Below are positions 1-64,000 of a stretch of DNA of 64,000 bases, piece by piece. The DNA is from a virus. Position 1 is the first letter of the stretch. The number at the start of each line of letters is the position of its first letter. The translations under genes and the position numbers were made by a program. Under the pieces are notes generated by a model. That model was not told the origin of the DNA. It searched no databases and saw only the letters and a program-made list of their open reading frames with translations. The stretch is taken from IMG/VR virus record IMGVR_UViG_3300044960_000921, positions 78,955-142,954 of that record; one strand, 5' to 3'.

Positions 1-837
1 GACGTTGCCGAGGCCGTTCGTGTTCATGACCGTCGCCCCGGTGACCGAGTTCGCCACCTTGACCGCGACCCGCATCCCGTTCGTCAGCGCGGCCGGGGCC
101 GGGTTCAGGGCGATGTTGATCTGGTTCGCCGCCCCGCTCGTGTCCTGTGCGAACGTCACGGCCCCGCTCTGGATCGTGGAGAGCATCGCGGGCAGCTTTG
201 CGTCGATGAAAGGGGCGGTCGCCAACCTCACGATATCGGGGCTCGTGATGGTCGTCTGGCCGTTGGCCACCGTGACGGCGTAGAGGCCGACGTAGCCCGC
301 GTCGGGGGCCGGCGTCGCCTGCGTGCCGGTGGTGGCGGAGGTGCCCGCCTTCACGCCCAGGAGGCAGACCCCCTTGCGGACCGTGTTCTGCGACACGCCC
401 GAGTTGTTCGGGCCGCTCCAGGCCTGGGTCGGGTCGGAGGCGTTGTAGTACGGCAGCACCGTCGCCCCCGCGTCGAGATCCTGATAGGCCGCCTGGATCA
501 GGTAGACGATGGAGTGCCCCGTCGTGGCCGGGGCCGGGCAGTTGAACGACTGAGCGGTGAGCGAGATGCCCTGCTTGACGATCTGGTTGGTGGTATCCGC
601 CGGGATCGTGCCGTAGGCCGTGCCGTCGACGTTCTGCAGGCTGTGGATCGAGCCGGGGCCAATCAGCACGGTCATATCCGCGGGGCTGTTCGGTGTGCAG
701 GCGAGGCCGTCGACCGACAGGCTCGTGCCGAGCACCGCGCGCATGAGGAAGCCGAGTGCCACCATCGTGTTCTTGTTGGTGAGCAGCAGGTCGGTTTCGA
801 GCGGGATCTGGCCCTGGTACACGATCTCACGATCCAT
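1..837 (-). CDS. Tail fibre/collar protein, 3' end outside window
   Basis: The reading frame opens at ATG 835-837 and runs off the left edge with no stop, so at least 279 N-terminal residues are present. The start MDREIVYQGQIPLETDLL is the kind of N-terminus seen on tail-fibre proteins of P2/Mu-like myoviruses, which join the fibre to the baseplate. The remainder is threonine-, alanine- and glycine-rich, as expected of a fibre shaft. It is the last gene of the tail operon seen here, directly after the I-like baseplate protein. The receptor-binding tip would lie outside the window. Confidence 0.7.
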   Translation of the reverse strand, partial: MDREIVYQGQIPLETDLLLTNKNTMVALGFLMRAVLGTSLSVDGLACTPNSPADMTVLIGPGSIHSLQNVDGTAYGTIPADTTNQIVKQGISLTAQSFNCPAPATTGHSIVYLIQAAYQDLDAGATVLPYYNASDPTQAWSGPNNSGVSQNTVRKGVCLLGVKAGTSATTGTQATPAPDAGYVGLYAVTVANGQTTITSPDIVRLATAPFIDAKLPAMLSTIQSGAVTFAQDTSGAANQINIALNPAPAALTNGMRVAVKVANSVTGATVMNTNGLGNV

Positions 838-852
838 AAGGTCTCCTGGTTG

Positions 853-1518
853 TTAGCTTTGAATCTGGGTCCACACCGTGGTCGCGGCAGGCTTCACCGC
901 GTCGACAGCGGCGTAGATGTCCGCATCCGTCACGGCGCCCTGGACGAGCGCGAGGCTTGCGTACATCGCCTGGCTTGCCTGGCCGTAGCCGCCACTCGGG
1001 ACGCCGTACCCGGCGATGTTGGGGATGCCTTGCCCGAGCGGCCGGTAGGCGACCACGAAGGCCTGGTGGGGCATCTCCAACGAGCCGTAGCCGCCGCCCA
1101 CGCCGTAGCCCACGCCGCCCACGCCGTAGCCGCCCGTATCGTCGGGCCTGCTCGGCTCGAACACCCACGGGGTGCGGCCGGTGAGGATCTCCAGCGTCCG
1201 GATCAGGCCCCTGCGGGTGCCCTTCTCGGGGAACAGGGCGGCGAGGATACGCGTGCGATACGCGTCGTCGGTCTCCTGCCGCTTGCGGGGCAGCCCGGAG
1301 CCGAAGAAATCGAAGGCGATCAGGTCGAGGAAGCCGTCGGTGGCCGTGCCGATGCGGCACTGCCTCCGGGCGTAGTCGGCCAGCCCGTAGGCTGCGGCCA
1401 GCGCCCAGCCGATGCCGGCCAGCACGCCGTCGAGGATGGGGGTCTCGTCGCGGAACCAGCCGCCCGGGAGGACGGCCTTGATTCGCGAGGAGAAATCGGA
1501 TCGATCACCAGTGGCCAT
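853..1518 (-). CDS. Baseplate/tail protein, gpI (Mu gp48/YmfQ-like)
   Basis: A 221-residue protein placed just after baseplate protein J, the usual position of P2 gpI or Mu gp48. The N-terminal half (about residues 15-120) has the pattern of these proteins (DFSSRIKAVLPGGWF, then an aromatic, arginine-rich segment). A tyrosine/glycine-rich stretch (repeats of GGYGVGG, about residues 128-145) looks like a flexible insert. The start overlaps the last bases of the upstream homing endonuclease gene by 14 nt, so the mobile gene is inserted cleanly between two tail genes. The role is inferred to be baseplate wedge completion. Confidence 0.7.
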   Translation of the reverse strand: MATGDRSDFSSRIKAVLPGGWFRDETPILDGVLAGIGWALAAAYGLADYARRQCRIGTATDGFLDLIAFDFFGSGLPRKRQETDDAYRTRILAALFPEKGTRRGLIRTLEILTGRTPWVFEPSRPDDTGGYGVGGVGYGVGGGYGSLEMPHQAFVVAYRPLGQGIPNIAGYGVPSGGYGQASQAMYASLALVQGAVTDADIYAAVDAVKPAATTVWTQIQS

Positions 1519-2254
1519 TCATCTTCCTACGAATGTTTCGCAACGTTGCCGCTTCTGACAGAGCCTTCTTCCTCTCAGGAGATAGCACCCGGTTCATTGC
1601 TGCCTCTGACAACTTACGACGATGTTCCTCAGATTTAGGCTTGCCGCGATTTGCAGCAGACATTTTAGCGCGTTCCTCGGCAGTAGGTTTCCTGCCCTTG
1701 TTTCTGGCGCTGATGAGAGCCTTCTGCTCCGGCGTCATCGGTCGCTTCTTCTTGCCACGCATGATAGCTGCTACCTTCTCGGCGATTTCTCTGGGACGCT
1801 TCCGTCCCTTGAGTGAGGCGCTGATCTTGGCGCGCTGCTCTTGCGTGATGACTTTCCCTTTTTGTGATTCCGATATTTTTCGGATGACGTCTGGCGGCAG
1901 CTTCTTGCCTTTTCGGGCATTTGACAGCTTTCTGCGAGTGCTTATTGCCGTAACATGTCCGTTATGTCCGTCGCCGCCAGGACTCACGTTTGTGAGCTGG
2001 CATCCTTGGCTTCGGTAATATGCGATCCAATAACACTCTCGCTCGGCCCAATTATCGCCGACTTCCTCGATGCAACGGATTATTGGTCGCTTCCCTTCAG
2101 CTTTTAGCTTCCCTATCCACCGACCGGAATACACCTTCGGATTGGCCTCCATGTGCTTTGCAAGTCGATTGCAAAGGCGCATTGCGGTTTTACCTACATA
2201 GCGAACTTCGCCGGTATCAGGATCGCAAAGCACATATATTCGAGTAACCCTCAT
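1505..2254 (-). CDS. GIY-YIG homing endonuclease with NUMOD3 repeats
   Basis: 249 residues. The N-terminus (IYVLCDPDTGEVRYVGKT) is the GIY-YIG nuclease core, with the arginine of RLAKHM following. From about residue 100 onward there are at least five short basic repeats of the NUMOD3 type (pattern S-x-x-x-K-G-K/R, e.g. ISESQKGK, ISASLKGR, ISARNKGR, MSAANRGK), which are DNA-binding modules of homing endonucleases. It lies free-standing between J and I tail genes and its third codon positions are visibly less GC-rich than the flanking genes, both signs of separate origin. Expected to cut an endonuclease-free allele of this locus and so spread itself. Confidence 0.9.
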   Translation of the reverse strand: MRVTRIYVLCDPDTGEVRYVGKTAMRLCNRLAKHMEANPKVYSGRWIGKLKAEGKRPIIRCIEEVGDNWAERECYWIAYYRSQGCQLTNVSPGGDGHNGHVTAISTRRKLSNARKGKKLPPDVIRKISESQKGKVITQEQRAKISASLKGRKRPREIAEKVAAIMRGKKKRPMTPEQKALISARNKGRKPTAEERAKMSAANRGKPKSEEHRRKLSEAAMNRVLSPERKKALSEAATLRNIRRKMNGHW

Positions 2255-2263
2255 ATCCCAGTG

Positions 2264-3385
2264 CTAGCCGATGGTCATGACTCCTGCAACAATTCGTTGT
2301 TTTTGGTTGGCGGCCAGGTCTGCCGTGCCGCCGTTGAGTTCGACCCCGGTCACGTTCTGCACGCCCGGCACCCCGTAGGCGACGCTGGCGATCTGTGTGT
2401 AGGGCACCGACACGCCGAGCTTGAGGCTGTTCAGGAAGTTCGTGAGCGCCACCCCGACGTTGCCGACGACGGTCGGGTGGTTGTAGCCGGGCGCGGAGGT
2501 GACCGTCATGGCCACGTTCGCCGTGACGATGGCGGGCGCGAACACGCCGAAGCTGCTGGTGAAGGGGCGGACCCCGTCGATCGCCGCGTTCACCTTGTTC
2601 AGCAGGTCGGCGGACGCCTGCCCGGTCCCGTCATCGACCACCACGTAGAAGTACCCCTGGTTGGCCGTGCCGTTGTAGTTCTGGTTCTCGGTGATCGTGT
2701 AGTTCAGGCCCTGCTGCACGCCGAGGATGGCAGAGCCGATGGCCGATTTGGTGGCCCTGGAAAGCGAGGCCAGGAAGAGCACGAACCGGGCGCGGAAGTC
2801 GGCGTCGGGCTCGGCGTCCGCCCCGTTCAGGAATCCGGCGGAGTTGGTCACCGTGTCCACGCCAGCGATCGGCGAGGTGATGACGGAGATGGCCCCCGCC
2901 TGGACGTTCCCGCCGCTGCCCCCAACGACGGCCTGCACGGGCACGTTCACGCTGGCGGTGTTCGCCAGGATGACATAGCCGCCGAGACCGGCGTTATACG
3001 CGCTGTTGCTGGTATCGACCGTGACGGCGAAGGTCTGGCTGCCGTCAGCGGTCTGGACCGTGGCGCCGACCGGGACCACGGCCTGTTGCGTCGACGTGAA
3101 CCGGGAGAACATCACCTGGCCGGTGGCGGCCCGGGCCGGGAGCCGGGCGAAGCCGAAGTCGGCGCACCAGGAGTCGAGGTCGGCCCCGACGCTCGTGGCC
3201 GCGCGGGTGAGCGTGAGAACCTGCAGGACGATGGCCTGGAGCCAGAGGAGCTGCCCGGCCACGGCCTGGGCGAGTGCCCGCAGGATGGAGCCGACGCCGA
3301 ATTCGATCAGGGAGGACGCGGCGGCCTGGGTAGCGGTGGCGATCCCGGAGACGATCTGGTTGAAGGTGTAGGTCTGAAGAGCCAT
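2264..3385 (-). CDS. Baseplate J-like protein
   Basis: 373 residues with the baseplate J layout: an N-terminal segment (TYTFNQIVSGIATATQAA) for docking in the baseplate, a region with GTGQASADLLNKVNAAIDGVRP, and a C-terminal GVQNVTGVELNGG segment. The length fits the family (P2 J about 300, Mu gp47 about 360). It follows the gp25/W-like wedge gene after 9 nt, as in P2 (V-W-J-I). J proteins form the outer baseplate wedge that connects the fibres. Confidence 0.9.
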   Translation of the reverse strand: MALQTYTFNQIVSGIATATQAAASSLIEFGVGSILRALAQAVAGQLLWLQAIVLQVLTLTRAATSVGADLDSWCADFGFARLPARAATGQVMFSRFTSTQQAVVPVGATVQTADGSQTFAVTVDTSNSAYNAGLGGYVILANTASVNVPVQAVVGGSGGNVQAGAISVITSPIAGVDTVTNSAGFLNGADAEPDADFRARFVLFLASLSRATKSAIGSAILGVQQGLNYTITENQNYNGTANQGYFYVVVDDGTGQASADLLNKVNAAIDGVRPFTSSFGVFAPAIVTANVAMTVTSAPGYNHPTVVGNVGVALTNFLNSLKLGVSVPYTQIASVAYGVPGVQNVTGVELNGGTADLAANQKQRIVAGVMTIG

Positions 3386-3394
3386 TCGGTGTCC

Positions 3395-3760
3395 TTACGC
3401 GGTTACTTCGAAGGCCAGAGTCTCGGTCCTGCCGGTCTGCGCCTCGACGTAGACGATGCGCACGAAGACGCCGTTCAGGATGGGCGTGAGTTCGATCTGC
3501 GGCTCCGGCTGCTGCTGGACGCTGCCTTCCAGGTACATCTGCGAGCGGATCAGGGCCGTGAGCGCCGTCAGGTCGAGCTTCTGGCCGATGAACCTGGGAA
3601 GCCCCGCCCCGTAGTCCGGTTCCCAGATGTAATCGCCGGGGTTTGTCAGCAGGCGGCGCAGGATGCGCTGCCGGCTGAGGAGGGAGCCCTCGGCCGCCTG
3701 CAGCCCGCCGGTCGCCCCCAGGCCGAGGTCGCCTGAGAAGTAGTGTCCGATGTCTGCCAT
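3395..3760 (-). CDS. Baseplate wedge protein, GPW/gp25 family
   Basis: 121 residues matching the gp25/W family length. The segment ILRRLLTNPGDYIWEPDYGAGLPRFIG is the family hallmark (the conserved NPG-x-x-x/W-P-x-x-G region), followed by a helix and a final beta-strand (VRIVYVEAQTGRTETLAFEV). gp25 is the lysozyme-like wedge subunit that nucleates the contractile sheath. It sits between gpV and J in the canonical order. Confidence 0.9.
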   Translation of the reverse strand: MADIGHYFSGDLGLGATGGLQAAEGSLLSRQRILRRLLTNPGDYIWEPDYGAGLPRFIGQKLDLTALTALIRSQMYLEGSVQQQPEPQIELTPILNGVFVRIVYVEAQTGRTETLAFEVTA

Positions 3761-3766
3761 GTCGCC

Positions 3767-4417
3767 CTACAGTTGCTCATTGGGCACGCCGCTGGTCCCG
3801 CTCGGGGTCGGGTGGGTGTGCGTGTTGTACACGTCTCTGATGTGCCCCACGGTGCCATCGGTGCCGTTCAGGTCCGTGATGTCGCCGGTGGCGAATATTT
3901 CCCCGTCCACCGTCACATCACCGGTGATATTCACGTCGCCGGTCAGGTTGAACTGCGAGGCCGAGGCCACCACGTTGCCCGTCACCGTCAGGTTGGCCTG
4001 GCCCGCCACCGTGGCGTTCAGGTCGCCCGCGGTGTGCAGTTCCACCGAGCCGTCGTTCCTGAACTTCAGGAAGCTGCCCGAGGCGTGCTGGAGCCAGAAT
4101 TCGCCGGATGGCACCGCGAGCGGTCTCAGGGCGTCCCCGTAGTGGCGCAGGCCGACGATGCCAGCCTCCTTGCCGCCCTCCTGGAACCGCACCTCGACCA
4201 CGTCCCCGACCTTTGGCGGCGCGAAGAGGCCCCAGCCGTTGCCGACCCAGAGGCTGGCGACGGGCAGCCACCCGGTCTCCACGTCCTCGGGCTGGATGCG
4301 AACCTTGGCCGAGTAGGTGGCCGGGTCGTAGTTGCTCACGACGCCGATGCGGGTGAGGGAGAGCTGGGTCATCGCCCGTGCCGCCTCCCGGCGCATCATG
4401 TTGGTCAAGCCGTCCAT
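3767..4417 (-). CDS. Baseplate spike protein, gpV-like
   Basis: 216 residues from ATG 4415-4417, which overlaps the stop of the upstream gpD gene as TGATG, so the pair is probably translationally coupled. An OB-fold region (about 30-100, RIGVVSNYDPATYSAKVRIQ) is followed by repeated short beta-strand units (NLTVTGNVVASASQFNLTGDVNITGDVTVDG) typical of the spike beta-helix, and by a His-containing tip (YNTHTHPT), which in gpV binds iron. It pierces the outer membrane during infection. Confidence 0.88.
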   Translation of the reverse strand: MDGLTNMMRREAARAMTQLSLTRIGVVSNYDPATYSAKVRIQPEDVETGWLPVASLWVGNGWGLFAPPKVGDVVEVRFQEGGKEAGIVGLRHYGDALRPLAVPSGEFWLQHASGSFLKFRNDGSVELHTAGDLNATVAGQANLTVTGNVVASASQFNLTGDVNITGDVTVDGEIFATGDITDLNGTDGTVGHIRDVYNTHTHPTPSGTSGVPNEQL

Positions 4418-5514
4418 CAGCCGATCACCACCGTGCTCTGGGTGCCGTGGTTCTTGGCGCGCAGGTCCATGCGGTATCCCTCCTCGAACGAGATGCGGCG
4501 GGTGACCGAATCCGGGTAATAGAGCTGGTCCCAGCCGTTGCCGGCCCCGACCAGATGGATCATCGCCCGCGTGGTGAGCTTGCTGTCGCCGGGGAGGCTC
4601 GCGGTCAGCACGCGCTCGTGCCGGGTGATCTCCTCGGCCTTCGCCTTCGCCAGGGCAAGGCACTGGTCCCGGGTCAGGTTCGGGACGTTGAAGCTATAGG
4701 TCTGGAACGCCCTGCGCCCCGCTTCCCTCTCGCCGTTCGCCAGCCGCGCGACCCGAAATTCGACCTTGAAGGCCCGCTGCAGCTTCTGGTTCCAGCTCCG
4801 CACGATGACGATCACGTCCCTGGCCAGCGTCTGCGACCGGCTCAGGCGGATGTCGAGGGCGTTGGAGGCCAGCGCCGCCTCGTCCCAGGCGATCTTGTAA
4901 GCCGGGTTGGTGGGCAGCGGGGACGGCTCGAAGTGCAGCCGGTCGCCGGTCACCCAGACGTCGAACCCTTCCTGCTCGGCGAGGTAGACGAGCAGGTCCC
5001 ACTCGGATTGCTCCTGGGTCAGCACGACGTGCTCGTGGCTGTAGTAGGTGCCCGCCTTGGTGCTCGTGGCCTGGACTTTCGAGAGGAGGCCGTGGCGGTC
5101 GGCCAGCGTCTCGGCGATCTGGCTGGCGGTCTGGTTGACGAACTTCTCGGCGGTCTTGGCGTCGATCAGCGGGGCCGACAGGTCCCGCCCGCTCAGGGTG
5201 ATGGTCCGGCGCACCGGGTCGTAGTCGATCTCGTCCACCTGCCCCAGGATCAGCGGCATCAGCCGCTCGCCCGCGAACCCGGCGGCGATGCCGATCCGGT
5301 CGTACACGGAATTCGCCCAGTAATCGGGGCCGTAGGCGGCGGGCAACTCGGAGAGCGCCAGGACTGCATGGAAGGTGTCCGAGGCGAAGTGCGTGTTGTT
5401 CGTCACCTCGGCCTCGATCAGGCCCGGGATGGGGATGCCGTTGACGGTGAGCTCGACGACCGGCCGGCGGACGTCGCTCAGGACGACGGGGTTCAGGTCA
5501 CCGAGCAGGAACAA
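4417..5514 (-). CDS. Late control D-like baseplate hub protein (TTG start)
   Basis: 365 residues if translation starts at TTG 5512-5514, which has a GGAG six nt upstream and overlaps the end of gpX; no ATG or GTG lies in frame near there. The protein has the gpD/gp44 hub pattern: ELTVNGIPIPGLIEAEV near the N-terminus, a middle segment with EWDLLVYLAEQEGFDVWV, and a C-terminal beta-rich domain. gpD forms the trimeric baseplate hub that carries the gpV spike. An open frame extends upstream to 5643, but that part overlaps gpX and is arginine-rich shadow sequence. Confidence 0.82.
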   Translation of the reverse strand: MFLLGDLNPVVLSDVRRPVVELTVNGIPIPGLIEAEVTNNTHFASDTFHAVLALSELPAAYGPDYWANSVYDRIGIAAGFAGERLMPLILGQVDEIDYDPVRRTITLSGRDLSAPLIDAKTAEKFVNQTASQIAETLADRHGLLSKVQATSTKAGTYYSHEHVVLTQEQSEWDLLVYLAEQEGFDVWVTGDRLHFEPSPLPTNPAYKIAWDEAALASNALDIRLSRSQTLARDVIVIVRSWNQKLQRAFKVEFRVARLANGEREAGRRAFQTYSFNVPNLTRDQCLALAKAKAEEITRHERVLTASLPGDSKLTTRAMIHLVGAGNGWDQLYYPDSVTRRISFEEGYRMDLRAKNHGTQSTVVIG

Positions 5515-5689
5515 AGACGCCTCCGCCCGCGTTCCGGTCCGCCGCCGGGATGCGCAGTACCGCCGTGCCGGTGAGGAACGGATCGAGCAGCCCGTTGGCC
5601 TGGGCAATCCGGTTCCACTGCGTGGCGTCCCCGAGATGCTCAAGGGCCAGCACGAACAGGTTGCCGCCGGCGACGGTCACGGTTTTCAT
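5498..5689 (-). CDS. Tail protein X, LysM-like
   Basis: 63 residues, matching the short gpX family. MKTVTVAGGNLFVLALEHLGDATQWNRIA is the LysM-type fold of gpX (GGNLF...LG.ATQWNRIAQANGL), then DPFLTGTAVLRIP. It overlaps the start of gpD by 17 nt. gpX is a peptidoglycan- or hub-associated baseplate component of P2-like and Mu-like phages. Confidence 0.85.
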   Translation of the reverse strand: MKTVTVAGGNLFVLALEHLGDATQWNRIAQANGLLDPFLTGTAVLRIPAADRNAGGGVFVPAR

Positions 5690-5692
5690 TTC

Positions 5693-6484
5693 TCAGCTCC
5701 CAAAATTGCTGATGTTCAGCGTCATGCGCCCGAGCGAGTCGGACAGGCGGTGGAGATTGTTCAGCTGGGCAAAGTCGGATGCCTGCTCCACCAGGCCGGC
5801 GGCCATGTCGGAGACCGCCCCGCCCGCGGCCGGCAGCAAGGTGCCCAGCCCGAGGTTGATGTTCGAGATGGCCTTGCCCACCAGAGCCTGGGCCCCGGCG
5901 GCCGAGGTGAGCATTCCGCCCAGGATCGCCCCTTCCGTCGGCGCGATGGCGGCGGTGATGAGGTTGGTGGACCACGGCACGCCCGCCTGGAAGTTGCTGA
6001 AGCCGGCGGCCACGCCGTCCACGGCGGCGCTGATCTCCTCGCTCCCAATCAGGTCGCTCAGCCCGGCGGCTTCCACCAGGTCTGAAGCCAGCGACTCGGC
6101 CAGGCCGGCGGCGAAAGACGCAATGGCCTGAGCCTCGTCCAGGACCACGGTGCAAACGATGCTATAGGGGATTTCGTGCGGGCTCTGGTAGTTGGCCTCG
6201 AACGAGCGGATGACGACCTGGAACCGGTGCAGGCCCCAGGCCAGCAGGATTTTTCTGCCGCGCCGCCGCATGAAATCCAGCAGGATACCCCGCTGCTCGC
6301 TGCTCGGCCCCCGGAGCCGCCCGGACCAGCGGATGTCGGCGTCGTTCGGGCCCATCGCGTCGATGACGCGGCCCCCGCCCGGCAGCTTGTGGATGGCCAG
6401 CTTCTGCTCGCCGCCGAAGTTGATGGTCTCGGGGATCTCGAAGCCGGTGAAGACGACCCCGCCGAGGGTGAGGGTGACGGTCAT
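5693..6484 (-). CDS. gpU-like tail/baseplate protein with helical C-terminus
   Basis: 263 residues. The first about 125 residues resemble the gpU-like tail proteins of Mu/Bcep-type phages: LTLGGVVFTGFEIPE, then GGGRVIDAMGPNDADIRWSG and a C-terminal beta hairpin. The remaining half is alanine/glycine-rich and probably helical with no clear motif. The gene lies between tape measure and gpX, the normal place for gpU-type proteins. It is longer than P2 gpU (159), so the helical tail is an extension. Confidence 0.65.
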   Translation of the reverse strand: MTVTLTLGGVVFTGFEIPETINFGGEQKLAIHKLPGGGRVIDAMGPNDADIRWSGRLRGPSSEQRGILLDFMRRRGRKILLAWGLHRFQVVIRSFEANYQSPHEIPYSIVCTVVLDEAQAIASFAAGLAESLASDLVEAAGLSDLIGSEEISAAVDGVAAGFSNFQAGVPWSTNLITAAIAPTEGAILGGMLTSAAGAQALVGKAISNINLGLGTLLPAAGGAVSDMAAGLVEQASDFAQLNNLHRLSDSLGRMTLNISNFGS

Positions 6485-6487
6485 GCG

Positions 6488-8227
6488 CTACCGGCCCCCG
6501 CCCGATCCCGAGTGACGTGGGATCGCACGGTAATCGGGCGCTCCGCCGGAGCCGGAGGGGCGGGACGCGGCCCGCTCGTTGTGCTTGTTCACGGCGTGCG
6601 CGACCTTCCGGCCGTCGATGTTGACGGTGGTGTGGATCTCGCGCGAGTTCTCCCGCATCGGCGGGCCGTAGCTGGGGGCCATCTTTCCCTTGAGCCAGCC
6701 GCCGACGGCCTCGCCGCCCTGCTCGATCATGTTGATGGGGTTGTACTTCCAGCCGCCGATCGTGTCCGCATTGGCGACGGCCATGCCCAGCCCGACCACT
6801 TCCGCCACGGCGGCGGTCAGCGTGCCAAGGCCGGTGGCGGCGACGGCCAGCGGCAGGCCGGTGAGCGTGGTCAGGACCAGGCCGATGACCTTGAGGCCCG
6901 CCCCGGCGATCATCAGGGTGCCGCCCAGCGTGGCGAGAGCCGACAGGCCGCCGAACGTCAGCATCAGCCCCTGGGTCAGCGTTGGATGGTCGGCCGCGAA
7001 TGTGGCGAGCGAGTTTAGGGCGTTCGTGAGGCCCCGCAGCATGGGGATGATGACCGGGACCACGGTCATGCCGAGGGCGGTTTTCAGGGCGTCCCATTGG
7101 GCATCGAGCGCCCTGTAGACGGTGGGCGGGTCGCGCTTGATCAGGTCGTAATAGGCGCTGGAGTCTCCGGCCCCCTTGATCAGCTCGAAATCCTTCTGGA
7201 GCCGGGGCCCCTGCATCATGAGGATATTGGCCATGCGGCCCGCCACGCGGTTCGAGAAGAGCCGCTCGATGACCTCCTGCTGGGCCTTCGGGTCGGTGAT
7301 GCCCCGCTTGGCCAACTCGCCCTGCAGGAACTGCATGTAAAGGAACGGGTTATCCTGGAAGAGCCCCGCGTTCTTCGCCTGGATCATCGCGCTCTCGCCG
7401 GTGATCCCCTTGACGCTCTGGAGCAGGCCCATCTGCTGCCAGACGGCCAGGGCCTTCTTGTCGATCCGGCCGCCCACGATGGCTCGGTACATGCTGGTCA
7501 GCGAGTTGCCGGTCTGGGACCCGCCCAGTTCCTGCACCAGCGTGGGGGCGATGCCGTAGAGGAAGTCGTTGCTGTAGCTCGTGCCGCCGATGCCCGCGTA
7601 TTTCTGCATCTGGAGCAGCATCTGGGGCGTGACCTTGCCGCCGGAGGCGATGACCGCCCTGGTCATGTAGTCGGCCTGCTCCTGGAAGGTCTGCGGGCTC
7701 ATCGACGCGCCGCGGAGTTCGAGGGCCTTGGCGGCGGCGAACGCCACGTCCCTGGCGCCGATTCCTCCGGTCCCGTGCAGGGTGGCGTCGAGCACGGCCT
7801 GGATGCGCTGCATCTGGGGCAGGAAGTGGATGGCCTCCATCGTGTCGCCGAAGACCATGCGCAGCTCGCGGATGGCCTTGAGATTCTCGGTCGGGCTGCT
7901 GGTCATCACCTCGCCGGCGGTCTTCCAGGCGGCGGCGGTGGCTTCGGCGATCTCCTGCTGCTTCATCCCGGCGGCCTTGGCCAGTTCGAGCTGGTGGACG
8001 TACTCGCTGGCGGGCTTGACGGCGGACTTGATCAGGCCCAGCCCCATGAATCCGGCCCCGCCGACGATGGCCCCGGTCAGCCCGAGCAGCTTGATCTCCT
8101 TGAGGGTCTTCTGGAGCTTCTTGGCCTCGAGGTCGGTCTTGACGAAGTCGCGGGCGATCAGGCCCAGCGCGGCGCTTACGTTGCTGTGCAGCGCCAGCGT
8201 GACTCCGACCTTGTAAGCCTCGAACAT
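6488..8227 (-). CDS. Tail tape measure protein
   Basis: 579 residues, long and largely helical, with several hydrophobic stretches in the middle and C-terminal parts (e.g. LLGLTGAIVGGAGFMGLGLI near residue 48, and the run from about 400 to 480), which is typical of tape measure proteins that enter the host membrane. It is the longest tail gene and lies after the tail chaperone pair and a gp10-like gene. The common rule of about 0.15 nm per residue would give a tail of roughly 85-90 nm (inference). Confidence 0.85.
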   Translation of the reverse strand: MFEAYKVGVTLALHSNVSAALGLIARDFVKTDLEAKKLQKTLKEIKLLGLTGAIVGGAGFMGLGLIKSAVKPASEYVHQLELAKAAGMKQQEIAEATAAAWKTAGEVMTSSPTENLKAIRELRMVFGDTMEAIHFLPQMQRIQAVLDATLHGTGGIGARDVAFAAAKALELRGASMSPQTFQEQADYMTRAVIASGGKVTPQMLLQMQKYAGIGGTSYSNDFLYGIAPTLVQELGGSQTGNSLTSMYRAIVGGRIDKKALAVWQQMGLLQSVKGITGESAMIQAKNAGLFQDNPFLYMQFLQGELAKRGITDPKAQQEVIERLFSNRVAGRMANILMMQGPRLQKDFELIKGAGDSSAYYDLIKRDPPTVYRALDAQWDALKTALGMTVVPVIIPMLRGLTNALNSLATFAADHPTLTQGLMLTFGGLSALATLGGTLMIAGAGLKVIGLVLTTLTGLPLAVAATGLGTLTAAVAEVVGLGMAVANADTIGGWKYNPINMIEQGGEAVGGWLKGKMAPSYGPPMRENSREIHTTVNIDGRKVAHAVNKHNERAASRPSGSGGAPDYRAIPRHSGSGGGR

Positions 8228-8710
8228 CTACTCTCCGATGGGCAGCTTGCCCTGAAATACGTCTTTGCCAACGAGCGCGGCGACGATCTCCTCGCCCAGG
8301 ATCTCCTTCAGGCGGGGCAGTTCCTCCGCCATCGCTCCGCCGAGGAACGAGCGGGGAGGGATGTGCTCGGTGCCGAGTTCCTGGTAGACGGCGATATCGC
8401 TATCCGAACCGATGGTCACCTCGGTGCCGTGGACCTTGTGGCCGATGCTGTCGCGCATCGCGCCGGAGCGGAGCAGCGGTTCGTCTTCCGGGTAGCCCTG
8501 CCTGGCGCGGTCGGCCTTGGTCGAATCGGCCAGCTCAGCCCAGCCAGCGAACGGTGGGGCCGCCTCCTGGTACTCACCGATCTTGGCCTTTGCCCGCTTC
8601 TTGACCTGCTTCCCGATGCGATCGAGGATCCGGTGCTCGGACTTTTTCACGGCGACCGCCATGGTCGTCAGGTGGGCGGCGAAGGCCGCCATGTGGCCGA
8701 ATTCCTTCAT
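8228..8710 (-). CDS. HK97 gp10/Mu gpG-like virion morphogenesis protein
   Basis: 160 residues. Basic N-terminal helix (KKSEHRILDRIGKQVKKRAKAKIGEY), then a central PLLRSGAMRDSIGHKV segment and a C-terminal YQELGTEHIPPRSFLGGAM, the pattern of HK97-gp10/virion morphogenesis (gpG) proteins that complete the tail or join it to the head. Its ATG overlaps the stop of the frameshifted chaperone as ATGA. The position between chaperone and tape measure is unusual; such genes normally lie before the tube gene. Confidence 0.65.
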   Translation of the reverse strand: MKEFGHMAAFAAHLTTMAVAVKKSEHRILDRIGKQVKKRAKAKIGEYQEAAPPFAGWAELADSTKADRARQGYPEDEPLLRSGAMRDSIGHKVHGTEVTIGSDSDIAVYQELGTEHIPPRSFLGGAMAEELPRLKEILGEEIVAALVGKDVFQGKLPIGE

Positions 8711-9254
8711 TTACGCTCTTTCCAGCTCATTGTGGCCCAAGAGAACTCGTTGCCCTCGAACTCGCCGAAGATGATGCCGTAGGCGGCCACGTCGGCCTCG
8801 GGCAGGGAGAAGGCGACGTCATAAGGCACCCCGTTCTTCACGAGCCAGAGCCGGTTCCTCAGCCCGGGGTGCCTTCCCCGTTTTTTATCTGGGCCTCCAG
8901 GTCGCCGGCGTCGCCGCCGAAGTGCTCCGTGATGCCCTGGACTGCGGCGATGAAGCCCTCGCGTCCGGCCGTGTTGATGAGCGAGTCCACGGCGATCTTC
9001 GAGGTCGGGAACGGCTGCACGATGCCGTCGATCTCGGTGATGAACAGCAGCGGGTTGAGCATCCCCATGTAGACTTGGTTGGCGGCCAGCTCGGCGCCGA
9101 CGACGGCCACGATGCGGAACTCGTCTGCGAACTGCGGCTGGCGGAGCTTGAGCTTCCGCCCGCGGGAGTCTGTCACCTCCACGATGCGGTTAGCGTCGGC
9201 GACCACCTTCTGGGACGGCGTTTCGGCCCCGTCATGCACTTTGACCTTGCTCAT
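8707..9254 (-). CDS. Tail assembly chaperone, long product by -1 frameshift
   Basis: If ribosomes slip -1 on A AAA AAC (8886 to 8880), reading continues from codon CGG 8880-8878 for 57 codons to TGA 8707-8709, giving a fusion of 182 residues. The added part (RGRHPGLRNRLWLVKNG then PEADVAAYGIIFGEFEGN and WKERK) has normal protein composition and no other plausible start of its own. Its stop overlaps the next ATG as ATGA, so the -1 frame fills the otherwise empty 150 nt. This matches the lambda G-GT and P2 E-E' arrangement. Confidence 0.8.
8859..9254 (-). CDS. Tail assembly chaperone, short (zero-frame) product
   Basis: 131 residues. This is the zero-frame product of a two-frame chaperone gene lying between tube and tape measure, equivalent in position to lambda G or P2 E. 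It starts MSKVKVHDGAE with good spacing to the tube gene and ends IKNGEGTPG at TGA 8859-8861, just past a slippery heptamer. Both the short and the frameshifted long forms would coat the tape measure protein during tail assembly. Confidence 0.8.
   Translation of the reverse strand: MSKVKVHDGAETPSQKVVADANRIVEVTDSRGRKLKLRQPQFADEFRIVAVVGAELAANQVYMGMLNPLLFITEIDGIVQPFPTSKIAVDSLINTAGREGFIAAVQGITEHFGGDAGDLEAQIKNGEGTPG
8880..8886 (-). promoter_or_regulatory. Programmed -1 ribosomal frameshift site (A AAA AAC)
   Basis: On the minus strand the zero-frame codons ATA AAA AAC contain the heptamer A AAA AAC in the X XXY YYZ register. GC-rich sequence with stem potential (GGGGAAGGCACCCC) follows within a few bases and could stimulate slippage. 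Checked by codon arithmetic: 8880 to 8709 is exactly 57 codons in the -1 frame. Confidence 0.85.
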
Positions 9255-9255
9255 G

Positions 9256-9693
9256 CTACGACACCCTCACCCTGCGCGCGGCCTCGAAGGAGAGGGTCTG
9301 CTCGACCTTCTTGTCGGCGGCGTAGTCGCCCGCCTCGTCCAGGGTCAGGCACACGCCCTCGTAGCGCCAGGTGCTGACCGTGCCGTCCTGCTCCTGGATC
9401 CGCTCGATGATCGTGGCGGGGGCCGTGGCGCGGTTGGCGAAGTAGTCGGCCTCCACCTGGGCCCACCAGTTGTCCACCGTCTGGTCGAGGCGGTCGATGG
9501 TGATCGAGCCCTGCCAGGAGTCGGGGATGACGGCGTTCCGGGTGATGCCGTCCAGGCCCTTCGACCGGAGCTTGGTCACCTCGGGGTTCGCCTTGAAGCT
9601 CAGGATGGCCGAGGCCGGGATGAGCAGCGGCCCGTTGGCGGTGTTGATCTGGACGCTGACGTCGCGCCCGGTGGTGAAGTTGTTGACGGTCAT
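9256..9693 (-). CDS. Tail tube protein
   Basis: 145 residues, right size for a myovirus tube subunit, placed between sheath (with an HNH gene in between) and chaperone. It has the beta-rich pattern of tube proteins (MTVNNFTTGRDVSVQINTANG, GSITIDRLDQTVDNWWAQVE, then TWRYEGVCLTLDEAGDY and a final SFEAARRVRVS strand). The tube is the inner channel through which DNA passes. Family assignment rests on position, size and fold pattern. Confidence 0.75.
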   Translation of the reverse strand: MTVNNFTTGRDVSVQINTANGPLLIPASAILSFKANPEVTKLRSKGLDGITRNAVIPDSWQGSITIDRLDQTVDNWWAQVEADYFANRATAPATIIERIQEQDGTVSTWRYEGVCLTLDEAGDYAADKKVEQTLSFEAARRVRVS

Positions 9694-9704
9694 GCGGCGG
9701 CTCC

Positions 9705-10514
9705 TTAGACGGCGATGATTGTTCGATCTTTGCGAGGAATATTCATAGATCCAAGATACTCAAGTACGGTCAGGTTGTACTTCGAGGAATTGCACGGCTT
9801 GCAGGCCGGGACAATGTTATCTGGGCTGTTATCCCCGCCTCGTGTAATCGGTGTCATGTGGTCCATTGACAACCTGCCAACCATGCTTTCGTGCTGGAGG
9901 CAGTAGGCACAGTGGTAATTGAAGTACTCGAGGATCTCCTGCCACTCGTCGGCAGTGCATTTCCCCGATGCGGCAGCCCGCTTGATTCGAGCAGAATTGG
10001 CCCATGCCTGGAGCTTTTCGGGTTGCTCCCTCTGCAGTTTCTTTTTGTATTCAGCAATTTTGGGCTTGCTTCTCTTGTAGTACTGCTTTGCCCGCGCCAT
10101 CTTGTTCTGGCGAAATTCAGGGTCTGAGTTGTAACGCTCACGCTGCTGCCTGCTGATTTTCCCTTTGTTGACCCGGTATGCAGCGATTAGACGTGCTTTG
10201 CGAGAGGCGTGGTTCTTGTAGTAGGTCTTTTTGGCAATCAGTTTCTTCTTCTCAGGATTGGCGCGCTGCCATTCCTCGGCCTTTTGCTTCTCACGTTCCG
10301 CATTCCGAACGTACCAGCTGCGTCTTTGCGCCTTGGCGCATCCCTTGCAATTGGATTTCAGGCCATCCTTCTCTCGCCGCGCCCTGGAAAATGCTGCCGC
10401 TAGCTTTGTCTCTTTGCAAACCGAACAGCATTTCTCGGCCGGATACTGTATTTCCGAATCAGAGCGACTCGCGTTTCGTTTTGCGCTATGCCTGTTGCGT
10501 TTTTCCATACTCAA
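9705..10514 (-). CDS. HNH homing endonuclease
   Basis: 269 residues. An N-terminal zinc cluster (CCSVCKETK...CKGCAK) is followed by a long lysine/arginine-rich helical region with repeats (KNHASRKARL, YNSDPEFRQNKMARA, YYKRSK). The C-terminal HNH nuclease has HCAYC, SMDHMTPITRGG (the DH), then NIVPACKPCNSSK with the final N and zinc cysteines. It sits free-standing between sheath and tube genes and its base composition is lower in GC than its neighbours. It is the second intruding endonuclease in this operon. Confidence 0.9.
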   Translation of the reverse strand: MSMEKRNRHSAKRNASRSDSEIQYPAEKCCSVCKETKLAAAFSRARREKDGLKSNCKGCAKAQRRSWYVRNAEREKQKAEEWQRANPEKKKLIAKKTYYKNHASRKARLIAAYRVNKGKISRQQRERYNSDPEFRQNKMARAKQYYKRSKPKIAEYKKKLQREQPEKLQAWANSARIKRAAASGKCTADEWQEILEYFNYHCAYCLQHESMVGRLSMDHMTPITRGGDNSPDNIVPACKPCNSSKYNLTVLEYLGSMNIPRKDRTIIAV

Positions 10515-10520
10515 GAATGA

Positions 10521-12287
10521 TCATACAGCAGGATTGGTGCTCACGCGATCAATTCTTACGCTCTGGCCGCCTTCCAGATTCACTAACAGGACCTCCGTGA
10601 TGCTGAAGTACCGCACCTTCACGTCGGCCTGCAGGTAGCCCAGCGCTGTGCGGCTGAACGGGTTGTTGGAGGCGTCCAGGACGATCTGGTGGTCCTGGCT
10701 CTCGCCCTGCTGCTCCAGGTTCGACAGGAAAGCGTCCAGCGTGGCGTAGGCCTGGTTCATCAGCGTCGGGCTGATCTTGCGGCCGACGTAGAGGCCCATG
10801 CCCGCGTTCAGCGTCGCGGCGATGAAGTTGGTCATCCGGGTGTAGTTGTCGCCGTGGATCACCGCATTGCTGGAAGTGTTGCGGCCGAACCGGGCAGCGA
10901 AGTAGCTGCCGCCGGGGGCCGGGTTGGTGATCAGGTCGCCGCGGGCGAGCGCGATGGCCTGCAGTTCGGCCTGGCTGTACTGCTGGTTCAGGCGGGTCTT
11001 CTGGGTGCCCACGATGCCCTGGATCGGCTTGTTCAGGGTCGAGTTCGAGGGCGTGAGGTTGCCGAGCAGCCCGGCGATGAAGCCCTGGGGCGAGATCAGG
11101 CGGACCTGGTTGTTCACAGGGTCGGAGATGTAGCACCAGTCGCCGAAGAGGATCTTCATCGCGTAGCTGTCGATGCCCGCGCTGGCGACCGTGGTGGCGA
11201 AATTGGTGATGGTGTCGCCCGCCGGGCTGACGCCGATCATGTATGCCCCCTCGGACAGGCCGAAGGCGTTCTGGTAGGTCCACTGGGCCGAGTCGTCGGC
11301 GTCCGCCAGCATGGCGACGCTCACCCCGGTGTCCCGCAGGGCGTACATGCCCTTGCGGGGGACGGTGTCCTGGCCGACGAGGGTGGCCGAGTTGATGGTG
11401 CCCGTGCCGTCCGTGCCGCCCGAGAGCGTGCCCGTTCCCGTGATCGGGGCGAGGGTGGCGGCCCCGGCGGTGGCGACCACCAGCTCGGACGGGCCGCGCA
11501 GCCCGCTCTGGCCGAGGTTGATGGCGCTGGCCATGTTCTGGTACAGGGCGTTGCCGGTTCCGCCGATGTTGTCGAACACCTCGGGGAGCTGGCCGGGGAG
11601 CTGGAAGGTCAGCTTGTAGGTCGGCGCGCCCGGCGTGCTGTTCGAGCCGGCGCCGATCGCGTAGGTCAGGTTGTTGCCGTTGCTGCCGGTGTACATCGCG
11701 GTGAGTGTCAGGCCGGTGGCGAACGTCAGGTTGAACGTCGCGCCGCTGCCGCTGCCGCTGGTCGCGGTCTGGACCACGGGGTTGGCCGGGATCGCGGAGT
11801 ACGAGCCCGGGGTGGTGACGGTGACGCCGGTTACCGCGCCCGAGGAGACCGAGGACACGGTCAGCACGGCGCCGCCGGTCAGGGTGATGGTGTTGCCCAC
11901 CGCGTAGCCGGAGCCGCCCGCAGCGACGGAGGCGGCGGAGACGCCCACCTGGCGGACGGCCGCCGAGGCGGCGGCGTCCGTGCCGTCGGTGACGCGCACC
12001 AGGCGCAGGTTGGCCGCGCCGCCCTGGAGGGCCGCGGCGAAGACGGCGGTGTTCAGGTCGTGCTTGCGCGGCTGCATCGGGCCAAACAGGCGGGTGGCGT
12101 CGGAGATGCCCGAGGCGATCACCGGGCTGTTCACCGGGCCCCAGGTTGCGGTGCCGACGATGCCCACAACGTTGGTGGGAACTCCGTTGAGCAGCGTGAA
12201 CGAGGGTGGGACGATCTGGATGATGAGATTGGGGACGACGATGGCGTTCGTGTTCACCTGGCCTTGCTGGACGATCAGACCGGACAT
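10521..12287 (-). CDS. Tail sheath protein with inserted glycine/threonine-rich domain
   Basis: 588 residues, larger than P2 sheath (396). The N-terminus (PPSFTLLNGVPTNVVGIVGTATWGPVNSPV) and the C-terminal core (GYLQADVKVRYFSITEVLLVNLEGG) are the contractile-sheath family pattern. About residues 115-180 form an inserted beta-rich module (GGSGYAVGNTITLTGG ... VTVTTPGSYSAIP ... GSGSGATFNLT), which probably decorates the outside of the sheath. The same module occurs in the protein at 18035-18805. The sheath contracts to drive the tube through the cell envelope. Confidence 0.9.
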   Translation of the reverse strand: MSGLIVQQGQVNTNAIVVPNLIIQIVPPSFTLLNGVPTNVVGIVGTATWGPVNSPVIASGISDATRLFGPMQPRKHDLNTAVFAAALQGGAANLRLVRVTDGTDAAASAAVRQVGVSAASVAAGGSGYAVGNTITLTGGAVLTVSSVSSGAVTGVTVTTPGSYSAIPANPVVQTATSGSGSGATFNLTFATGLTLTAMYTGSNGNNLTYAIGAGSNSTPGAPTYKLTFQLPGQLPEVFDNIGGTGNALYQNMASAINLGQSGLRGPSELVVATAGAATLAPITGTGTLSGGTDGTGTINSATLVGQDTVPRKGMYALRDTGVSVAMLADADDSAQWTYQNAFGLSEGAYMIGVSPAGDTITNFATTVASAGIDSYAMKILFGDWCYISDPVNNQVRLISPQGFIAGLLGNLTPSNSTLNKPIQGIVGTQKTRLNQQYSQAELQAIALARGDLITNPAPGGSYFAARFGRNTSSNAVIHGDNYTRMTNFIAATLNAGMGLYVGRKISPTLMNQAYATLDAFLSNLEQQGESQDHQIVLDASNNPFSRTALGYLQADVKVRYFSITEVLLVNLEGGQSVRIDRVSTNPAV

Positions 12288-12311
12288 GGGCGGCTCCTAT
12301 TTTTCTGCGGG

Positions 12312-12494
12312 TTACTTGCTCTTCTTCTTCGCCGGCTCGGCCGGGGAGGCCTCGGCGGGCGGCTCCTCCAGCTCGGTCGGGGAGACGTGCCGGGCGTGCT
12401 CGCCCGCCAGGATCTCCTCGATCCGCCGCGGGTCGGTGATGGTATTACCGCGCTCGTACCCCCCGAACGGTTCCTTGACTACCAGGGCCTTCAT
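12312..12494 (-). CDS. Small conserved phage protein, unknown
   Basis: 60 residues from ATG 12492-12494, chosen over an upstream ATG at 12507-12509 because GAGG lies five nt before it. MKALVVKEPFGGYERGNTITDPRRIEEIL looks like a small beta-rich protein with a charged proline/lysine tail (ending AKKKSK). It is in the sheath operon directly upstream of the sheath; function unknown. Confidence 0.65.
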   Translation of the reverse strand: MKALVVKEPFGGYERGNTITDPRRIEEILAGEHARHVSPTELEEPPAEASPAEPAKKKSK

Positions 12495-12501
12495 GCTTGC
12501 C

Positions 12502-13329
12502 TCATTCATTAGTGGTTGATAACGCGCCGGTATCGCCGGTCGCGTTGACGATGTCGGCCACCATCTCGGCGGCCTTGCGCACGACGGTCGTGGCGTACTC
12601 CACCGCGTAGTGGAAATCCCTTCGGTAAAGACCGAACTTCTGTTGCGAATCGATGGTGTGCGTGCGCTCGTAGCGGATCCTCCCCGAGGTCCCGTCGCTC
12701 AGCGAGATGAACGTGAGGTCGGCGAGGGCCGAATCGAGCACGCCCGCGATCGCGTCGCGCACCTCCGGGCTGCTGCACCAGGCGGTGATGCAGAATCCCT
12801 TCTCCTGGCGCTTCACCTCCTTCACGATGCTCCCGACCGCCCCGACGCGCGCCACGAGGCGGGTAGCCCCCGGCACAGTCACGACCGGCCCGTTGCTGGT
12901 GGCCAGGGTCGAGGTGTTGATCAGCGACGCAAGGGCCGTGGCGATGGACGTGGGTGTGTCGGTGGCCTGGAGCGGATACACGAAGGGCTTGCCGTCCACG
13001 AGGACGGCGACGTTCAACGGGCAGCAGGGCGTGCCGCCGACGGTGATGGCGTTGCCCGAGACCGTCATGGTCAGTGTGACGGGCGGCGAGGGCACTTCCT
13101 CCCACTCTCGCCCGGTGGCCCGGGTGGCGTTCTTCTCCGAATCCTTCGGGAAGACGGAGAGGTTGACGATGCCGGCCTTCAGGTCGGCGTCCAGATTGCC
13201 CTGGATGGGCCAGCCCCGGAAGACCTTGACCCTGTCGCCGGTTGCCGAATCCGCCGCGGTGCCGTTCGGGTAGACGATCTGCGTCAGCAGCGAGACAAGC
13301 ACGTTCTCGACTTCGCTCAGGTCGGGCAT
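12502..13329 (-). CDS. Tail completion/terminator-like protein with inserted domain
   Basis: 275 residues from ATG 13327-13329. The N-terminal MPDLSEVENVLVSLLTQIVYP and the C-terminal RRDFHYAVEYATTVVRKAAEM halves flank a beta-rich insert (about residues 85-160, TLTMTVSGNAITVGG ... NGPVVTVPGATRLVARVG). Location between the head-tail adaptor and sheath suggests a tail terminator or completion role; I do not recognise the family with certainty. The open frame extends upstream but that part is shadow of the next gene. Confidence 0.55.
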   Translation of the reverse strand: MPDLSEVENVLVSLLTQIVYPNGTAADSATGDRVKVFRGWPIQGNLDADLKAGIVNLSVFPKDSEKNATRATGREWEEVPSPPVTLTMTVSGNAITVGGTPCCPLNVAVLVDGKPFVYPLQATDTPTSIATALASLINTSTLATSNGPVVTVPGATRLVARVGAVGSIVKEVKRQEKGFCITAWCSSPEVRDAIAGVLDSALADLTFISLSDGTSGRIRYERTHTIDSQQKFGLYRRDFHYAVEYATTVVRKAAEMVADIVNATGDTGALSTTNE

Positions 13330-13333
13330 GCGG

Positions 13334-13675
13334 TCAGGTCTCCAGCAACTGGGCGCGGCAGGTCGTGACCATCGGGCCCCAGTCGGGCGAGATGACCTGG
13401 TAGCGGTTGCCGATATCGTCGGTGATGACATCGCCCCGCTTCACGAGGCCGCGAGCGACCTTGACGATGATCTTGTAGACCGGGAGAGAGACAGCATCCG
13501 ACGGCAGCCTCGATGGGCTGGTCGGGTTCTGCCTGTCGATCTGGATATGGGCCGCGATGCCGCTGGCGATCTCCGTCTCGCTGTCGGCCCGCAGGCCGCT
13601 GTAGGGCTGTGCGCCCAGCGTCGGGTCCTGGTTCGGGCGGCGGATGGAGATGGTCCGGGGGTACAGGAAGCTCAT
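13334..13675 (-). CDS. Head-tail adaptor/stopper protein
   Basis: 113 residues: MSFLYPRTISIRRPNQDP, then KIIVKVARGLVKRGDVITDDIGNRYQVIS. A small beta-barrel protein of this size after the connector gene is the normal place of the head-closure (stopper) protein. The family is inferred from size, order and strand pattern. Confidence 0.6.
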   Translation of the reverse strand: MSFLYPRTISIRRPNQDPTLGAQPYSGLRADSETEIASGIAAHIQIDRQNPTSPSRLPSDAVSLPVYKIIVKVARGLVKRGDVITDDIGNRYQVISPDWGPMVTTCRAQLLET

Positions 13676-13679
13676 CGGC

Positions 13680-14588
13680 TCAGGCCATCAGCAGGGCCTT
13701 GTAGGGCTCGAGCAGAGCCCTCGTGTCGGCGTCGAGCGAGCTGGCGCTGAACCGCTCCAGCGTCGCGTCCCCGGCCTTCATGACCTTGATGTTTCCGCCG
13801 AACGGCGAGTCGATGGCGGCGCGGACGATGCCCGCGACGGCCTGCTTGATCTCGCTCGGGATGTTCTGCCTGGGCCACCCCGCGACGTAGCGGAGCCGCA
13901 CGTCGGAGAAATGAGCCAGCAGGAGCCCTGGCGGTATCCACACCTCGCCGGTCTGGACGTTGACGTCGGCCTGGTCGGCGGGGAACGGGGTCCACGCAGG
14001 GGGGCCGCCGAATGCCGCGGTGATCGCGAGGAGGTTGGTGTTGATGTCGAGGCCTTCGAACTGCTGGGACCTCCTGCCGACGGCATAGCGGCCGAAGCCG
14101 GAGAGGATCCGCACCACCGGCGTGCGCGACAGGCGGACGGTGGAGCGGCGGGGCGGGACGGGCAGCTCCTGGTAGATCGTCAGCCCGAAGTCCATGGGGG
14201 CCTGGGCGGAATGGGAAAACCGAACGGATTCGAGCGTCAACGCCGAGCCGCTGGCTGCCGTGATGACGCAGGCCTCGGCCTTGGCCGGATCCGCCCGGTC
14301 GAGGATGACGACCTCGCCGACATGCTGCTGCCCGATGGCCTGGCCGGGCATCGGGATCACGACGTTCTGGCCCGGTGCGATCGGCGCCGGGATGTTCAGC
14401 GTCCGGCTCGGGGCGAGGTTGGTCATGTAGGCCGGCGCGCCAGTGGCGTCCGGCGACCACATCAGCCCCTCGGGGCGGGCGAGGTGTGTGTTGACGACCC
14501 GGCAGGCCGATTCGACCTGCTGCAGGGTTGCGTCGGGCACCCCGTACGCCGCGTATTCATCCGAGGCCAGGTATGGAACGAAGGCCAT
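13680..14588 (-). CDS. Head-tail connector-like protein
   Basis: 302 residues. The N-terminus (MAFVPYLASDEYAAYGVPDATLQQVESACRVV) and the C-terminal helix (IPSEIKQAVAGIVRAAIDSPFGGNIKVMKAGDATLERFS) resemble connector (gp6-type) helices flanking a large beta-rich middle. It follows capsid and a small protein in the order capsid, connector, stopper, terminator, sheath. At 302 residues it is much longer than typical HK97 gp6 connectors, because of the middle part. Confidence 0.5.
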   Translation of the reverse strand: MAFVPYLASDEYAAYGVPDATLQQVESACRVVNTHLARPEGLMWSPDATGAPAYMTNLAPSRTLNIPAPIAPGQNVVIPMPGQAIGQQHVGEVVILDRADPAKAEACVITAASGSALTLESVRFSHSAQAPMDFGLTIYQELPVPPRRSTVRLSRTPVVRILSGFGRYAVGRRSQQFEGLDINTNLLAITAAFGGPPAWTPFPADQADVNVQTGEVWIPPGLLLAHFSDVRLRYVAGWPRQNIPSEIKQAVAGIVRAAIDSPFGGNIKVMKAGDATLERFSASSLDADTRALLEPYKALLMA

Positions 14589-14633
14589 CGGGCGTCAGAC
14601 GCCAGGCCGGAGGGAACCTGCACGAGTCATGGC

Positions 14634-14873
14634 TTACTCGTCGTCCTCCGGCATGATGAGCTTGGTCTTGCGTGCGAGGCCGTTGTCGACCAGGTATTTT
14701 CCGATCTGGTCGTCCACCTCGGCCTTGCCGTGGCGGAATTCGATCTGGAAGGTGCGGGGGTTGTTCTTGTCGTCCACCCAGTCAGCAGGCACCTCGCCCT
14801 TGATCCGCGGGTCGGCGGCGGGGCTGATGTGCATCGTGTGCGTGGACTTCTTGTGCGGCAGATAAACGAACAT
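14634..14873 (-). CDS. Small head-operon protein, unknown
   Basis: 79 residues, preceded by a strong AGGGAGG seven nt before the ATG. Charged, with IKGEVPADWVDDKNNPRTFQIEFRHGKAEV. Small beta-strand proteins of this type lie after capsid genes in many phages and may modify the capsid surface, but no motif identifies it. A perfect hairpin separates it from the capsid gene. Confidence 0.6.
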   Translation of the reverse strand: MFVYLPHKKSTHTMHISPAADPRIKGEVPADWVDDKNNPRTFQIEFRHGKAEVDDQIGKYLVDNGLARKTKLIMPEDDE

Positions 14874-14892
14874 GGGTTCCTCCCTGAAAGGC

Positions 14893-14915
14893 GGCCGCGC
14901 CGGTATGGCGCGGCC
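14893..14915 (-). terminator. Perfect hairpin downstream of capsid gene
   Basis: A 9-bp perfect inverted repeat (GGCCGCGCC, loop GGTAT, GGCGCGGCC) in the capsid to small-gene gap. No T-run follows, so it may be a partial terminator, an attenuator or an mRNA 3' stabiliser, any of which would raise capsid relative to downstream transcripts. Confidence 0.5.
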
Positions 14916-14956
14916 TATCCTTCAGCTATAGCCCTCTCGGGCCGTTCGCGCAACCG

Positions 14957-15964
14957 TTACGGACGCTGCACGGCCACGATCGAGTGGGCATAGGAACTGC
15001 CCTTCGCGAGAACCGCGTCGAACAGCACGGCGACGAACTTCTTCTGGAGGTCGCCGACCAGGCCGAGCTGGTACAACTGCGGGATGCCGCCGTTGTGCTT
15101 GCCGCCGTCGATGTACGGGCGGGTGACAAGCGACTCGCTCAGGATGGCGCAGAAGTAGTTCTTGTACCCGGCCGGGGGAGCCGAGAACCCGTAGGCCGAG
15201 CCCGTGGCGCTGGGCAGGAACGGGTCGTTCGAGATGATCGGAAGCAGGCCCGCCTGGGTCTGGATCGCGTTCACCGTCACGCCGGCCACGACCACCTCGC
15301 TCAGCTTGATGCTCGCCGCCTTCGCCTCGCGGTCGATGAGGTCACCGACTATGGGGTTCACGTAGACGGCGGTCGGGCGGACGACGTAGCTGGTGTTCGC
15401 CACCATCGCGGCCACCTCGGCCTTGATGCCGTCGATGATCGACGCGCCGGGGGCGATGGTCGCCTGGCGGGTGATCTGGTTCAGCAGGCCGTAGTACTCG
15501 ATGCTGGTGGGCGAGGCGTAGGACGTGTCGGCGCCCTGCCAGATCTTCTGGCAGCGGACGACCTGGATGCCGTTGATGATGTCGTTGACGTCCTTGGCCT
15601 CGACGTAGCTGAACTGGCCCTGCTGCTGGGTCACCTGCACGTCGAACAGGCCGAAGTTGGACCCGTTCACCATGCCCTTGATGTAGATCACCTTCTCGGT
15701 GCGGGTCGGGCCGCCGGCAGAGTAGCTGATGCTACGGGGATCGGTGAACGCGCCCTGGGCGATCGCCGACTGCTCGAAGAAGCGGTGCGGGTGGCCATTG
15801 GCGGGCTCGGCCTTGATGCGCTCCATGATCGGAGAGGAGCGGCGTACGAGGTCGAAGATCTCGGTCTCGTACATGTTGACTTCGATGGCGCCGTTGCCGA
15901 GGAAGTCGGCGGCGGCCTGCATGGAATCGACGAACTGCGCGCCGTGTTCGGGTTTGATGGTCAT
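14957..15964 (-). CDS. Major capsid protein
   Basis: 335 residues, right length for an HK97-fold capsid protein. It follows the protease/scaffold gene by 31 nt, as expected. It has an N-terminal helix (GAQFVDSMQAAADFLGNGAIEVNMYETEIFDLVRR), an E-loop-like region, and a long A-domain (IDGIKAEVAAMVANTSYVVRPTAVYVNP, then QAGLLPIISNDPFLPS and the terminal YKNYFCAILSESLVTRPYIDG). No separate decoration domain is visible. It is made after processing by the upstream protease. Confidence 0.8.
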   Translation of the reverse strand: MTIKPEHGAQFVDSMQAAADFLGNGAIEVNMYETEIFDLVRRSSPIMERIKAEPANGHPHRFFEQSAIAQGAFTDPRSISYSAGGPTRTEKVIYIKGMVNGSNFGLFDVQVTQQQGQFSYVEAKDVNDIINGIQVVRCQKIWQGADTSYASPTSIEYYGLLNQITRQATIAPGASIIDGIKAEVAAMVANTSYVVRPTAVYVNPIVGDLIDREAKAASIKLSEVVVAGVTVNAIQTQAGLLPIISNDPFLPSATGSAYGFSAPPAGYKNYFCAILSESLVTRPYIDGGKHNGGIPQLYQLGLVGDLQKKFVAVLFDAVLAKGSSYAHSIVAVQRP

Positions 15965-15995
15965 GGGTGTGGTACTCCTGATGTGATGGGTTGCG

Positions 15996-16520
15996 TTAGA
16001 CGGCGAGCAGGCCGGCCTTGGAGAGGGCGTTCTTCAGCTCGATGCGCTGGACCGGCTCCAGGTTGGCGGAGGCGAACGCCTTGTCGACTTCGCCGAGGGA
16101 GAGCTTGGCGTTCTCGCCAGGCAGGGTGAGGCCGCTGCGCGCCAGCAGGGCGGTCACATGGGGCGTCAGCGTCTTGCGCTCGGCGGGCTGGGCGTTCTTC
16201 GCCGCCGCGGCCTTCAGGTCGGCGATCTGCGTCTCCTGGGCCGCGAGCTTGTCCTCCAGCTCCTTCACCTTCTTGTCGCTGGCCTCCTTCTCGGCGGCGG
16301 CCTTAATGTCGGCAGCGGCCTTCTCGTCCGCGGCTTTCTTCTCGGCGGCGGCAGCGGCGCGAGCCTCCTCGGCCTTCTGCTTCTCCTCCGCCGCGGCGGC
16401 CTCGATGGCGTCGATGCGCTTGTTCACGGTGGCGAAGCCCGCATCCAGGGCGTCCTTCATCGCCTTTTCCTGGGATTCGGCCTGGGCCTTGAGCAGTTCC
16501 TTCAGTTCATTGATGTCCAT
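15996..16520 (-). CDS. Scaffold protein from internal start
   Basis: In-frame ATG 16518-16520 (residue 331 of the long gene) is preceded by GAGGAG six nt upstream, a near-ideal ribosome binding site inside the coding sequence. The product of 174 residues is the coiled-coil scaffold alone (MDINELKELLKAQAES, then long E/K/A heptads, ending LKNALSKAGLLAV). This is the lambda C/Nu3 arrangement, in which a protease-scaffold fusion and free scaffold come from one gene. Confidence 0.75.
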   Translation of the reverse strand: MDINELKELLKAQAESQEKAMKDALDAGFATVNKRIDAIEAAAAEEKQKAEEARAAAAAEKKAADEKAAADIKAAAEKEASDKKVKELEDKLAAQETQIADLKAAAAKNAQPAERKTLTPHVTALLARSGLTLPGENAKLSLGEVDKAFASANLEPVQRIELKNALSKAGLLAV

Positions 16521-17510
16521 GGTGTTCTCCTCGGCCTGCGCGGCCAGTGATGTGGTTGAGTATGCGGCCTTGTCCTTGTAGAGGATCGCAGCCCCGGTGA
16601 AGACGCAGTCCGTGATCTCCCACGAAGCCGCGGTGGTGTCCTTCACGTAGATGTTCCGCATCTCGTAGGAGAAGCCGAGCAGGCTACGTTCGGACCGCAC
16701 GCGGGCGACTTCATCGGGAAAGTCGGCCGCGTATAGGAATCCTTCGATGTGGATGGCGTCCCCCTCGATGGTGGCCGCCGTGATGGTCCCGATCTTGCGC
16801 TTGACGTCGTGGCCCGCCAGGTCGGAGGCGAGGTCCACGGGCATCCCCAGGAGCGTGGGCAACGCGCGTTCGGCAGCCGCCCGCGTCAGGATGACGCGGC
16901 GGTTCTTGCTGCCCTCGGGCGGCCGGTCGCTCGGCTGGTCGATGCGGGTCAGGATGCCCTTGAAGGGATGCTTGTTCGGGTGGCCGGGCGTGTGGGGCAG
17001 GATGAGTGCCATCGCCTCGATGCGGTCCACGACTTCGAGGGATGCGGCCTCCAGCTTCACGAAGCCCTTCTCCTCGGCCCAGTGCTCGTTAAGCGGCTCG
17101 TGGATCTCGGGGCCGAACACCAGGTCGCCATCGAAGGGGACAACCTTCGAAAGGTCCACGTCTCCGGCGTCGTAGGTGATGGTGACGTGGGGGGAGTAGC
17201 TGTCGCCGTGATCCCACGACGCACCCATCTGGCGGGCTTCCTTCCAGCGGGCCTCCAGTTCGGGGCAGACGAAGTGCAAGACGATGGCGCCCTTGGCCCC
17301 GAGCGGCGTGACGAATCGCCCGCCGGTGCTCGCGGCCATGTTTCCGCCCTGGGGGCGGAACCAGACCGGGGCCCGGCTGTAGACGATGGTCGCGTGGAGC
17401 TCGTGCTCGGGAACGAGGTTTGTGAAGCCCTGCGACTTCGCCCAGGCGGCGAAAGCGGCCGCCGAATCGGGGGTCAGGTTACGGCGGACGTACAGTCCCT
17501 GCTCGGACAT
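15996..17510 (-). CDS. Acb1-prohead protease-scaffold fusion
   Basis: 504 residues in three parts. (1) About 1-145 matches the anti-CBASS phosphodiesterase Acb1: GLYVRRNL, EHELHATIVYSRAPV, a conserved LELEARxK-like helix, then SPHVTITYDAGDVDLS and EPLNEHW. The two H-x-T motifs are H39-A-T41 and H108-V-T110. Acb1 (T4 gp57B family) hydrolyses the cyclic oligonucleotide signals of CBASS. (2) About 165-320 is a prohead serine protease with candidate H234 (AGHDVKRKIG) and S281 (LLGFSYEM). (3) From M331 is a coiled-coil, alanine/lysine/glutamate-rich scaffold. Position just upstream of capsid fits the protease-scaffold parts. Acb1 fused to head genes (portal-linked) is known; I do not know of it on a protease. 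Confidence 0.85.
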   Translation of the reverse strand: MSEQGLYVRRNLTPDSAAAFAAWAKSQGFTNLVPEHELHATIVYSRAPVWFRPQGGNMAASTGGRFVTPLGAKGAIVLHFVCPELEARWKEARQMGASWDHGDSYSPHVTITYDAGDVDLSKVVPFDGDLVFGPEIHEPLNEHWAEEKGFVKLEAASLEVVDRIEAMALILPHTPGHPNKHPFKGILTRIDQPSDRPPEGSKNRRVILTRAAAERALPTLLGMPVDLASDLAGHDVKRKIGTITAATIEGDAIHIEGFLYAADFPDEVARVRSERSLLGFSYEMRNIYVKDTTAASWEITDCVFTGAAILYKDKAAYSTTSLAAQAEENTMDINELKELLKAQAESQEKAMKDALDAGFATVNKRIDAIEAAAAEEKQKAEEARAAAAAEKKAADEKAAADIKAAAEKEASDKKVKELEDKLAAQETQIADLKAAAAKNAQPAERKTLTPHVTALLARSGLTLPGENAKLSLGEVDKAFASANLEPVQRIELKNALSKAGLLAV

Positions 17511-17515
17511 GGGAC

Positions 17516-18016
17516 CTACAGGACCGCGAGCAGGCTCGTCAGGTCGGCCTTGAGCTGCTCGTCACCGGCCGAGGCGATGGCCGCCGGGAGGGCGTTCCTG
17601 AGGTCGCCCAGGATCAGCTCGGCCTTGTGCAGGGCGTGCACCGCCTCGGGAGCGCCGGTGGCGACGATGGCACGGACGGCAAGAGTGAGGCGGTTGGCGA
17701 GGTCGGTGGGCGCCGGGGGGATGACGGGGGCCGACGGGAGCGGGGTCGATTCCGCCTCATCGGATGCCTTCGCAGCTGCGGGCTCGGTAGCGAGCGCAGG
17801 CGCGGCTGCGGTTTCGTCGTCCGATTCCTCAGCCTTCGCGTCTTCCGGATTCTGTTCGGCGGGTTCATTCACCGCGTTGTCCCCCGGTTGCTCATTGGAG
17901 GCCTCCACCTGTTCCAGAGCGGGTGCTTCCTGGGCGGTGGTCTCGACCGTGCCCTCTACCGCCTGGGACTTCTCGGCCTTGGTTTCGGTGGGCTTCTGGG
18001 TGCTTTTCTTCGACAT
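17516..18016 (-). CDS. Acidic, low-complexity head-operon protein
   Basis: 166 residues. The N-terminal two-thirds are disordered and rich in E, A, P, T, S (MSKKSTQKPTETKAEKSQ onward). The last about 60 residues form a helix-rich domain (DLANRLTLAVRAIVATGAPEAVHALHKAELILGDLRNALP). It lies between the Acb1-protease and the glycine-rich gene with 5 nt spacing; not recognised. It could be a capsid accessory or a decoy for host factors. Confidence 0.55.
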   Translation of the reverse strand: MSKKSTQKPTETKAEKSQAVEGTVETTAQEAPALEQVEASNEQPGDNAVNEPAEQNPEDAKAEESDDETAAAPALATEPAAAKASDEAESTPLPSAPVIPPAPTDLANRLTLAVRAIVATGAPEAVHALHKAELILGDLRNALPAAIASAGDEQLKADLTSLLAVL

Positions 18017-18034
18017 GGTCGGAACTCCTTTCCG

Positions 18035-18805
18035 TTAAGCGATTAGCGTTGCGTCGAACGTGCCGGCGGCCAGCGTGGTGCTCGGCGGCACCAGGGCGAC
18101 GGTGAACCCCGTGCTGGTCTTCAGCGAGGAGGGGACGTAGTGGCGGCAGTCGAGGCCGGGTTCGACCAGCACGTTGTAAGGAGGGGCGGCCTGGAAGGGC
18201 ACGAACTTGAAGATCGCGTTGCCGTTTCCGCCCAGGGTGCAGGTGCCGATGGAGGCGCCAGTGCCGCCGGCGCTGTCCGTGACCGTCATCGAGGGGGCGA
18301 CGGTGTAGTTGCCGCTGTCGACGATGGCCGCGGTGCCGAGGCCGTAGGACAGGTTGAAGGTCGGGGTGCCGACGCCCGAGCCGCTGGTCGAGGCCTGCGC
18401 GACCGGGTTGGTGACCACCTGGCCTGTGAAGGCACCCGCCGTGGTGACGGTCACGGTGGCGACCACGCCGCTGCTCACGCTTGCGACGGTCAGCACGACG
18501 CCGTTGGTCAGTGTGATGGTGTCGTTCACCGCGTAGCCGCTGGTGCCGCCGTTGACGACGGTAGCCGAGACCGCCTTCAGGGAGGTGGGCACGGCCTTCA
18601 GGCCGCTGCCCGTGCCGCCGCTGGGCGCCAGGGTGACGGTGCTGATGTTGGTGAAGCCGGTGCCGGCGGTGATCGAGCCGAGCACGGTGACCGCGTTGGC
18701 GGAGGCCGGGAAGGCAACGTTGTTTGCGACGCCCATCAGCAGGCGATCGCCGAATGCGGGCTGCTTGCTGCCGGACAGGAGGCCGATGGTGTGGAGTGCG
18801 AACAT
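18035..18805 (-). CDS. Glycine/threonine-rich beta protein, possible decoration protein
   Basis: 256 residues of repeated beta-strand modules. Residues about 85-160 (NGGTSGYAVNDTITLTNG ... VTVTTAGAFTGQVVTNPVAQ ... GTPTFNLSY) match the module inserted in the sheath. Before it is a shorter related unit (TVTLAPSGGTGSGLKAV) and after it a third (APSMTVTDSAGGTGASIGTCTLGG). The C-terminus (KFVPFQAAPPYNVLVEPGLDCRHYVPSSLKT) differs. Placed between portal and the protease polyprotein, it may be a surface decoration protein; inference. Confidence 0.6.
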   Translation of the reverse strand: MFALHTIGLLSGSKQPAFGDRLLMGVANNVAFPASANAVTVLGSITAGTGFTNISTVTLAPSGGTGSGLKAVPTSLKAVSATVVNGGTSGYAVNDTITLTNGVVLTVASVSSGVVATVTVTTAGAFTGQVVTNPVAQASTSGSGVGTPTFNLSYGLGTAAIVDSGNYTVAPSMTVTDSAGGTGASIGTCTLGGNGNAIFKFVPFQAAPPYNVLVEPGLDCRHYVPSSLKTSTGFTVALVPPSTTLAAGTFDATLIA

Positions 18806-18808
18806 GGA

Positions 18809-20131
18809 TCAGGTTCCTTTCTTGCTCGGTTTCGGTTCGTCGCCCGCGCCGTCCTCGGCGGGGCCGTCTTGTTTCCGCTCCTTCGCCGCGGCGGCGGTGG
18901 CGATCTGGATGTCGGCGAAGGTCATATCGCCCCATTTGTGCTCCGCGGGCGGCTCGCCCAGCCGGTTGCGCACCTCGTTGGGGGTGTAGACGTTGTTCTT
19001 GATGTAAATCTGGTGGATCTCCGCCTCGCGCTTCTCGTCCTCGCGGTCGAGGCCCAGAAAGCGGAACTCGACCTGGCTGAACCCGAGCCGCCCCTCGATG
19101 GCGTCCCGGTTGATATGGCTGGCCAGCAGACCGGCCCACGGCTTGATCGCGTGGTCCCAGTCGCGGGACTCGGCCACCTCGGCGGTGTTGCGGTTCACGT
19201 CCCGCTCGACGCCGAGGTTCTGCGGCGAGATGTCGAATGCGGTGGCGATCTCGGTCTTCAGGAACTCCTGCCACTTCAGGTATAGGGCCTCGTCGCCGTC
19301 GGCGGTGAGCTTGACGGGCTCGATGCCGTCGCCGCTCAGGATGGGCATCTTGCCCTGGCCTTCGATCTCGTTGGTCCAGTAGGTCCGGAAGGTCGCAAGT
19401 TGCTCGGGTGTGGCCTTGCCAAGGTTGAGCAGGGTCGTGGGCCGGGCGTTCGTCGCCACGTTGCCCGCGTACTCGCCCACGCCCAGCAGGCGGGAGACGG
19501 TCGTGAAGGCAATCTCCAGCGGCCCGCACCCGAAGGGGTGGGCCGTCGACGGGTTCGGCGCGATGTAGATCAGCTCGTCCGCCAGCAGGTCGATGCCGTT
19601 ACCCGCGGTCAGCATCCCGTAGCCCGGCACCTGGCAGTATTTCGCCTCGCGCCGGTCGCCGGTCCAGCCCGCGTAGATCTGCACGGAGAGGGCATCCACC
19701 GGGTAGAGCCAGAGCGGGCGGCTCGCGTCGCCGCCGAGCTGCATCTCGATGGCCCCGGCCCCGAGCATGAGGTCGGTGATGACCTTCTCGACCAGCGACC
19801 GCCAGCTGTCCTCGTTGTTCGGGCTGCGGAGGCAGGTGGTCACCAGTTGGCACTGGCGGCGGATCTCGGAGTTGTCCGTGACGCCCTTCTTGGGCACCAC
19901 CTCCCATTCGAGCTGGGCGATGGGGTTCTTGATCGTGTTGATCGCCCGGCGGGCGTAGGGCGTCGTCGAGAACGCCCGGAGATTCCAGGGCGTCGGCTTG
20001 AAGACGGGCGTGTTGTGCGCGACCCGCTGCCCCGACATGATCTGCATCAGCCGGGGGTAGACCTCGGTGTCGCGCTGCGGCTCATTCCGCCTGCGGCCCA
20101 GTCGCTGCTTGAAGCTCGTGAACAATCCCAT
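18809..20131 (-). CDS. Portal protein, HK97/SPP1 type
   Basis: 440 residues. Portal features: FKPTPWNLRAFSTTPYARRAINTIKNPIAQLEWEVVP, then VTDLMLGAGAIEMQL, DELIYIAPNPSTAHPFGCGPLEIA, FDISPQNLGVERDVNRNTAEV and a C-terminal NNVYTPNEVRNRLGEPP. It lies right after the large terminase. The portal is the dodecameric ring through which DNA enters the head. The C-terminus is charged and disordered (PAEDGAGDEPKPSKKGT). Confidence 0.9.
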   Translation of the reverse strand: MGLFTSFKQRLGRRRNEPQRDTEVYPRLMQIMSGQRVAHNTPVFKPTPWNLRAFSTTPYARRAINTIKNPIAQLEWEVVPKKGVTDNSEIRRQCQLVTTCLRSPNNEDSWRSLVEKVITDLMLGAGAIEMQLGGDASRPLWLYPVDALSVQIYAGWTGDRREAKYCQVPGYGMLTAGNGIDLLADELIYIAPNPSTAHPFGCGPLEIAFTTVSRLLGVGEYAGNVATNARPTTLLNLGKATPEQLATFRTYWTNEIEGQGKMPILSGDGIEPVKLTADGDEALYLKWQEFLKTEIATAFDISPQNLGVERDVNRNTAEVAESRDWDHAIKPWAGLLASHINRDAIEGRLGFSQVEFRFLGLDREDEKREAEIHQIYIKNNVYTPNEVRNRLGEPPAEHKWGDMTFADIQIATAAAAKERKQDGPAEDGAGDEPKPSKKGT

Positions 20132-20146
20132 CCGGTCCGGTCTTTC

Positions 20147-21706
20147 CTAAATCGACGCGAAGTGGAAGCCGGAACCTCCCTGGGCATAGTTGAGCACGAG
20201 GGCCTCGGCGTAGTCCGGCGAGGGCACGCCCCGCATCGCGAGTTGTTTCTTGGTCTCGATGACGATCTTGCCCCCCTCGTTCCTGAACCACTTCGGGAGC
20301 GAGACCTGGCCGATCAGCTCGTTACAGTCGGGCAGCAGGATCCATTCGTCCTCCGAGTGCGGCACGCCGTCCTCGTAGCCCTCCAGGTAGCGGACGTGCT
20401 CGTGCGTGGCCTTGAAGGCGTCGCGCATCGCCCACCAGAGCTGGGCCTTGAGGTTGCCGAACCACTCTGAGGCCATGCGGCCGTCGGGCATCAGGGTCTC
20501 GGTCGGCGGCACGCCCACGTTGATCGGGCTGACGGTGACGCCTTCGGTGTTCGCATGCACCAGCGTGCTGGTGACCGTGTTGCCGACGCCGGCGGAGTCA
20601 TAGTTGACCTGCCGGACGCCGAGGCTCCGGGCCACGTCCAGGGCGTCGTGGGTGACGTGGATGTTGTCCACGGTCTGCCAGAAAGTCGGCATGACCACGA
20701 CCGGCCCGAACTTGGGGACCAGCACGGACTTGGCCCTACCGGCGCCGACGTCGAGCCCCGCCGTACCCGGCCCTTGCGGCTGCCGTTTGAGCGCCCTGGC
20801 CAGCTTCAAGGAGGATTCCACCCACTTTGCCGGGATGCAGATGCCCTCGACCGAGGCCGCGTAGTCGATGTCGTACTCGGCCGCCCAGGTGGCCGGAGTC
20901 GAGGAGAGCTCCCGCTGCTTGGCCTCGGCCCAGGCCGCGTCCTTGCGGGGGTCGTCGGACCAGTGGAAACGGAAGACCGGGATGTGGCCGGAGTGCCGCT
21001 TGCGGAAGAAGACGTTGCCGGTGCCGTTGACCGAAGACGCCCAGATCCTTGTGTTTGCGTTCGCCACGATGGCGGCGTCGACCTTCTCGGCGTGCTCGAT
21101 GAACGCGCCCTCGTCCACGACGTAGAGCGTCGAGCGCCCGCCGCGGCCCATGTTGTCGCCCGCCTCGCCGGTGATGGCGTTCCCGTTGGCCGGGTTGATC
21201 AGGCGCATAAAGTTGTCGTGCTCGGCCCGGTTCAGGCCCGCCGGCAGCATCCAGTGCGGCAGGCGGTCCAGCATCAGGCGGATCTTGCCGAAGATGCTGT
21301 CCGGGTCGCCGATGCGGTCGACGTAGACCTCCTTGCGGCTGCCGAACGTCGTCTTGAAGCCGGGTGCGAAGAGCCACTTGTGCAGGGCGTAGCCCGCCGC
21401 CACCCAGGTCCAGCCCACGTCGCGGGATTTCTCGACCAAGCCCTCCTGGGAGGCGGCCACGCGGTCATCCAGCCAGCGGATCAGCTCCTCCTGGCGGGGG
21501 AACAGGTCGAAGGGCAGGTAAGCGGGCAGGCCCTTGGCCGCGCCGCGCGGGTCGTAGGTCCAGGCGAAGGTGTTGAACCACCACACCGGGTCCTTGGCCG
21601 CCCGCGCCATGGCGATGGCCTGCAGTTCGGGGTCCCGGTCGAGCTTGTCGATGATCTCCAGGCGCCGGATGAGGCTCTGCTTCAGTTCATCCGTGCCGAA
21701 GGCCAT
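20147..21706 (-). CDS. Terminase large subunit
   Basis: 519 residues. The ATPase has an atypical Walker A (EKSRDVGWTW, about 92-101) and Walker B (LYVVDEGAF, D198-E199). The C-terminal RNase H-like nuclease has D319 (GLDVGAG), D370 (YDSAGVG) and the late acidic residue in SPDYAEALVL. It packages DNA into the prohead and cuts it. Unusually, the small terminase gene is not adjacent but 0.67 kb upstream, separated by a plus-strand mini-operon and its promoter region. Confidence 0.92.
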   Translation of the reverse strand: MAFGTDELKQSLIRRLEIIDKLDRDPELQAIAMARAAKDPVWWFNTFAWTYDPRGAAKGLPAYLPFDLFPRQEELIRWLDDRVAASQEGLVEKSRDVGWTWVAAGYALHKWLFAPGFKTTFGSRKEVYVDRIGDPDSIFGKIRLMLDRLPHWMLPAGLNRAEHDNFMRLINPANGNAITGEAGDNMGRGGRSTLYVVDEGAFIEHAEKVDAAIVANANTRIWASSVNGTGNVFFRKRHSGHIPVFRFHWSDDPRKDAAWAEAKQRELSSTPATWAAEYDIDYAASVEGICIPAKWVESSLKLARALKRQPQGPGTAGLDVGAGRAKSVLVPKFGPVVVMPTFWQTVDNIHVTHDALDVARSLGVRQVNYDSAGVGNTVTSTLVHANTEGVTVSPINVGVPPTETLMPDGRMASEWFGNLKAQLWWAMRDAFKATHEHVRYLEGYEDGVPHSEDEWILLPDCNELIGQVSLPKWFRNEGGKIVIETKKQLAMRGVPSPDYAEALVLNYAQGGSGFHFASI

Positions 21707-21747
21707 GCTACAAGCTATTGGGTCATCGTGATTATTTTATTTTGTTG

Positions 21748-21792
21748 TGCATTCCATGCACTTTCTGCTTGCGCAAGTGCAGCCGCTGCACA
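21748..21792. promoter_or_regulatory. Paired 15-bp palindromes (candidate operators)
   Basis: Two perfect GTGCA-N5-TGCAC palindromes: GTGCATTCCATGCAC (21748-21762) and GTGCAGCCGCTGCAC (21778-21792). Their centres are 30 bp apart (about three helical turns). The second lies inside the spacer of the plus-strand promoter at 21770. They sit in the divergent gap between large terminase (minus) and the small plus operon that encodes an HTH protein. Confidence 0.65.
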
Positions 21793-21798
21793 ATGGTC
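21765..21798 (+). promoter_or_regulatory. Promoter, TCTGCTTGCGC-N17 family (copy A)
   Basis: TCTGCTTGCGC (21765-21775) contains TTGCGC as a -35-like element, then exactly 17 nt to AATGGT (21793-21798), followed 50 nt later by an ATG. Two more copies with the same 11-mer and 17-nt spacing exist at 34029 and 49144, each upstream of a plus-strand unit. Confidence 0.6.
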
Positions 21799-21847
21799 AG
21801 GTTCATGAGCGGCGATGATGCCGCCGGAAACAGAGAGGAATCGAACC

Positions 21848-22027
21848 ATGAAGATCACCGTCAAAATCCGCCAGGTATACGGCAACGAAGCCATCTACCC
21901 CGTGTGTGAAGCGGCCCAGAACTTCGCTGCCATGATTGGTCAGAAGACTCTTACCCAGCGTGACCTGAACTACATTCGCAAGCTCGGCTACTCGGTTGAA
22001 GTCGAACAGCAGAGCCTCGCGGCATGA
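21848..22027 (+). CDS. Small protein of unknown function
   Basis: 59 residues from ATG 21848 with AGAGGA upstream. MKITVKIRQVYGNEAIYPVCEAA then FAAMIGQKTLTQRDLNYIRKLGY. First gene of a three-gene plus operon inserted between the terminase genes; its stop overlaps the next start as ATGA. Not recognised. Confidence 0.7.
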   Translation: MKITVKIRQVYGNEAIYPVCEAAQNFAAMIGQKTLTQRDLNYIRKLGYSVEVEQQSLAA

Positions 22028-22203
22028 CCCGCAAACAACTCGTCGCACTGCTCAACAGGCTGTTCGGCTCCCAGACCGAGGCCGCGCGCCAACTGAAAAC
22101 CCCGCGTCGCACTATCGCGGCGTGGGGCAAGGAAAACCCGATTCATCCGGCTGTAGCAGCCCTGCTACTGATGCTGGATGCCGAACGCAACAGAAAGGAA
22201 TAG
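22024..22203 (+). CDS. Small HTH DNA-binding protein
   Basis: 59 residues. FGSQTEAARQLKTPRRTIAAWGKE has the spacing of a helix-turn-helix (AARQL turn, R-T-I-x-x-W recognition helix). Its start overlaps the previous stop (ATGA). Likely an autoregulator of this mini-operon, and a candidate binder of the paired palindromes at 21748-21792. The rest of the chain (HPAVAALLLMLDAERNRK) is probably a dimerisation helix. Confidence 0.7.
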   Translation: MTRKQLVALLNRLFGSQTEAARQLKTPRRTIAAWGKENPIHPAVAALLLMLDAERNRKE

Positions 22204-22206
22204 ACT

Positions 22207-22383
22207 ATGCCGAAGTCAAGCAGACTCGCCGAAGGAGTAAACTTCGTATTCACCCTCGGACTTGGCGTCGTGCAATTCTCCGTCGGCTGCCTATTGCTTT
22301 TCCCCGCCGCCATCCTCCTTTGGTTTGGGTGGGTCATGGCTTCCGGAACGATCACGGCAGCGATTGAGATCTTCGGGCGCTAG
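22207..22383 (+). CDS. Small membrane protein
   Basis: 58 residues with two hydrophobic segments (FVFTLGLGVVQFSVGCLLLF and AAILLWFGWVMASG). Last gene of the plus mini-operon, 3 nt after the HTH gene. Its stop TAG overlaps the end of the convergent small terminase gene. A holin-like or immunity role is possible but unsupported. Confidence 0.6.
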   Translation: MPKSSRLAEGVNFVFTLGLGVVQFSVGCLLLFPAAILLWFGWVMASGTITAAIEIFGR

Positions 22384-22826
22384 CCCTTCATCTTCTCGGT
22401 GAACAGCATGGTCAGCTCGTCGAGCGACTTGCCCTGAAGGTCGGCCAGGATGACGGTGTTCTGCTGGGCCGCAGGAAGCGGCTTGCCGTCCGGGCCCGTG
22501 AGTTCCTGCTGAATCTTGTCGCCGTATTTCTTCGGCCGGAGCTTGGCCGCCTTCCACTTGCGGGCGTCCACGCGGATGCGCCGGGCTTCCGGGTGAAGCT
22601 TCTCGTTATCGGCGATATCGACCAGTTCGTCCGCGAGGTAATCGGCCTGGAGTTCCCGCGCCTGCGCGTACTTCTCGCGGAAATCCTCGTATTGCTCTAG
22701 CCATCGCATCACCGTGCTGTAGGTCAGCTTCTTCTGCTTGCAGACACGGACAAGGCTCTTGCCGCCCGCGATCTGATCGCAGATTTCCTGAGCAATCTTG
22801 GTGCTGTAGCTGGATTTCCGGGCCAT
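22380..22826 (-). CDS. Terminase small subunit
   Basis: 148 residues with the small terminase HTH pattern: SYSTKIAQEICDQIAGGKSLVRVCKQKKLTYSTVMRWLEQ, then a central helical region (FREKYAQARELQADYLADELVDIADNEK) and a C-terminal QQNTVILADLQGKSLDELTMLF. It recognises the packaging site. It is transcribed in the same direction as the large terminase but separated from it by a plus-strand mini-operon. Confidence 0.85.
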   Translation of the reverse strand: MARKSSYSTKIAQEICDQIAGGKSLVRVCKQKKLTYSTVMRWLEQYEDFREKYAQARELQADYLADELVDIADNEKLHPEARRIRVDARKWKAAKLRPKKYGDKIQQELTGPDGKPLPAAQQNTVILADLQGKSLDELTMLFTEKMKG

Positions 22827-22830
22827 AAAA

Positions 22831-22854
22831 CTAAAAAGCCCGCTATGCGCGGGC
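22831..22854 (-). terminator. Rho-independent terminator
   Basis: Minus strand: stem GCCCGC/GCGGGC (22838-22843 and 22849-22854) with loop TATGC, followed by TTTTTAGTTTT just before the small terminase ATG. It should end the transcript of 22899-23465 and insulate small terminase. Confidence 0.75.
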
Positions 22855-22898
22855 GGTAAAATCTGGACACACTGGTGGCCTTTCTAATTCTACGAATA

Positions 22899-23465
22899 TC
22901 ACATGTTGATCCTGTCTGCAAGCGGAATCTGCGGCTCGTCGCTCACGCGATCCTCCTGCACGTCCTTCACTGCCTGGTCGAAGGCCCTCGCGAGCGCTGA
23001 GAACGCCCGGCGATAGTTGGGCTTGTGATTGGCGGGCATGTCCGGGCTTCGGATCGTGTCGCAGGCGTACTCGATGATGGCGACGTTCTCCCGGCCGATG
23101 GCGTTGCGGGTGAGGCAGAAGACCTTGGCGGCCTGCTCGCAGGAGAGCCCCGAGCCGCCTGCCAGGACGGAGAGGTCGAGGCTGGACTTGTAGCCCATCT
23201 GCCGCCGGTAGGCCCGCTCGGCGGACCGGCAGGTGACGTAGGCGATGCCGTAGTCGACGTCGGCGCTGCTGAGCGTCTCGTTTTCCACCAGCCAGGCGAG
23301 GACCGTCTGGTCGCGCTCGCCCGCGGCGATGATCTTACCCGCCGAGCTCACCTTCACCCAGGCGGATTCGGACTGGAAGACGCCGGCCGCACGGGGGATG
23401 CGGATGCCATGCTGCGCGAGCCACTGATCGGTGACGACGTCCTGCTCGATGTCCGGCTCCTGCAT
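22899..23465 (-). CDS. Hypothetical protein beside replication origin
   Basis: 188 residues (MQEPDIEQDVVTDQWLAQHGIRIP). A helical, mixed-charge protein with a cluster of cysteines (TCRSAERAYR, LSCEQAAKVFC, IEYACDT) and a serine/glycine turn (VLAGGSGLS). It is preceded upstream by the iteron region and followed by a terminator. I do not recognise a family; position beside the origin allows a replication or regulation role. Confidence 0.6.
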   Translation of the reverse strand: MQEPDIEQDVVTDQWLAQHGIRIPRAAGVFQSESAWVKVSSAGKIIAAGERDQTVLAWLVENETLSSADVDYGIAYVTCRSAERAYRRQMGYKSSLDLSVLAGGSGLSCEQAAKVFCLTRNAIGRENVAIIEYACDTIRSPDMPANHKPNYRRAFSALARAFDQAVKDVQEDRVSDEPQIPLADRINM

Positions 23466-23576
23466 ACCCCACCCCTAGCTGGTTTTGGGCAGTCTGCCAC
23501 AGGATGTGGTGGGGCGCAAGCCGTTCTTTACGGAGGATTTATGGCGGTACATGCCCGCACCGAAGGGCCCCATCTG

Positions 23577-23862
23577 AATAAATCGCATCCCAAATAAGTC
23601 GCTGCGATTTATCTGCTGCCTGTATGTCATTGAAACAGAAGGGGAATGATGCACAGCCGGCTCCGAAGGCCGAATAAATCGCAATTGCTTCCCCCTAATA
23701 CCACCCTAATGGTTAATATGGAACCGAAGCAGGAATGTGATTTATGTGATTTATTTATTTTATATATTAAACATAATAATGATATTGAGAAAATTCAGAG
23801 GGTCGGCCCTGTCCAATAAATCGCAGAACAGGGTGCGATTAATTGCAACATTTGCGATTTAT
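23577..23862. repeat. Iteron-like array with AT-rich segment, candidate replication origin
   Basis: Five exact copies of TGCGATTTAT, counting both strands (complement ATAAATCGCA), at 23577-23587, 23603-23612, 23672-23683, 23815-23825 and 23853-23862. Degenerate copies are at 23593 (AATAAGTCGC), 23736 and 23745 (TGTGATTTAT twice in tandem) and 23834 (TGCGATTAAT). Between 23733 and 23790 the DNA is strongly AT-rich, like a DNA-unwinding element. The array lies next to the replicase gene and has no coding role. No copies were seen elsewhere in the window. Confidence 0.7.
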
Positions 23863-23889
23863 CCTCGCAGGACGAGATCGGGCTCAAAA

Positions 23890-23924
23890 AGAACAAGGCC
23901 GCCCACGAAGGGCGGCCCCGTTCT
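23890..23924 (-). terminator. Terminator (minus-strand T-run)
   Basis: An 8-bp perfect stem GGCCGCCC/GGGCGGCC (23897-23904 and 23910-23917) extended by AGAAC/GTTCT, followed on the minus strand by TTGTTCTTTTTG. It probably ends the replicase transcript or the small minus frame ending at 23949. It also separates the iteron region from the coding block. Confidence 0.7.
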
Positions 23925-24096
23925 GCCTCGCTGATCGTCCGGCTCTCGTCAGGCCCTTGACCGGCCAGACCGATTGACGGCCGGGGAGACCTCGGATTCG
24001 TCCTCCGCACGCGGCTTGGTTCGGACCTCGACGATGCTGGCCTCGATCACCTTCGGGCTCCGGCCCCTGCCGCCCAGGACCCGGCTCATCTTGACG

Positions 24097-24363
24097 ATGA
24101 AGAGGCCGGCGGGCGAGGAGAGGCTGCCATGGTGGGAGCGGGAGGCGCTGACCCACCTCTTCGAGACTGCGTTCGCGCAGATGAGCCCCCCTCTTCGCTC
24201 CGAAACACAGCGCGTCATCTTTTTGCGGTACTGGGAAGGTCGTTCGATTCAAGACATCGCACAATATCTCGGTCGACACGAACAGTCGGTGAGGAGTCTG
24301 TTGTGGCGAGCCATACAAAGGTTGAGGGAGACGCTCCGGCAGATGGGCGAGGACGAGCCGTAG
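24097..24363 (+). CDS. Sigma-70 region 4-like HTH protein
   Basis: 88 residues from ATG 24097. The segment LRYWEGRSIQDIAQYLGRHEQSVRSLLWRAIQRLRETL is the sigma region 4 HTH (SIQDIAQYLGRHEQSV turn and recognition helix). The preceding WWEREALTHLFETAFAQMSPPLRSETQR resembles the end of region 2/4 linkers. No region 2 is present, so it cannot act alone as a full sigma factor; it may be a co-activator, an anti-sigma target, or a remnant of a host gene. It points toward the convergent end of the replicase gene. An overlapping minus-strand frame ending at 23949 competes for the 5' part. Confidence 0.5.
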   Translation: MKRPAGEERLPWWEREALTHLFETAFAQMSPPLRSETQRVIFLRYWEGRSIQDIAQYLGRHEQSVRSLLWRAIQRLRETLRQMGEDEP

Positions 24364-24366
24364 TCG

Positions 24367-26544
24367 CTACCGCAATGCCCGGTAGCGGTAGGAGTGCTTG
24401 GTCTTGCCGTCGACCTCCTCCCGCTCGACGTCACCCGACTCGACCAGGTCGGCGATGATCTCGTTGCGTTCCCTGAACTTGAGGTTGCGGGTCCGCAGGA
24501 GCAGCGTGCGGTTGTCCACCCAGTTGCCCTTTCCGTCCCGGATGACCTGCAGGACCCTGTTCAGGTTTCGCTCGTGGTCGCTCTCCGCCACGTTGGTCTT
24601 CACCGCTTCGGCCATGTAGGCCGCGCAGTGGTCGGCCAGGGCGATCCCCCAGCTCATGGCCACCGCCTCGATCGTGTCGCCCTCGTGGGCGACCAGGGCC
24701 AGCTTGATGGCGTGCTCGGCCGAGCGGGCGTAGATGGCCGACAGGCCGCTGCGCGCCGCCGACTCCTCGGCGGCCCGGCGCCGCATGGCCTCGCTGTAGG
24801 AACCAATGATCTTCTCGGCCTCCTCCGAGTAGCTGACCACCATCGGGCTTATCCGGAGCACCCCGTCCACATTGCCACGCGGGTCGTAGTTGCTCGGGGC
24901 GTCCTTCCATCGCCGCAGTTCGGCCAGGACCTCCTCCGGTGGGTCGTTGACGTCGCCCGTGGGCCTGGCCGGCTTGAGGGTGTACTCCTTGCTCTCCAGG
25001 ACGAGCCAGCGGGCCAGGAAGCCGTCGATAGCGTCGTCCGAGGTCAGCGTCTGGAAGAACCGCTCGGGAACGGTCGTCGCGTAGACCGACAGGCAGGGCT
25101 GGTCGATGGGCGTGCGCTTCATCTTGCCGTCGTGGTTGGCGTACTGGACCCCGGCGTACATGCTCTTCGAGGAGCTGAACAGCTCGATCAGGTAAGTCAG
25201 GATGTCCCGCTGGTGGCTGCCGGCGTTCTTGTGGGTCAGGTTCTTCAGCACGCGCCCGAACTCGTCCCAGAGCACCAGGCACCTCCCGCCCCCCTCCCGG
25301 AGCGCCGTCAGAAGACCGGCCCCGCTCGCCGGGGTGCCGCCGATCAGCCCCTCAAGGCCTGCCCGGCACAGGAGAGTCGTCACGCAGTCTCGGGCGTGGT
25401 CCTTGCCCGCACCGCTGGGCGCCAGCCCCATCGTGTAGAAATTTGTCCGTAAGCGCGTCGGAGACTGGACCTTGTGGCTCATGACCGCCCCGGCGGCGGT
25501 GATCGCCGCCGCCACGGCCAGCATCGGCTGCGGATAGATACTCGTCTCGTTGATCCAGCGGGCAATCTTACCGACCAGGCCCGGAGGGTTCAGAATGGCC
25601 GCGTGATCGGGGGTATAGCTCACGCGGCCGATGGCGAAAGGGCGGAGGTTGCCGCCCTCCTCAATGGTGACCGACGGGGCGGCCGGACGATCGTGGCCCC
25701 GCCTCGGGGGGATGTAACCGTGGTCCATCGCCGTGTAGAACAGGCTGGCGATCGTGATGTCCGAGCGGTTGAAGCTCCGCCACCGCTTCGGGATCTCGCG
25801 GGCGTCGTATTTCGGGCTTGTCGCCGACCACTGGTCCCACAGGGCCATGCCGCGGTCCCCCAGATGCTGCCGGAGGGCCATGCCCATCCGGATCCAGACG
25901 TCATAATCGTCGGCCGGGATGCAGCGAAGGGCTTCGGCGATGTCCGCCAGTTCGGTCTCGCGATACGGGTCGTGGAAGGTCTGGCGTGGGGCAGCCCGTG
26001 CCGGCTCCGGTCGGAACAGCGAGGAGATGATCTGCATGGTGCTGGCGGAGATCTCGGGCAGGTAGTCGGGCCGGACCATGCTCAGGTTCACGGGCGTCAC
26101 CCACTCGTAGGCCCCTCCGGAGGGATGCAGGGAAGGCGGGAGCACGGTCTGCCTCCCGTCGGAGAGCACGTCAAGCACGCGGGTGCCGCGGACGCTGTAG
26201 CCCTGGCTCCGCTGGCCGGAGTAGCGGTAGAACGCAGTGAAGCCCTTGGCCCCGCGCTTCTTGACCGGCGAATCGGGGATCACCGTCAGAATCGAGGCAT
26301 GCAGCCCGTCGACGTCGTCGTCGAAGTCGAGGGCCATGACGCCGGAAGCCGCTCCCAGGCAAAGGCCTATGTTCGAGGCCACCCAGCCCATCCAGCGGAC
26401 GTGCTCCTCGTCGGTCGGTAGGCGAGAGCAGTACTCGCTCCAACGCTCGATCGTCGGATATTTCTGTGTCGGCGCCAGAGGGATGACGGAATAGCCCTGC
26501 GCGCGTAGCCCGGGTGCTGCGGCCTGAAAGGGGCTACGGGTCAT
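24367..26544 (-). CDS. PrimPol-PriCT2-helicase replication protein
   Basis: 725 residues. The N-terminal PrimPol (about 15-190) has ALDFDDDVDG for metal binding and a histidine (LHPSGGAYEW). A PriCT-2-like domain follows (ELADIAEALRCIPADDYDVWIRMG, about 200-280). The C-terminal DUF3987-type ATPase has Walker A APSGAGKD and Walker B CLVLWDEFG. It primes and unwinds phage or plasmid DNA. The iteron array directly downstream suggests it acts at that origin. The start ATG overlaps the AlpA-like gene as ATGA. Confidence 0.9.
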   Translation of the reverse strand: MTRSPFQAAAPGLRAQGYSVIPLAPTQKYPTIERWSEYCSRLPTDEEHVRWMGWVASNIGLCLGAASGVMALDFDDDVDGLHASILTVIPDSPVKKRGAKGFTAFYRYSGQRSQGYSVRGTRVLDVLSDGRQTVLPPSLHPSGGAYEWVTPVNLSMVRPDYLPEISASTMQIISSLFRPEPARAAPRQTFHDPYRETELADIAEALRCIPADDYDVWIRMGMALRQHLGDRGMALWDQWSATSPKYDAREIPKRWRSFNRSDITIASLFYTAMDHGYIPPRRGHDRPAAPSVTIEEGGNLRPFAIGRVSYTPDHAAILNPPGLVGKIARWINETSIYPQPMLAVAAAITAAGAVMSHKVQSPTRLRTNFYTMGLAPSGAGKDHARDCVTTLLCRAGLEGLIGGTPASGAGLLTALREGGGRCLVLWDEFGRVLKNLTHKNAGSHQRDILTYLIELFSSSKSMYAGVQYANHDGKMKRTPIDQPCLSVYATTVPERFFQTLTSDDAIDGFLARWLVLESKEYTLKPARPTGDVNDPPEEVLAELRRWKDAPSNYDPRGNVDGVLRISPMVVSYSEEAEKIIGSYSEAMRRRAAEESAARSGLSAIYARSAEHAIKLALVAHEGDTIEAVAMSWGIALADHCAAYMAEAVKTNVAESDHERNLNRVLQVIRDGKGNWVDNRTLLLRTRNLKFRERNEIIADLVESGDVEREEVDGKTKHSYRYRALR

Positions 26545-26750
26545 GCTGCGGTACCGCCGTCGGAGTTGGACGCAGGGCTGGTGACCTGGTTCTCAAGCAC
26601 CCATCGCTCAACTTCGGAGCGGACGAAGCGCTTGCGCGCGCCAACCACGATATAGGGCGGATGGGGCAGCCCCTCAGCAATGATTCTCCATAGCTGTGAG
26701 TAGGTCAGTCCGAGAAACTTGGCTGTCTGCTTAGCGTTCCATAGCTCCAT
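26541..26750 (-). CDS. AlpA/excisionase-like HTH protein
   Basis: 69 residues from ATG 26748-26750, with GAGG close upstream. MELWNAKQTAKFLGLTYSQLWRIIAEG is a MerR/AlpA winged-HTH (KQTAKFLGLTYSQLWR), then PPYIVVGARKRFVRSEVERWV. Such proteins are small activators or excisionases. It precedes and overlaps the replicase gene, and its promoter would oppose the plus-strand promoter at 26771. Confidence 0.75.
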   Translation of the reverse strand: MELWNAKQTAKFLGLTYSQLWRIIAEGLPHPPYIVVGARKRFVRSEVERWVLENQVTSPASNSDGGTAA

Positions 26751-26770
26751 AGCACCTCGCATAATATCGC

Positions 26771-26799
26771 TTGACATTGCAAAACATCGCATTTAATGT
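26771..26799 (+). promoter_or_regulatory. Consensus sigma-70 promoter of recombination operon
   Basis: TTGACA (26771-26776), 17-nt spacer, TAATGT (26794-26799). A GACATT/AATGTC inverted repeat (26773-26778 and 26795-26800) spans it and could be an operator. It would drive the plus-strand genes from 26852. Confidence 0.75.
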
Positions 26800-26851
26800 C
26801 CTGCTTACTACGAATTACCAAATTATGCAACAACGAACTTACGGAGCCATT

Positions 26852-27247
26852 ATGCACCAAGACGCCAACCAGAAGTTAGCACTCCTCACTCAGGCATGGA
26901 AAGAGGCAAAGCAGCAAGAAGCCGAAGCCAATGCCCGCCGTATCGCTATCGAATCCCAAATCTATGAACTGGTTGAGGCAGAGCTGCCCGAGAAAGGCAC
27001 GCACACGCTACCTTCCGGCATGAAGATCGCCACGGGGTTCAGCGAGGAATGGTCGCAGGAGCAACTCAACGCCGCTTATCAGGACTGGGACGCCTCGGTG
27101 CCGTTCCCGTTCACCGGCGTCTGGAAGCCCGACGGCAAGGCCATCAGCTATCTGCGCGACAATTTGCCGGAGGCTTACAAGAAGATCCAGCCCGCCCTTA
27201 CGCTGAAGCCGAAGAAGCCTGCCTTCAGTGTGAAAGATGCGGCTTAA
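26852..27247 (+). CDS. Small protein of recombination operon, unknown
   Basis: 131 residues from ATG 26852, preceded by CGGAG five nt upstream. N-terminal coiled-coil (QKLALLTQAWKEAKQQEAEANARRIAIESQIYELVEAELPEKG), then a beta-rich C-terminus (THTLPSGMKIATGFSEEW...AFSVKDAA). It resembles the small nuclease-inhibitor or Gam-like helical proteins of phage recombination operons only in shape. Function unknown. Confidence 0.6.
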   Translation: MHQDANQKLALLTQAWKEAKQQEAEANARRIAIESQIYELVEAELPEKGTHTLPSGMKIATGFSEEWSQEQLNAAYQDWDASVPFPFTGVWKPDGKAISYLRDNLPEAYKKIQPALTLKPKKPAFSVKDAA

Positions 27248-27275
27248 CTCCCAGGAATATGAAAGGACAACCGAA

Positions 27276-28061
27276 ATGCTAAACCTCTCCGAAATTAAAC
27301 CTTCCCGCGTTATTCTGCCGCCCCGGCTTGTGCTGTATGGGCCTCCGAAGATTGGCAAGACGACCTTCGCCGCCGACATCGAAGGCGCCATCATCCTCGA
27401 CATCGAGGGTGGCTCCGGGGCGCTCAACGTGGCCCGCGTACAGAAGGACAAACTGACGTCCTACGGCGATGTGATTGCTGCAGTCGAGGCCCTCTACACA
27501 CAAGACCACCCGTTCTCCACAGTCGTCATCGACTCGGCCGACTGGCTCGAGGCCCTGATCTTCCAGCAGGTGGCCGCCGAGGCCGGGAAGAAGTCCATCG
27601 AGGACATCGGCTACGGGGCGGGGTATGTGGCTGCCGTGAATCTCTGGAAGCAGCTCTTCGACGGACTGACGGCCCTGCGGAACGACAAGGGCATGGCCGT
27701 GCTGCTGATCGCTCACGACCAGGTGAAGCGCTACGACAACCCACTCACCGACTCCTACGATCGGCACATGCTGAAGCTGCACGCGAAGTCGGCCGCGATC
27801 CTCACCGAGTGGTCGGACTGCCTCCTGTTCGCCAATCAGGACGTCTACATCGACGCGAAGGACGTGGGCTTCAAGAAGAAGGTCACGAAGGGCCGCGCGG
27901 GCGACCGGGTGCTGCATACCGTCGAGAGCCCCGCCTTCATGGCCGGCAACCGCTACGGCCTCCCGCCGGAGCTGCCGTTCTCGTGGGCTGCGTTCAACGA
28001 GGCGTTAACCGGCGCCCTCTCTGAGCCTCAAACGTCCGAGGCAGGCGTGGAGGCCGCTTAA
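27276..28061 (+). CDS. Sak4-like RecA-fold ATPase
   Basis: 261 residues from ATG 27276 with AAAGGA upstream. Walker A is RLVLYGPPKIGKTTFA, Walker B is STVVIDSADW, and a further VLLIAHDQVKRYDNP fits strand 4. This is the AAA_24/Sak4 phage single-strand annealing ATPase pattern. It is followed by a DUF669 SSB-like gene, the usual partner of Sak4. It should pair homologous ends during phage DNA recombination or repair. Confidence 0.85.
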   Translation: MLNLSEIKPSRVILPPRLVLYGPPKIGKTTFAADIEGAIILDIEGGSGALNVARVQKDKLTSYGDVIAAVEALYTQDHPFSTVVIDSADWLEALIFQQVAAEAGKKSIEDIGYGAGYVAAVNLWKQLFDGLTALRNDKGMAVLLIAHDQVKRYDNPLTDSYDRHMLKLHAKSAAILTEWSDCLLFANQDVYIDAKDVGFKKKVTKGRAGDRVLHTVESPAFMAGNRYGLPPELPFSWAAFNEALTGALSEPQTSEAGVEAA

Positions 28062-28145
28062 GACATGGCCGCCTGACCGCGACCATTGGGGTGGCTCCCC
28101 GCTACAGCCAACAACCCATCGATCAACTTACGAAAGGAAGAACTT

Positions 28146-28661
28146 ATGGCTTACTTAGGTGCTGAATTTGACGCTTCTCAGGTAGAACCCTCCAAACCCC
28201 GCGAAGTGGTCCCCCCCGGCTGGTACAAGGCTATCATCGAGGCCAGCGACGTGAAACCGACGAAGAAGGCTCAGGAGGCGATTCAATACAACGGTCCGGA
28301 GGCCCACGACCGCCTTCTTACCCTCAGCTTCCGAGTCATCGAGGGTGACCACAAGGACGCCCTGATCTTCGCGAACCTCAACATCGTCAACACGAACCCG
28401 CAGGCCCAGGAGATCGGCCAGCGTGAGCTTTCGGCGGTCTGCCACGCGGTCGGCAAGCTGAAAGTCAAGGACTCCAGTGAGTTGCACAACAAGCCGCTGA
28501 TGATCAAGGTCGATGTGGAGCGGAAGGAGGGCTACAACCCCCGCAACGTCATCAAGGGCTTTGAGGCTGTGGGCGGGGAATCCTCGTCGGGTGCTGTCTC
28601 AGCGACTGGGTCTGCCGCACCGGCGGCCGCGAAGGCGGCACCCGCCTGGGCGCGGAAATAG
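28146..28661 (+). CDS. DUF669 single-stranded DNA-binding-like protein
   Basis: 171 residues from ATG 28146 (GGAAG upstream). MAYLGAEFDASQVEPSKPREVVPPGWYKAII then VKPTKKAQEAIQYN and LTLSFRVIEGDHKDALIFANLNIVNTNP is the DUF669 pattern, a OB-fold SSB partner of Sak4. The C-terminus (SSSGAVSATGSAAPAAAKAAPAWARK) is a low-complexity tail. Directly after the Sak4-like gene, so the two are probably co-translated. Confidence 0.85.
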   Translation: MAYLGAEFDASQVEPSKPREVVPPGWYKAIIEASDVKPTKKAQEAIQYNGPEAHDRLLTLSFRVIEGDHKDALIFANLNIVNTNPQAQEIGQRELSAVCHAVGKLKVKDSSELHNKPLMIKVDVERKEGYNPRNVIKGFEAVGGESSSGAVSATGSAAPAAAKAAPAWARK

Positions 28662-28664
28662 CCT

Positions 28665-29393
28665 GTGGCCCTGATCCCCGAAGTGGTTGACCCCACGCTC
28701 GCGGCGATCGACCGAGAGTTGGAGCGGCGTGCGGCACTGGAACCGCGCCGCTCCTACCTCGGGGCCTCGGCCATCGGCGATGCCTGCGAGCGGAAGCTCT
28801 GGTACTCGATCAGGCCGGATATTCCCCGCAAGCCCTTCGACTCCGCCAGCCTCAAGCGTTTCGAGGATGGCCACCGTGGCGAGGCGCTCATGGCCGAGCG
28901 GCTGCGGATGGTGCCGGGCGTCGAGCTGTGGACGGTGGACGACGCGACCGGCGGCCAGATCGGCGGCACGCTGTACGACGACCGGTTCGGCTGGCACGTG
29001 GACGGGGTCATCCTCGGGTTGCTTCAGGCCCCGCAGACGCCGCATGTCTGGGAGCACAAGCAGGTCGGTCAGAAGAAGTACGACGAATTCCGCAAGCTAA
29101 AGGCCTCGCTCGGCGAGAAGCTCACGCTCCAGGCCTGGGACCCGGTCTATTACGCCCAGGCAGTCGTGTACATGGAACTGCTCGACCTGACACGCCACTA
29201 CCTGACCGTTTGCACGCCGGGCGGCCGGGACCACGACGCCTGTCGGACGGAGGCGAACCCGACCATGGCCAAGGCCCTGCTAGCCAAGGCCAAGCGGATT
29301 CTATCCGCCAGCGAGGCCCCAGCTCGCATGTCGGAGAAGCCCGAACACTATAAATGCAAGATGTGTGATTTCAGGGAGGTATGCCATGGATAG
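28665..29393 (+). CDS. Cas4/RecB-like PD-(D/E)XK nuclease with Fe-S-type cysteines
   Basis: 242 residues from GTG 28665. Nuclease core: HVDGVILG gives the Asp, VWEHKQVG gives the E-x-K. A cysteine near the N-terminus (DACERKLWY) and a C-terminal CKMCDFREVC make the four cysteines of a Cas4/AddB iron-sulphur cluster. It would trim DNA ends for the Sak4/DUF669 pair. Length fits Cas4-like phage nucleases. Confidence 0.85.
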   Translation: MALIPEVVDPTLAAIDRELERRAALEPRRSYLGASAIGDACERKLWYSIRPDIPRKPFDSASLKRFEDGHRGEALMAERLRMVPGVELWTVDDATGGQIGGTLYDDRFGWHVDGVILGLLQAPQTPHVWEHKQVGQKKYDEFRKLKASLGEKLTLQAWDPVYYAQAVVYMELLDLTRHYLTVCTPGGRDHDACRTEANPTMAKALLAKAKRILSASEAPARMSEKPEHYKCKMCDFREVCHG

Positions 29394-29622
29394 GAGGACA
29401 CAGGAGTTCTTCGACAAGCTCTTCGGCTTGGACGAGAAGGCTGCGGCTCCGGTCAAGCCGACGACCACGGACAAGCCGGACATCAAACTGTTCATGCTGC
29501 AAATGATCAACGCCTATGCTCAGCTCGCAACGGCCGATTCAATGCAGTGGGAGAAGTCGTTCCGCAACAAGGAAAACGGCAAGCAGTATACGGTAACCAT
29601 CCAGCTTCGCGAATCCATGTAG
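29386..29622 (+). CDS. Small protein of recombination operon
   Basis: 78 residues from ATG 29386, with AGGGAGG upstream and overlap with the nuclease stop. MDRRTQEFFDKLFGLDEK, then IKLFMLQMINAYAQLATADSMQWEKSFRNKENG. Lies 1 nt before the helicase gene. Not recognised. Confidence 0.6.
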   Translation: MDRRTQEFFDKLFGLDEKAAAPVKPTTTDKPDIKLFMLQMINAYAQLATADSMQWEKSFRNKENGKQYTVTIQLRESM

Positions 29623-29623
29623 T

Positions 29624-31309
29624 ATGCAGCTCAGGGACTATCAGCAGCGCGCCATAGACGGCCTGTTCCAGTATTTCGAGCATAACTCCGGCAACCCGCT
29701 CATCATCGCCCCGACTGGCAGCGGCAAGAGCGTCATCATCGGGGCGCTCTGCAAGCTGATCCTCGAATCCTGGCCCGACCAGCGGATCATGGTCCTCAGC
29801 CACGTCAAGGAGCTTCTGGAGCAGAACTTCGGCAAGATCGTTTCGTTCTGGCCCCAGGCACCCGCCGGGCTGTACTGCGCCGGTCTCGGCAAGAAGTCCT
29901 CCCGCGACCCGATCACCGTCGCCAGCATCCAGTCGGTGTACCGCAAGCCGCACGTCTTCGGCTGGCGCGATCTGGTGCTGATCGACGAATGCCACCTGCT
30001 CTCGCCTGATTCCGATTCGATGTACCGGGCGTTCATCGACGGGCTGAAGGAGACGAACCGCCGCCTTAAGGTCGTCGGGCTGACGGCGACGGCCTATCGG
30101 CTCAGGACTGGGTTGCTGCACGAGGGGGAGAAGCGGCTTTTCACGGACATCGCCGTGGAAATCAGCCTGGCAGAGTTGCTGGAGGCCGGTCACATCTGCC
30201 CGCTGAGGACCCGGCCCTCAGAGATACAGGCCGACCTGTCCAAGGTCGACTTGGTTGGCGGCGAATTCGACCGAAGACAGACCGAAGAGGCCATGGACAA
30301 GGAGGCCCTGACCGCCGCCGCTCTGGACGAGGTATTCGCCCTCGCTAGTGATCGAAAGTCTTGGCTGTTCTTCTGTTCGGGCGTCAATCACGCGGAACAC
30401 GTCGCCGAGGCCCTCTGCCTGCGAGGAGTGGAGGCCGCCACCGTCACCGGCGACACTCCGCCGGCCGATCGGGACGCCATCCTCAAGGCGTTCAAGGCCG
30501 GGACGCTGCGGGCCGTCACCAACGCCAACGTGCTCACTACCGGCTTCGACGCCCCGAACATCGACCTGCTGGTCCTGCTCCGCCCGACGACGTCACCGGG
30601 GCTCTACACGCAGATCCTCGGGAGGGGGATGCGTCTGCACCCGGGCAAGGCCAACTGCCTGGTGCTGGACTACGCGGGAAACATCGAACGTCACGGCCCT
30701 ATTACCCACGTGAAACCGCCCCGAACGGCCGGGACACGGGGGAAGCGGGAGACCCACGAGAAAACCTGCCTGATTTGCCCGGATTGCCGCATGGCCTCGC
30801 CGCTCGGCTCGCTGGAATGCGCAGACTGCGGCAAGCTGTTCACGCCTCCGGAGCGGATCAAGCACGACACTACCGCCAGTTCGGCCGAGGTGATGTCGCT
30901 GGGCGAACTGCCGCCGACCGAGCTCGGGGAGTGGGTGCGCGTGGATTCAGTTACTTACCACAAGCATTCGAAGGAAGGGAAGATCCCGAGCCTCAGGGTC
31001 GAGTATCGATGCGGTCTCCAGACCTACCGCGAGTGGATCTGCCTCCAGCACCCTCCTGGCTTCGCGAGGGCGAAGGCGATCGGCTGGTGGAAGCGTCGAT
31101 CCGGCGTCGAGCCGCCGGACCGGATCGAGACGGCCTTGTACTATTCGGACGTGCTCCGAAAGCCGTTCAGCATCCGGGTGAAGCAACAGGATAAGTATTG
31201 GGAGATTACAGGCTATGACCTCACGGGATTCACGGTTAATGGACCCGAAGCTGAAGCAGGAACTGCTGCAAGCGCTGAAGAGTTTATCGACTTTTCTCGA
31301 ACGTATTGA
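29624..31309 (+). CDS. DEAD/DEAH-box helicase with zinc ribbon
   Basis: 561 residues. Motifs: LIIAPTGSGKSVIIGALC (Walker A), VLIDECHLL (DECH), GLTATAYR (motif III), and RAVTNANVLTTGFDAP with QILGRGMRLHPGK (motifs V and VI). A zinc ribbon CPDCRMASPLGSLECADCG follows at about residue 385, and a C-terminal domain (ELGEWVRVDSVTYHKHSKEGK) resembles the helicase-associated DUF of phage helicases. It likely remodels replication or recombination intermediates. Confidence 0.9.
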   Translation: MQLRDYQQRAIDGLFQYFEHNSGNPLIIAPTGSGKSVIIGALCKLILESWPDQRIMVLSHVKELLEQNFGKIVSFWPQAPAGLYCAGLGKKSSRDPITVASIQSVYRKPHVFGWRDLVLIDECHLLSPDSDSMYRAFIDGLKETNRRLKVVGLTATAYRLRTGLLHEGEKRLFTDIAVEISLAELLEAGHICPLRTRPSEIQADLSKVDLVGGEFDRRQTEEAMDKEALTAAALDEVFALASDRKSWLFFCSGVNHAEHVAEALCLRGVEAATVTGDTPPADRDAILKAFKAGTLRAVTNANVLTTGFDAPNIDLLVLLRPTTSPGLYTQILGRGMRLHPGKANCLVLDYAGNIERHGPITHVKPPRTAGTRGKRETHEKTCLICPDCRMASPLGSLECADCGKLFTPPERIKHDTTASSAEVMSLGELPPTELGEWVRVDSVTYHKHSKEGKIPSLRVEYRCGLQTYREWICLQHPPGFARAKAIGWWKRRSGVEPPDRIETALYYSDVLRKPFSIRVKQQDKYWEITGYDLTGFTVNGPEAEAGTAASAEEFIDFSRTY

Positions 31310-31439
31310 GACGCAGAAGTCATGCGGGACGTGCCGGCACTGGCAAGGGGGGCTCTGCAGCCTAGCTCAGGCCGTCCCTCCGCCCGAGGTCCAAGCCGAA
31401 GGCTGCGAATCGTGGGTGTTCGACGAGGTGCCGTTCTAG
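31215..31439 (+). CDS. Small zinc-finger-like protein
   Basis: 74 residues starting inside the helicase 3' end (95-nt overlap, different frame). SCGTCRHWQGGLCSLAQAVPPPEVQAEGCESW has four cysteines and a histidine in a zinc-knuckle spacing. The start at 31215 is 12 nt after GGAG; an internal ATG at 31239 is possible. It overlaps the convergent VRR-NUC gene at its 3' end. Confidence 0.55.
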   Translation: MTSRDSRLMDPKLKQELLQALKSLSTFLERIETQKSCGTCRHWQGGLCSLAQAVPPPEVQAEGCESWVFDEVPF

Positions 31440-31721
31440 CTCGCCGGCACTGCGGGCGAGGATATACACGCCGCCATTCCGCTCTATCATTTTCTGGAAT
31501 AGCTTCTGCTGCTTGGATTGCCTGCCAGCAGGCGCCTTGCACTCCACGGACAGGAAAAGGCCGCTTGGAAGAATGCCGAGGATGTCCCCGCTACCCGGGT
31601 GCCCGTACCGGATCCATCGTCCGTCCAGCTTGCAGGCCCCAGTATTGTTCCGCCATGCGAAGACTCGCCGGAGGGCAAGCCACTCGAGGCACTGGGTGAC
31701 GATGACCGACTCGCTACTCAC
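31362..31721 (-). CDS. VRR-NUC nuclease
   Basis: 119 residues, the size of minimal VRR-NUC proteins. GDILGILPSGLFLSVECKAPAGRQSKQQKLFQKMIERNGGVYILARS contains the catalytic D...E-x-K (GD, VECK) and the following glutamine helix. Holliday-junction-like or structure-specific nuclease. Last gene of the minus operon downstream of the small regulator. Confidence 0.85.
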   Translation of the reverse strand: MSSESVIVTQCLEWLALRRVFAWRNNTGACKLDGRWIRYGHPGSGDILGILPSGLFLSVECKAPAGRQSKQQKLFQKMIERNGGVYILARSAGELERHLVEHPRFAAFGLDLGRRDGLS

Positions 31722-31887
31722 GACGCCTCGGCTTGGCCGTGAACGGCTGCTTGCCCCCGCCCTCGGCGTACCTGGCGGGGTAGATCGCGATCGTCCGGCC
31801 CTGCTCGTCGGTGTAGGTGTCGACTGGCTGGAGCGGCAAACCGGTCGGTGCCGTGTCTTCGGCCTGGGATTCCACTTTGCTACGCAC
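31714..31887 (-). CDS. Small proline-rich protein, unknown
   Basis: 57 residues if GTG 31885-31887 is the start (it overlaps the upstream stop by 8 nt). LPLQPVDTYTDEQGRTIAIYPARYAEGGGKQPFTAKPRRRE: a short beta-rich core and basic tail. The start is uncertain; an open frame continues upstream to 31914. Confidence 0.4.
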   Translation of the reverse strand: MRSKVESQAEDTAPTGLPLQPVDTYTDEQGRTIAIYPARYAEGGGKQPFTAKPRRRE

Positions 31888-32077
31888 GGGCGAGGAGCTT
31901 TCTGGCCTGGGCAACCCTCTCCCGCGCGGCCCGAAAGCGATCGAGGCGGTCGGGATCGTCGTATGGGAGGTCGAAAGCCTCGTCGTACTCTCTGCGAGCG
32001 AGATGGTATTCCTGGCGGAGGGCGTACACCCGGTTATAAAGGATCTCGAAGCCAGGACTGATTATCACGGCCGCCAC
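31880..32077 (-). CDS. Small helical protein, unknown
   Basis: 65 residues: FEILYNRVYALRQEYHLARREYDEAFDLPYDDPDRLDRFRAARERVAQARKLL is a continuous charged helix, likely a coiled-coil. Overlaps its neighbours at both ends (13 and 8 nt), as in tightly packed phage operons. Confidence 0.55.
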   Translation of the reverse strand: MAAVIISPGFEILYNRVYALRQEYHLARREYDEAFDLPYDDPDRLDRFRAARERVAQARKLLARA

Positions 32078-32346
32078 TCGGGCTTGTAGAGCAGCATATC
32101 GGCCCCCGCCACAAAGGCCACGCGGTTGGCCTCCCGCATCAGAGCGTCGAGCTTTGCCGGGCGGCCATCCAGGTATGCCCCTCGCTCGCCCCGCTCCTCC
32201 AGCCGGGAGCCGAGCCAGTGCTGAGCGAAGGTCAGCGGGCTGGGCTTCGGCGGCGGGACGTAGGTGCTACGTTCGACCGGGGATTTCTCGGGCTTGGTCG
32301 GGGTTCGGATCCGCCGGTGGACGACCTGGAAGGGAGGCTTGGTCAC
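32065..32346 (-). CDS. Small protein, unknown
   Basis: 93 residues. Basic N-terminus (HRRIRTPTKPEKSPVERSTYVPPP), then a helix with WLGSRLEERGERGAYLDGRPAKLDALMREANRVAFVAG. Overlaps both neighbours. Not recognised. Confidence 0.5.
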   Translation of the reverse strand: MTKPPFQVVHRRIRTPTKPEKSPVERSTYVPPPKPSPLTFAQHWLGSRLEERGERGAYLDGRPAKLDALMREANRVAFVAGADMLLYKPEWRP

Positions 32347-32783
32347 TGAAAGCCTCGCTGCCTACTGCGGGCGCGGAAGGCCTTCCGTTCCTCGTACCGA
32401 GCGCCAGTGCCGGCCGCAGCTCTCCACTGCGGCCAGCCGTTCTGCAGGATGTCGCGAGCCTTCTGACGCACGACTTCTGGTCGGTACCCCGCCATCTCGC
32501 ACCACTGAGCAAGATCGGATGGGCCGAAAAACCAGTTCTCGGCACGCCAGCGAATCACTCCCTCTTCGTTGCGAGCGACATGCGACTTGCCAGCCAAGTC
32601 CTGCAACATCTGGAGTATCTTCGCCACCGCCAGCTTTTGCTCCGGCGTTCGCGCCTCGGTGACTTCGCGGAACAGGAAGCAATTCGGCGTTTCCTGCCCT
32701 CTCGCGGAAGAGCGGGAGTTCCCGTCTACAATGCGAGGAGGGCATTGGGTGACACCTCGCTCGCGAATAAACGCCTCGATCAT
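32343..32783 (-). CDS. Small protein, unknown (possible HTH)
   Basis: 146 residues. Contains GPSDLAQWCEMAGYRPEVVRQKARDILQNG, which has HTH-like spacing, and an N-terminal region with cysteines. In an operon with DUF1508 and VRR-NUC genes. A replication-initiation or regulatory role is possible; unproven. Confidence 0.5.
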   Translation of the reverse strand: MIEAFIRERGVTQCPPRIVDGNSRSSARGQETPNCFLFREVTEARTPEQKLAVAKILQMLQDLAGKSHVARNEEGVIRWRAENWFFGPSDLAQWCEMAGYRPEVVRQKARDILQNGWPQWRAAAGTGARYEERKAFRARSRQRGFQ

Positions 32784-33442
32784 GTCTGCCTCGCTGCGTC
32801 GCTCGCCACCTTGGACGGCGACGCCTGGGCTTCCCCCGGCGATTGTGCCTCCTGGCCCCGACGCCTTTCAATGAAAACATCGAGGTCTTCCGGCTCCTCG
32901 TCGTAGTCGCTGGCGATCTGGTTGAGCGTCCGACCGGCGGCCAGCATCTCCTTGATCTCGGACCAGTCGGCGTCGGTCAGTTTCGACGTACGCCGATGCA
33001 CAGGGACCTTGATCCGCAGTTCTTCCTTGGTGAAGTCCGGCGTGGGCTCATCCTCGGCAGAGGCCCGCTTCTTAGCCTCCCGGCCCGCTTTCAACCGCTG
33101 CGCGACCGCGGCCTTCTGCTCAGCGGTCAATTCCGGATACTTCCGCTTCTTCTTCGGCGGTGCGGTCGGTTCAGAGCCGTGGTCGTCCACACAGTCGGCG
33201 CCAGGCGCGTTCTGATCTGGCAGATCGCCACGGCTCTCGGGGGAACCTTCCGCTCGGGGCTCCGGCTCGCGCAATGGGGGCAGCCTGAGGCTGGATATCG
33301 CCGGTCCCGCAATAGTCACCACAGGTTGCGGGACGCGGCCCAGCTCGGCGATCACCGCCTCCAATGCTTCTATCACCTCGGTGGGCGGGTTCTTGTCGAG
33401 AAGCCAGCCCTTGAGCAGATACGCTTGGTTGAGCGGGCTCAT
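32780..33442 (-). CDS. Large disordered regulator-like protein
   Basis: 220 residues from ATG 33440-33442, whose start overlaps the next gene's stop. The middle is rich in K, R, E, P (PKKKRKYPELTAEQKAAVAQRLKAGREAKKRAS), and the C-terminal half has an HTH-like LTDADWSEIKEMLAAGRTLNQIASDYDEEPEDLDVFI (homeodomain-like spacing). Possibly a replication or regulatory protein. The open frame upstream of the ATG is shadow. Confidence 0.5.
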   Translation of the reverse strand: MSPLNQAYLLKGWLLDKNPPTEVIEALEAVIAELGRVPQPVVTIAGPAISSLRLPPLREPEPRAEGSPESRGDLPDQNAPGADCVDDHGSEPTAPPKKKRKYPELTAEQKAAVAQRLKAGREAKKRASAEDEPTPDFTKEELRIKVPVHRRTSKLTDADWSEIKEMLAAGRTLNQIASDYDEEPEDLDVFIERRRGQEAQSPGEAQASPSKVASDAARQT

Positions 33443-33627
33443 TCGGCGTCGCTCGCTGTCAGCTTTGCCTCCAGCCGGGCCAGTCGCTTCCCGTAGCGGT
33501 CCAACTCGCCCTCGATCGCTGCCGCCATCGCCAGCAGCGTATCGTCTATCGGCATCGCCCGGGTGTCCCGGTCGGGGTGCCGCTTGGCGTACTCCTGCCG
33601 GGTTAGGGTGAGCAGATCGGGCCTCAT
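33439..33627 (-). CDS. Small protein, unknown
   Basis: 62 residues: MRPDLLTLTRQEYAKRHPDRDTRAMPIDDTLLAMAAAIEGELDRYGKRLARLEAKL. Helical with a C-terminal coiled-coil. Overlaps DUF1508 and the next gene. Unknown. Confidence 0.5.
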   Translation of the reverse strand: MRPDLLTLTRQEYAKRHPDRDTRAMPIDDTLLAMAAAIEGELDRYGKRLARLEAKLTASDAE

Positions 33628-33797
33628 TCGACCTCGACGGTCCGGGCGAACGGAGCCCCAGCCTTGATGAGGGCGACCGCCTCGACGGCGTTGCGCTTGC
33701 GGGTGTAGGAATCGCTTTGAGCAAGGATCTTGCCGTTGCCGGCGACTATGCAGAAGCGCCAGTCGTTCTTGCCGAATTGAATGATTTCAAACTTCAT
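33624..33797 (-). CDS. DUF1508 (YegP-like) protein
   Basis: 57 residues: MKFEIIQFGKNDWRFCIVAGNGKILAQSDSYTRKRNAVEAVALIKAGAP is one DUF1508 repeat (the GN-G-x-x-L-x-x-S motif). First gene of the minus operon after the small regulator. Function unknown in general; such proteins are common in phage and bacterial accessory genomes. Confidence 0.75.
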   Translation of the reverse strand: MKFEIIQFGKNDWRFCIVAGNGKILAQSDSYTRKRNAVEAVALIKAGAPFARTVEVE

Positions 33798-33818
33798 TGT
33801 TTCCCCCTCTGTCCTTGT

Positions 33819-34025
33819 TTAAGAAATGGTTTCGTCCAGAATATAGGCAGTCAGCTTTTCTATAGTGCTGTTTCGAGATTTACGGGTCAGCTTTCCGCTC
33901 GCGAGCCGCCAGAGGCTGGTGCGACCTACCCCTGAACTAGCGGCTAACCGGCTGTAGTTTCCTGCTTTCCGAAGGGCGATTCCGAGCAATTCACGGTCTG
34001 TAATCACGGTGGACAACTGTTTCAC
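33819..34025 (-). CDS. Cro/CI-like HTH regulator
   Basis: 68 residues: ALRKAGNYSRLAASSGVGRTSLWRLASGKLTRKSRNSTIEKL is a lambda-repressor-type HTH (LAASSGVGRTSLWRLASGK). It sits at the divergence of the minus-strand small-gene operon and the plus-strand operon from 34101, a typical immunity-switch position. It has no dimerisation or protease-sensitive C-terminal domain, so it may be Cro-like. Confidence 0.75.
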   Translation of the reverse strand: MKQLSTVITDRELLGIALRKAGNYSRLAASSGVGRTSLWRLASGKLTRKSRNSTIEKLTAYILDETIS

Positions 34026-34028
34026 TTT

Positions 34029-34062
34029 TCTGCTTGCGCTGGTTTCAAATCTAGATTATGGT
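34029..34062 (+). promoter_or_regulatory. Promoter, TCTGCTTGCGC-N17 family (copy B)
   Basis: TCTGCTTGCGC (34029-34039), 17-nt spacer containing the palindrome AATCTAGATT (34048-34057), then TATGGT (34057-34062), and an ATG 39 nt later with AAGGAGG. Divergent to the Cro/CI-like regulator. Confidence 0.65.
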
Positions 34063-34100
34063 GACCACAATTCTGCCGAACAGTCAAGGAGGACTTGCAT

Positions 34101-34514
34101 ATGTCACTACGCTGCGAAGATAACGTCCACTACACCGCCGAGCACCGCGCCGAGGAGGCCGAGAAACAGCTCGACCGCGCCCATCGGCACTACCGCAACG
34201 TCCTGAAGGCCCTGGTGGACTTGGCCATCAAGGACAGGGTGATGTACGGGAAGGACGACATCGAGGTCATCATGGAGCGGGTCGGAGAGAATCTGGCCCA
34301 CGAGTTCGACAGCGCCATTTCGGAGCTGGACGAGCAGTACCCGACCTACACGCACGGCGCCTCGCCTGCGGATAGCGAGAAGCTCATCGCCGAGGAAGCC
34401 GAGCGGCTGCTTGACGCCTTTCGCCCGAAGCCTATCGACTCCGCCGGGCTGCTGCGTGACGCCCTGCGCCCCGTCCCGACAAACCCCGCAACGAAAGGAT
34501 TTGCCCATGAATAA
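34101..34514 (+). CDS. Early-operon helical protein, unknown
   Basis: 137 residues from ATG 34101 with AAGGAGG eight nt upstream. Helical: CEDNVHYTAEHRAEEAEKQLDRAHRHYRNVLKALVDLAIKD, then ESEKLIAEEAERLLDAF-like C-terminal helix. First gene of the plus operon opposite the regulator. Unknown. Confidence 0.6.
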   Translation: MSLRCEDNVHYTAEHRAEEAEKQLDRAHRHYRNVLKALVDLAIKDRVMYGKDDIEVIMERVGENLAHEFDSAISELDEQYPTYTHGASPADSEKLIAEEAERLLDAFRPKPIDSAGLLRDALRPVPTNPATKGFAHE

Positions 34515-34770
34515 GCTGCATCGCCCCGCCCTGACCCTGTGGCACATCGCGGTCTGCTGCCTGCTGGTGGCGGTGACTGCCAGGCCCGAGCCAGAGGAAC
34601 TGGACTACTCCGCCGACTCCCGGCAGGCGCTCGCCGACCTGGTGGCCGGCACGTCCAGGCCGAAGGGCTACGTCGTCTACGACAGCCACGCCCGCGCCGC
34701 CGTGATCGCGGCGGTGTGGAACATCACGCCGGAGAACGAGGACAGCTACAAGCGGTGGGGGCTGAAATGA
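34507..34770 (+). CDS. Secreted or membrane-anchored small protein
   Basis: 87 residues from ATG 34507 overlapping the previous stop. An N-terminal signal-like segment (LTLWHIAVCCLLVAVTARP) precedes a soluble part with YDSHARAAVIAAVWNITPENEDSYKRWG. Could be an envelope-localised superinfection protein; inference from a cluster of four membrane genes. Confidence 0.55.
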   Translation: MNKLHRPALTLWHIAVCCLLVAVTARPEPEELDYSADSRQALADLVAGTSRPKGYVVYDSHARAAVIAAVWNITPENEDSYKRWGLK

Positions 34771-34955
34771 AGGACGTGTCTCTCCCCAAGCGGGTCATGA
34801 TTCCGCTCGTGGCCCCGGCGGCGTTCGCTGGTCTGTTCCTTATAGGCTGCTTCTTGCTCAGCGGCCTGTTCGTGGCCGCGATGGCAGTAGCCATCACGGG
34901 ACGGTCCACTGCCGCCGACGGCATCCTGGTCTTTCTGCTGGGAGAGCCGGAATGA
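34767..34955 (+). CDS. Small membrane protein
   Basis: 62 residues with two hydrophobic segments (MIPLVAPAAFAGLFLIGCFL and FVAAMAVAITG). Start ATG overlaps the previous stop as ATGA. Unknown. Confidence 0.6.
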   Translation: MKDVSLPKRVMIPLVAPAAFAGLFLIGCFLLSGLFVAAMAVAITGRSTAADGILVFLLGEPE

Positions 34956-35206
34956 GCGACCATCTGCCAAGCGATCCCGATGGATTCGCGTATCAGCTAG
35001 TCATCTGGTTGAGCCTGGCCCTGGCGACGTGGCTGGGTGCGACAGATTCACCGAGTACGAGAGGCTTGCGTGATTGGCTCCGGCGGACCGGAGTGTTGAT
35101 CGCATGCCTGGTCCTGGCACCGCTCGCGCTTTTGGTGCTGGCCATGCTCGCGGTCGTTTGCCTGTTCGGCCCGTGCGAGAGCGTGCGGTGGAGGGTCGGG
35201 TTATGA
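34952..35206 (+). CDS. Small membrane protein
   Basis: 84 residues with at least two transmembrane helices (YQLVIWLSLALATWLG and VLIACLVLAPLALLVLAMLAVVCLF). Start overlaps the upstream stop. Unknown. Confidence 0.6.
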   Translation: MSDHLPSDPDGFAYQLVIWLSLALATWLGATDSPSTRGLRDWLRRTGVLIACLVLAPLALLVLAMLAVVCLFGPCESVRWRVGL

Positions 35207-35451
35207 CCGAAGCCTTCACCCACGGCCAGGAGGTCATCGCGTATGACCACAACGGCAAACAGTTCCGAGGCACGATCATGGGCGTGCATCGGTGCAACCC
35301 CTGGCAATACGACGTCCAACCCCGGGGCGAGTCCAGCCTGTCCCAGCGGGTCTGCGGCATCCACCACGACAGGGTGCGGCCGGTTGCCAGGCCGTACCTG
35401 GCCTACGAGCGGCGGGAGGCCAGGCCGATGCACATCCTGGACGAGGCGTGA
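35203..35451 (+). CDS. Small protein, unknown
   Basis: 82 residues from ATG 35203: HGQEVIAYDHNGKQFRGTIMGVHRCNPWQYDVQPRGES is a small beta-barrel-like segment (SH3/DUF fold possible), then RVRPVARPYLAYERREARP. Start overlaps the upstream stop. Confidence 0.55.
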   Translation: MTEAFTHGQEVIAYDHNGKQFRGTIMGVHRCNPWQYDVQPRGESSLSQRVCGIHHDRVRPVARPYLAYERREARPMHILDEA

Positions 35452-35456
35452 CGGCG

Positions 35457-35684
35457 ATGCACGTAGTTCTTCCGCAGATACTCCAGGAGGCGCTTACGGA
35501 GAACGCTGCGCTCCGGAAGCAGGTCGCTGATCTGACCGAGCAACTCAAGAAGCGGGACAGGGATGTTCTGAACTGGATCAACCATTGCCAGCGAGCAGAC
35601 GCAAAGGCTGCTCTGCTAGAGGGTCAATATCTGCAGAACGGCTACTGCGCATGCGGGGCTGTCAAGGAGAAAAGAGCAGTATGA
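35457..35684 (+). CDS. Coiled-coil protein with zinc cysteines
   Basis: 75 residues from ATG 35457 (GTG 35448, which overlaps the upstream stop, is an alternative). LQEALTENAALRKQVADLTEQLKKRDRDVLNWINHCQRAD is a leucine-zipper-like coiled-coil, then CACGAVKEKR. Could be a small dimeric regulator. Confidence 0.55.
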   Translation: MHVVLPQILQEALTENAALRKQVADLTEQLKKRDRDVLNWINHCQRADAKAALLEGQYLQNGYCACGAVKEKRAV

Positions 35685-35720
35685 CCGAGTTTGCTCCCGA
35701 ACAGTTGGCACGGTGCGCTT

Positions 35721-35888
35721 ATGGTTGAGGCTGGCAGACCTCGAATGATCAAGGTCCTGGTCTTCGTCGTGGGCCTCCTGCTCCTCCTCGGCTTCGTCTG
35801 GTCGCTCCGTCAGCCCATGCCCGGACTTTACCCGGACGGCATCGTGCCCGTGAAGGACGGCGATTTGGAATGGCTCAATTTGCGGTGA
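35721..35888 (+). CDS. Small membrane protein
   Basis: 55 residues from ATG 35721 (a second ATG at 35745 is possible). One strong transmembrane segment (VLVFVVGLLLLLGFVWSL) then a soluble tail. A 15-residue frame (35681-35728) overlaps the coiled-coil stop (ATGA) and this start; it may be a coupling peptide or chance. Confidence 0.5.
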   Translation: MVEAGRPRMIKVLVFVVGLLLLLGFVWSLRQPMPGLYPDGIVPVKDGDLEWLNLR

Positions 35889-36009
35889 TCGCCGGCGGCT
35901 GGAACGGTTCCATGTCCTGCAGGCACGCCACAGGAGAGATGTGTGAGGCCGGATTGCACGGGATTCCACCGCGGCTCGCCCGCCCCGCTCAGTTGACCGA
36001 CTCAGGAGA

Positions 36010-36033
36010 GGGGCCGGTTTTTCGCCCGGCCCC
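36010..36033. terminator. Hairpin terminator between convergent genes
   Basis: GGGGCCGG/CCGGCCCC, 8-bp stem with an 8-nt loop containing TTTTT. It lies between the plus operon end and the minus gene ending at 36042, so it may work for both strands. Confidence 0.6.
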
Positions 36034-36041
36034 GTGCCCCG

Positions 36042-36365
36042 TCAGTAGGGTATCTCCTCATCCGAGGGGAAGTCGGATTCGCGGGTCGATTCCCCCTCTG
36101 GTGTGAAAAGTCCCTTGGCCCATTTCTGGATAGCCTCCTTGGCTTCATCGATCTGCTTGCCCCATGCCTCCAGAGCCGAGCGGCTAACCGAGGCGTTGGG
36201 CGTGTTAGAAATGAGCTCGAGGGCGGTATGAATCGCCTTGGCCTTCAGAACGTGCTCTCGGATATCTCCGATGTAGACCTTCGAGGTGATGAGGTCGCAT
36301 TTTTCTGAGATCTGGGCGGCGGTCCGCTTCAGCTGCACGAAAGCGTAGGCTCCGCGATGGAACAT
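36042..36365 (-). CDS. Small helical protein, unknown
   Basis: 107 residues from ATG 36363-36365. FVQLKRTAAQISEKCDLITSKVYIGDIREHVLKAKAIHTALELI then KQIDEAKEAIQKWAKGLF. Helix-rich, no motif. Its divergent upstream region is the candidate oriT and the relaxase promoter, so a TrwA/TraY-like accessory role is conceivable but not shown. Confidence 0.5.
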   Translation of the reverse strand: MFHRGAYAFVQLKRTAAQISEKCDLITSKVYIGDIREHVLKAKAIHTALELISNTPNASVSRSALEAWGKQIDEAKEAIQKWAKGLFTPEGESTRESDFPSDEEIPY

Positions 36366-36394
36366 GGTGTGATTTCCTTTCTGTGAATGGTTGA

Positions 36395-36625
36395 GGTAGT
36401 AGGACAGGCAAGAGCTTGCTCGATGCCTCGTCCTACTACCGAATGGATGCCCCTTCGCCGCGGCCCGGACTGCGGTCAAGGGCGGCGAAGCCGCTCGTGT
36501 AACCCTTGACCGCATTAGGGCCGGGCTGTGGCTATACAGGCCCCCGCGGGCTTCCACCCGTCCTCTGCCGCGATAGGGATGCGGTGGGCGGCGCAAGCCG
36601 GTCGCTTGCGACGGGAGCGCAAGCG
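36395..36625. other. Candidate oriT: three strong inverted repeats upstream of relaxase
   Basis: Three dyads lie in the intergenic gap. IR-a: GGTAGTAGGAC (36395-36405) and GTCCTACTACC (36430-36440), with inner AGGCA/TGCCT and a GAGC/GCTC core. IR-b: TGCGGTCAAGGG (36471-36482) and CCCTTGACCGCA (36503-36514), 12 bp, spacer 20 nt holding CGGC/GCCG. IR-c: CGCTTGCG/CGCAAGCG (36603-36625). MobF relaxases bind and nick beside such hairpins. No nic sequence could be confirmed by eye. Confidence 0.45.
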
Positions 36626-36672
36626 CACCCCATAGCAGCCCGGTCGGCTTGCCGAATCGCCCATACTGCTGT

Positions 36673-36700
36673 TTGACAAGCATCTGACCATCCCTATTAT
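36673..36700 (+). promoter_or_regulatory. Relaxase promoter, apparently leaderless
   Basis: TTGACA (36673-36678), 16-nt spacer, TATTAT (36695-36700). The GTG start of the relaxase begins at 36707, seven nt after the -10, so the transcript would start at or next to the start codon. No Shine-Dalgarno sequence precedes it. Confidence 0.7.
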
Positions 36701-36706
36701 TCTGGT

Positions 36707-39493
36707 GTGCTGCGTACACACTGGATTACCGATGCTGCTGCTGCGAAGGCCTACTATCAGGCATCGGACTATTACGCGCAGGCGCAGGGCGACTGGCTCG
36801 GCAAGGGCGCCGAGGCCCTCGGGCTGGTGGGGCAAGCTCGGAAAGAGGACTTCGAGCTGCTCTGCGACAATCTGAACCCGCTCACCGGCCAGCCGCTCAC
36901 GACCTATACCCGCGACGGCAGGCGGGTCGGCATCGACCTGAACTTCAACAGCACGAAGTCGGTGGGCATCGCGCGCGAGCTGGCGGGGCCGGACAACCGG
37001 GGCGACGATCGGATCGAGTGGGCGCACCGCGAGGCCGTGGCCTATGCGATGGGTTATGTCGAGGCCGACATGCGGGCCCGCGTCCGGGCCGGGGGCAAGA
37101 ACGAGGACCGGGTCACGGGTAACATGGTCGCCTTCCGGGTGACGCACCGGGATACCCGGGTCAGCGGCCAGGATGGTTTGCCCGACATGAGCCTTCACGA
37201 CCATGTGGTCGTCTTCAATGCCACCGAGGATAAGTTCGAGGGCAAGTGGAAGGCCGCCGAGATCGGGCAGATCAAGCACGACGCCCCGTACTACGAAGCC
37301 ATCTACCACAACCGACTGGCGTCGAACCTTCGGCAACTCGGCTACGGCGTTCGGAAGAAGGACAAGGCTTTCGAGATCGAGGGCATCTCCGACGAGCTGG
37401 TCCGGAAGTTCAGCCGCCGCCGGGCCTACATCGACCAGGTGGCGGAGAAGCTGGGCATCACCAGCCCCGAGGGCCGGAACACGCTTGGGGCAACGACCCG
37501 GCTGGGCAAGGTCAAGGAACGTGCGGACGACCTCAACCGCTACTGGGTCAGCCGCCTGACTGACGTGGAGCGCCAACAGCTTACCGGGCTGATCGGCAAG
37601 GCCGGGTACGAGGGGGACGTAAAGGCGGCCGTCGAGTTCGCCATCGGCCACCTGTTCGAGCGCAAGAGCGTGGTGGACGAGAAGCGGGTCTACGAGACGG
37701 CGATCCGCCACGGCATCGGGGCCGTGACGCCGGAGCTCGTCCAGGAGGAGGCGAAGCGGCAGGGCCTGCTCACGAAGGACGGGGAGGCCACGACTCGGCT
37801 GGTGCACGCGGAGGAGCAGCGGGTGATCGGGTTCGCCAGGGATGGGCGGGGGACGTGCAGGCCGATGGGCAACGAAAAAGGCCGCCCGGATTCGAATGAG
37901 CGGCCTTTGATCTCAAAAGAAAATGGCGTATCGGGGTTAGAGCTTCATAACGGCCTCGACGGTTTCGGGTTCAACGAAGACGCTCAAATCGTAGGAGGCC
38001 ATGGTGCCACATCTGCGACGGTGGCGCAACCGAAATCTGAACTCTCCCCCGATCAGGCCGCCATCGCCCGCCACGTCTGGACCTCCCCCGACCGGGTCAT
38101 CCTGATCCGCGGGGCCGCAGGCACCGGCAAGACCCACACGATGAAGGCGACCATCGCGGGCATCGACCGCCCGGTGGTCGTCCTGGCCCCCTCCGCCGAG
38201 GCCAGCCGGGGCGTGCTCCGCAAGGAAGGCTTCTCCGAGGCCGACACCGTGGCCCGGTTCCTGATCGACGAGAAGTTCCAGGAGAAGGCCCGGGGCGGCG
38301 TGATCTGGGTGGACGAGGCCGGGCTGCTGGGCATCCGCCAGGTGCGGGAGGTCTTCGACGCCGCCGAGCGGCTGGGGGCCCGCGTCGTCCTGCAGGGCGA
38401 CCGGAAGCAGCACGGCTCGGTGGAGCGCGGGGCGACTCTGCGGGTACTCGAGGAGTTCGCCGGGCTGCCCGTGGCGGAGTTGAAGGATATCCGCCGCCAG
38501 CAGGGCCGCTACAAACAAGCGGTGGCGTCCCTGGCCAAAGGCGACCTTCTGAGCGGGTACGACCAGCTCGAGGCCCTGGGCTGGGTCAGGGAGGCCCAGG
38601 ACAACGCCCCGCTGGTCGAGGACTACCTGGCAGCGCTCGATGCCCGGAAGTCCGTCCTGGTCGTCGCCCCGACCCATGTCGAGGGCGGCGAGATCACGGC
38701 CGAGATTCGGGCCCGGCTCAAAAAGCGGGGGCGTATCGCCAGCGAGGGCAAACAGATTGGCGTCCTCGTTCCCCTTGGCTGGACGGAGGCCGAGCGGGGC
38801 GACCTTGAGCGATACGAGGGCGGCGAGGTGCTCCAGTTCCACCGGAACTCGGGCACATTCCGGGCCGGGGACCGCGTCCGTGTGCTCGACTGGAAGCCGG
38901 GCGACCGATTCGCCAAGGCGTCGCACTTCTCGGTGTACACGCCGTTAACGATTGAGGTTGCGGCCGGGGATCAGGTCCGCATCACTGCCAACGGCAAGAC
39001 GAAGGACGGCGAGCACAAGCTGAACAACGGGGCGACCTACCGGGTCAAGGGCTTCACGAAGGACGACGACATCGTCCTGGAGAACGGCTGGGTCGTGGGC
39101 AAGGACTTCGGCCACCTGGCCCACGGCTACGTGACCACCTCGCACGCGAGCCAGGGCAAGACCGTCGACCGCGTGCTGATCGCCATGGGGAGCGAATCCC
39201 GCCCGGCGATGGGCGCGGAGCAGTTCTACGTCTCGGTGTCGCGCGGCCGGGAGCAGGCGACGATCTACAGCGACCTGACGCCGGCCGAGCTGCGCGAGGC
39301 CATCCAGAGGGCCGATTCCCGCAAGTCTGCGACGGAGCTACTCCGGCCGGTGCCGGTTCCAGTGCGGCCGAGGCGGCGGGTGAAGACGCTCGCGGAGCGT
39401 ATGCGACTGGCGTTCCAGCAGTTGCGCGAGAAGGCGGCCAGTGCTATGCCGGTGGCGAGGGAGAAGGAGCGGAGCTATGCAAGGTCTAGATGA
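36707..39493 (+). CDS. MobF-type relaxase-helicase (TrwC/TraI-like)
   Basis: 928 residues, start GTG 36707. N-terminal relaxase domain: AKAYYQASDYYAQAQ with tyrosines Y16, Y17, Y22 and Y23 as nicking candidates, then QGDWLGKGAEALGLVG; the three-His metal site is H147 and H164-D-H166 (LHDHVVVFNAT). The C-terminal RecD/TraI-like helicase has Walker A RGAAGTGKTHT (about residue 469) and Walker B GVIWVDEAGL, then motifs through TTSHASQGKTVDRVL and FYVSVSRGR. Between the domains is an atypical linker at about 385-445. It is shorter than TraI of F (1756) but like TrwC (966). It would nick oriT, pilot the strand and unwind it. Confidence 0.92.
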   Translation: MLRTHWITDAAAAKAYYQASDYYAQAQGDWLGKGAEALGLVGQARKEDFELLCDNLNPLTGQPLTTYTRDGRRVGIDLNFNSTKSVGIARELAGPDNRGDDRIEWAHREAVAYAMGYVEADMRARVRAGGKNEDRVTGNMVAFRVTHRDTRVSGQDGLPDMSLHDHVVVFNATEDKFEGKWKAAEIGQIKHDAPYYEAIYHNRLASNLRQLGYGVRKKDKAFEIEGISDELVRKFSRRRAYIDQVAEKLGITSPEGRNTLGATTRLGKVKERADDLNRYWVSRLTDVERQQLTGLIGKAGYEGDVKAAVEFAIGHLFERKSVVDEKRVYETAIRHGIGAVTPELVQEEAKRQGLLTKDGEATTRLVHAEEQRVIGFARDGRGTCRPMGNEKGRPDSNERPLISKENGVSGLELHNGLDGFGFNEDAQIVGGHGATSATVAQPKSELSPDQAAIARHVWTSPDRVILIRGAAGTGKTHTMKATIAGIDRPVVVLAPSAEASRGVLRKEGFSEADTVARFLIDEKFQEKARGGVIWVDEAGLLGIRQVREVFDAAERLGARVVLQGDRKQHGSVERGATLRVLEEFAGLPVAELKDIRRQQGRYKQAVASLAKGDLLSGYDQLEALGWVREAQDNAPLVEDYLAALDARKSVLVVAPTHVEGGEITAEIRARLKKRGRIASEGKQIGVLVPLGWTEAERGDLERYEGGEVLQFHRNSGTFRAGDRVRVLDWKPGDRFAKASHFSVYTPLTIEVAAGDQVRITANGKTKDGEHKLNNGATYRVKGFTKDDDIVLENGWVVGKDFGHLAHGYVTTSHASQGKTVDRVLIAMGSESRPAMGAEQFYVSVSRGREQATIYSDLTPAELREAIQRADSRKSATELLRPVPVPVRPRRRVKTLAERMRLAFQQLREKAASAMPVAREKERSYARSR
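37871..37908 (-). terminator. Antisense terminator inside relaxase linker
   Basis: Minus strand: perfect 9-bp stem AAAGGCCGC/GCGGCCTTT (37877-37885 and 37900-37908) followed by TTTTTCGTT. It reads as linker codons on the plus strand, yet is a classic terminator for the antisense micro-frame at 37937. Confidence 0.55.
37937..38002 (-). CDS. Antisense micro-ORF in relaxase linker
   Basis: 21 residues (MASYDLSVFVEPETVEAVMKL), ATG 38000-38002 to TAA 37937-37939. The composition looks protein-like, and 29 nt after the stop a perfect terminator with a minus-strand T-run follows. No clear Shine-Dalgarno. The whole segment 37855-38035 has lower GC at third positions than the rest of the relaxase, consistent with an inserted small gene read through as a linker. 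Tentative. Confidence 0.3.
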   Translation of the reverse strand: MASYDLSVFVEPETVEAVMKL

Positions 39494-39941
39494 CATCCTG
39501 AACGCAGGGCCGAACGGGCTGACCCCCAAGCCGAACGCGGCGGCACCAGGATCGGCGTCCACCAGCGTGGGCGACGAGCCCGAACTGCCCGCCCTCGATG
39601 CCCCGTACCAGGCCCACGCGAGAGCGGCGAACAAGCCGCTCTATACCCTCCACTGCCTGCTGGGGGCGAAGGGCGTGGTGAGTTTGCAGTACGTCCAGCT
39701 CGACAGCCACAGCGAGTTCAGGGCCGAGAAGGAGGGCCAGATCATCAAGCTGCGGTTCGTGGGCTCGAAGATCTGGGAGGTCACGATCGGCGGGCTGAAC
39801 CTCTGGAAGCTCTACGACGGCATCCACCGGCACGTCACGTCCTGGATCAGGCTGAGCGACCGGGGATTCGCCGCCGGGGCGGATGGCGAGGCGCTGATCA
39901 CGAGCATCCAGATCAAGGAGATCGAGCGGGAGGTGGGGTAG
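39477..39941 (+). CDS. Small mobilisation-region protein, unknown
   Basis: 154 residues from ATG 39477, which overlaps the relaxase 3' end by 17 nt. MQGLDDILNAGPNGLTPKPNAAAPG, then a beta-rich core (YTLHCLLGAKGVVSLQYVQLDSHSEFRAEKEGQIIKLRFVG). It may be an accessory protein co-translated with the relaxase. Confidence 0.6.
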   Translation: MQGLDDILNAGPNGLTPKPNAAAPGSASTSVGDEPELPALDAPYQAHARAANKPLYTLHCLLGAKGVVSLQYVQLDSHSEFRAEKEGQIIKLRFVGSKIWEVTIGGLNLWKLYDGIHRHVTSWIRLSDRGFAAGADGEALITSIQIKEIEREVG

Positions 39942-39946
39942 GTTAT

Positions 39947-40273
39947 TCAGCCTATCGTGGCCCGAGGCGGTCGGTTGACCCAGCCGCGTTCCCGCATAAA
40001 GCCCATGACGTCAGCGACCTGGCGGGGGGACCGGCCCTTCGACAGCAGACGCTTGATGACCTCGGCGGCCTTCTGCCAGTCATACCAGCCATGCTGGATC
40101 AGGAAAAAGTCGTCCTGAACCTGGCCGTTGACCACGCTGCGGACGCCGGTCTCGTTACTGCCTCTGCTGGACAAGTAGGGTGCTGGGCACCAGTTCGCGT
40201 GAGTCAGGAGGTGGGTGTCGGTCTGCTCAGAGCCAAGGGTCGTGAAACGAGGGGCGGAATCGTCGTGGGTCAT
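39947..40273 (-). CDS. Small protein, unknown
   Basis: 108 residues. A central segment FFLIQHGWYDWQKAAEVIKRLLSKGRSPRQVADVMGFMRERGW reads as HTH-like helices. Its start overlaps the upstream gene's stop by 4 nt. Unknown. Confidence 0.5.
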   Translation of the reverse strand: MTHDDSAPRFTTLGSEQTDTHLLTHANWCPAPYLSSRGSNETGVRSVVNGQVQDDFFLIQHGWYDWQKAAEVIKRLLSKGRSPRQVADVMGFMRERGWVNRPPRATIG

Positions 40274-40785
40274 GCCGCCCTCCCCGCTTCGATCTGCGAC
40301 AGAAGCTGGCTGGCCTGCTCAATCTTGGCATCGCAGGCGGTGACTTCGGCTTCCAAGCCACCGTCACGCTTCTGGGCCTCCTGGAGCGAAGCCAGCTCGG
40401 CCTCCGCGTAGGGAAGCACCGCCCGCAGGGCAGCAACGAGTAGGGCCTCGCGCGAATTCGGGGAGGGCTCGCAGGATGCCGCCGCATCCAAAGCTTCGCA
40501 CGCCTCTTGATAGGCCTCCATGTCTTCCTCCAGGTCTCGGCCTTCCTCGATCAAGGCGAGCAGGCGATCGGAGGAGGCCCGCAGTGCGGAACGAAGCCTA
40601 TGGGCAGCTGTGAACAGTAGGGCTAGAGCTCTGGCCGTGGACGCGAAGTCCTCCTCCCCGCCGACGTAGATCATCTCCACCATCGGCTTGTCGTCGCCTG
40701 CGGCGAAGATGAGGTAAGTGTCGGCGGACTCGCCGGGCTCGAAGCGGTACGGGCCGGGCGGGAGAGTGGTCGGAGCGGTGCTCAT
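40270..40785 (-). CDS. Helical protein, unknown
   Basis: 171 residues from ATG 40783-40785. After a short beta part (PYRFEPGESADTYLIFAAGDDKP) it is helical and acidic (ALIEEGRDLEEDMEAYQEACEALDAAASCE, then ELASLQEAQKRDGGLEAEVTACDAKIEQASQLLSQIE). Coiled-coil. The open frame upstream to 41121 is shadow of the gene on the other strand. Confidence 0.5.
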   Translation of the reverse strand: MSTAPTTLPPGPYRFEPGESADTYLIFAAGDDKPMVEMIYVGGEEDFASTARALALLFTAAHRLRSALRASSDRLLALIEEGRDLEEDMEAYQEACEALDAAASCEPSPNSREALLVAALRAVLPYAEAELASLQEAQKRDGGLEAEVTACDAKIEQASQLLSQIEAGRAA

Positions 40786-40824
40786 GCCGCCCTCCCGATC
40801 GCCCCGGCCACGGCCGCCGTCAGG

Positions 40825-41520
40825 GTGATAGCCGGCGGCCATGCCTTCGTGTCCTTCCGCCACCCGGAACAGCTCTCGCTCGCCATCGAGGCCTGCCAGA
40901 GCTTCGCCGTGGACAACGGGGCCTTCTCCGCCTGGATGGCCGGGGAGGCCGTCACGGACTGGTCCGGCTATTACGCCTGGGTCGAGGGGCTGGCCCGCTG
41001 CCCGGCCTTCGACTTCGCCGTCATCCCCGACGTCATCGACGGCTCGGAGGCCGAGAACGACGCCCTTCTCGACGCCTGGCCCTTCCCCCGCTGGGCCGGG
41101 GCTCCCGTCTGGCACATGCACGAATCAGTGGACCGCCTGTCACGTCTCGTCCAGGTCTGGCCCCGTGTCTGCCTTGGCAGTTCGGGGCGGTTTGCCACGG
41201 TCGGCACGGCTGCCTGGTGGGGCCGCATGGCCGAGGCGATGGACGTTGCCTGCGACAGGGAGGGACGCACGTTCTGCAGGCTGCACGGCCTGCGGATGCT
41301 CGACCCGAGGGTATTCACCCGCCTGCCGCTCGCCTCGGCCGATTCCACGAACATCGCCCGCAACATCGGAATCGAGGCGAAGTGGCGCGGGCCGTACACG
41401 CCGCCGAACAAGGAGGCTCGGGCCTGGTTGATGAGGGAGAGGATCGAGGCTCACCAGTCGCCGAGCCGGTGGGAGAGGCGGGATCACCCGATTCAGGCCG
41501 AACTGGCTGGGCTGGTGTAG
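40825..41520 (+). CDS. Transglycosylase/DpdA-like TIM-barrel protein, candidate
   Basis: 231 residues, GTG start. The order of motifs resembles the tRNA-guanine transglycosylase superfamily and phage DpdA: VDNGAFSAW (in place of the D-S/N-G-G-F substrate loop), FAVIPDVIDG (possible catalytic Asp), VCLGSSGRF (G-S/T-G turn), and a terminal HGLRMLDPRVFTRLPLASADSTNIARNIG. DpdA inserts 7-deazaguanine into DNA, protecting phage DNA from restriction. I cannot confirm the active site, and no queuosine-biosynthesis partners are visible, so a different TIM-barrel function is possible. Confidence 0.45.
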   Translation: MIAGGHAFVSFRHPEQLSLAIEACQSFAVDNGAFSAWMAGEAVTDWSGYYAWVEGLARCPAFDFAVIPDVIDGSEAENDALLDAWPFPRWAGAPVWHMHESVDRLSRLVQVWPRVCLGSSGRFATVGTAAWWGRMAEAMDVACDREGRTFCRLHGLRMLDPRVFTRLPLASADSTNIARNIGIEAKWRGPYTPPNKEARAWLMRERIEAHQSPSRWERRDHPIQAELAGLV

Positions 41521-41550
41521 GGTGCCACTTGGGCGGGGTCGATCCCCATT

Positions 41551-41898
41551 TTAGAACGGCAAGTCTAACTCTTCCGCCAACTGCCGCGACGCCTTAACCC
41601 GGTCGCACCAATTCGCGGGCTCGACGAATGTCGGGTCGTCGTCAGGGCTCAGCAGGACGGGCATTTCGACACAGGTCTCCTCGCCGCTTTCCAGCTTCTC
41701 GGACACCAAGGCATCGATCTTCCGCTCCGCGGCCTGCAGATGGAGCCAGTCCTTCGCGGACTGGGCATCTCCGTTGAAGTAGCGGTTCACGAGCGCCTGG
41801 AAGCCCTTGCGGCCAATCTCGGCCATGTGCTTCGGCCCGTAGCGTCGAAACGTCTCGGCTCCGCCCTTGCTCCCTGCGCTGCGATGATCCTGGGGCAT
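41551..41898 (-). CDS. Small protein with KGG-like N-terminus
   Basis: 115 residues: GSKGGAETFRRYGPKHMAEIGRKGFQALVNRYF resembles the glycine-rich KGG motif of general stress-type proteins, then a helical charged part. Convergent with the DpdA-like gene. Function unknown. Confidence 0.5.
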   Translation of the reverse strand: MPQDHRSAGSKGGAETFRRYGPKHMAEIGRKGFQALVNRYFNGDAQSAKDWLHLQAAERKIDALVSEKLESGEETCVEMPVLLSPDDDPTFVEPANWCDRVKASRQLAEELDLPF

Positions 41899-41907
41899 CC
41901 GGCGGGG

Positions 41908-42147
41908 CTATTCGATCTCGCGCTGCCTGACCTTGCTCAGGTTCAGGACGTTCACCAGATCGGGCATCCCCTCCCGGTCCCATTCGACGTTCGCCTGCTG
42001 CCTGCCGTCCTCCTCGCCGATCGCGGTGACGACGCCCTTGGCCTTCGCCAGATCGGTTCCGGTGCGGTTGTGCTCCCGCAGCCACCGACGCGAAAAACGA
42101 ACGGTATCGCCGACCTGGACGTCGTTGATGCGGTCCTGCAAGTTCAT
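41908..42147 (-). CDS. Small beta-barrel protein, unknown
   Basis: 79 residues: VGDTVRFSRRWLREHNRTGTDLAKAKGVVTAIGEEDGRQQANVEWDREGMPDLVNVLNLSKV. Looks like a small SH3-like/KOW fold. Overlaps the upstream gene. Unknown. Confidence 0.5.
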   Translation of the reverse strand: MNLQDRINDVQVGDTVRFSRRWLREHNRTGTDLAKAKGVVTAIGEEDGRQQANVEWDREGMPDLVNVLNLSKVRQREIE

Positions 42148-42464
42148 GCGGCGGGCTTCCTTAGCTCGCCGGATTCGAGCCTGGCGAGGGTCTCAGCGGC
42201 GAATCTCTGGGGGCTTCCACCCCGCCCGGCGGCAATGAGCTGCAGGGCCTTCGCCAAGGCGTTCCGCTCGCGGGTGACTCGGCAGGTCTCGTTCTGGGAA
42301 AAGGCCAGTTCGGTGACCTTCTCGAAGAGGAGGCGTTCGCGGGCTTCCGGGATGCTCCCCGGACCGAAGAGGATCGGCTCGGTCGGGCTGGGCCGGAAGT
42401 CGTGCTTGCCGACCTCGCTGCTCGCCGGATCAACCCCGACGCAGTCCAGCGGTTTGCCGCTCAC
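42144..42464 (-). CDS. Small protein, unknown
   Basis: 106 residues with a C-terminal ETCRVTRERNALAKALQLIAAGRGGSPQRFAAETLARLESG helix. Overlaps its neighbours by 4 nt at both ends (stop-start overlap). Unknown. Confidence 0.5.
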   Translation of the reverse strand: MSGKPLDCVGVDPASSEVGKHDFRPSPTEPILFGPGSIPEARERLLFEKVTELAFSQNETCRVTRERNALAKALQLIAAGRGGSPQRFAAETLARLESGELRKPAA

Positions 42465-42994
42465 CGGGAGATCTCCGCCTCGGCCTGGCGGCGTCGCTCG
42501 GCGAACTTTCGGGCCAAGTCCTGGGTTTCATCGAAGGCTCCGTCGCGGTTGGTCTTGAGCCACGCCTGGGCCTCGGTGAAGAAGCGGAGGCCGATCGCCT
42601 CCATCTCTCGCTTCTCCTCAGCCTTGCGCTCCTTGCCCTTGTCGAAGCGGATACCCACCATGTCCGGGCTGGTGGTCGTGACGTGATGGACGCCGGTGTC
42701 CCGGGCATGGGTCGTCCAGGGCCTGACGGTCTCGCCCCACGTCTTCTGACGCCTGGCCGGCTCTTCGGCCTTGGGAGGCTCGGTCACGGCCTGCTCTTGC
42801 TCACGCTGCCGCTGGAACGCGGCGACGGCATCCGCCTCGCTCGGCTCAGGCATGGGCCGCTCGGGTTCGGTCTCTGCCTTGGCCTCGCGGGAGGCGATTA
42901 TCTGGGCAATGGGAGACTGCTCAAGGACCGCTGCGACGGGCGTGGGCTCGGTGGCGGGTGATTCGACGGATTTACGGCGGGACTTACGCGGCAT
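42461..42994 (-). CDS. Large disordered protein, first gene of minus operon
   Basis: 177 residues starting MPRKSRRKSVESPATEP with AAGGAGG upstream. The N-terminal two-thirds are disordered and charged; the last part has MVGIRFDKGKERKAEEKREMEAIGLRFF with HTTTSPD before it. It follows a strong minus-strand promoter at 43107-43135. Role unknown. Confidence 0.5.
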   Translation of the reverse strand: MPRKSRRKSVESPATEPTPVAAVLEQSPIAQIIASREAKAETEPERPMPEPSEADAVAAFQRQREQEQAVTEPPKAEEPARRQKTWGETVRPWTTHARDTGVHHVTTTSPDMVGIRFDKGKERKAEEKREMEAIGLRFFTEAQAWLKTNRDGAFDETQDLARKFAERRRQAEAEISR

Positions 42995-43033
42995 AGGCCT
43001 CCTTGCGGTTCGGGTCTCTGCGGGCCGGGCTGA

Positions 43034-43081
43034 TTAACCACCGACTTGGTAGACGAAGCCTCCCGGAACCGTGGTCGTCAC
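43034..43081 (-). CDS. Possible 15-residue leader peptide
   Basis: GTG 43079-43081 to TAA 43034-43036 codes VTTTVPGGFVYQVGG, 25 nt after the strong promoter's -10. No Shine-Dalgarno. Could be a leader or attenuation peptide ahead of the 42461-42994 gene, or only a chance short frame. Confidence 0.2.
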   Translation of the reverse strand: MTTTVPGGFVYQVGG

Positions 43082-43106
43082 GCTCTCGCGCCGCCGCAGC
43101 TCGGGG

Positions 43107-43135
43107 ACAGTAGCGCGGTTTCGCGACGATGTCAA
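43107..43135 (-). promoter_or_regulatory. Consensus sigma-70 promoter (minus strand)
   Basis: On the minus strand TTGACA (43135-43130), a 17-nt spacer and TACTGT (43112-43107). It follows the terminator of 43171-43440 and drives the operon 42994-41551. Confidence 0.75.
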
Positions 43136-43142
43136 AAGGAAA

Positions 43143-43162
43143 GGGCGGCCCGGAGGCCGCCC
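43143..43162 (-). terminator. Rho-independent terminator
   Basis: GGGCGGCC/GGCCGCCC (43143-43150 and 43155-43162), 4-nt loop, followed on the minus strand by TTTCCTTTTG. Ends the 43171-43440 transcript, eight bases before the next promoter. Confidence 0.75.
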
Positions 43163-43170
43163 CAGCCCGG

Positions 43171-43440
43171 CTATTTCGCCGTCACGCCGTCGCGCTCCCG
43201 CAGCCCCTTGGCGTCGGCACGCTTCTGCGTCTTGATCCATGCGTATGCCTCGCGGAGCAGCTCGGCCATGGCCAGCAGGTCGTCGGCGTTGAGGCTGTCG
43301 GTCTCCCGCCAGGTGTCGTCGCCGTTCTTGTAGGAACGCTGGGGGTTGACCGTGTAGTAGGTCTGGCCGCTGGTGCTGGTGTTGCGCCAGATCACGGCCT
43401 GCAGGCAGCCGTCGCGGAGCTTGTGTGCTGGTTGGGACAT
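43171..43440 (-). CDS. Small conserved plasmid/phage protein
   Basis: 89 residues, good Shine-Dalgarno (AGAAGGAGA). MSQPAHKLRDGCLQAVIWRNTSTSGQTYYTVNPQRSYKNGDDTWRETDSLNADDLLAMAELL matches a small protein family often found on plasmids and integrative elements (pattern of MSxPxHKIRxGxLxAxIWxN). Function unknown; a long inverted repeat lies upstream of its start. Confidence 0.6.
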   Translation of the reverse strand: MSQPAHKLRDGCLQAVIWRNTSTSGQTYYTVNPQRSYKNGDDTWRETDSLNADDLLAMAELLREAYAWIKTQKRADAKGLRERDGVTAK

Positions 43441-43499
43441 CTCGATTCTCCTTCTCTTCGGTTTCCGGCCCGCCCATCGGGCCTTCCGGGGAGCGATCC

Positions 43500-43576
43500 G
43501 AAGCCGCCAGAGGCGACCAGTTCACACCGAAGGGGGTAGGGTCCCGCTGCAGGTTGAACTGGGCGACTGCGGCTTC
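43500..43576. repeat. Long two-part inverted repeat upstream of small plasmid-type gene
   Basis: GAAGCCGC (43500-43507) and CCAGTTCA (43517-43524) pair with TGAACTGG (43555-43562) and GCGGCTTC (43569-43576). The 77-nt element lies about 60 nt before the start of 43171-43440, in a 215-nt gap. A structured mRNA leader or regulatory RNA is possible. Confidence 0.4.
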
Positions 43577-43655
43577 AGCTTTCCCGATCAAAGGCCAAGT
43601 GGCGGGCTGAAATCGGGGCAAAGGAGATTGGCCCGACCAGCCGCAAGCCGCCCGC

Positions 43656-44135
43656 TCAGAGCAGTCTGAACTGGCACCACACCGGAGCCTCGGCCTCCGG
43701 CATGGCATCCGGCGTCATCTGGAACGCCAGCAGGCCGCCCTGGGTCGTGCCGCAGGGCCGAAACCCGGCTCGGACGAAACACCGGCCCGGATCGCGCTTC
43801 CGGCGTACCCTGTCAGGGTCCACGAAGGTGACGATGCCCTGCGAGGGGACGCTTGGCCAGACGAAGCGGGAGGCGGCCACCGCCTGACGGATCAGCTCGG
43901 AGGACAGCTCGGCCGACTCGTTGCGGAAGAGGGAGCAAACCCAGGCGTCCTTCCAGGCGTGGTCGACGTGCTTCTGCCAGAGGCTCACCCACAGGGCGTC
44001 GGCTCGCAGGCCCGTCAGGACCACGCAGCGGCCGGGGGCCACGAACTGGCCGGATGCGGGGCGTTGGCGGCTGTAGTGCCGATTCGCCAGAGGCAGGGCG
44101 GCGATATCGGCCCGGTATGAGAGCCGCCAATGCAC
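43656..44135 (-). CDS. GNAT/Mom-like acyltransferase candidate
   Basis: 159 residues. ADIAALPLANRHYSRQRPASGQFVAPGRCVVL then SLFRNESAELSSELIRQAV and GIVTFVDPDRVRRKRDPGRCFVRAGFRPCGTTQGGLLAFQM. The last part has the shape of the GNAT acetyl-CoA-binding core (DPGRCF-x-x-AGFR). Phage Mu Mom, which modifies adenine, is a GNAT fold protein; the next genes here modify DNA. The assignment is tentative; the sequence is a conserved mobile-element family I recognise by pattern but cannot name. Confidence 0.4.
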   Translation of the reverse strand: MHWRLSYRADIAALPLANRHYSRQRPASGQFVAPGRCVVLTGLRADALWVSLWQKHVDHAWKDAWVCSLFRNESAELSSELIRQAVAASRFVWPSVPSQGIVTFVDPDRVRRKRDPGRCFVRAGFRPCGTTQGGLLAFQMTPDAMPEAEAPVWCQFRLL

Positions 44136-44139
44136 GGCG

Positions 44140-45171
44140 TCAGCTCGGCCCGCCGCACCGCTTGTAAGCTCCAGCGGGCGGCATCCACGTCTCGCCGTAA
44201 GCGAGGAAGAACATATCCTTCGTGAAGGCGTCCGGCGACATGGCCAGAGCCCGGAGTTCCGAAGGCTTGTCCGATACGAACTCCCTGCCTCGCGCGGCGA
44301 TCTCCTCTACGCTCTGGCCCTTCCGGATCGTGCTGCGGAAGTCACGTTCGAGCCCAGCGATCCGCTTAAACCGCTCGGGGGCGATGGTCTTGACGCTCGC
44401 CCACTGGTCGCTGTCGCCGAAAATGCAAGCGAGGCAAGACGTTCTGCCCCAGCCGAGCTGATAGGCCGGGTGCGGGCGGATGTTCCAGCGCCGGATGATG
44501 TCCCAGACCTGTTCCTCGCTCCAGTCGATGACGTTCCGCCATTGGTGCACCGTCCGGCTCTTGGTATTCGTACGGTGCGGCTCGGCCTCGGCGTATTTCG
44601 ACCTGGCCGAGGACTCCTGCCGCCGTTCGCCGGTGACGACCAGCACCTTCTTGCCCTGGTAGGCCGGGTCGTTGGCCAGGACTCGGGCCATCACGTCAAT
44701 CTTGAGGTAGGCCGAACACCAGCGGACGCTCAGGTCGGCGCTGACCTGGGGGAATTTCATCCGCGTGCCGGCCGTCTCCCGCTTTGTCGGCAGGCTGACA
44801 CGCTCGCCGCTTCGCTCGTAGGCCACCGGGGCGGTCGGTACGTTGTCGCGTAGCATCTCCCGTACGAACCCGCCCTCGCGCCAGGAGAAGACGACCGGGA
44901 TGCCGAGGGCCTCGGCCGTCGCCTGTACGTAGGCCCGGGTGCAGGGCCAGTCCATCAGGGCCTCGCCCTGGCCGTCGATGTCGTGGTGGTGAAGCTCGAT
45001 CTTCGAGGGCGGGACGCCGCGTTCGAGCAGGTCCAGCAGCGCGGCGAGGCTGTCCTTGCCGCCGCTGTACCCCAAGGCGATCACATCGTACTGATCGAGC
45101 GGGAGGAGCTGGTGGGTTTGCGGTTCGTCTGGCGAAACGTCGAAGAGCGTGCCTTGGACGGGCCCGTTCAC
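44140..45171 (-). CDS. PAPS reductase-like PP-loop enzyme
   Basis: 343 residues. PP-loop ALGYSGGKDSLAALLDLLERG, RWCSAYLK, GERRQESSARSKY, and CLACIFGDSDQW (cysteine cluster) match the phosphoadenosine phosphosulphate reductase-like family found next to phage DNA-modification genes. It activates sulphate-type substrates, so a sulphur-containing base modification or phosphorothioation-like role is possible. It precedes an N-MTase and C5-MTase with 4-nt overlaps, making a three-gene unit. Confidence 0.75.
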   Translation of the reverse strand: MNGPVQGTLFDVSPDEPQTHQLLPLDQYDVIALGYSGGKDSLAALLDLLERGVPPSKIELHHHDIDGQGEALMDWPCTRAYVQATAEALGIPVVFSWREGGFVREMLRDNVPTAPVAYERSGERVSLPTKRETAGTRMKFPQVSADLSVRWCSAYLKIDVMARVLANDPAYQGKKVLVVTGERRQESSARSKYAEAEPHRTNTKSRTVHQWRNVIDWSEEQVWDIIRRWNIRPHPAYQLGWGRTSCLACIFGDSDQWASVKTIAPERFKRIAGLERDFRSTIRKGQSVEEIAARGREFVSDKPSELRALAMSPDAFTKDMFFLAYGETWMPPAGAYKRCGGPS

Positions 45172-46208
45172 GCAGCGACCACGATGTCGGCGAACAGCCC
45201 GGCATCCTTCCTCAACCGTCGCTCCGCGATGCCAACGTATTCTGGGTTTAGTTCAATCCCGATGCAGTGCCGCCCGTGCCGGTCAGCGACCAGCCCGGTT
45301 GTCCCCGCGCCGAAGAACGGATCGAGGACGGTGCCGCCCAGTGGGGAACCGGCGAGGATGCACGGCTCAATTAACTCAGGCGGGTAGGTGGCGAAGTGGG
45401 CTTCGGAGAACGGCTTGGTGGCGACGGTCCAGACGGTTCGCTTGTTCCTCGTCGTGCCCTCCCACGGGACCGACCCGCAGACGTTTGCTCCCGAACCTTC
45501 CGGGCAGCCACGCTCCGTGCCGGACTTCCGTTTATTGTTCCCGCTTCGCTTGACCCGAGCGCCTTGCTCTCGTCCGGCCCGGTGATAATTGCCATGCGAT
45601 CCGGGCCCAGTGTCCCATCCGTCCGGCATCTTTGTGTCGTCAGGGTTCCAGTTGCACGGCTCAGCGATGGCCTTGGCGTCGTAGTGGTACTGCTCGCTCT
45701 TGGTCAGCAGGAAGAGATACTCGTGCGACTTAGTCGGCCGATCCGTGACGCTCTCCGGCATCGGGTTCGGCTTCGACCAGATGATGTCGCTGCGGAGATA
45801 CCAGCCATCCTCTTGGAGGGCGAAGGCAACCCGCCACGGGATACCGACGAGGTCTTTAGGCTTGAGGTCTGACATGCCAGCAGCCGCTAGCAGTTGTCGC
45901 TGCGTGTGGGTGCGGTCATGCCGTTGTCCGTGCTTCCCCTGGTGCCCTGTGCCGCCTTGGCTTGCATAGCTGTCCCCGAGGTTCAGCCAGAGGGTGCCGT
46001 CGTCTCGGAGGACCCGGCGAACTTCGCGGAAAACGGCGGTGATTTGCTGGACGTACTCGGCTGGAGACCGCTCAAGGCCGAGCTGTCCGGCGATTCCGTA
46101 ATCACGAAGTCCCCAATAGGGCGGGCTGGTCACGCAGGTATGAACAGACTGGCTGGGAAGGGCCTGCAGGAGCGAGAGACAGCAGCCGGTGAGGATGGTG
46201 ATCGTCAT
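45168..46208 (-). CDS. N4/N6 DNA methyltransferase (group beta)
   Basis: 346 residues. Motif IV TSPPYWGLRDYG is near the N-terminus and motif I DPFFGAGTTGLVADRHG is C-terminal, so the order is that of the beta group (D/N-PPY). SPPY is frequent in N4-cytosine enzymes but N6-adenine is possible. Between them is KDGTLWLNLGDSYA and the target recognition region. Overlaps both neighbours. Probably protects the element against restriction. Confidence 0.88.
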   Translation of the reverse strand: MTITILTGCCLSLLQALPSQSVHTCVTSPPYWGLRDYGIAGQLGLERSPAEYVQQITAVFREVRRVLRDDGTLWLNLGDSYASQGGTGHQGKHGQRHDRTHTQRQLLAAAGMSDLKPKDLVGIPWRVAFALQEDGWYLRSDIIWSKPNPMPESVTDRPTKSHEYLFLLTKSEQYHYDAKAIAEPCNWNPDDTKMPDGWDTGPGSHGNYHRAGREQGARVKRSGNNKRKSGTERGCPEGSGANVCGSVPWEGTTRNKRTVWTVATKPFSEAHFATYPPELIEPCILAGSPLGGTVLDPFFGAGTTGLVADRHGRHCIGIELNPEYVGIAERRLRKDAGLFADIVVAA

Positions 46209-48100
46209 GCCGCCCTCGCCACCGGAGCGGTTTCAAACTGCGCCCTGGCGACCGCCGCCGCGATCGGCGGGCAGACCGAGTTGCCGCACATGCGGACCTG
46301 GGCGGTCTTCGAGAGCGGCTTGCCGTCGATGACGGGGCTAATCAGGTAGTGCTCGGGGAAGCCTTGGGCCCGGTAAAGCTCTGGCGGGGTCAACATCCGC
46401 AGGCCGATGTCGACGATCACGTAGTCCTGGCCGTGGACGGTGACCAAGCCGAAGCGGTCCTTGCTCGTGACGGTATGCAGCGGCTCCTGAAGCCGGGGGT
46501 CCTGGTCGGTGCCGAAGTACTTGATCAGGAATGCCCTGACCTCGGCGTAGTGAAGGCCGCCCGCCTGGACTGTGGCCAGCGGCTGGTCCACGGCCTGACC
46601 GTGTTTGCACGTCCCCTTCAGCTTGAGCAGGTGAGAAGCGACCAAGCTGTGGTGATCGGTCGCCGTAACGGTGCCCATCGGCTCAGGCAGGTCGCTGCCG
46701 ACGACGCCGGTGTAGTGCTTGGCCAGGAAGGCGGAGACCAGAGCGGCCCGCGAGTCGGTCGTCATCGTGTTCATCGGCTGTCCAGCGGGGCGAGGCTTCG
46801 CCGAATACGCGGGGCCGCCGGTGCCGACGAGGAGAGGGGTCACCAGAGCGTGCTTTGCCGCCCCGGCGACCACAGTGCCCAGCGGTTTATCGAGGCCCGG
46901 TACTCGGGGTGCTTGGCCCTCCCGCTCACCGTACCCGGTCTGTATCAGGGTCGGGCAGATGATTGCAGCGTCGGCTTTGGCCGTGATCGTCTGGTAGGGC
47001 TGGTCTGGCGATCGCTCCGGTGACTGCCCGGCCCGGCCACCGACGCCAGCCAGGAACGGCGTGCAAATGGCATAGTCGCCGGACGCGGTGACCGTATGAA
47101 GCGGCTCGCCGACCGAATGCTGGCCTTTGCCCCGTCGCTTGCCGTTCTTGTCGACGTCTCCGTGCGCCGTCCGCGCGATGAACGGCGTGCAGAGCGCCTT
47201 CTCGCCGCGATTCGCCCCGGTGACGGTGCGAAACGGCTCGTCGAGCGGCTCGACGCGGTCTCCGCCGTGGTGGGTCAGGTTGACGATGAACGGCTCCTTC
47301 GCCTCGATGACGAAGCGGCGGATGCCAGCGGCTATCCGGCGGAGTGTATTCTCGGCCAGCGGTCGCTGCCGCTCGAAGATGCTCGGGCACGGGAGCGACC
47401 AGTCGATGCACTCGGCCGCCGTCCGCCAAGGCTTCAGGTTGATGCTGAATAGATCCTGCTGGATCTTCTTCGGGTCTCCGTGCGTCGGCTCGGGCCATCG
47501 GATCGGCAGTCCGTCGCAACGGGCGACGATAAAGAGTCGCTTGCGAATCGTTGGCGTTCCGTAGTCCGAGGCCCGAAGCTCTTTCGGTTCGACACGGTAG
47601 CCAAGGTTTTCGAGCTGTGACTTCCAGCGGCGGAAGGTCTGGCCCTTCCGCAACGGGCAGGGCTGGCCATCTGGGAGAACCGGTCCCCAGTCTTGAAACT
47701 CCTCGACGTTCTCCAGGATGATGACGCGGGGTTTGACGGCCTTCGCCCAGCGGATCACGACCCAAGCTAGGCCGCGGATCTTCTTGCTGACAGGCTTGCC
47801 GCCCTTGGCCTTGGAGAAGTGCTTGCAGTCCGGGCTGAACCATGCGAGCCCGACCGGGCGACCCGCGCAGGCCTCGATCGGGTCGACGTGCCAGACGTCC
47901 TCACAATAGTGCTTGGTCTCCGGGTGGTTCGCGGCATGCATCGCAATTGCTTCTTTATCGTGATTAATGGCAATATCGGGCGACCGGCCAAGGGCCATGC
48001 CTATGCCGAGCGATGCGCCGCCGCCACCCGCGAAGTTGTCAACGATCAGTTCGTCAGGGGCTATTGCAAGCGGTGGTGGATTGCTGTAAGCAGGTGTCAT
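46205..48100 (-). CDS. C5-cytosine DNA methyltransferase with repeat-rich target region
   Basis: 631 residues. Motif I DNFAGGGGASLGIGMALG, motif IV FSPDCKHFS (the PC is replaced by PDC, so the catalytic cysteine is in SPDCKHFS), then motif VI-like VILENVEEF and a C-terminal AQGFPEHYLIS with CGNSVCPP (motif X). Residues about 260-560 hold eight repeats built around (E/Q)P-x-x-T-V-T-A-x(6)-A-L-x-T-P-F-L. Length is larger than usual (about 330-420) because of these. It protects against C-specific restriction or marks phage DNA. Confidence 0.88.
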   Translation of the reverse strand: MTPAYSNPPPLAIAPDELIVDNFAGGGGASLGIGMALGRSPDIAINHDKEAIAMHAANHPETKHYCEDVWHVDPIEACAGRPVGLAWFSPDCKHFSKAKGGKPVSKKIRGLAWVVIRWAKAVKPRVIILENVEEFQDWGPVLPDGQPCPLRKGQTFRRWKSQLENLGYRVEPKELRASDYGTPTIRKRLFIVARCDGLPIRWPEPTHGDPKKIQQDLFSINLKPWRTAAECIDWSLPCPSIFERQRPLAENTLRRIAAGIRRFVIEAKEPFIVNLTHHGGDRVEPLDEPFRTVTGANRGEKALCTPFIARTAHGDVDKNGKRRGKGQHSVGEPLHTVTASGDYAICTPFLAGVGGRAGQSPERSPDQPYQTITAKADAAIICPTLIQTGYGEREGQAPRVPGLDKPLGTVVAGAAKHALVTPLLVGTGGPAYSAKPRPAGQPMNTMTTDSRAALVSAFLAKHYTGVVGSDLPEPMGTVTATDHHSLVASHLLKLKGTCKHGQAVDQPLATVQAGGLHYAEVRAFLIKYFGTDQDPRLQEPLHTVTSKDRFGLVTVHGQDYVIVDIGLRMLTPPELYRAQGFPEHYLISPVIDGKPLSKTAQVRMCGNSVCPPIAAAVARAQFETAPVARAA

Positions 48101-48132
48101 AATCTCAACTCATCCTTGAGGTTATAGAAGGC

Positions 48133-48157
48133 GGGAGCGGCTGTGCAGGCCGCTCCC
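48133..48157. terminator. Hairpin between MTase and upstream gene
   Basis: 9-bp perfect stem GGGAGCGGC/GCCGCTCCC with a 7-nt loop, TTTTT on the plus side. It lies between the end of 48165 and the MTase start; on the minus strand no T-run follows, so termination may be weak there. Confidence 0.45.
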
Positions 48158-48164
48158 TTTTTCG

Positions 48165-48743
48165 TTAGGCGGCTTTCTTGAAGGTCGCTTTGAGCGACTT
48201 CACGGTCTCCGGCGTCACGGCCACGAGAGCCGTCGAGTCTGCCCCCAGCCGTTTGCGGATGTCCTCGGGCAGAGGGATGACATCGATGAAATCCTCAACC
48301 GTCTTGCAGGCGATCAGGAAGCTGGTGAACTGATCGATCTTCTCCTGCTGCAGTTTGTCGGCCTCGGCCTTGTGCTTGGCGTGGGCGTCGAAGGCTTTCT
48401 CGAACGCCTCGGAGACCGGAAACACGGTGCTGTTGTAGTAGCTGCAGTGGCGGTTATACGGGATGTCCGCCACCTCGCAGTCCGCGTTGAAGGTAAAGCC
48501 GTCCACCCGGCCGCTGGGCATCTGGAACTTGAGGCAGCGGTCTACGCGAGCCAGGTCATACTTGCGCAGCACGGCCATTTCCGCCTCCGGGTACTTGCTA
48601 CGGATGGCGGCGTTGGCCTCTTTCAGCATGATGGCGAGCTGCTTCTGCTCCTTGCTGCGGTCGATGCTGGTCTTGATGTGCTTCAGCCCGTATTCGCGGA
48701 TTACATCACGACGGGTATTGCTAAGAGCGATTTTCTTTGCCAT
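48165..48743 (-). CDS. Nmad5-like protein, possible nucleotide-modification associated
   Basis: 192 residues from ATG 48741-48743. MAKKIALSNTRRDVIREYGLKHIKTSIDRSKEQKQLAIMLKEANAAIRSKYPEAEM resembles the N-terminus of Nmad5 (LTN-x-x-R-x-x-I). C-terminal part CKTVEDFIDVIPLPEDIRKRLGADSTALVAVTPETVKSLKATFKK. Lies directly upstream of the MTase operon. The family is suggested by eye only. Confidence 0.4.
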   Translation of the reverse strand: MAKKIALSNTRRDVIREYGLKHIKTSIDRSKEQKQLAIMLKEANAAIRSKYPEAEMAVLRKYDLARVDRCLKFQMPSGRVDGFTFNADCEVADIPYNRHCSYYNSTVFPVSEAFEKAFDAHAKHKAEADKLQQEKIDQFTSFLIACKTVEDFIDVIPLPEDIRKRLGADSTALVAVTPETVKSLKATFKKAA

Positions 48744-48780
48744 AAGGGTAATGCCTTTCGATTTTCGGTTGGAGGGTTGA

Positions 48781-48807
48781 GGGAGCCAGATGTAGAGTCT
48801 GGCTCCC
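48781..48807. terminator. Perfect hairpin upstream of Nmad5-like gene
   Basis: 10-bp perfect stem GGGAGCCAGA/TCTGGCTCCC (48781-48790 and 48798-48807), 7-nt loop. Followed on the plus side by TTGTTGTT. Separates the small gene 48817-49014 from the Nmad5-like gene. Confidence 0.5.
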
Positions 48808-48816
48808 TTGTTGTTA

Positions 48817-49014
48817 CTATGCCGCGAGGACTTGCGCAACTAGTTCCTCGGTAGCCATCTGGCTATGCGGCTCGCTGCGGAACCAGTTGCCGTTCTCGTA
48901 GCGGTAGCCAGCGTCACGGAGCTGACGGCGGCGTTCTTCCGAGGGCTTCTCCGCGAAAGCGATCGAGACGGTCGTCGTCTGGCGGATGATGGCGATAGGT
49001 TTGGAATCAGTCAT
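48817..49014 (-). CDS. Small protein, unknown
   Basis: 65 residues with AGAAGGAGA upstream of the ATG. PIAIIRQTTTVSIAFAEKPSEERRRQLRDAGYRYENGNWFRSEP is a compact beta-alpha domain. First gene of the minus group that ends with the modification enzymes. Unknown. Confidence 0.55.
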   Translation of the reverse strand: MTDSKPIAIIRQTTTVSIAFAEKPSEERRRQLRDAGYRYENGNWFRSEPHSQMATEELVAQVLAA

Positions 49015-49101
49015 AACATTCTCCTTCTAGTTACAGGCTCGACCACCGAGCCTTACGGCACGCCCCCAGAACCCGCCTCGGACGGGAAGCCTCGGCGGTG
49101 G

Positions 49102-49152
49102 GCAAGCAGAGAATTGGGGGAGACCTTCAGGGGGAACCGATTCTCTGCTTGC
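49102..49152. repeat. 13-bp inverted repeat overlapping a promoter
   Basis: GCAAGCAGAGAAT (49102-49114) and ATTCTCTGCTTGC (49140-49152), perfect. The spacer holds GGGGGAGA and GGGGGAA-like units. The right arm contains the -35-like TTGC of promoter copy C. Likely an operator for the divergent genes on either side. Confidence 0.5.
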
Positions 49153-49177
49153 GCATCCCGGCGGCGGGTTCATAGTG
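49144..49177 (+). promoter_or_regulatory. Promoter, TCTGCTTGCGC-N17 family (copy C)
   Basis: TCTGCTTGCGC (49144-49154), then 17 nt to ATAGTG (49172-49177), with a strong AAGGAGGGAGG and ATG at 49225. The -10 is less good than in copies A and B. Confidence 0.5.
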
Positions 49178-49224
49178 CCAGGAATAGGCGTCGGTCGGGG
49201 CCGGTAACAAAAAGGAGGGAGGCA

Positions 49225-50112
49225 ATGAATCGGGCGTCTGCCGGGATTGACCGGCGAGACGGCGGGCGCTACCATGGTGGATGGCGCTTTGTTCAGGAGG
49301 TTGCTGCGTTCGGAGGGGGGGTGGCGATGCAGGTCCCAAGAGAGTGGCTGGACCGGATCAAGTCTCTAAACGACGAGGCTCGGGCTGCCGACCTGAGGCG
49401 CCTCGCCCTGCAATGCCTTCGGCTGACGGTTCCCTTGCTCGATGACAAGTCGGAGATCGAGCATGTTATCAGGATCTGCGATTCATACGACTCGCTCTGC
49501 GAGTGCCACTCCGCGGGCATCTCAGCCGATGAAATCGATGGCGTCCTTGCATCGAAGGGACTGATGACCCAGGCGGAGCTTCATGCGGCCTACAGGCAAT
49601 ACAGCATCTTCATCAGGTCCGCCACGAACCCGAATATGGCGATTACCTTCGCTTCGCTGGCGTCGGGCCAACTGGCTGCCTTTCTCGATGCCCACATGGA
49701 AGCGTCGCTGGGGAATGCCGAAGCCTATACCGCCGCGGTCGCAAAGTTCTCCGCCTTCTACAAGGCGGGGGACAAGTCCTCCTCGTTGCTGCATATCGAG
49801 TACCCCGAGGCGGCCAGCAAGCTGACGGCCCTGCTGAATGGCGCGGCGCGGGCAAAGACGCTGGACCGGCTGTCCGTCTTCCGATCGTTCACCGTCCACA
49901 AGTCCTTCCGGCACGTCGCGCGGCAGGCGGACGAAGCGGCAGACAACCCAGATCATAGCGGCCCCGCGTACAAGGTCCGCAAGCTCGGAGAATCCCTCGG
50001 CGTCCAGCTCACCCGCCTCGCCCCCGGCCCGGGCCGATCCCGCACCGAGCTCACCCCCGCCGGTCAGGCCCTCGCCGACTGGGTCTCCTCCCGCCCCGAC
50101 CTCCTATCCTGA
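49225..50112 (+). CDS. Protein with C-terminal LysR-type wHTH
   Basis: 295 residues from ATG 49225, chosen for AAAAAGGAGGGAGG upstream (49327 with GGAGG is an alternative start giving 261). Mostly helical N-terminus (YDSLCECHSAGISADEIDGVLASKG, then TFASLASGQLAAFLDAHMEASLGNAEAYTAAVAKFSAFYK). The last 65 residues align with the LysR DNA-binding domain (FRHVARQADEAADNP...RKLGESLGVQLTRLAPG...ELTPAGQALADW). A LysR HTH at the C-terminus is the reverse of the family. Likely a regulator or replication/partition factor beside ParB. Confidence 0.55.
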   Translation: MNRASAGIDRRDGGRYHGGWRFVQEVAAFGGGVAMQVPREWLDRIKSLNDEARAADLRRLALQCLRLTVPLLDDKSEIEHVIRICDSYDSLCECHSAGISADEIDGVLASKGLMTQAELHAAYRQYSIFIRSATNPNMAITFASLASGQLAAFLDAHMEASLGNAEAYTAAVAKFSAFYKAGDKSSSLLHIEYPEAASKLTALLNGAARAKTLDRLSVFRSFTVHKSFRHVARQADEAADNPDHSGPAYKVRKLGESLGVQLTRLAPGPGRSRTELTPAGQALADWVSSRPDLLS

Positions 50113-50125
50113 TCGCGCGTCCATC

Positions 50126-50154
50126 TGGGAAAAATCTGAGCCGCATTTTTCCCA
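50126..50154. terminator. Perfect hairpin after regulator gene
   Basis: TGGGAAAAAT/ATTTTTCCCA (50126-50135 and 50145-50154), 9-nt loop, 14 nt after the stop of the regulator. The T-run is within the stem; acts as terminator or mRNA end in either direction. Confidence 0.5.
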
Positions 50155-50188
50155 AATTTTCAGGCCAGGCCGCTCGCGCGTATTCTTA

Positions 50189-50214
50189 GTCAGACGCCTG
50201 AAGCGTCCGCTGAC
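50189..50214. repeat. Nested inverted repeat upstream of ParB, possible parS/operator
   Basis: GTCAG-ACGC ctgaa GCGT-ccg-CTGAC: inner GACGC/GCGTC and outer GTCAG/CTGAC around a 5-nt centre. It lies about 185 nt upstream of the ParB ATG in a 285-nt non-coding gap, the normal place for a ParB site. Confidence 0.4.
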
Positions 50215-50397
50215 GCAGTAAAGACCGCGATCCCGACGCGGGCCTTTGTTGCCTCGGCGCAAGAGCGGTCCGCCATCCGGCGCAACGCGATGCGTCCGGG
50301 ACTCGGTCCGCGATCATCCGGCGACCTCGCGTGTGGCCATTCTCGGCCACCGACCAGTGGTCGTCCGCGCTCAGCGATTCTTGACGGGGAGGTCCAC

Positions 50398-51201
50398 ATG
50401 CCGCTTCCGAAGCCGAAGCACGATACCTGGCCGCTCGACAAGATCATCGAGGGCCAGAACGCGAGGAAGGTTGAGATCGACGACGGGATCCGGGAGCTCT
50501 GCAACTCGATCGTCGCCAACGGGCTGCTCCAGCCCCTCATCGTCCTCGACAATCACCAGCTGATCGCCGGATTTCGCCGGCTCGCGGCGCTCCGTCTGGC
50601 CAAGGTCGACTCGGCCGCTGTCTCGATCTACCCCAGCACGCTCACGCCCGCACAGATCAAGGTCATCAATCTCACGGAGAACGTCCAGCGAGTGGATCTC
50701 TCCGAACCCGAGATCTACCTCTCCTGCTCGGAGCTCCTGAAGCTCAACCCGGAGTGGGCCCGCAAGGATCTCGCGGCGCACCTCGGGAAGGATCCGTCCA
50801 CCGTGACCCGGTGGCTGTGCCCGGACGACCTGATCCCCGAGGCCAGGCAGGCGTTCCTCGACGGCAAGTTCGGCTTCGCCAAGGCCTACGCGATCGCGAA
50901 GCTGCCGAGCGATCAGCAAGGTGGCTTGCTTGCGATGACCCTCAGCGGCGTCACCCGGGACGAGCTGGAACGTCATGGGCGCAGGAAGCGGTCCAGCGCA
51001 GCGCCAGCCGTTCGCGCCAGCAAGATCAAGGTGCCCCTGGTGTCCGGCCAGGTGGTCACCGTGGCCGGGGACGAGATCTCGCTGGAGGATGCCATCGAGG
51101 CGGCCACCGAGGCGGTCAAGCAGATGAAGCAGGCCGTGGCGAAGGGGCTTAACGCCAAGACCGCGATGAACGTGTGGCGTGATATTGCGGCAGCTAACTA
51201 G
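50398..51201 (+). CDS. parB: ParB/Spo0J-family partition protein (no ParA in window)
   Basis: 267 residues from ATG 50398 with GGGGAGG upstream. PLDKIIEGQNARKVEIDDGIRELCNSIVANGLLQPLIV then AGFRRLAALRLAKVD is the ParB N-terminal CTPase fold (Box I-II). HTH region LAAHLGKDPSTVTRWLCPDD. The C-terminal dimer part is short and charged. No ParA gene is visible in the window, so it may be an orphan ParB or a nucleoid-occlusion-like or regulatory protein; plasmid-type partition is the usual role. Confidence 0.88.
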   Translation: MPLPKPKHDTWPLDKIIEGQNARKVEIDDGIRELCNSIVANGLLQPLIVLDNHQLIAGFRRLAALRLAKVDSAAVSIYPSTLTPAQIKVINLTENVQRVDLSEPEIYLSCSELLKLNPEWARKDLAAHLGKDPSTVTRWLCPDDLIPEARQAFLDGKFGFAKAYAIAKLPSDQQGGLLAMTLSGVTRDELERHGRRKRSSAAPAVRASKIKVPLVSGQVVTVAGDEISLEDAIEAATEAVKQMKQAVAKGLNAKTAMNVWRDIAAAN

Positions 51202-51305
51202 CCAGCCGCAGCGCCGGGGTAAACCCCGCAGAATTCCTACGTTTCAAAGCGTTTTCTACGATTCACAGCGCACCCCTTGCGCCTGGTCGTGGAAGGTGCG
51301 CGCAC

Positions 51306-51503
51306 ATGAGCATCGCAATGAGGAAGAACGACAAGCACGAGCCGTATTGCGGCTGCCAGAGCTGCAAACCCACGAGCCGGGCGCTGGTGATCCTCAAGCC
51401 GGAGGAGAGGCCGCTGCTGGAGAAGGATGGGGAAAAGCAAAGGCCCCCGGAGGGGCCTTTGAACCCACCGCACACGATGGGTGGAAACTACGCCGGGTCA
51501 TGA
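51306..51503 (+). CDS. Small cysteine-containing protein
   Basis: 65 residues. YCGCQSCKPTSRALVILKPEERPLL contains a CGC-x-x-C zinc-knuckle-like cluster. The C-terminus runs through a perfect hairpin (AAAGGCCCC/GGGGCCTTT), so the true stop may be inside this gene or the hairpin may be a ParB-operon terminator. Low certainty. Confidence 0.4.
   Translation: MSIAMRKNDKHEPYCGCQSCKPTSRALVILKPEERPLLEKDGEKQRPPEGPLNPPHTMGGNYAGS
51440..51461 (+). terminator. Hairpin within small gene
   Basis: AAAGGCCCC/GGGGCCTTT (51440-51448 and 51453-51461), loop CGGA. Only TTT follows in the plus direction. May be a terminator for the ParB unit. Confidence 0.4.
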
Positions 51504-51655
51504 CTCCCGGCGGCCTCTTACGAGGACTTCGAGGCGCTGTGGGTGATTCTGCCGTTTCCCTCGTGGAGGTATTCTGCGCGCTTTACGGGATTCGCCCCAC
51601 AGCACCACGAACCTGCCACAGCCATTCCATTCGGTCAACCACCTTCGGAGGCCAC

Positions 51656-51853
51656 ATGAGCGACTGGTGGGAGATGGCGCTTGCCATCGGCGCAACCCTG
51701 TTCGCCTGGACGCTGGCGATCAGCGACCTGCTGGAGCACGCCCGATGGGTAGCGGAGAGCACCGCCAAGCTCCAAGAGCTGGAGCTGGACATCATGCGGG
51801 CGCAGGCAGAACTGTCACGCCTTCCGGGAGGTCAGCGATGTCTCTCGCCGTGA
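51656..51853 (+). CDS. Small membrane-anchored protein
   Basis: 65 residues from ATG 51656 (CGGAGG upstream). MSDWWEMALAIGATLFAWTLAISD then a coiled-coil (AESTAKLQELELDIMRAQAELSRLPG). First of three genes leading to the coupling protein. Confidence 0.55.
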   Translation: MSDWWEMALAIGATLFAWTLAISDLLEHARWVAESTAKLQELELDIMRAQAELSRLPGGQRCLSP

Positions 51854-52134
51854 ACGTGTTTTTTTATTCGATGATGGCAGCCTTCGCCGTGATGTTGCGG
51901 GGCGCCTGGCACTTCGGCACTTACCTGCGGCTCGAAAACCAAGCAACCCTCCGCGAGCACGAGCTGAGGAAGCTCAGGCTACAGATCGAGCTGGAGAGGG
52001 AACGGCACTCAGACCCTGACCAGAGCGCCCCTCCTGCTGACGGAGATACGGAAACAACCGCACTCAGTTCCATGACGACCGATTCACAGCCCACGACGCT
52101 GGAGGAGACATGCGATACTGCCGCGCAATCATGA
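51838..52134 (+). CDS. Small membrane/coiled-coil protein
   Basis: 98 residues from ATG 51838 (GGGAGG upstream), N-terminal hydrophobic segment (VFFYSMMAAFAVMLRGAW) then a charged coiled-coil (REHELRKLRLQIELERERHS). Its 3' end overlaps the coupling protein start. Possibly an accessory membrane factor of the transfer complex. Confidence 0.55.
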   Translation: MSLAVNVFFYSMMAAFAVMLRGAWHFGTYLRLENQATLREHELRKLRLQIELERERHSDPDQSAPPADGDTETTALSSMTTDSQPTTLEETCDTAAQS

Positions 52135-53849
52135 TCCTGGCGGTCATCATCTTCGCCTTGCTGCTCGCGGCCATCGCCGCCGGTATCCCCGTCCTCGCCC
52201 TCGGCATCGGCCTGGCCGTGCTGCTCGCGGCCGCCGGGAAGCGTGTCCGGACTTTGACCGCCTTTGGGACCGCCCGTTGGGCAGACATCGACGACCTGGA
52301 CCGGGCGGGGATGCTCGAGGGCGAATCCGGCCTGATCGTGGGCAAGGTCACGCTGCCCAGGCCGGGGTTCTTCGAGTCCATCCGGGCCTTGTTCGATCGC
52401 CGGGTCCCCCCGGTCGTGGCCTGCGAACGGCTCATGCTGTCGATGCGCAAGCTGCAGCGGCAGCCCGCCGAGACCGTGCCCGTCAGGCTCAACAAGGCCG
52501 TACACATCGCGGTATTCGCCCCGACCGGCGTGGGGAAAGGCGTGTCCTGCGTCATCCCGCACCTGCTGAACTGCCCCGATTCGATGGCCGTCGTGGACTT
52601 CAAGGGCGAGAACTACCAGCTGACCGCGAGGCACCGCCGCGAGAAATTCGGCCACAGGACCGTGGTCCTCGATCCGTTCAACGTGGTGACGAAAACCCCG
52701 GACACCTTCAATCCCCTGGACACCATCGACCCCAGGTCGCCGCTGCTCATCGACGATTGCCGGGCGCTCGCGAACGCCATGGTGATCAGGACAGGCGAGG
52801 AGAAGGACCCGTACTGGAACGACAGCGCCGAGCTCTGGATCACCGCGATGCTCGTAGCTGTGGCGCTCTACGGGCGGGACGAGAACCGATCGCTGCAGTC
52901 CGTGAGGACGCTCCTGACCATTCCGGCAAAGCGGGAGGCGATCATCGAGGTCCTCCGAAACGAGACCGGGCACGAGGGCATGGTGGCGAGGCTCGGGAAC
53001 CAGCTCACCAACTACAAGGACAAGGAGCTCGGTTCGGTCCTGAGCACGGCGAATCGGTTCATGAACTTCCTCGACACGCTCGCCGTCGCTGCCAGCACGA
53101 GGGCCAGCAGCTTCGACCTGTCCGAGCTGCGCAAGGGGAAGATGACCGTCTACCTGGTCCTGCCGCCCAAGCAGATCACCACCCAGGCCGGGCTGCTGCG
53201 GCTCTGGATCGGGGCGGCATTGCGGGCGGTCGTCGACGGGGGGCTTCAGGAGCAGAACAAGGTCCACTTCATCCTGGACGAGGCCGCCAGCCTGGGGCGA
53301 ATGGACTGCCTCGACGATGCGGTGGACAAGTATCGCGGGTACGGCGTGCGCCTCCAGTTCTACTACCAGTCGATGGGCCAGCTCCGCGAGTGCTGGGGCG
53401 AGGGCGGCGACACCACGCTTCTTTCGAACACGACGCAGGTATTCTTCGGCGTCAATGACCAGCAGACGTCGGAGTACGTGAGCGCCCGGCTGGGCGAAGC
53501 GACCATCGTCGTGGATTCCGGCGGGACGAACACCGGCAGTTCGCGGCAGGTCAGCAGCCCGGAGCCGAGCACCAGCCTCTCCGAGTCCTGGGGCAGCAAC
53601 TCGAACTGGGCCCAGCAGGCCCGGAAGCTTCTCAAGCCGGAGGAGGTCGTGGCGCTGCCCGCCCGGACGGCGATCACCTTCACCCCGGGCGTGCCCCCGA
53701 TCCGCACTACTCTGACGCGCTACTACGAGGAACAGAGCCCGGGAAACGGGCGACGGAACCACCTCCTCCGGACGGCGGAGGTGTGGCTGACGGCGATCCT
53801 CATGCTCGTGCTGGCGGGCGCGGTGGGGATCGCGATGGCGGGGTTTTAG
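52110..53849 (+). CDS. VirD4/TraG-type type IV coupling protein
   Basis: 579 residues. Two N-terminal transmembrane segments (MILAVIIFALLLAAIAAGIPVLALG). Walker A HIAVFAPTGVGKGVSCVIPHLL (about residue 137) and SMAVVDFKGENYQLTARHRREKFGHRT; Walker B-type FILDEAASLGRMD. C-terminal GVPPIRTTLTRYY region. It links the relaxase-DNA complex to a secretion channel. No T4SS genes are visible in the window, so the channel would be supplied elsewhere. Confidence 0.92.
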   Translation: MRYCRAIMILAVIIFALLLAAIAAGIPVLALGIGLAVLLAAAGKRVRTLTAFGTARWADIDDLDRAGMLEGESGLIVGKVTLPRPGFFESIRALFDRRVPPVVACERLMLSMRKLQRQPAETVPVRLNKAVHIAVFAPTGVGKGVSCVIPHLLNCPDSMAVVDFKGENYQLTARHRREKFGHRTVVLDPFNVVTKTPDTFNPLDTIDPRSPLLIDDCRALANAMVIRTGEEKDPYWNDSAELWITAMLVAVALYGRDENRSLQSVRTLLTIPAKREAIIEVLRNETGHEGMVARLGNQLTNYKDKELGSVLSTANRFMNFLDTLAVAASTRASSFDLSELRKGKMTVYLVLPPKQITTQAGLLRLWIGAALRAVVDGGLQEQNKVHFILDEAASLGRMDCLDDAVDKYRGYGVRLQFYYQSMGQLRECWGEGGDTTLLSNTTQVFFGVNDQQTSEYVSARLGEATIVVDSGGTNTGSSRQVSSPEPSTSLSESWGSNSNWAQQARKLLKPEEVVALPARTAITFTPGVPPIRTTLTRYYEEQSPGNGRRNHLLRTAEVWLTAILMLVLAGAVGIAMAGF

Positions 53850-53896
53850 AGTCCCAATCTCCGGCGCGAGCCGGGCCAACCGAAGGAGGCATCGAG

Positions 53897-54271
53897 ATGT
53901 CGAGAGAGGCGTTTGACCAGATCATGTCCGACCCGGGCCCCACTCGCACTGCGGAGTCGGCCGGGGGCATCGAGCCGCAGGAGCAGGCCGGGCGGAAGCT
54001 CGGCGAGGGGCACCTGGCAGCGATGGGGCGTCTTGGCGCCCACGAGATCACGCAGGCCCTGGCCGCCTTTCCGGACAGCAATATCAAGCCCATGGAGGAG
54101 CCGGGCGTGCTGGGTAACCCGACGCCCCAGATCGTCACGCAGGAGATGGGCGGCCTCAAGGACATCGGTCCCAGCGCCCGCGAGTTCAGTCTCCAGGACA
54201 TCCTGGATGCCCCGAGTCAGCCGACCCCGCCCTCGCAGCAGCAGGACCGGGACATGGGGCGGGAGATGTGA
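53897..54271 (+). CDS. Transfer-region protein, unknown
   Basis: 124 residues from ATG 53897 with GAAGGAGG upstream. MSREAFDQIMSDPGPTRTAESAGG, then GRLGAHEITQALAAFPDSNIKPMEEPGVLG and a glutamine/proline-rich tail. Follows the coupling protein. Unknown. Confidence 0.5.
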   Translation: MSREAFDQIMSDPGPTRTAESAGGIEPQEQAGRKLGEGHLAAMGRLGAHEITQALAAFPDSNIKPMEEPGVLGNPTPQIVTQEMGGLKDIGPSAREFSLQDILDAPSQPTPPSQQQDRDMGREM

Positions 54272-54398
54272 GGAGGCGGCCGGGGCTGCGACCGCCAGGT
54301 TCAAGCCCCGGCCGCCGAGGCTCGACGCGCCTCGGGCGCGGAGCTGACAGCCGGAGAGTAGATCGCTTCACGCCATTTCACAAGGAGATTCGCGACTC

Positions 54399-54581
54399 AT
54401 GTTCGACTTCCCGACCAACCCATTCTCCGCGGACGCCTTCGGGCGGGCCTTCGTCATCGGCGTCGTCGGCTGGGCCATCGCCTGGAAGTGGCTGTCGAAG
54501 AACAGCCCCGCGGTGGCCGGTGCGACCAAGAAGGCCGCCACCACCAAGGCCATCAGCGTCATCACGCGGCTGCTGAAATGA
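54399..54581 (+). CDS. Small membrane protein
   Basis: 60 residues with one hydrophobic segment (GRAFVIGVVGWAIAWKWL) and a basic C-terminus (TKKAATTKAISVITRLLK). Possibly a membrane component. Unknown. Confidence 0.5.
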   Translation: MFDFPTNPFSADAFGRAFVIGVVGWAIAWKWLSKNSPAVAGATKKAATTKAISVITRLLK

Positions 54582-54623
54582 CCGGCCGGGGCACGGACGC
54601 CCCGCCCTCAATTGGAGTGAGCC

Positions 54624-54956
54624 ATGCCCAGCGACGAGAAGCGCCTGAGCGAGGTTTTCAACCACATCATGCGGATCAAGGAGGGCACTTATCCGGCGGT
54701 TGTGGGCCGGAACCAGGCTTACCGCATCGAGGAACGGCCGTGGCAGGACATGCCGGAGCGCAGCAAGCTCGCGATCCTGCAGGACGCGGTCGACTGGTCG
54801 GGCGTCTCGAACCGCGACCAGGGCCACATCCTCCTGTCCGAGATCGACCCCGGCAAGATCAGCGACGCCCAGCGAAACCGTCTGATCGGCATGGCAACGC
54901 AGGAGGAGGGGAACACCATCGACAGGAGCCGCGAGCGCGGCGGGAGGGAGCGGTGA
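54624..54956 (+). CDS. Small protein, unknown
   Basis: 110 residues. RLSEVFNHIMRIKEGTYPAVVGRNQAYRIEERPWQDMPERSKLAILQDAVDWSGVSNRDQGHILLSEIDPGKISDAQR. Helical, no motif. Stop overlaps the next GTG. Confidence 0.5.
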   Translation: MPSDEKRLSEVFNHIMRIKEGTYPAVVGRNQAYRIEERPWQDMPERSKLAILQDAVDWSGVSNRDQGHILLSEIDPGKISDAQRNRLIGMATQEEGNTIDRSRERGGRER

Positions 54957-55168
54957 ATGAGTGGCCCATGCCCGACGACCCCGAAGCGATCGAGTACGAC
55001 TGTGCCCTGGCCGCCGGCCTGCTCATCGTCGAGATGATCCAGACGAGCCCCGGCGCCACGACCCCCGAATTGGTTTCCTTCATCACCTGCGCGTGCCTCG
55101 AAGCCGTGAAGGAGGCGAGGCGGCGACTATCGGAGCCTGTCCATGCTGCGAGGCCATCAGTCAACTGA
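54953..55168 (+). CDS. Small helical protein, unknown
   Basis: 71 residues from GTG 54953 (overlaps the previous stop as GTGA). YDCALAAGLLIVEMIQTSPGATTPELVSFITCACLEAVKEARRRL. Hydrophobic and helical, with cysteines. Unknown. Confidence 0.45.
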   Translation: MNEWPMPDDPEAIEYDCALAAGLLIVEMIQTSPGATTPELVSFITCACLEAVKEARRRLSEPVHAARPSVN

Positions 55169-55328
55169 CCCCGCTGTCCACGACCTCTGCATCCGCATCG
55201 CGCGAAAGTGCGTGTGGGTCATCCAGGCCGTGCTGCGCGAGGAGGAGCGGATCGAGGCGGTGCGGGAGTTCTACCGAGTTGCGCGGGAGGAACTCGAGAA
55301 GCGTCCGGGCGCGGGCGAGGAGGTATAG
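55143..55328 (+). CDS. Small helical protein, unknown
   Basis: 61 residues: STDPAVHDLCIRIARKCVWVIQAVLREEERIEAVREFYRVAREELEKRPG. Charged amphipathic helix pair. Overlaps the previous gene by 26 nt. Unknown. Confidence 0.45.
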   Translation: MLRGHQSTDPAVHDLCIRIARKCVWVIQAVLREEERIEAVREFYRVAREELEKRPGAGEEV

Positions 55329-55330
55329 CA

Positions 55331-55981
55331 ATGCCGGACCAAGAAGATTTCCGCGACGAGGGCCGCGAGTCGCTGGGAGGACATGGCGACCAACTGGGGT
55401 CCATCAGGCCGCTCACCCAGCAACTCATCGAGTGCTGCCAGCTCGACGTCTGGCCTGGCAGGGCTACCGTCATTGACTTCGGCATCAAGACATCCAGCCA
55501 CCTCGGCGCGCTCCAATACGCGATCCGGGAGGAATTGGTCACGCCGCAGGAATTGGACGCGGCGATGGGGAAGGGCGACAAGCTGACGGAGATCGCGCAG
55601 CGTGGCGAAAACCCCTACCGGTTCGTGACGTTCCGCACGGCCTGGGACGACCTGGGCCCCGAGTTGGAGGAATACCCGTCTCCGGAAGAGGCGAAGGCCC
55701 TGGCCGCCGAGATCCGCGCGGACGAGCACGCCGCGCGGGTCCGCGATTACGGCGATGCAGATGCAGCGAGCTACGGGCAGCGGGTGGCCGAAGGTGCGGC
55801 CGACGTGCGGCACCTTGAGCCGCTGCCGGAGCCGGTCCCGGCTGAGGAGCTGGACCGAGTGCTGCCCGAGATCGAGCGGCAGTGGCAGACGCCCCAGGGG
55901 CGGCTCCAGGACATCCTGGACGGCAAGGGGCTGGGCGTCGAGCAGCCGGTGGACGCGAAAGCACACGAACGGGAACGCTGA
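55331..55981 (+). CDS. Helical protein, unknown
   Basis: 216 residues from ATG 55331. Central helices (LIECCQLDVWPGRATVIDFGIKTSSHLGALQYAIREELVTPQELDAAMGKGDKL) and an acidic C-terminal half (DEHAARVRDYGDADAASYGQRVAEGAADVRHLEPLP). No motif. Unknown. Confidence 0.45.
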   Translation: MPDQEDFRDEGRESLGGHGDQLGSIRPLTQQLIECCQLDVWPGRATVIDFGIKTSSHLGALQYAIREELVTPQELDAAMGKGDKLTEIAQRGENPYRFVTFRTAWDDLGPELEEYPSPEEAKALAAEIRADEHAARVRDYGDADAASYGQRVAEGAADVRHLEPLPEPVPAEELDRVLPEIERQWQTPQGRLQDILDGKGLGVEQPVDAKAHERER

Positions 55982-56000
55982 AAGGACAAGGAGACCGGAC

Positions 56001-56228
56001 ATGCGGGTGCGGGAGGCAGCACAGCGGCTCGACGTCAGTCAGGCTACGGTCTATGCGCTGGTAGCCTCCGGCAAGCTGCGCTGCCATCGCGTCGGTCTCG
56101 GCCGGGGCTGCATACGCATCTCCGAGGAGCACCTGGCGGAGTATCTGAGGGCGTCGGAGCCGGTGATCGTGCAAGGTCCGCCCCCGGCACCGGTCCGGCG
56201 GGCGAAACTGAAGCATCTGCACCGGTGA
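56001..56228 (+). CDS. Small HTH/excisionase-like protein
   Basis: 75 residues from ATG 56001 with AAGGAGA. MRVREAAQRLDVSQATVYALVASGKLRCHRVGLGRGCIRISEEHLAEYL is the MerR/helix-turn-helix_17 excisionase pattern (VSQATVYALVASGKL). Last gene before the terminator at 56280. Could control excision by the window's integrase or the transfer operon. Confidence 0.8.
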   Translation: MRVREAAQRLDVSQATVYALVASGKLRCHRVGLGRGCIRISEEHLAEYLRASEPVIVQGPPPAPVRRAKLKHLHR

Positions 56229-56249
56229 ACTGGATGCATCAAATACCGC

Positions 56250-56277
56250 TTGACTATCGCGAACATTGTTCTAAACG
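56250..56277 (+). promoter_or_regulatory. Possible promoter of TerD cassette
   Basis: TTGACT (56250-56255), 16-nt spacer, TAAACG (56272-56277). The terminator that ends the preceding operon begins within 3 nt, so transcripts from this promoter would start inside the hairpin and escape it. Confidence 0.4.
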
Positions 56278-56279
56278 TA

Positions 56280-56307
56280 AAAGCACCGGGTGACGCCGGT
56301 GCTTTTT
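56280..56307 (+). terminator. Rho-independent terminator
   Basis: AAAGCACCGG/CCGGTGCTTT (56280-56289 and 56296-56305), 6-nt loop, TTTTT follows. Ends the operon that finishes with the excisionase-like gene. Confidence 0.85.
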
Positions 56308-56332
56308 CATCTAACATTAAGGATATTACATT

Positions 56333-56911
56333 ATGAACGATATTGTTTCAATGACCAAAGGCGATACCGTCTCCCTGACCAAGAAGGCTCCCGGCCTGAC
56401 GAAGGTTTTCGCTGGTGCCGGTTGGGACCCCAAGCAGGGCAAGACCATGGACCTCGACCTCGCGGCATTCCTGCTCGATGCCAACGGCAAGCTGCCGGGC
56501 AAGGGCGGCTTCGTGTATTTCGGCTCTAAAGTCTCGGCCTGCGGCTCGGTCGCCAGCCGCGGCGACAACCTGACTGGCGAGGGAGAGGGCGACGACGAAG
56601 TGATCGACGTCAACCTCACGACCGTGCCCGAAGGCATCAAGGAAATCCTCTTCGTGGCCTCGATCTATCAGGCTGCGCAGAAAGGGCAGAGCCTGAAAGA
56701 CCTCGACAACGCCCACATCCGCATCGTCAACGCCGAGAACCAGCAGGAGATCGCCAACTACAAGATCACCGGCGACTACACCGGCGCGACGTTCGTGCTC
56801 GGCAAGCTGGTGCGCGACGGATCCGACTGGAACTTCGTGGCAGTCGGTGAAGCGGAAGCCGGCGAACTGGGTTCTCTCGCTACTCGCTTCGGCCTGCAGG
56901 TCGCAGCATAA
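56333..56911 (+). CDS. TerD family protein
   Basis: 192 residues, full TerD length. VFAGAGWDPKQGKTMDLDLAAFLLDANGKLPGKGGFVYFG, and GEGDDEVIDVNLTTVPEGIKEILFVASIYQAAQKGQSLKDLDNAHIRIVN are the calcium-binding TerD pattern (D-x-D, GEGDDE). TerD proteins act with TerC in tellurite, stress and phage resistance. Its base composition matches its neighbours. Followed by small membrane genes and a TerC-like gene. Confidence 0.9.
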   Translation: MNDIVSMTKGDTVSLTKKAPGLTKVFAGAGWDPKQGKTMDLDLAAFLLDANGKLPGKGGFVYFGSKVSACGSVASRGDNLTGEGEGDDEVIDVNLTTVPEGIKEILFVASIYQAAQKGQSLKDLDNAHIRIVNAENQQEIANYKITGDYTGATFVLGKLVRDGSDWNFVAVGEAEAGELGSLATRFGLQVAA

Positions 56912-56961
56912 CTCTAACCGGGCGGGGCTTCGACCCCGCCCACTCATTTTGGGAGACGGCA

Positions 56962-57165
56962 ATGAAAAAGTACCTTCTCGCTCAGCTTTCGCAAGTATCG
57001 GCTTGGATTGGCCTCCTGATAATCCTGAGCGCGTTCTTCGCATCTCGCTCCACGATCGTCGTGTTCGGCGTGTTGCTCATCCTCACGGACGACGAAGCGC
57101 TCAAGGGATGGGTCTCGCGCCGAGCGCCTTGGCTGACGGCGAGGATCGAGGAATGGACCAAATGA
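56962..57165 (+). CDS. Small membrane protein
   Basis: 67 residues with one or two hydrophobic segments (VSAWIGLLIILSAFFAS and TIVVFGVLLIL). Start after GGGAGA. In the TerD to DUF475 run. Unknown. Confidence 0.55.
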   Translation: MKKYLLAQLSQVSAWIGLLIILSAFFASRSTIVVFGVLLILTDDEALKGWVSRRAPWLTARIEEWTK

Positions 57166-57389
57166 GTCGGCTGATGTTCGCCGCCGGTCTGATCGGTGTG
57201 GCCTTAGTGGTCGGCATCCTGACGGTCATGGGCGACGGCGGCTTCAAGCGGATGGTCACGATCACCGGGATCTACTCTATCTGCAAGCCGGATGGCTATG
57301 AGGTCGTGTGCTTTCTCGACGCCGACGGCAAGGAAGGCGGGATGTTCTGCCTCCCATTGGCCCAGGTCGGCGGGGAGTGCAAGCGGTGA
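57162..57389 (+). CDS. Small membrane protein
   Basis: 75 residues from ATG 57162 (overlaps the previous stop); ATG 57153 is an alternative. Transmembrane LMFAAGLIGVALVVGILTVM then a cysteine-containing soluble part (ICKPDGYEVVCFLDADGKEGGMFCLPLAQ). Unknown. Confidence 0.5.
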   Translation: MSRLMFAAGLIGVALVVGILTVMGDGGFKRMVTITGIYSICKPDGYEVVCFLDADGKEGGMFCLPLAQVGGECKR

Positions 57390-57466
57390 TCAATCTGCTT
57401 CTGTTCCTCGCCGTCGGTGTCATCGTCTACGTCACTGTGAAAATTTCCCGCTGGTTCTCGAAATGA
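57386..57466 (+). CDS. 26-residue membrane peptide
   Basis: GTG 57386 to TGA 57464-57466: LLLFLAVGVIVYVTVKISRWF. It overlaps the upstream stop (GTGA) and the next ATG by 4 nt, so it sits in a coupled run of membrane genes. It may be a toxin-like or holin-like peptide; not shown. Confidence 0.35.
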   Translation: MINLLLFLAVGVIVYVTVKISRWFSK

Positions 57467-58365
57467 TCCTGTTCACCGTCCTCCTCCTTGCTGTCCTCGA
57501 AGTCTCCCTGTCCTTCGACAACGCCGTCGTTAACGCCTCGGTGCTGAAGAACATGCCCCAGATCTGGCAGCGCCGCTTTCTCACCTGGGGCATCCTCATC
57601 GCCGTCTTCGGGATGCGCCTGGTGCTCCCAGTGCTGATCGTCTCCCTCGCCGGGGGCGGAAGCATCGACGACGTCGCAATCCTGGCCGTCTCGGACGCGG
57701 TGGAGTACGGCCGGCGTCTCTCCGAGGCCCATACCGCGATCGCGTCCTTCGGCGGGATGTTCCTGCTGATGGTCTTCCTGCAGTTCGTCTGCGACGAGGC
57801 CAAGGACGTCCACTGGCTGGGCTGGGTCGAGCGGCGGCTCGTGCAGATCGGCCGCATGGAGGCCGTGGAGATCGGCCTGGCTATCGCCGTTCTCCTGGCC
57901 GTCCCCGGGGCGTCGGTCGTCGCCGGACTGCTGGGGCTGCTTTGCTACATCGCCATCAAGGGCGCGATGGGGCTCTGCGGCGATGGCGAGGAAGCGGCCG
58001 CCTGCGTCGCGGGCCGGCAGGGGCTGGTCGGGTTCCTCTACCTCGAGATCCTCGACGCCAGCTTTTCGCTGGACGGGGTGATCGGGGCTTTCGCCATCAC
58101 GAACGACATCGTGGCCATCATGATTGGCCTCGGCATCGGGGCCCTCGTGATCCGGTCGATGACCGTCCGGCTGGTCCGCAACGGCACGCTGGCCCAGTTC
58201 GTCTATCTCGAACACGGTGCGCACTGGGGGATCGGAGCTCTGGCGGTCCTGATGCTCGGCAGCACGAGCTGGCACGTCCCCGAGGCGGTCACGGGGCTGG
58301 TCGGGGCGGGCTGCATCCTGGCGTCGCTGGCCTCATCGGTCTCGCACAACCGGAGGCTGGCATGA
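57463..58365 (+). CDS. DUF475/TerC-like integral membrane protein
   Basis: 300 residues from ATG 57463 with multiple transmembrane helices. LEVSLSFDNAVVNASVLKNMPQIWQRRFLTWGILIAVFGMRLVLPVLIV and the later EILDASFSLDGVIGAFAITNDIVAIMIGLGIGALVIRSMTVRLVRNGTL are the conserved D-N-A/S-F-S-x-D-x-V pattern of DUF475/TerC-type membrane proteins. TerC family members export or organise metal ions. With TerD it forms a Ter-like cassette, but other ter genes are absent. Confidence 0.88.
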   Translation: MILFTVLLLAVLEVSLSFDNAVVNASVLKNMPQIWQRRFLTWGILIAVFGMRLVLPVLIVSLAGGGSIDDVAILAVSDAVEYGRRLSEAHTAIASFGGMFLLMVFLQFVCDEAKDVHWLGWVERRLVQIGRMEAVEIGLAIAVLLAVPGASVVAGLLGLLCYIAIKGAMGLCGDGEEAAACVAGRQGLVGFLYLEILDASFSLDGVIGAFAITNDIVAIMIGLGIGALVIRSMTVRLVRNGTLAQFVYLEHGAHWGIGALAVLMLGSTSWHVPEAVTGLVGAGCILASLASSVSHNRRLA

Positions 58366-58541
58366 CCAAGGAAGAATTCCGGGAAATCTGCGACGCGGTA
58401 GGGGGCAAAAAGGTTGTGGCCGAGTTCGTCGGCGTGACTGAACGTGCCGTAGGGCACTGGCTCGCCGGATCGCGAGGCATCGGCCGTCCCGAGGAAGCCA
58501 GAATCCGCGAGCTCCATCGCCAGCACCTTACTGCGAATTAA
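58362..58541 (+). CDS. Small HTH-like protein
   Basis: 59 residues overlapping the DUF475 stop (ATGA). EICDAVGGKKVVAEFVGVTERAVGHWLAGSRGIG is a HTH spacing (V-x-x-F-V-G-V-T-E-R-A-V-x-H-W). Probably a small DNA-binding protein; could regulate the cargo operon. Confidence 0.55.
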   Translation: MTKEEFREICDAVGGKKVVAEFVGVTERAVGHWLAGSRGIGRPEEARIRELHRQHLTAN

Positions 58542-58580
58542 CAACCAATCGCCCGGGACTCGGGCGGAAAGAGAGGTGAA

Positions 58581-58817
58581 GTGTCAGACAACGTCAACCA
58601 TCCCAAGCACTACAATTCGCACCCTTCGGGCGTCGAGTGCATCACCGTCACGGAGCACATGAACTTCAACGTCGGAAACGCCATGAAATACCTCTGGCGC
58701 TCCGACCACAAGAACGGTTTGGAAGACCTGAAGAAGGCCCGCTGGTACATCGACCGCGAGATTCAGCGCCTGGAGGCAGAAACCGCAGCGAAAGCCCCGT
58801 CGAATGCAGCCGCCTGA
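58581..58817 (+). CDS. DUF3310 protein
   Basis: 78 residues from GTG 58581. MSDNVNHPKHYNSHPSGVECITVTEHMNFNVGNAMKYLWRSDHKNGLEDLKKARWYIDREI is the DUF3310 pattern (NHPxHY, then KYLWR and KKARWYI). Found in many phages next to ThyX or other nucleotide-metabolism genes. Proposed to be nucleotide-related; the function is not established. Confidence 0.9.
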   Translation: MSDNVNHPKHYNSHPSGVECITVTEHMNFNVGNAMKYLWRSDHKNGLEDLKKARWYIDREIQRLEAETAAKAPSNAAA

Positions 58818-59505
58818 GAACGCGCGGATCGACGTTCTCGATCATGGCTTCGTCCGTCTGGTTGACTCGATGGGGTCCGATTTGTCGGTGGTCCGTGCGG
58901 CCCGTGTCTCGTATGACGCTGCCTGGCGTGCCGGTGAGGATCAGGGCAGCGACGCTCGGCTGATTCGCTACCTCTGGAAGAACCGCCACACGACGCCGTT
59001 TGAGGCGGTTAGCTTCACCTTCGAGATCAAAGCCCCGATCTTCGTCTTCCGCCAGTGGCACCGCCACCGGACATGGAGCTACAACGAGCTTTCCGCCCGG
59101 TATCGGGAGCTGCCGGAGGAGTTCTACGTCCCCGACCCCGCTCTCATCGGCCAGCAGTCGGCGAGTAGCAAGCAGGCCAGGGACATCGGGGATACCGACG
59201 CGGCCATGCTTGAGCAACGCCGCGCAGAGGTCGAGCACGCGCGCGAAGTGATGGAAGGGGCTTTCGCCCAGTATCGCCGCCTCATTGAAGGAGGCTGGCC
59301 CCGCGAACTTGCCCGCTCCGTCCTGCCGGTGGCAACCTACAGCCACATGTTCGCCACGGTGAACCTGCTCAACCTGCTCAAGTTCCTGACCCTCCGCTGC
59401 GACGGCCATGCCCAGTATGAGATCCGTGTCTATGCCGACGCTATGCGCGAGTTGATCCGGCCTATCGTGCCGGTCTGTGTCTCGGCGTGGGAGGAGAGAG
59501 TATGA
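58804..59505 (+). CDS. thyX: Flavin-dependent thymidylate synthase
   Basis: 233 residues. The ThyX motif RHRTWSYNELSARYRE (R-H-R-x(7)-S-x-R-Y) is intact, with RQWH just before it. It makes dTMP from dUMP with FAD and NADPH. Starts inside DUF3310 (14-nt overlap). Phages use ThyX to feed DNA synthesis. Confidence 0.93.
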   Translation: MQPPENARIDVLDHGFVRLVDSMGSDLSVVRAARVSYDAAWRAGEDQGSDARLIRYLWKNRHTTPFEAVSFTFEIKAPIFVFRQWHRHRTWSYNELSARYRELPEEFYVPDPALIGQQSASSKQARDIGDTDAAMLEQRRAEVEHAREVMEGAFAQYRRLIEGGWPRELARSVLPVATYSHMFATVNLLNLLKFLTLRCDGHAQYEIRVYADAMRELIRPIVPVCVSAWEERV

Positions 59506-59816
59506 GTGTCTGCGGAAAGTACGTGAAGACATTCGCCGAGGCATCGCACGCTCTGCCGGACGGGATGCACATGAACGCGGACTATCCCTTCATGCTGCCC
59601 CGAATTGTGAAGCTGGAGGGTGGCGAAGTCGTATTGAAGGGCCGAGACGGCGACGGCCGCTTCAAGATCGTCAGGGGAGGGGATGGCCGTGAATATTGCA
59701 TCATCGCCCAAAGCAGCAGCTTCGAGAAGATGTTCGGCAGGCCCCCGCAGAAGTTCAAGACATATCCCTTCAAGGATGAGCGTACTCCCGCCGTCTCCGA
59801 GCGCGAGGCCCTATGA
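59502..59816 (+). CDS. Unknown protein in ThyX operon
   Basis: 104 residues from ATG 59502, overlapping the ThyX stop. MSVCGKYVKTFAEASHALPDGMHMNADYPF, then EVVLKGRDGDGRFKIVRGGDGREYCIIAQSSSFEKMFG. Mixed alpha/beta. Unknown. Confidence 0.55.
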   Translation: MSVCGKYVKTFAEASHALPDGMHMNADYPFMLPRIVKLEGGEVVLKGRDGDGRFKIVRGGDGREYCIIAQSSSFEKMFGRPPQKFKTYPFKDERTPAVSEREAL

Positions 59817-60178
59817 CCCCCGTCCGCGTCCGCTTCAAATCCTGGGATTGCATCGTCTGCAAGCGTCAGTACGACAATGGCCGCCCGGCCCTGCAGCTGA
59901 TCGACGCCGAAGACGGCTCGCCCATTGCCGCGGCCACGGTGAACCTTCCCGACGTTCCCCTGGGCAGGAATCAGGTGGCCATCAAGAGCTACTCCGAAAA
60001 CGAGGGCATGCTCGACGCCCTTGTCGCCGCCGGCGTGGTGAAGCCGACCGGCCAGATGGTCCGCTCGGGCTACGTCGAGGTGCCGATCTGCGAGCTGCAG
60101 CCGCCCTTTCGGGAGGTAAGCCAGGTCGATAAGCTGGCCGAGCGGTCTTTCGGGAAGGGAAACGGGCGGGCGAGGTAG
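59813..60178 (+). CDS. Conserved phage protein, unknown
   Basis: 121 residues. FKSWDCIVCKRQYDNGRPALQLIDAEDGSPIAAATVNLPDVPLGRNQVAIKSYSENEGMLDALVAAGVVKPTG is a beta-strand-rich domain common in phage operons (N-terminal VRFKSWDC...). Unknown function, conserved among phages by pattern. Confidence 0.6.
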   Translation: MTPVRVRFKSWDCIVCKRQYDNGRPALQLIDAEDGSPIAAATVNLPDVPLGRNQVAIKSYSENEGMLDALVAAGVVKPTGQMVRSGYVEVPICELQPPFREVSQVDKLAERSFGKGNGRAR

Positions 60179-60180
60179 CC

Positions 60181-60543
60181 ATGGTCGGCAATTCGAGTAT
60201 CGAGACTCTCATCGGCCTCATCCGAAGCGCGAGGATCGACCTGTCCAGCGAGAAGCGGGCTCAGGCCGATGTCGAGCAGGTTATGACGCAAGCCGGGATC
60301 GCGTTTGATCGCGAGTTCCCCCTGACGGAATCGGACATCGTGGACTTCCTGGTCGGGGATGTCGGGATCGAGCTGAAACTCAAGGGCGCCCGCAAGAAGG
60401 ATGTCTACCGGCAACTCTGCCGCTATGCCCACCATCCCCGCGTCGGTTCCCTGATCCTGGCATCCAACCTCAGCATGGGCCTTCCCGCCCAGATCGAGGG
60501 TAAGGACGCCTATTTCGTGAGGCTGGGCGAGGCGTGGCTATGA
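60181..60543 (+). CDS. PD-(D/E)XK nuclease-like protein
   Basis: 120 residues. Catalytic pattern: IVDFLVGDVGIELKLKG gives D and E-x-K, preceded by IAFDREFPLTESD and followed by KKDVYRQLCRYA. It may act with the SNF2 helicase that follows (4-nt overlap). Confidence 0.75.
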   Translation: MVGNSSIETLIGLIRSARIDLSSEKRAQADVEQVMTQAGIAFDREFPLTESDIVDFLVGDVGIELKLKGARKKDVYRQLCRYAHHPRVGSLILASNLSMGLPAQIEGKDAYFVRLGEAWL

Positions 60544-62216
60544 GGTCCTACGGCGCCGTCTCGCTCTCCCACGACAAGACCCAGTGGATCATCGGCCGCG
60601 CCGAGCCGCATGTCTCGATCCGCCTCAAGCAGCTTTTTCCGAGTATCCCGAAGGCAGCGATCCCGCCCTACCATCTCCCGCACAGCATCGTGACGGACAC
60701 CGACCTCGACTGGTTCATGCAGCGATACCCGCTGGACATCTCCGAGGCTGACCGGGCGTCCCTGGAGAGCGGCCGAGAGTCGTTCCTGCAACGCCAGGCG
60801 GAGATGGAGCGGATCCTGATGCCGGACTACGTCCCGGACGGCAGCGTCAAGCTGCGGGAGGGGCAGCAGCTCCGGCCCTACCAGTGGCAGGCCATCGAGG
60901 TGCTACGGAGGCGCGGGCGCCTGCTTCTGGGCGACGAGGGGGGCCTGGGCAAGACCTACACCGCCGCAGGGTTCATGGTGTCCGAGCCGTCCGCGCTCCC
61001 TGCGGCCGTGGTCTGCGACGCCCACATGCAGCGCCAGTGGAAGGAGAAGATCGAGGCGTTCACCCACCTTCGGGTCCATCTGATCAAGAAGGGCAGCCCC
61101 TACGAGCTGCCGCCCGCAGACGTTTACGTCTACCGGATCAGCCAGGTGGCCGGATGGTCGGACATCTTCGCCACGGGGTACTTCAAGTCGGTCACCTACG
61201 ACGAGCCACAATCGCTCCGGACGGGCGCGAGCACCGCGAAGGGCTCTGCGTGCAAGGTGCTCTCGGCCCATACCACCTTCCATCTCGGCCTGACCGCCAC
61301 GCCAATCTACAACTACGGCGACGAGATGTGGCACATCATGCAGTTCATCGACGACACCGCGCTCGGGCAGTGGCCGGAGTTCGAGCGGGAGTGGTGCGAC
61401 GCCATCGGCAACGGCAAGTACCGGATCAAGGACCCGAAGGCCCTCGGCACCTACCTCCGCGAGCAGTACGTCATGCTCCGGCGGCTCAAGTCGGACGTCG
61501 GCCAGCAACTGCCGAAGGTCTCCCGCATCGTCGAGCACATCGACTACGACGAGAAGACGGTCTCGGCCGTCGAGGATCTGGCCAGAGCCCTCGCCATCAA
61601 GGCGACCACGGCCAGCTTCGTCGAGCGGGGGAGCGCCGCCCGCGAGCTGGACATCATGATGCGGCAGACGACCGGCGTGGCCAAGGCCAGGACGGTGGCC
61701 GCGTTCGCCCGGATGATGGTCGAGGCGGGCGAGGCCGTGGTCCTCTGGGGCTGGCACCGCGAGGTGTACGACATCTGGAACCGGGAGCTGGCCGACCTGA
61801 AGCCCGCCATGTACACGGGGAGCGAGACCGCCGGGAAGAAGGACGCGGCGAAGGCCCGCTTCCTGAACGGTGAGACGGACGTCCTCATCATGTCGCTCCG
61901 GAGCGGGGCCGGCGTCGACGGGCTCCAGCACCGTTGTTGCACCGGGATCTTCGGCGAGCTCGACTGGTCGCCCGGCATCCATCAGCAGTGCATCTGGCGC
62001 CTGGACCGGGAGGGCCAGCAGAATCCTGTGACCGCGTTCTTCCTGGTGACGGACGACGGCAGCGACCCGCCGATCATGGACGTCCTGGGGATCAAGGCGT
62101 CCGAGGCCCAGCACATCGTGGATCCGTATCTCGGCGTCGAGGTCAAAGAGAACGACACCAGCCATCTGCGGAAGCTTGTCGAGCGGTATCTGGACCGGAA
62201 GAAGGTGGCGGCCTGA
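60540..62216 (+). CDS. SNF2-family helicase
   Basis: 558 residues from ATG 60540 (overlaps the nuclease stop). Walker A LLLGDEGGLGKTYTAAGFM, DEAH-like box VTYDEPQSL (DEPQ), LGLTATPIYN (motif III), VVLWGWHREV and GAGVDGLQ with QCIWRLDREGQQNPV (motifs V/VI). Phage SNF2-like ATPases remodel DNA-protein complexes. The nuclease upstream suggests a paired DNA-processing unit. Confidence 0.9.
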   Translation: MRSYGAVSLSHDKTQWIIGRAEPHVSIRLKQLFPSIPKAAIPPYHLPHSIVTDTDLDWFMQRYPLDISEADRASLESGRESFLQRQAEMERILMPDYVPDGSVKLREGQQLRPYQWQAIEVLRRRGRLLLGDEGGLGKTYTAAGFMVSEPSALPAAVVCDAHMQRQWKEKIEAFTHLRVHLIKKGSPYELPPADVYVYRISQVAGWSDIFATGYFKSVTYDEPQSLRTGASTAKGSACKVLSAHTTFHLGLTATPIYNYGDEMWHIMQFIDDTALGQWPEFEREWCDAIGNGKYRIKDPKALGTYLREQYVMLRRLKSDVGQQLPKVSRIVEHIDYDEKTVSAVEDLARALAIKATTASFVERGSAARELDIMMRQTTGVAKARTVAAFARMMVEAGEAVVLWGWHREVYDIWNRELADLKPAMYTGSETAGKKDAAKARFLNGETDVLIMSLRSGAGVDGLQHRCCTGIFGELDWSPGIHQQCIWRLDREGQQNPVTAFFLVTDDGSDPPIMDVLGIKASEAQHIVDPYLGVEVKENDTSHLRKLVERYLDRKKVAA

Positions 62217-62743
62217 TGCTCCTCGACCTTCCCGTCGGACAGAACGCCGTCATCTCCACTTGCGGGCGGTACCGCTACCTGCTGACCCGCCAGGTCGGCC
62301 CCGGCTTGCGCACGGCCACGTTCATCATGTTGAATCCCTCGACGGCCGATGCCACGAAGGACGATCCGACCATCAGGCGCTGTATCGGGTACGCCCGGCA
62401 GTGGGGATGCGGAAGGCTGGCCGTGCTCAACCTGTTCGCCTTCCGGGCGACCGACCCCGCCGATCTGAAACGGGCGGTGGAACCCGTCGGGTCGGAGAAC
62501 CGGGCGTGGTTCGACCGAAAGCTGCGGGCTGGTCACGATGGCCCGGTGGTGTGCGCCTGGGGCGTTCACGGCGAACACCTTGGCCAGGACGGCGTCGTCC
62601 TCGGCTGGCTCGACGCTCTGGGCGTCCGCCCTTTTGCTCTTGGCCTCACGCGGGATGGCCATCCGCGGCACCCGCTGTACCTGCCGAAGGGAGCCGAGCT
62701 GGTGCCTTTCTCCGGTCGCCAGGCCCCAGCGCCCGCCCTCTGA
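62216..62743 (+). CDS. DUF1643 protein
   Basis: 175 residues from ATG 62216 (TGATG overlap). RYLLTRQVGPGLRTATFIMLNPSTADATKDDPTIRRCIGYARQWGCGRLAVLNLFAFRATDPADLKRA is the DUF1643 pattern (MLNPSTAD, D-P-T-I-R-R). Ends the cargo operon. Function unknown; conserved in phages and plasmids. Confidence 0.88.
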   Translation: MLLDLPVGQNAVISTCGRYRYLLTRQVGPGLRTATFIMLNPSTADATKDDPTIRRCIGYARQWGCGRLAVLNLFAFRATDPADLKRAVEPVGSENRAWFDRKLRAGHDGPVVCAWGVHGEHLGQDGVVLGWLDALGVRPFALGLTRDGHPRHPLYLPKGAELVPFSGRQAPAPAL

Positions 62744-62851
62744 GCCGCCCCAGCCAAAGGTCAGCCATCTGCGGCCTTCCGCTTCCGCTTCGTCCGCTCC
62801 GAAAGCGAGGCCATGTACTCGGGGTCGTGCTGGACCTGGCCGTTTGGCGGA
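62744..62851. other. Short gap before integrase, possible att region
   Basis: 108 nt between the DUF1643 stop and the integrase stop. No clear repeat or tRNA-like sequence was seen. On the minus strand a 17-codon frame (MASLSERTKRKRKAADG) exists but lacks a ribosome site. attP may lie here or beyond the right edge. Confidence 0.25.
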
Positions 62852-64000
62852 TCAAGACTTCCTCGCCTTCTTGGCCATCTCCTCCATGTGAAGGTGGTCC
62901 TGATAGACCTTGCCGTAGGTCGTGGCGATCATCCGCCCATCCTGGTGGCCAAGGAGCGAGGCGAGGGCCGTCAGCTCGACGCCGTTCTTCAGCGCCTGCG
63001 TGGTGTACCCCTTCCTCCACGCCCCCAGGTGGAACTTCGGCACCTTCTCGCGAACGTACCGCGCTCGCTCCGCTTTCCATCGCTGCAGGGCGTCCTGCCG
63101 GTCGGCGCGGGCCTGGCTGGTCAGCCCCCTCGGGATGCGGCCGCGTTTCGGTCGCGGGTGGCCATCACGATCCATCATCTGCTCGGCCAGCCGGAGCCGG
63201 AGGCGGCGCATGGCGCAGTTGATGGAGTCCTTGTTCCACGGCGACCCATCGGAATTGCGGAACAACGGGCCTGCCGGCCGCTGCTCTGCCAGGGGGGCCA
63301 CCAAGGCCATGCCGGCTTCCGTCAGGTAGATGATCCGGTGCCGCTTCTTCCCCTTGGCCTCCCTGGGCGGGAGCACGATGCGGTTTCCTGCGATGTGCCG
63401 GGCCTCGATCTTGACCACTTCCTGCGGTCTGACGCCGGTTTCCCACGCGAAATCGAGCAGGGCGCGGAAGTTCGGCTCCTCGACGGCCTCCATGACCTCC
63501 GCGTAATCGGCCGGGGTGACGGCCAGCTCGCGGATCTCGCGGGCCGGTTTCTTCAGCTTCGCCAGCGGGGTCTGGGCGATGATGCCTTCCGTCAGTGCCC
63601 AGTTGAATGCCCGCTGGACGGCGGCGAGGAAATCGTTCTTCGTGGTCGAGTTCCACCCCTTGGAGTCGATGATCCGGGTCAGGTGGTAGGGCTTCAGGTC
63701 CTGGCAAGGGAGCGTGTGGGGGATGCCGTCGGCGAGATTCTGGAGGCGGCGGCGGTAGGCTTCGTAGGTGAGCCGGTCGCGGTTCTTCTGGCACCAATCG
63801 AGGAAGAGGTCGACCACCTCGACAGCGGCCAGCGAGGAGGGGATGATGGCGGGCTGTTCCGGCGGCCTGGCCATCAGCTCATGATAGAGCCGCCAGGCGG
63901 TCGCCTCGTCGGGATCGAGGCGGTGCTGCTTCTTGCCGATCTGGACGTAGAAGCACTTCGTCTGCTCTCGCCAGAACGGCTCGGGCCGCTTCTTCGGCAT
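62852..64000 (-). CDS. Tyrosine recombinase/integrase
   Basis: 382 residues, ATG at the window's right edge (63998-64000), so upstream sequence is not seen. Core-binding domain about 55-165, catalytic domain from 165. Catalytic residues: R191 (TGVRPQEV), a lysine near EAKGKKRH, R329 (FHLGAWRKGYTT), H352 (LGHQDG) and Y362 (TTYGKV). The HxxR box is unusual: the canonical histidine position before R329 is a glycine, although H324 lies nearby, and the residue after R329 is K rather than H. Inserts or excises the element. Confidence 0.9.
   Translation of the reverse strand: MPKKRPEPFWREQTKCFYVQIGKKQHRLDPDEATAWRLYHELMARPPEQPAIIPSSLAAVEVVDLFLDWCQKNRDRLTYEAYRRRLQNLADGIPHTLPCQDLKPYHLTRIIDSKGWNSTTKNDFLAAVQRAFNWALTEGIIAQTPLAKLKKPAREIRELAVTPADYAEVMEAVEEPNFRALLDFAWETGVRPQEVVKIEARHIAGNRIVLPPREAKGKKRHRIIYLTEAGMALVAPLAEQRPAGPLFRNSDGSPWNKDSINCAMRRLRLRLAEQMMDRDGHPRPKRGRIPRGLTSQARADRQDALQRWKAERARYVREKVPKFHLGAWRKGYTTQALKNGVELTALASLLGHQDGRMIATTYGKVYQDHLHMEEMAKKARKS

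Follow-up and report, generated by a model that had tools for sequence, protein, structure and literature searches.

Acb1 of phage T4 cleaves cyclic di- and trinucleotides, by which CBASS is blinded (PMC9117128). In the 64,000-nt stretch of viral DNA analysed here (the window), a domain assigned to Acb1 is joined in one reading frame to a head maturation protease and a scaffold, which raises the question of what an enzyme acting on immune signals would do on the machinery of head assembly.

The fusion gene and its Acb1 domain

The fusion gene (15996..17510; minus strand, as all window features given below unless marked otherwise) is an uninterrupted ORF of 504 amino acids, located exactly where an earlier note on this DNA, made from the sequence alone, had placed it. 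Its product comprises an Acb1 domain (residues 4–146; 17073..17501), a linker (residues 148–172; 16995..17069), a head maturation protease domain (residues 173–325; 16536..16994) and a coiled-coil scaffold region (residues 331–504; 15999..16520). The succession of Acb1, prohead protease and scaffold, likewise read by that note, finds support in profile matches, in the predicted structure and in homologues. The AlphaFold model, calculated with 40 aligned sequences as input, has a mean pLDDT of 82.6, with block means mostly above 90 in the Acb1 part and values below 50 for residues 151–162, a linker segment predicted to be disordered. Full-length homologues are present in a prophage of Limnoglobus roseus PX52 (loci L002 and L029 are the same) and in another Gemmataceae genome (L037); between the latter and the window protein the fast-diverging linker retains 39% identity. 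A misassembly, or two genes read as one, would be the trivial explanation of the fusion. Nothing was found in its favour, the frame being open and free of stops, and as the identical junction recurs in the complete, independently assembled L. roseus chromosome (NZ_CP042425.1) and in a third genome, an assembly or frame artefact is ruled out for all practical purposes.

The surrounding genes constitute a head module in the order terminase large subunit (20147..21706; PHROG 6.6e-25), portal (18809..20131; PF04860 5.7e-48), two small genes, fusion and putative capsid protein. The portal carries no Acb1. The probable major capsid protein (14957..15964) has no profile match and is assigned by its position directly downstream of the protease-scaffold, a place also occupied in L. 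roseus and in a further family member (L003). A gene of 166 amino acids (17516..18016) directly precedes the fusion; its stop lies 5 nt before the fusion ATG with no Shine-Dalgarno sequence in between, and the corresponding gaps in the two full-length homologues are similarly short. Judged from this spacing, translational coupling of the two genes appears possible. An Rfam search of the window gave no match.

The identity of the Acb1 domain, claimed by the earlier note, is firmly supported. Residues 4–146 match PF23474 (E=2.1e-43, 148 bits, model positions 1–143 of 144), well above the curated cut-off of 27 bits, and the crystal structures of Acb1 from phage FBB1 are matched at the sequence level too. 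Foldseek returned 7t26 as the best PDB match of the modelled domain (E 1.8e-10, TM 0.82 by target length); no better non-Acb1 match emerged and no different fold is predicted. The two H-x-T motifs were found at the residues named before and are conserved in close homologues. Alignment with T4 57B equates H39-A-T41 (17388..17396) with T4 H44/T46 and H108-V-T110 (17181..17189) with T4 H113/T115. The substrate lid residues E138 and W144 (17079..17099; T4 E141/W147) are invariant in four aligned fusions and T4, and Y7 aligns with T4 Y12. All seven T4 residues Y12, H44, T46, H113, T115, E141 and W147, whose catalytic and ligand-binding roles are taken from Hobbs et al. 2022 (PMC9117128), are thus retained in the four fusions of the same protease family, the window included. 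The base-stacking residues W74 and F107 of T4 are changed to T68 and H101; they were not counted as Acb1-defining because both positions vary also in other fusions of the family. Compared with the Acb1 of T4 57B and of Erwinia phage FBB1 (7T26/7T27), the window domain therefore belongs to the same Pfam family and fold and shares the HxT/HxT tetrad, Y12, E141 and W147, whereas W74 and F107 are not conserved and Acb1, a free protein in T4 and FBB1, here forms the N-terminus of a head protease-scaffold.

Nei-Gojobori estimates of dN/dS among the window, L. roseus and L037 genes amount to 0.12–0.32 for Acb1, 0.17–0.30 for the protease and 0.42–0.72 for the scaffold. The value of Acb1 is as low as that of the protease and below that of the scaffold. 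These estimates are rough because synonymous distances are high; the Acb1 frame is nevertheless, by this measure, clearly constrained by purifying selection. As far as sequence comparison can tell, the domain is an Acb1 with intact active-site residues, from which the hydrolysis of cyclic nucleotides is inferred.

Protease family and probable nested scaffold start

The earlier note had read the second part as a prohead protease with H234 and S281 as key residues, which holds for the fold and both residues. The putative catalytic residues H234 (16809..16811) and S281, within an LGFS motif (16668..16670), are invariant in 20 homologues. Foldseek searches of the PDB with the protease model gave T4 gp21 (5jbl) and the herpesvirus/HCMV assemblins as best matches with a probability of 1.00, and prohead proteases are among the matches in a comparison with viral models; the TM-scores of these matches are modest (0.3–0.5). 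In contrast, no Pfam protease family, Peptidase_S78, S78_2 and DUF2213 included, matched this part, the NCBIfam search yielded nothing useful for it, and the PHROG head maturation protease matches are weak (E=0.0036 and 0.0058). As curated-family profiles fail while the fold matches, we regard the protease, on the basis of its modelled structure, as a separate family with the assemblin/gp21 fold.

In phage lambda, the scaffold Nu3 is produced from a start nested within the gene of protease C. A comparable signal is found in the window: an AGGAG Shine-Dalgarno sequence (16527..16531) lies 6 nt before the in-frame ATG at codon 331, immediately ahead of the scaffold region, for which the model predicts long helices at residues 333–387 and 401–439, in line with the coiled coil previously proposed. 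A Shine-Dalgarno sequence of at least four matching bases precedes an in-frame ATG just past the protease in 18 of 19 family members, compared with 33 of 233 other in-frame ATGs (p=3e-13); this p-value is overstated, because it counts non-independent homologues and rests on the best of the nearby Met codons. As the flanking amino acids differ (EEN, EQE, GDN, GES), conservation of the signal seems to act on the DNA itself. The internal ATG probably yields the scaffold as a separate product as well, although this product itself is inferred, and by analogy to lambda C/Nu3 two products are deduced, a minor one comprising Acb1, protease and scaffold and a major one consisting of the scaffold. T4 gp21, herpesvirus assemblin and lambda C-Nu3 share with the fusion the protease fold, the succession of protease and coiled coil and the (here putative) nested scaffold start signal, and differ by the absence of Acb1. 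A GTG at codon 151, which would start a protease without Acb1, was rejected: its AGGAG is present in the window, weak in L. roseus and absent in L037.

The search for further proteases of the window's family gave 21 viral contigs and one genome contig. Most of the other members carry DUF6582 as N-terminal module, and two (L003, L026) have none. A 1038-residue protein (L046:3750-6863) combines a weak PBECR1-like region, a Mu F-like minor head domain, Acb1, a same-family protease and a scaffold. One further locus, which ends inside the protease (L027:4182-5258), has an N-terminal Nudix hydrolase (PF00293 9e-17) and DUF6582 on a same-family protease; here too, an enzyme that cleaves nucleotides is attached to a head protease. 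In a survey of 392 sampled Planctomycetota genomes for Acb1, Limnoglobus alone was positive.

Acb1 carriers in other phages

A scan of viral contigs with an Acb1 alignment detected at least 578 relatives, of which the best 80 were kept and 76 ORFs scanned with Pfam, so that the following counts are no unbiased census. Within this best-80 sample, the commonest fusion is to the C-terminus of portals, with the Pfam portal families found on 47, 15 and 4 of the 76 ORFs. Pfam protease families are found on six (S78_2 on four, S78 and DUF2213 on one each), and about 10 of the 76 are protease fusions if L046 and three ORFs with a C-terminal PHROG common to L079 (L051, L111, L117) are added, again among the best 80 of at least 578 relatives. 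Acb1 precedes proteases of the S78 (L054), XkdF/S78_2 (L072, L077, L119) and DUF2213 (L084) families. As in the window, Acb1 is thus located ahead of a head maturation protease; these proteases, however, belong to other families, lack the scaffold of the window's family and their Acb1 domains occupy separate places in the Acb1 tree. Related and unrelated Acb1-protease fusions together rule out a fusion unique to the window phage.

In the tree of Acb1 domains, six changes of the protease label are required, four of which are forced by well-supported branches, while the deep branches are weak. These label changes imply that Acb1 switched between the protease and other carriers more than once, and, with the reservation due to the deep branches, we infer from the tree that Acb1-protease fusions arose several times in unrelated phages. 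Repeated origin lifts the arrangement above a curiosity. In the loci examined, DUF2213 proteases account for 27 and Mu F-like proteins for 28 of the 90 ORFs just downstream of the Acb1 ORF. Whatever protein carries it, Acb1 is encoded close to where portal and protease genes meet in the head operon. This suggests that Acb1 is, in many tailed phages, a passenger of the head module on portal, protease or minor head protein and not a free protein.

Such carriers also suit a different reading, in which the Acb1 fold, taken over by the head machinery, is inert and serves only structure or assembly: it is found on portals, on minor head proteins and on proteases alike, and in phage Pam3 it belongs to the portal of the virion (8HDS). 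An inert domain would, however, hardly account for the conservation of the catalytic tetrad and the ligand residues under purifying selection, nor is it needed by the close protease relatives without any Acb1 (L003, L026), and we consider it very improbable. The permanent, C-terminal fusions to portals, of Pam3 and many other phages, resemble the window protein in binding Acb1 covalently to a head-module protein and differ from it in that the window carrier is a maturation protease with Acb1 at its N-terminus. The enzyme Acb1 and its attachment to head proteins (portals in public sequences, one virion structure) can be considered as known. The maturation protease as carrier, as deduced here from gene sequences, appears to be new; the open-access literature searched contained no description of Acb1 fused to a protease or a portal.

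Several single loci may be added. One ORF (L114:1233-3824) unites portal, Acb1 and a Mu F-like domain, and its Acb1 is nearest to that of the window outside the three close protease fusions. Acb1 also resides within very long phage ORFs of 1500–2780 amino acids (L048, L075, L105). Matches annotated as 'phage prohead protein/protease' on Rhizobium plasmids were discarded as extra fusions, being actually stand-alone Acb1 genes of ca. 138–146 amino acids; those on Rhizobium rhizogenes plasmids (L038–L040) have no adjacent phage head genes. A head-module location of Acb1 is relevant to the timing and site of counter-defence and also to the way annotation misses such enzymes, the public label 'phage prohead protein' for stand-alone Acb1 copies being an example.

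Proposed role in head assembly

Prohead proteases and other head proteins have been reported, second-hand, as triggers of CBASS: PMC12409349, citing Richmond-Buccola 2024, mentions an interaction of a phage prohead protease with a CBASS sensor, and the title of a 2026 preprint cited in PMC13424991 states that phage proteases activate CBASS. We propose with modest confidence that the fusion tethers an active Acb1 to the head protease, so that the cyclic di- and trinucleotides of CBASS are destroyed late, while heads assemble, whereby activity, target, timing and the advantage of the tether are all inferred. In this scenario a flexible linker would connect an Acb1-type 2H phosphodiesterase with the head-maturation protease, itself joined to the scaffold. 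The protein would be made late, together with the head genes, and its Acb1 part would hydrolyse the cyclic nucleotides when and where the head assembles, the stage at which, according to the mentioned second-hand reports, prohead proteases or head proteins switch CBASS on. Since Acb1 is fused to the protease, the antidote would be coupled to the protein class that triggers the alarm and both would appear together. Protease and scaffold would keep their normal job, most of the scaffold probably being made without Acb1 from the internal start. A tether to the protease is not required, since most Acb1 fusions, among the best 80 of at least 578 relatives, are to portals. A covalent link between enzyme and trigger, repeated in unrelated phages, would single out head assembly as the decisive stage, and a phage with trigger and antidote in one polypeptide offers a simple test case for CBASS sensing.

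The window is taken to derive from a planctomycete phage, with Gemmataceae as the presumed host family. The L037 genome also encodes a CBASS operon with CD-NTase (1.3e-148), SAVED endonuclease effector (2e-148) and E1-E2, on a contig other than that of the fusion. A SMODS-type CD-NTase was not found in L. roseus, itself a fusion carrier, and is rare among the Gemmataceae genomes searched (7 of 95). This scarcity of CBASS cyclases would fit an active 2H phosphoesterase with a target outside CBASS, for instance RNA ends bearing a 2′,3′-cyclic phosphate or the cyclic trinucleotides of a different signalling system, as would the weaker fold and Pfam matches to LigT/2′-5′ RNA ligase relatives and the PHROGs name RNA ligase for the family. 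The best sequence and fold matches are nevertheless specifically Acb1, and the adenine-reading E138 and the lid residue W144 are kept; a non-CBASS target is accordingly judged unlikely, without being negligible.

The tethered enzyme might alternatively act from the virion. Acb1 would be packaged in the prohead, freed at the linker by the protease, kept in the virion and injected, thereby disarming CBASS from the first minute of the following infection. Release on head maturation or action within the assembling head, as the earlier note had suggested, is inferred. IPI of T4 and DarA of P1 are injected proteins that counter restriction. For DarA, cleavage by the prohead protease and co-injection are on record (PMC12810830), and both proteins exemplify a counter-defence protein tied to head and head protease (PMC12810830), though they target restriction and their packaging is shown, unlike that of the window fusion. 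This reading is favoured by the fast-changing linker, predicted in part to be disordered, and by T4, in which acb1 (57B) directly adjoins ipI, an internal virion protein gene (L130:1592-2411). Protease and scaffold are, however, usually removed from the head, neither a packaging signal nor a cleavage site was identified in the fusion, and a pre-loaded enzyme is less needed if CBASS responds late, which makes delivery by injection improbable in our view. As a wider, rather doubtful generalization of the proposed assembly-stage role, the N-terminus of head proteases might be a general dock for enzymes destroying nucleotide signals of immunity, such as Acb1, on this and several further protease families, and the Nudix hydrolase of L027, so that the CBASS-triggering class would carry its own antidote, possibly self-cleaved and virion-delivered.

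The window contains further genes of interest outside the head module. A TrwC relaxase-helicase (36707-39493 (+); PF08751 8e-62) shares the 143-kb virus record with the head genes, which suggests a phage-plasmid or else a conjugative element that has integrated. Two adjacent DNA methyltransferases of the N6/N4 and C5 types are encoded at 45168-48100 (minus strand). Finally, an ORF between tail genes (9705-10514, minus strand) contains an HNH-like motif, KCTADEWQEILEYFNYHCAYC, judged by eye only, and is probably a homing-type endonuclease.
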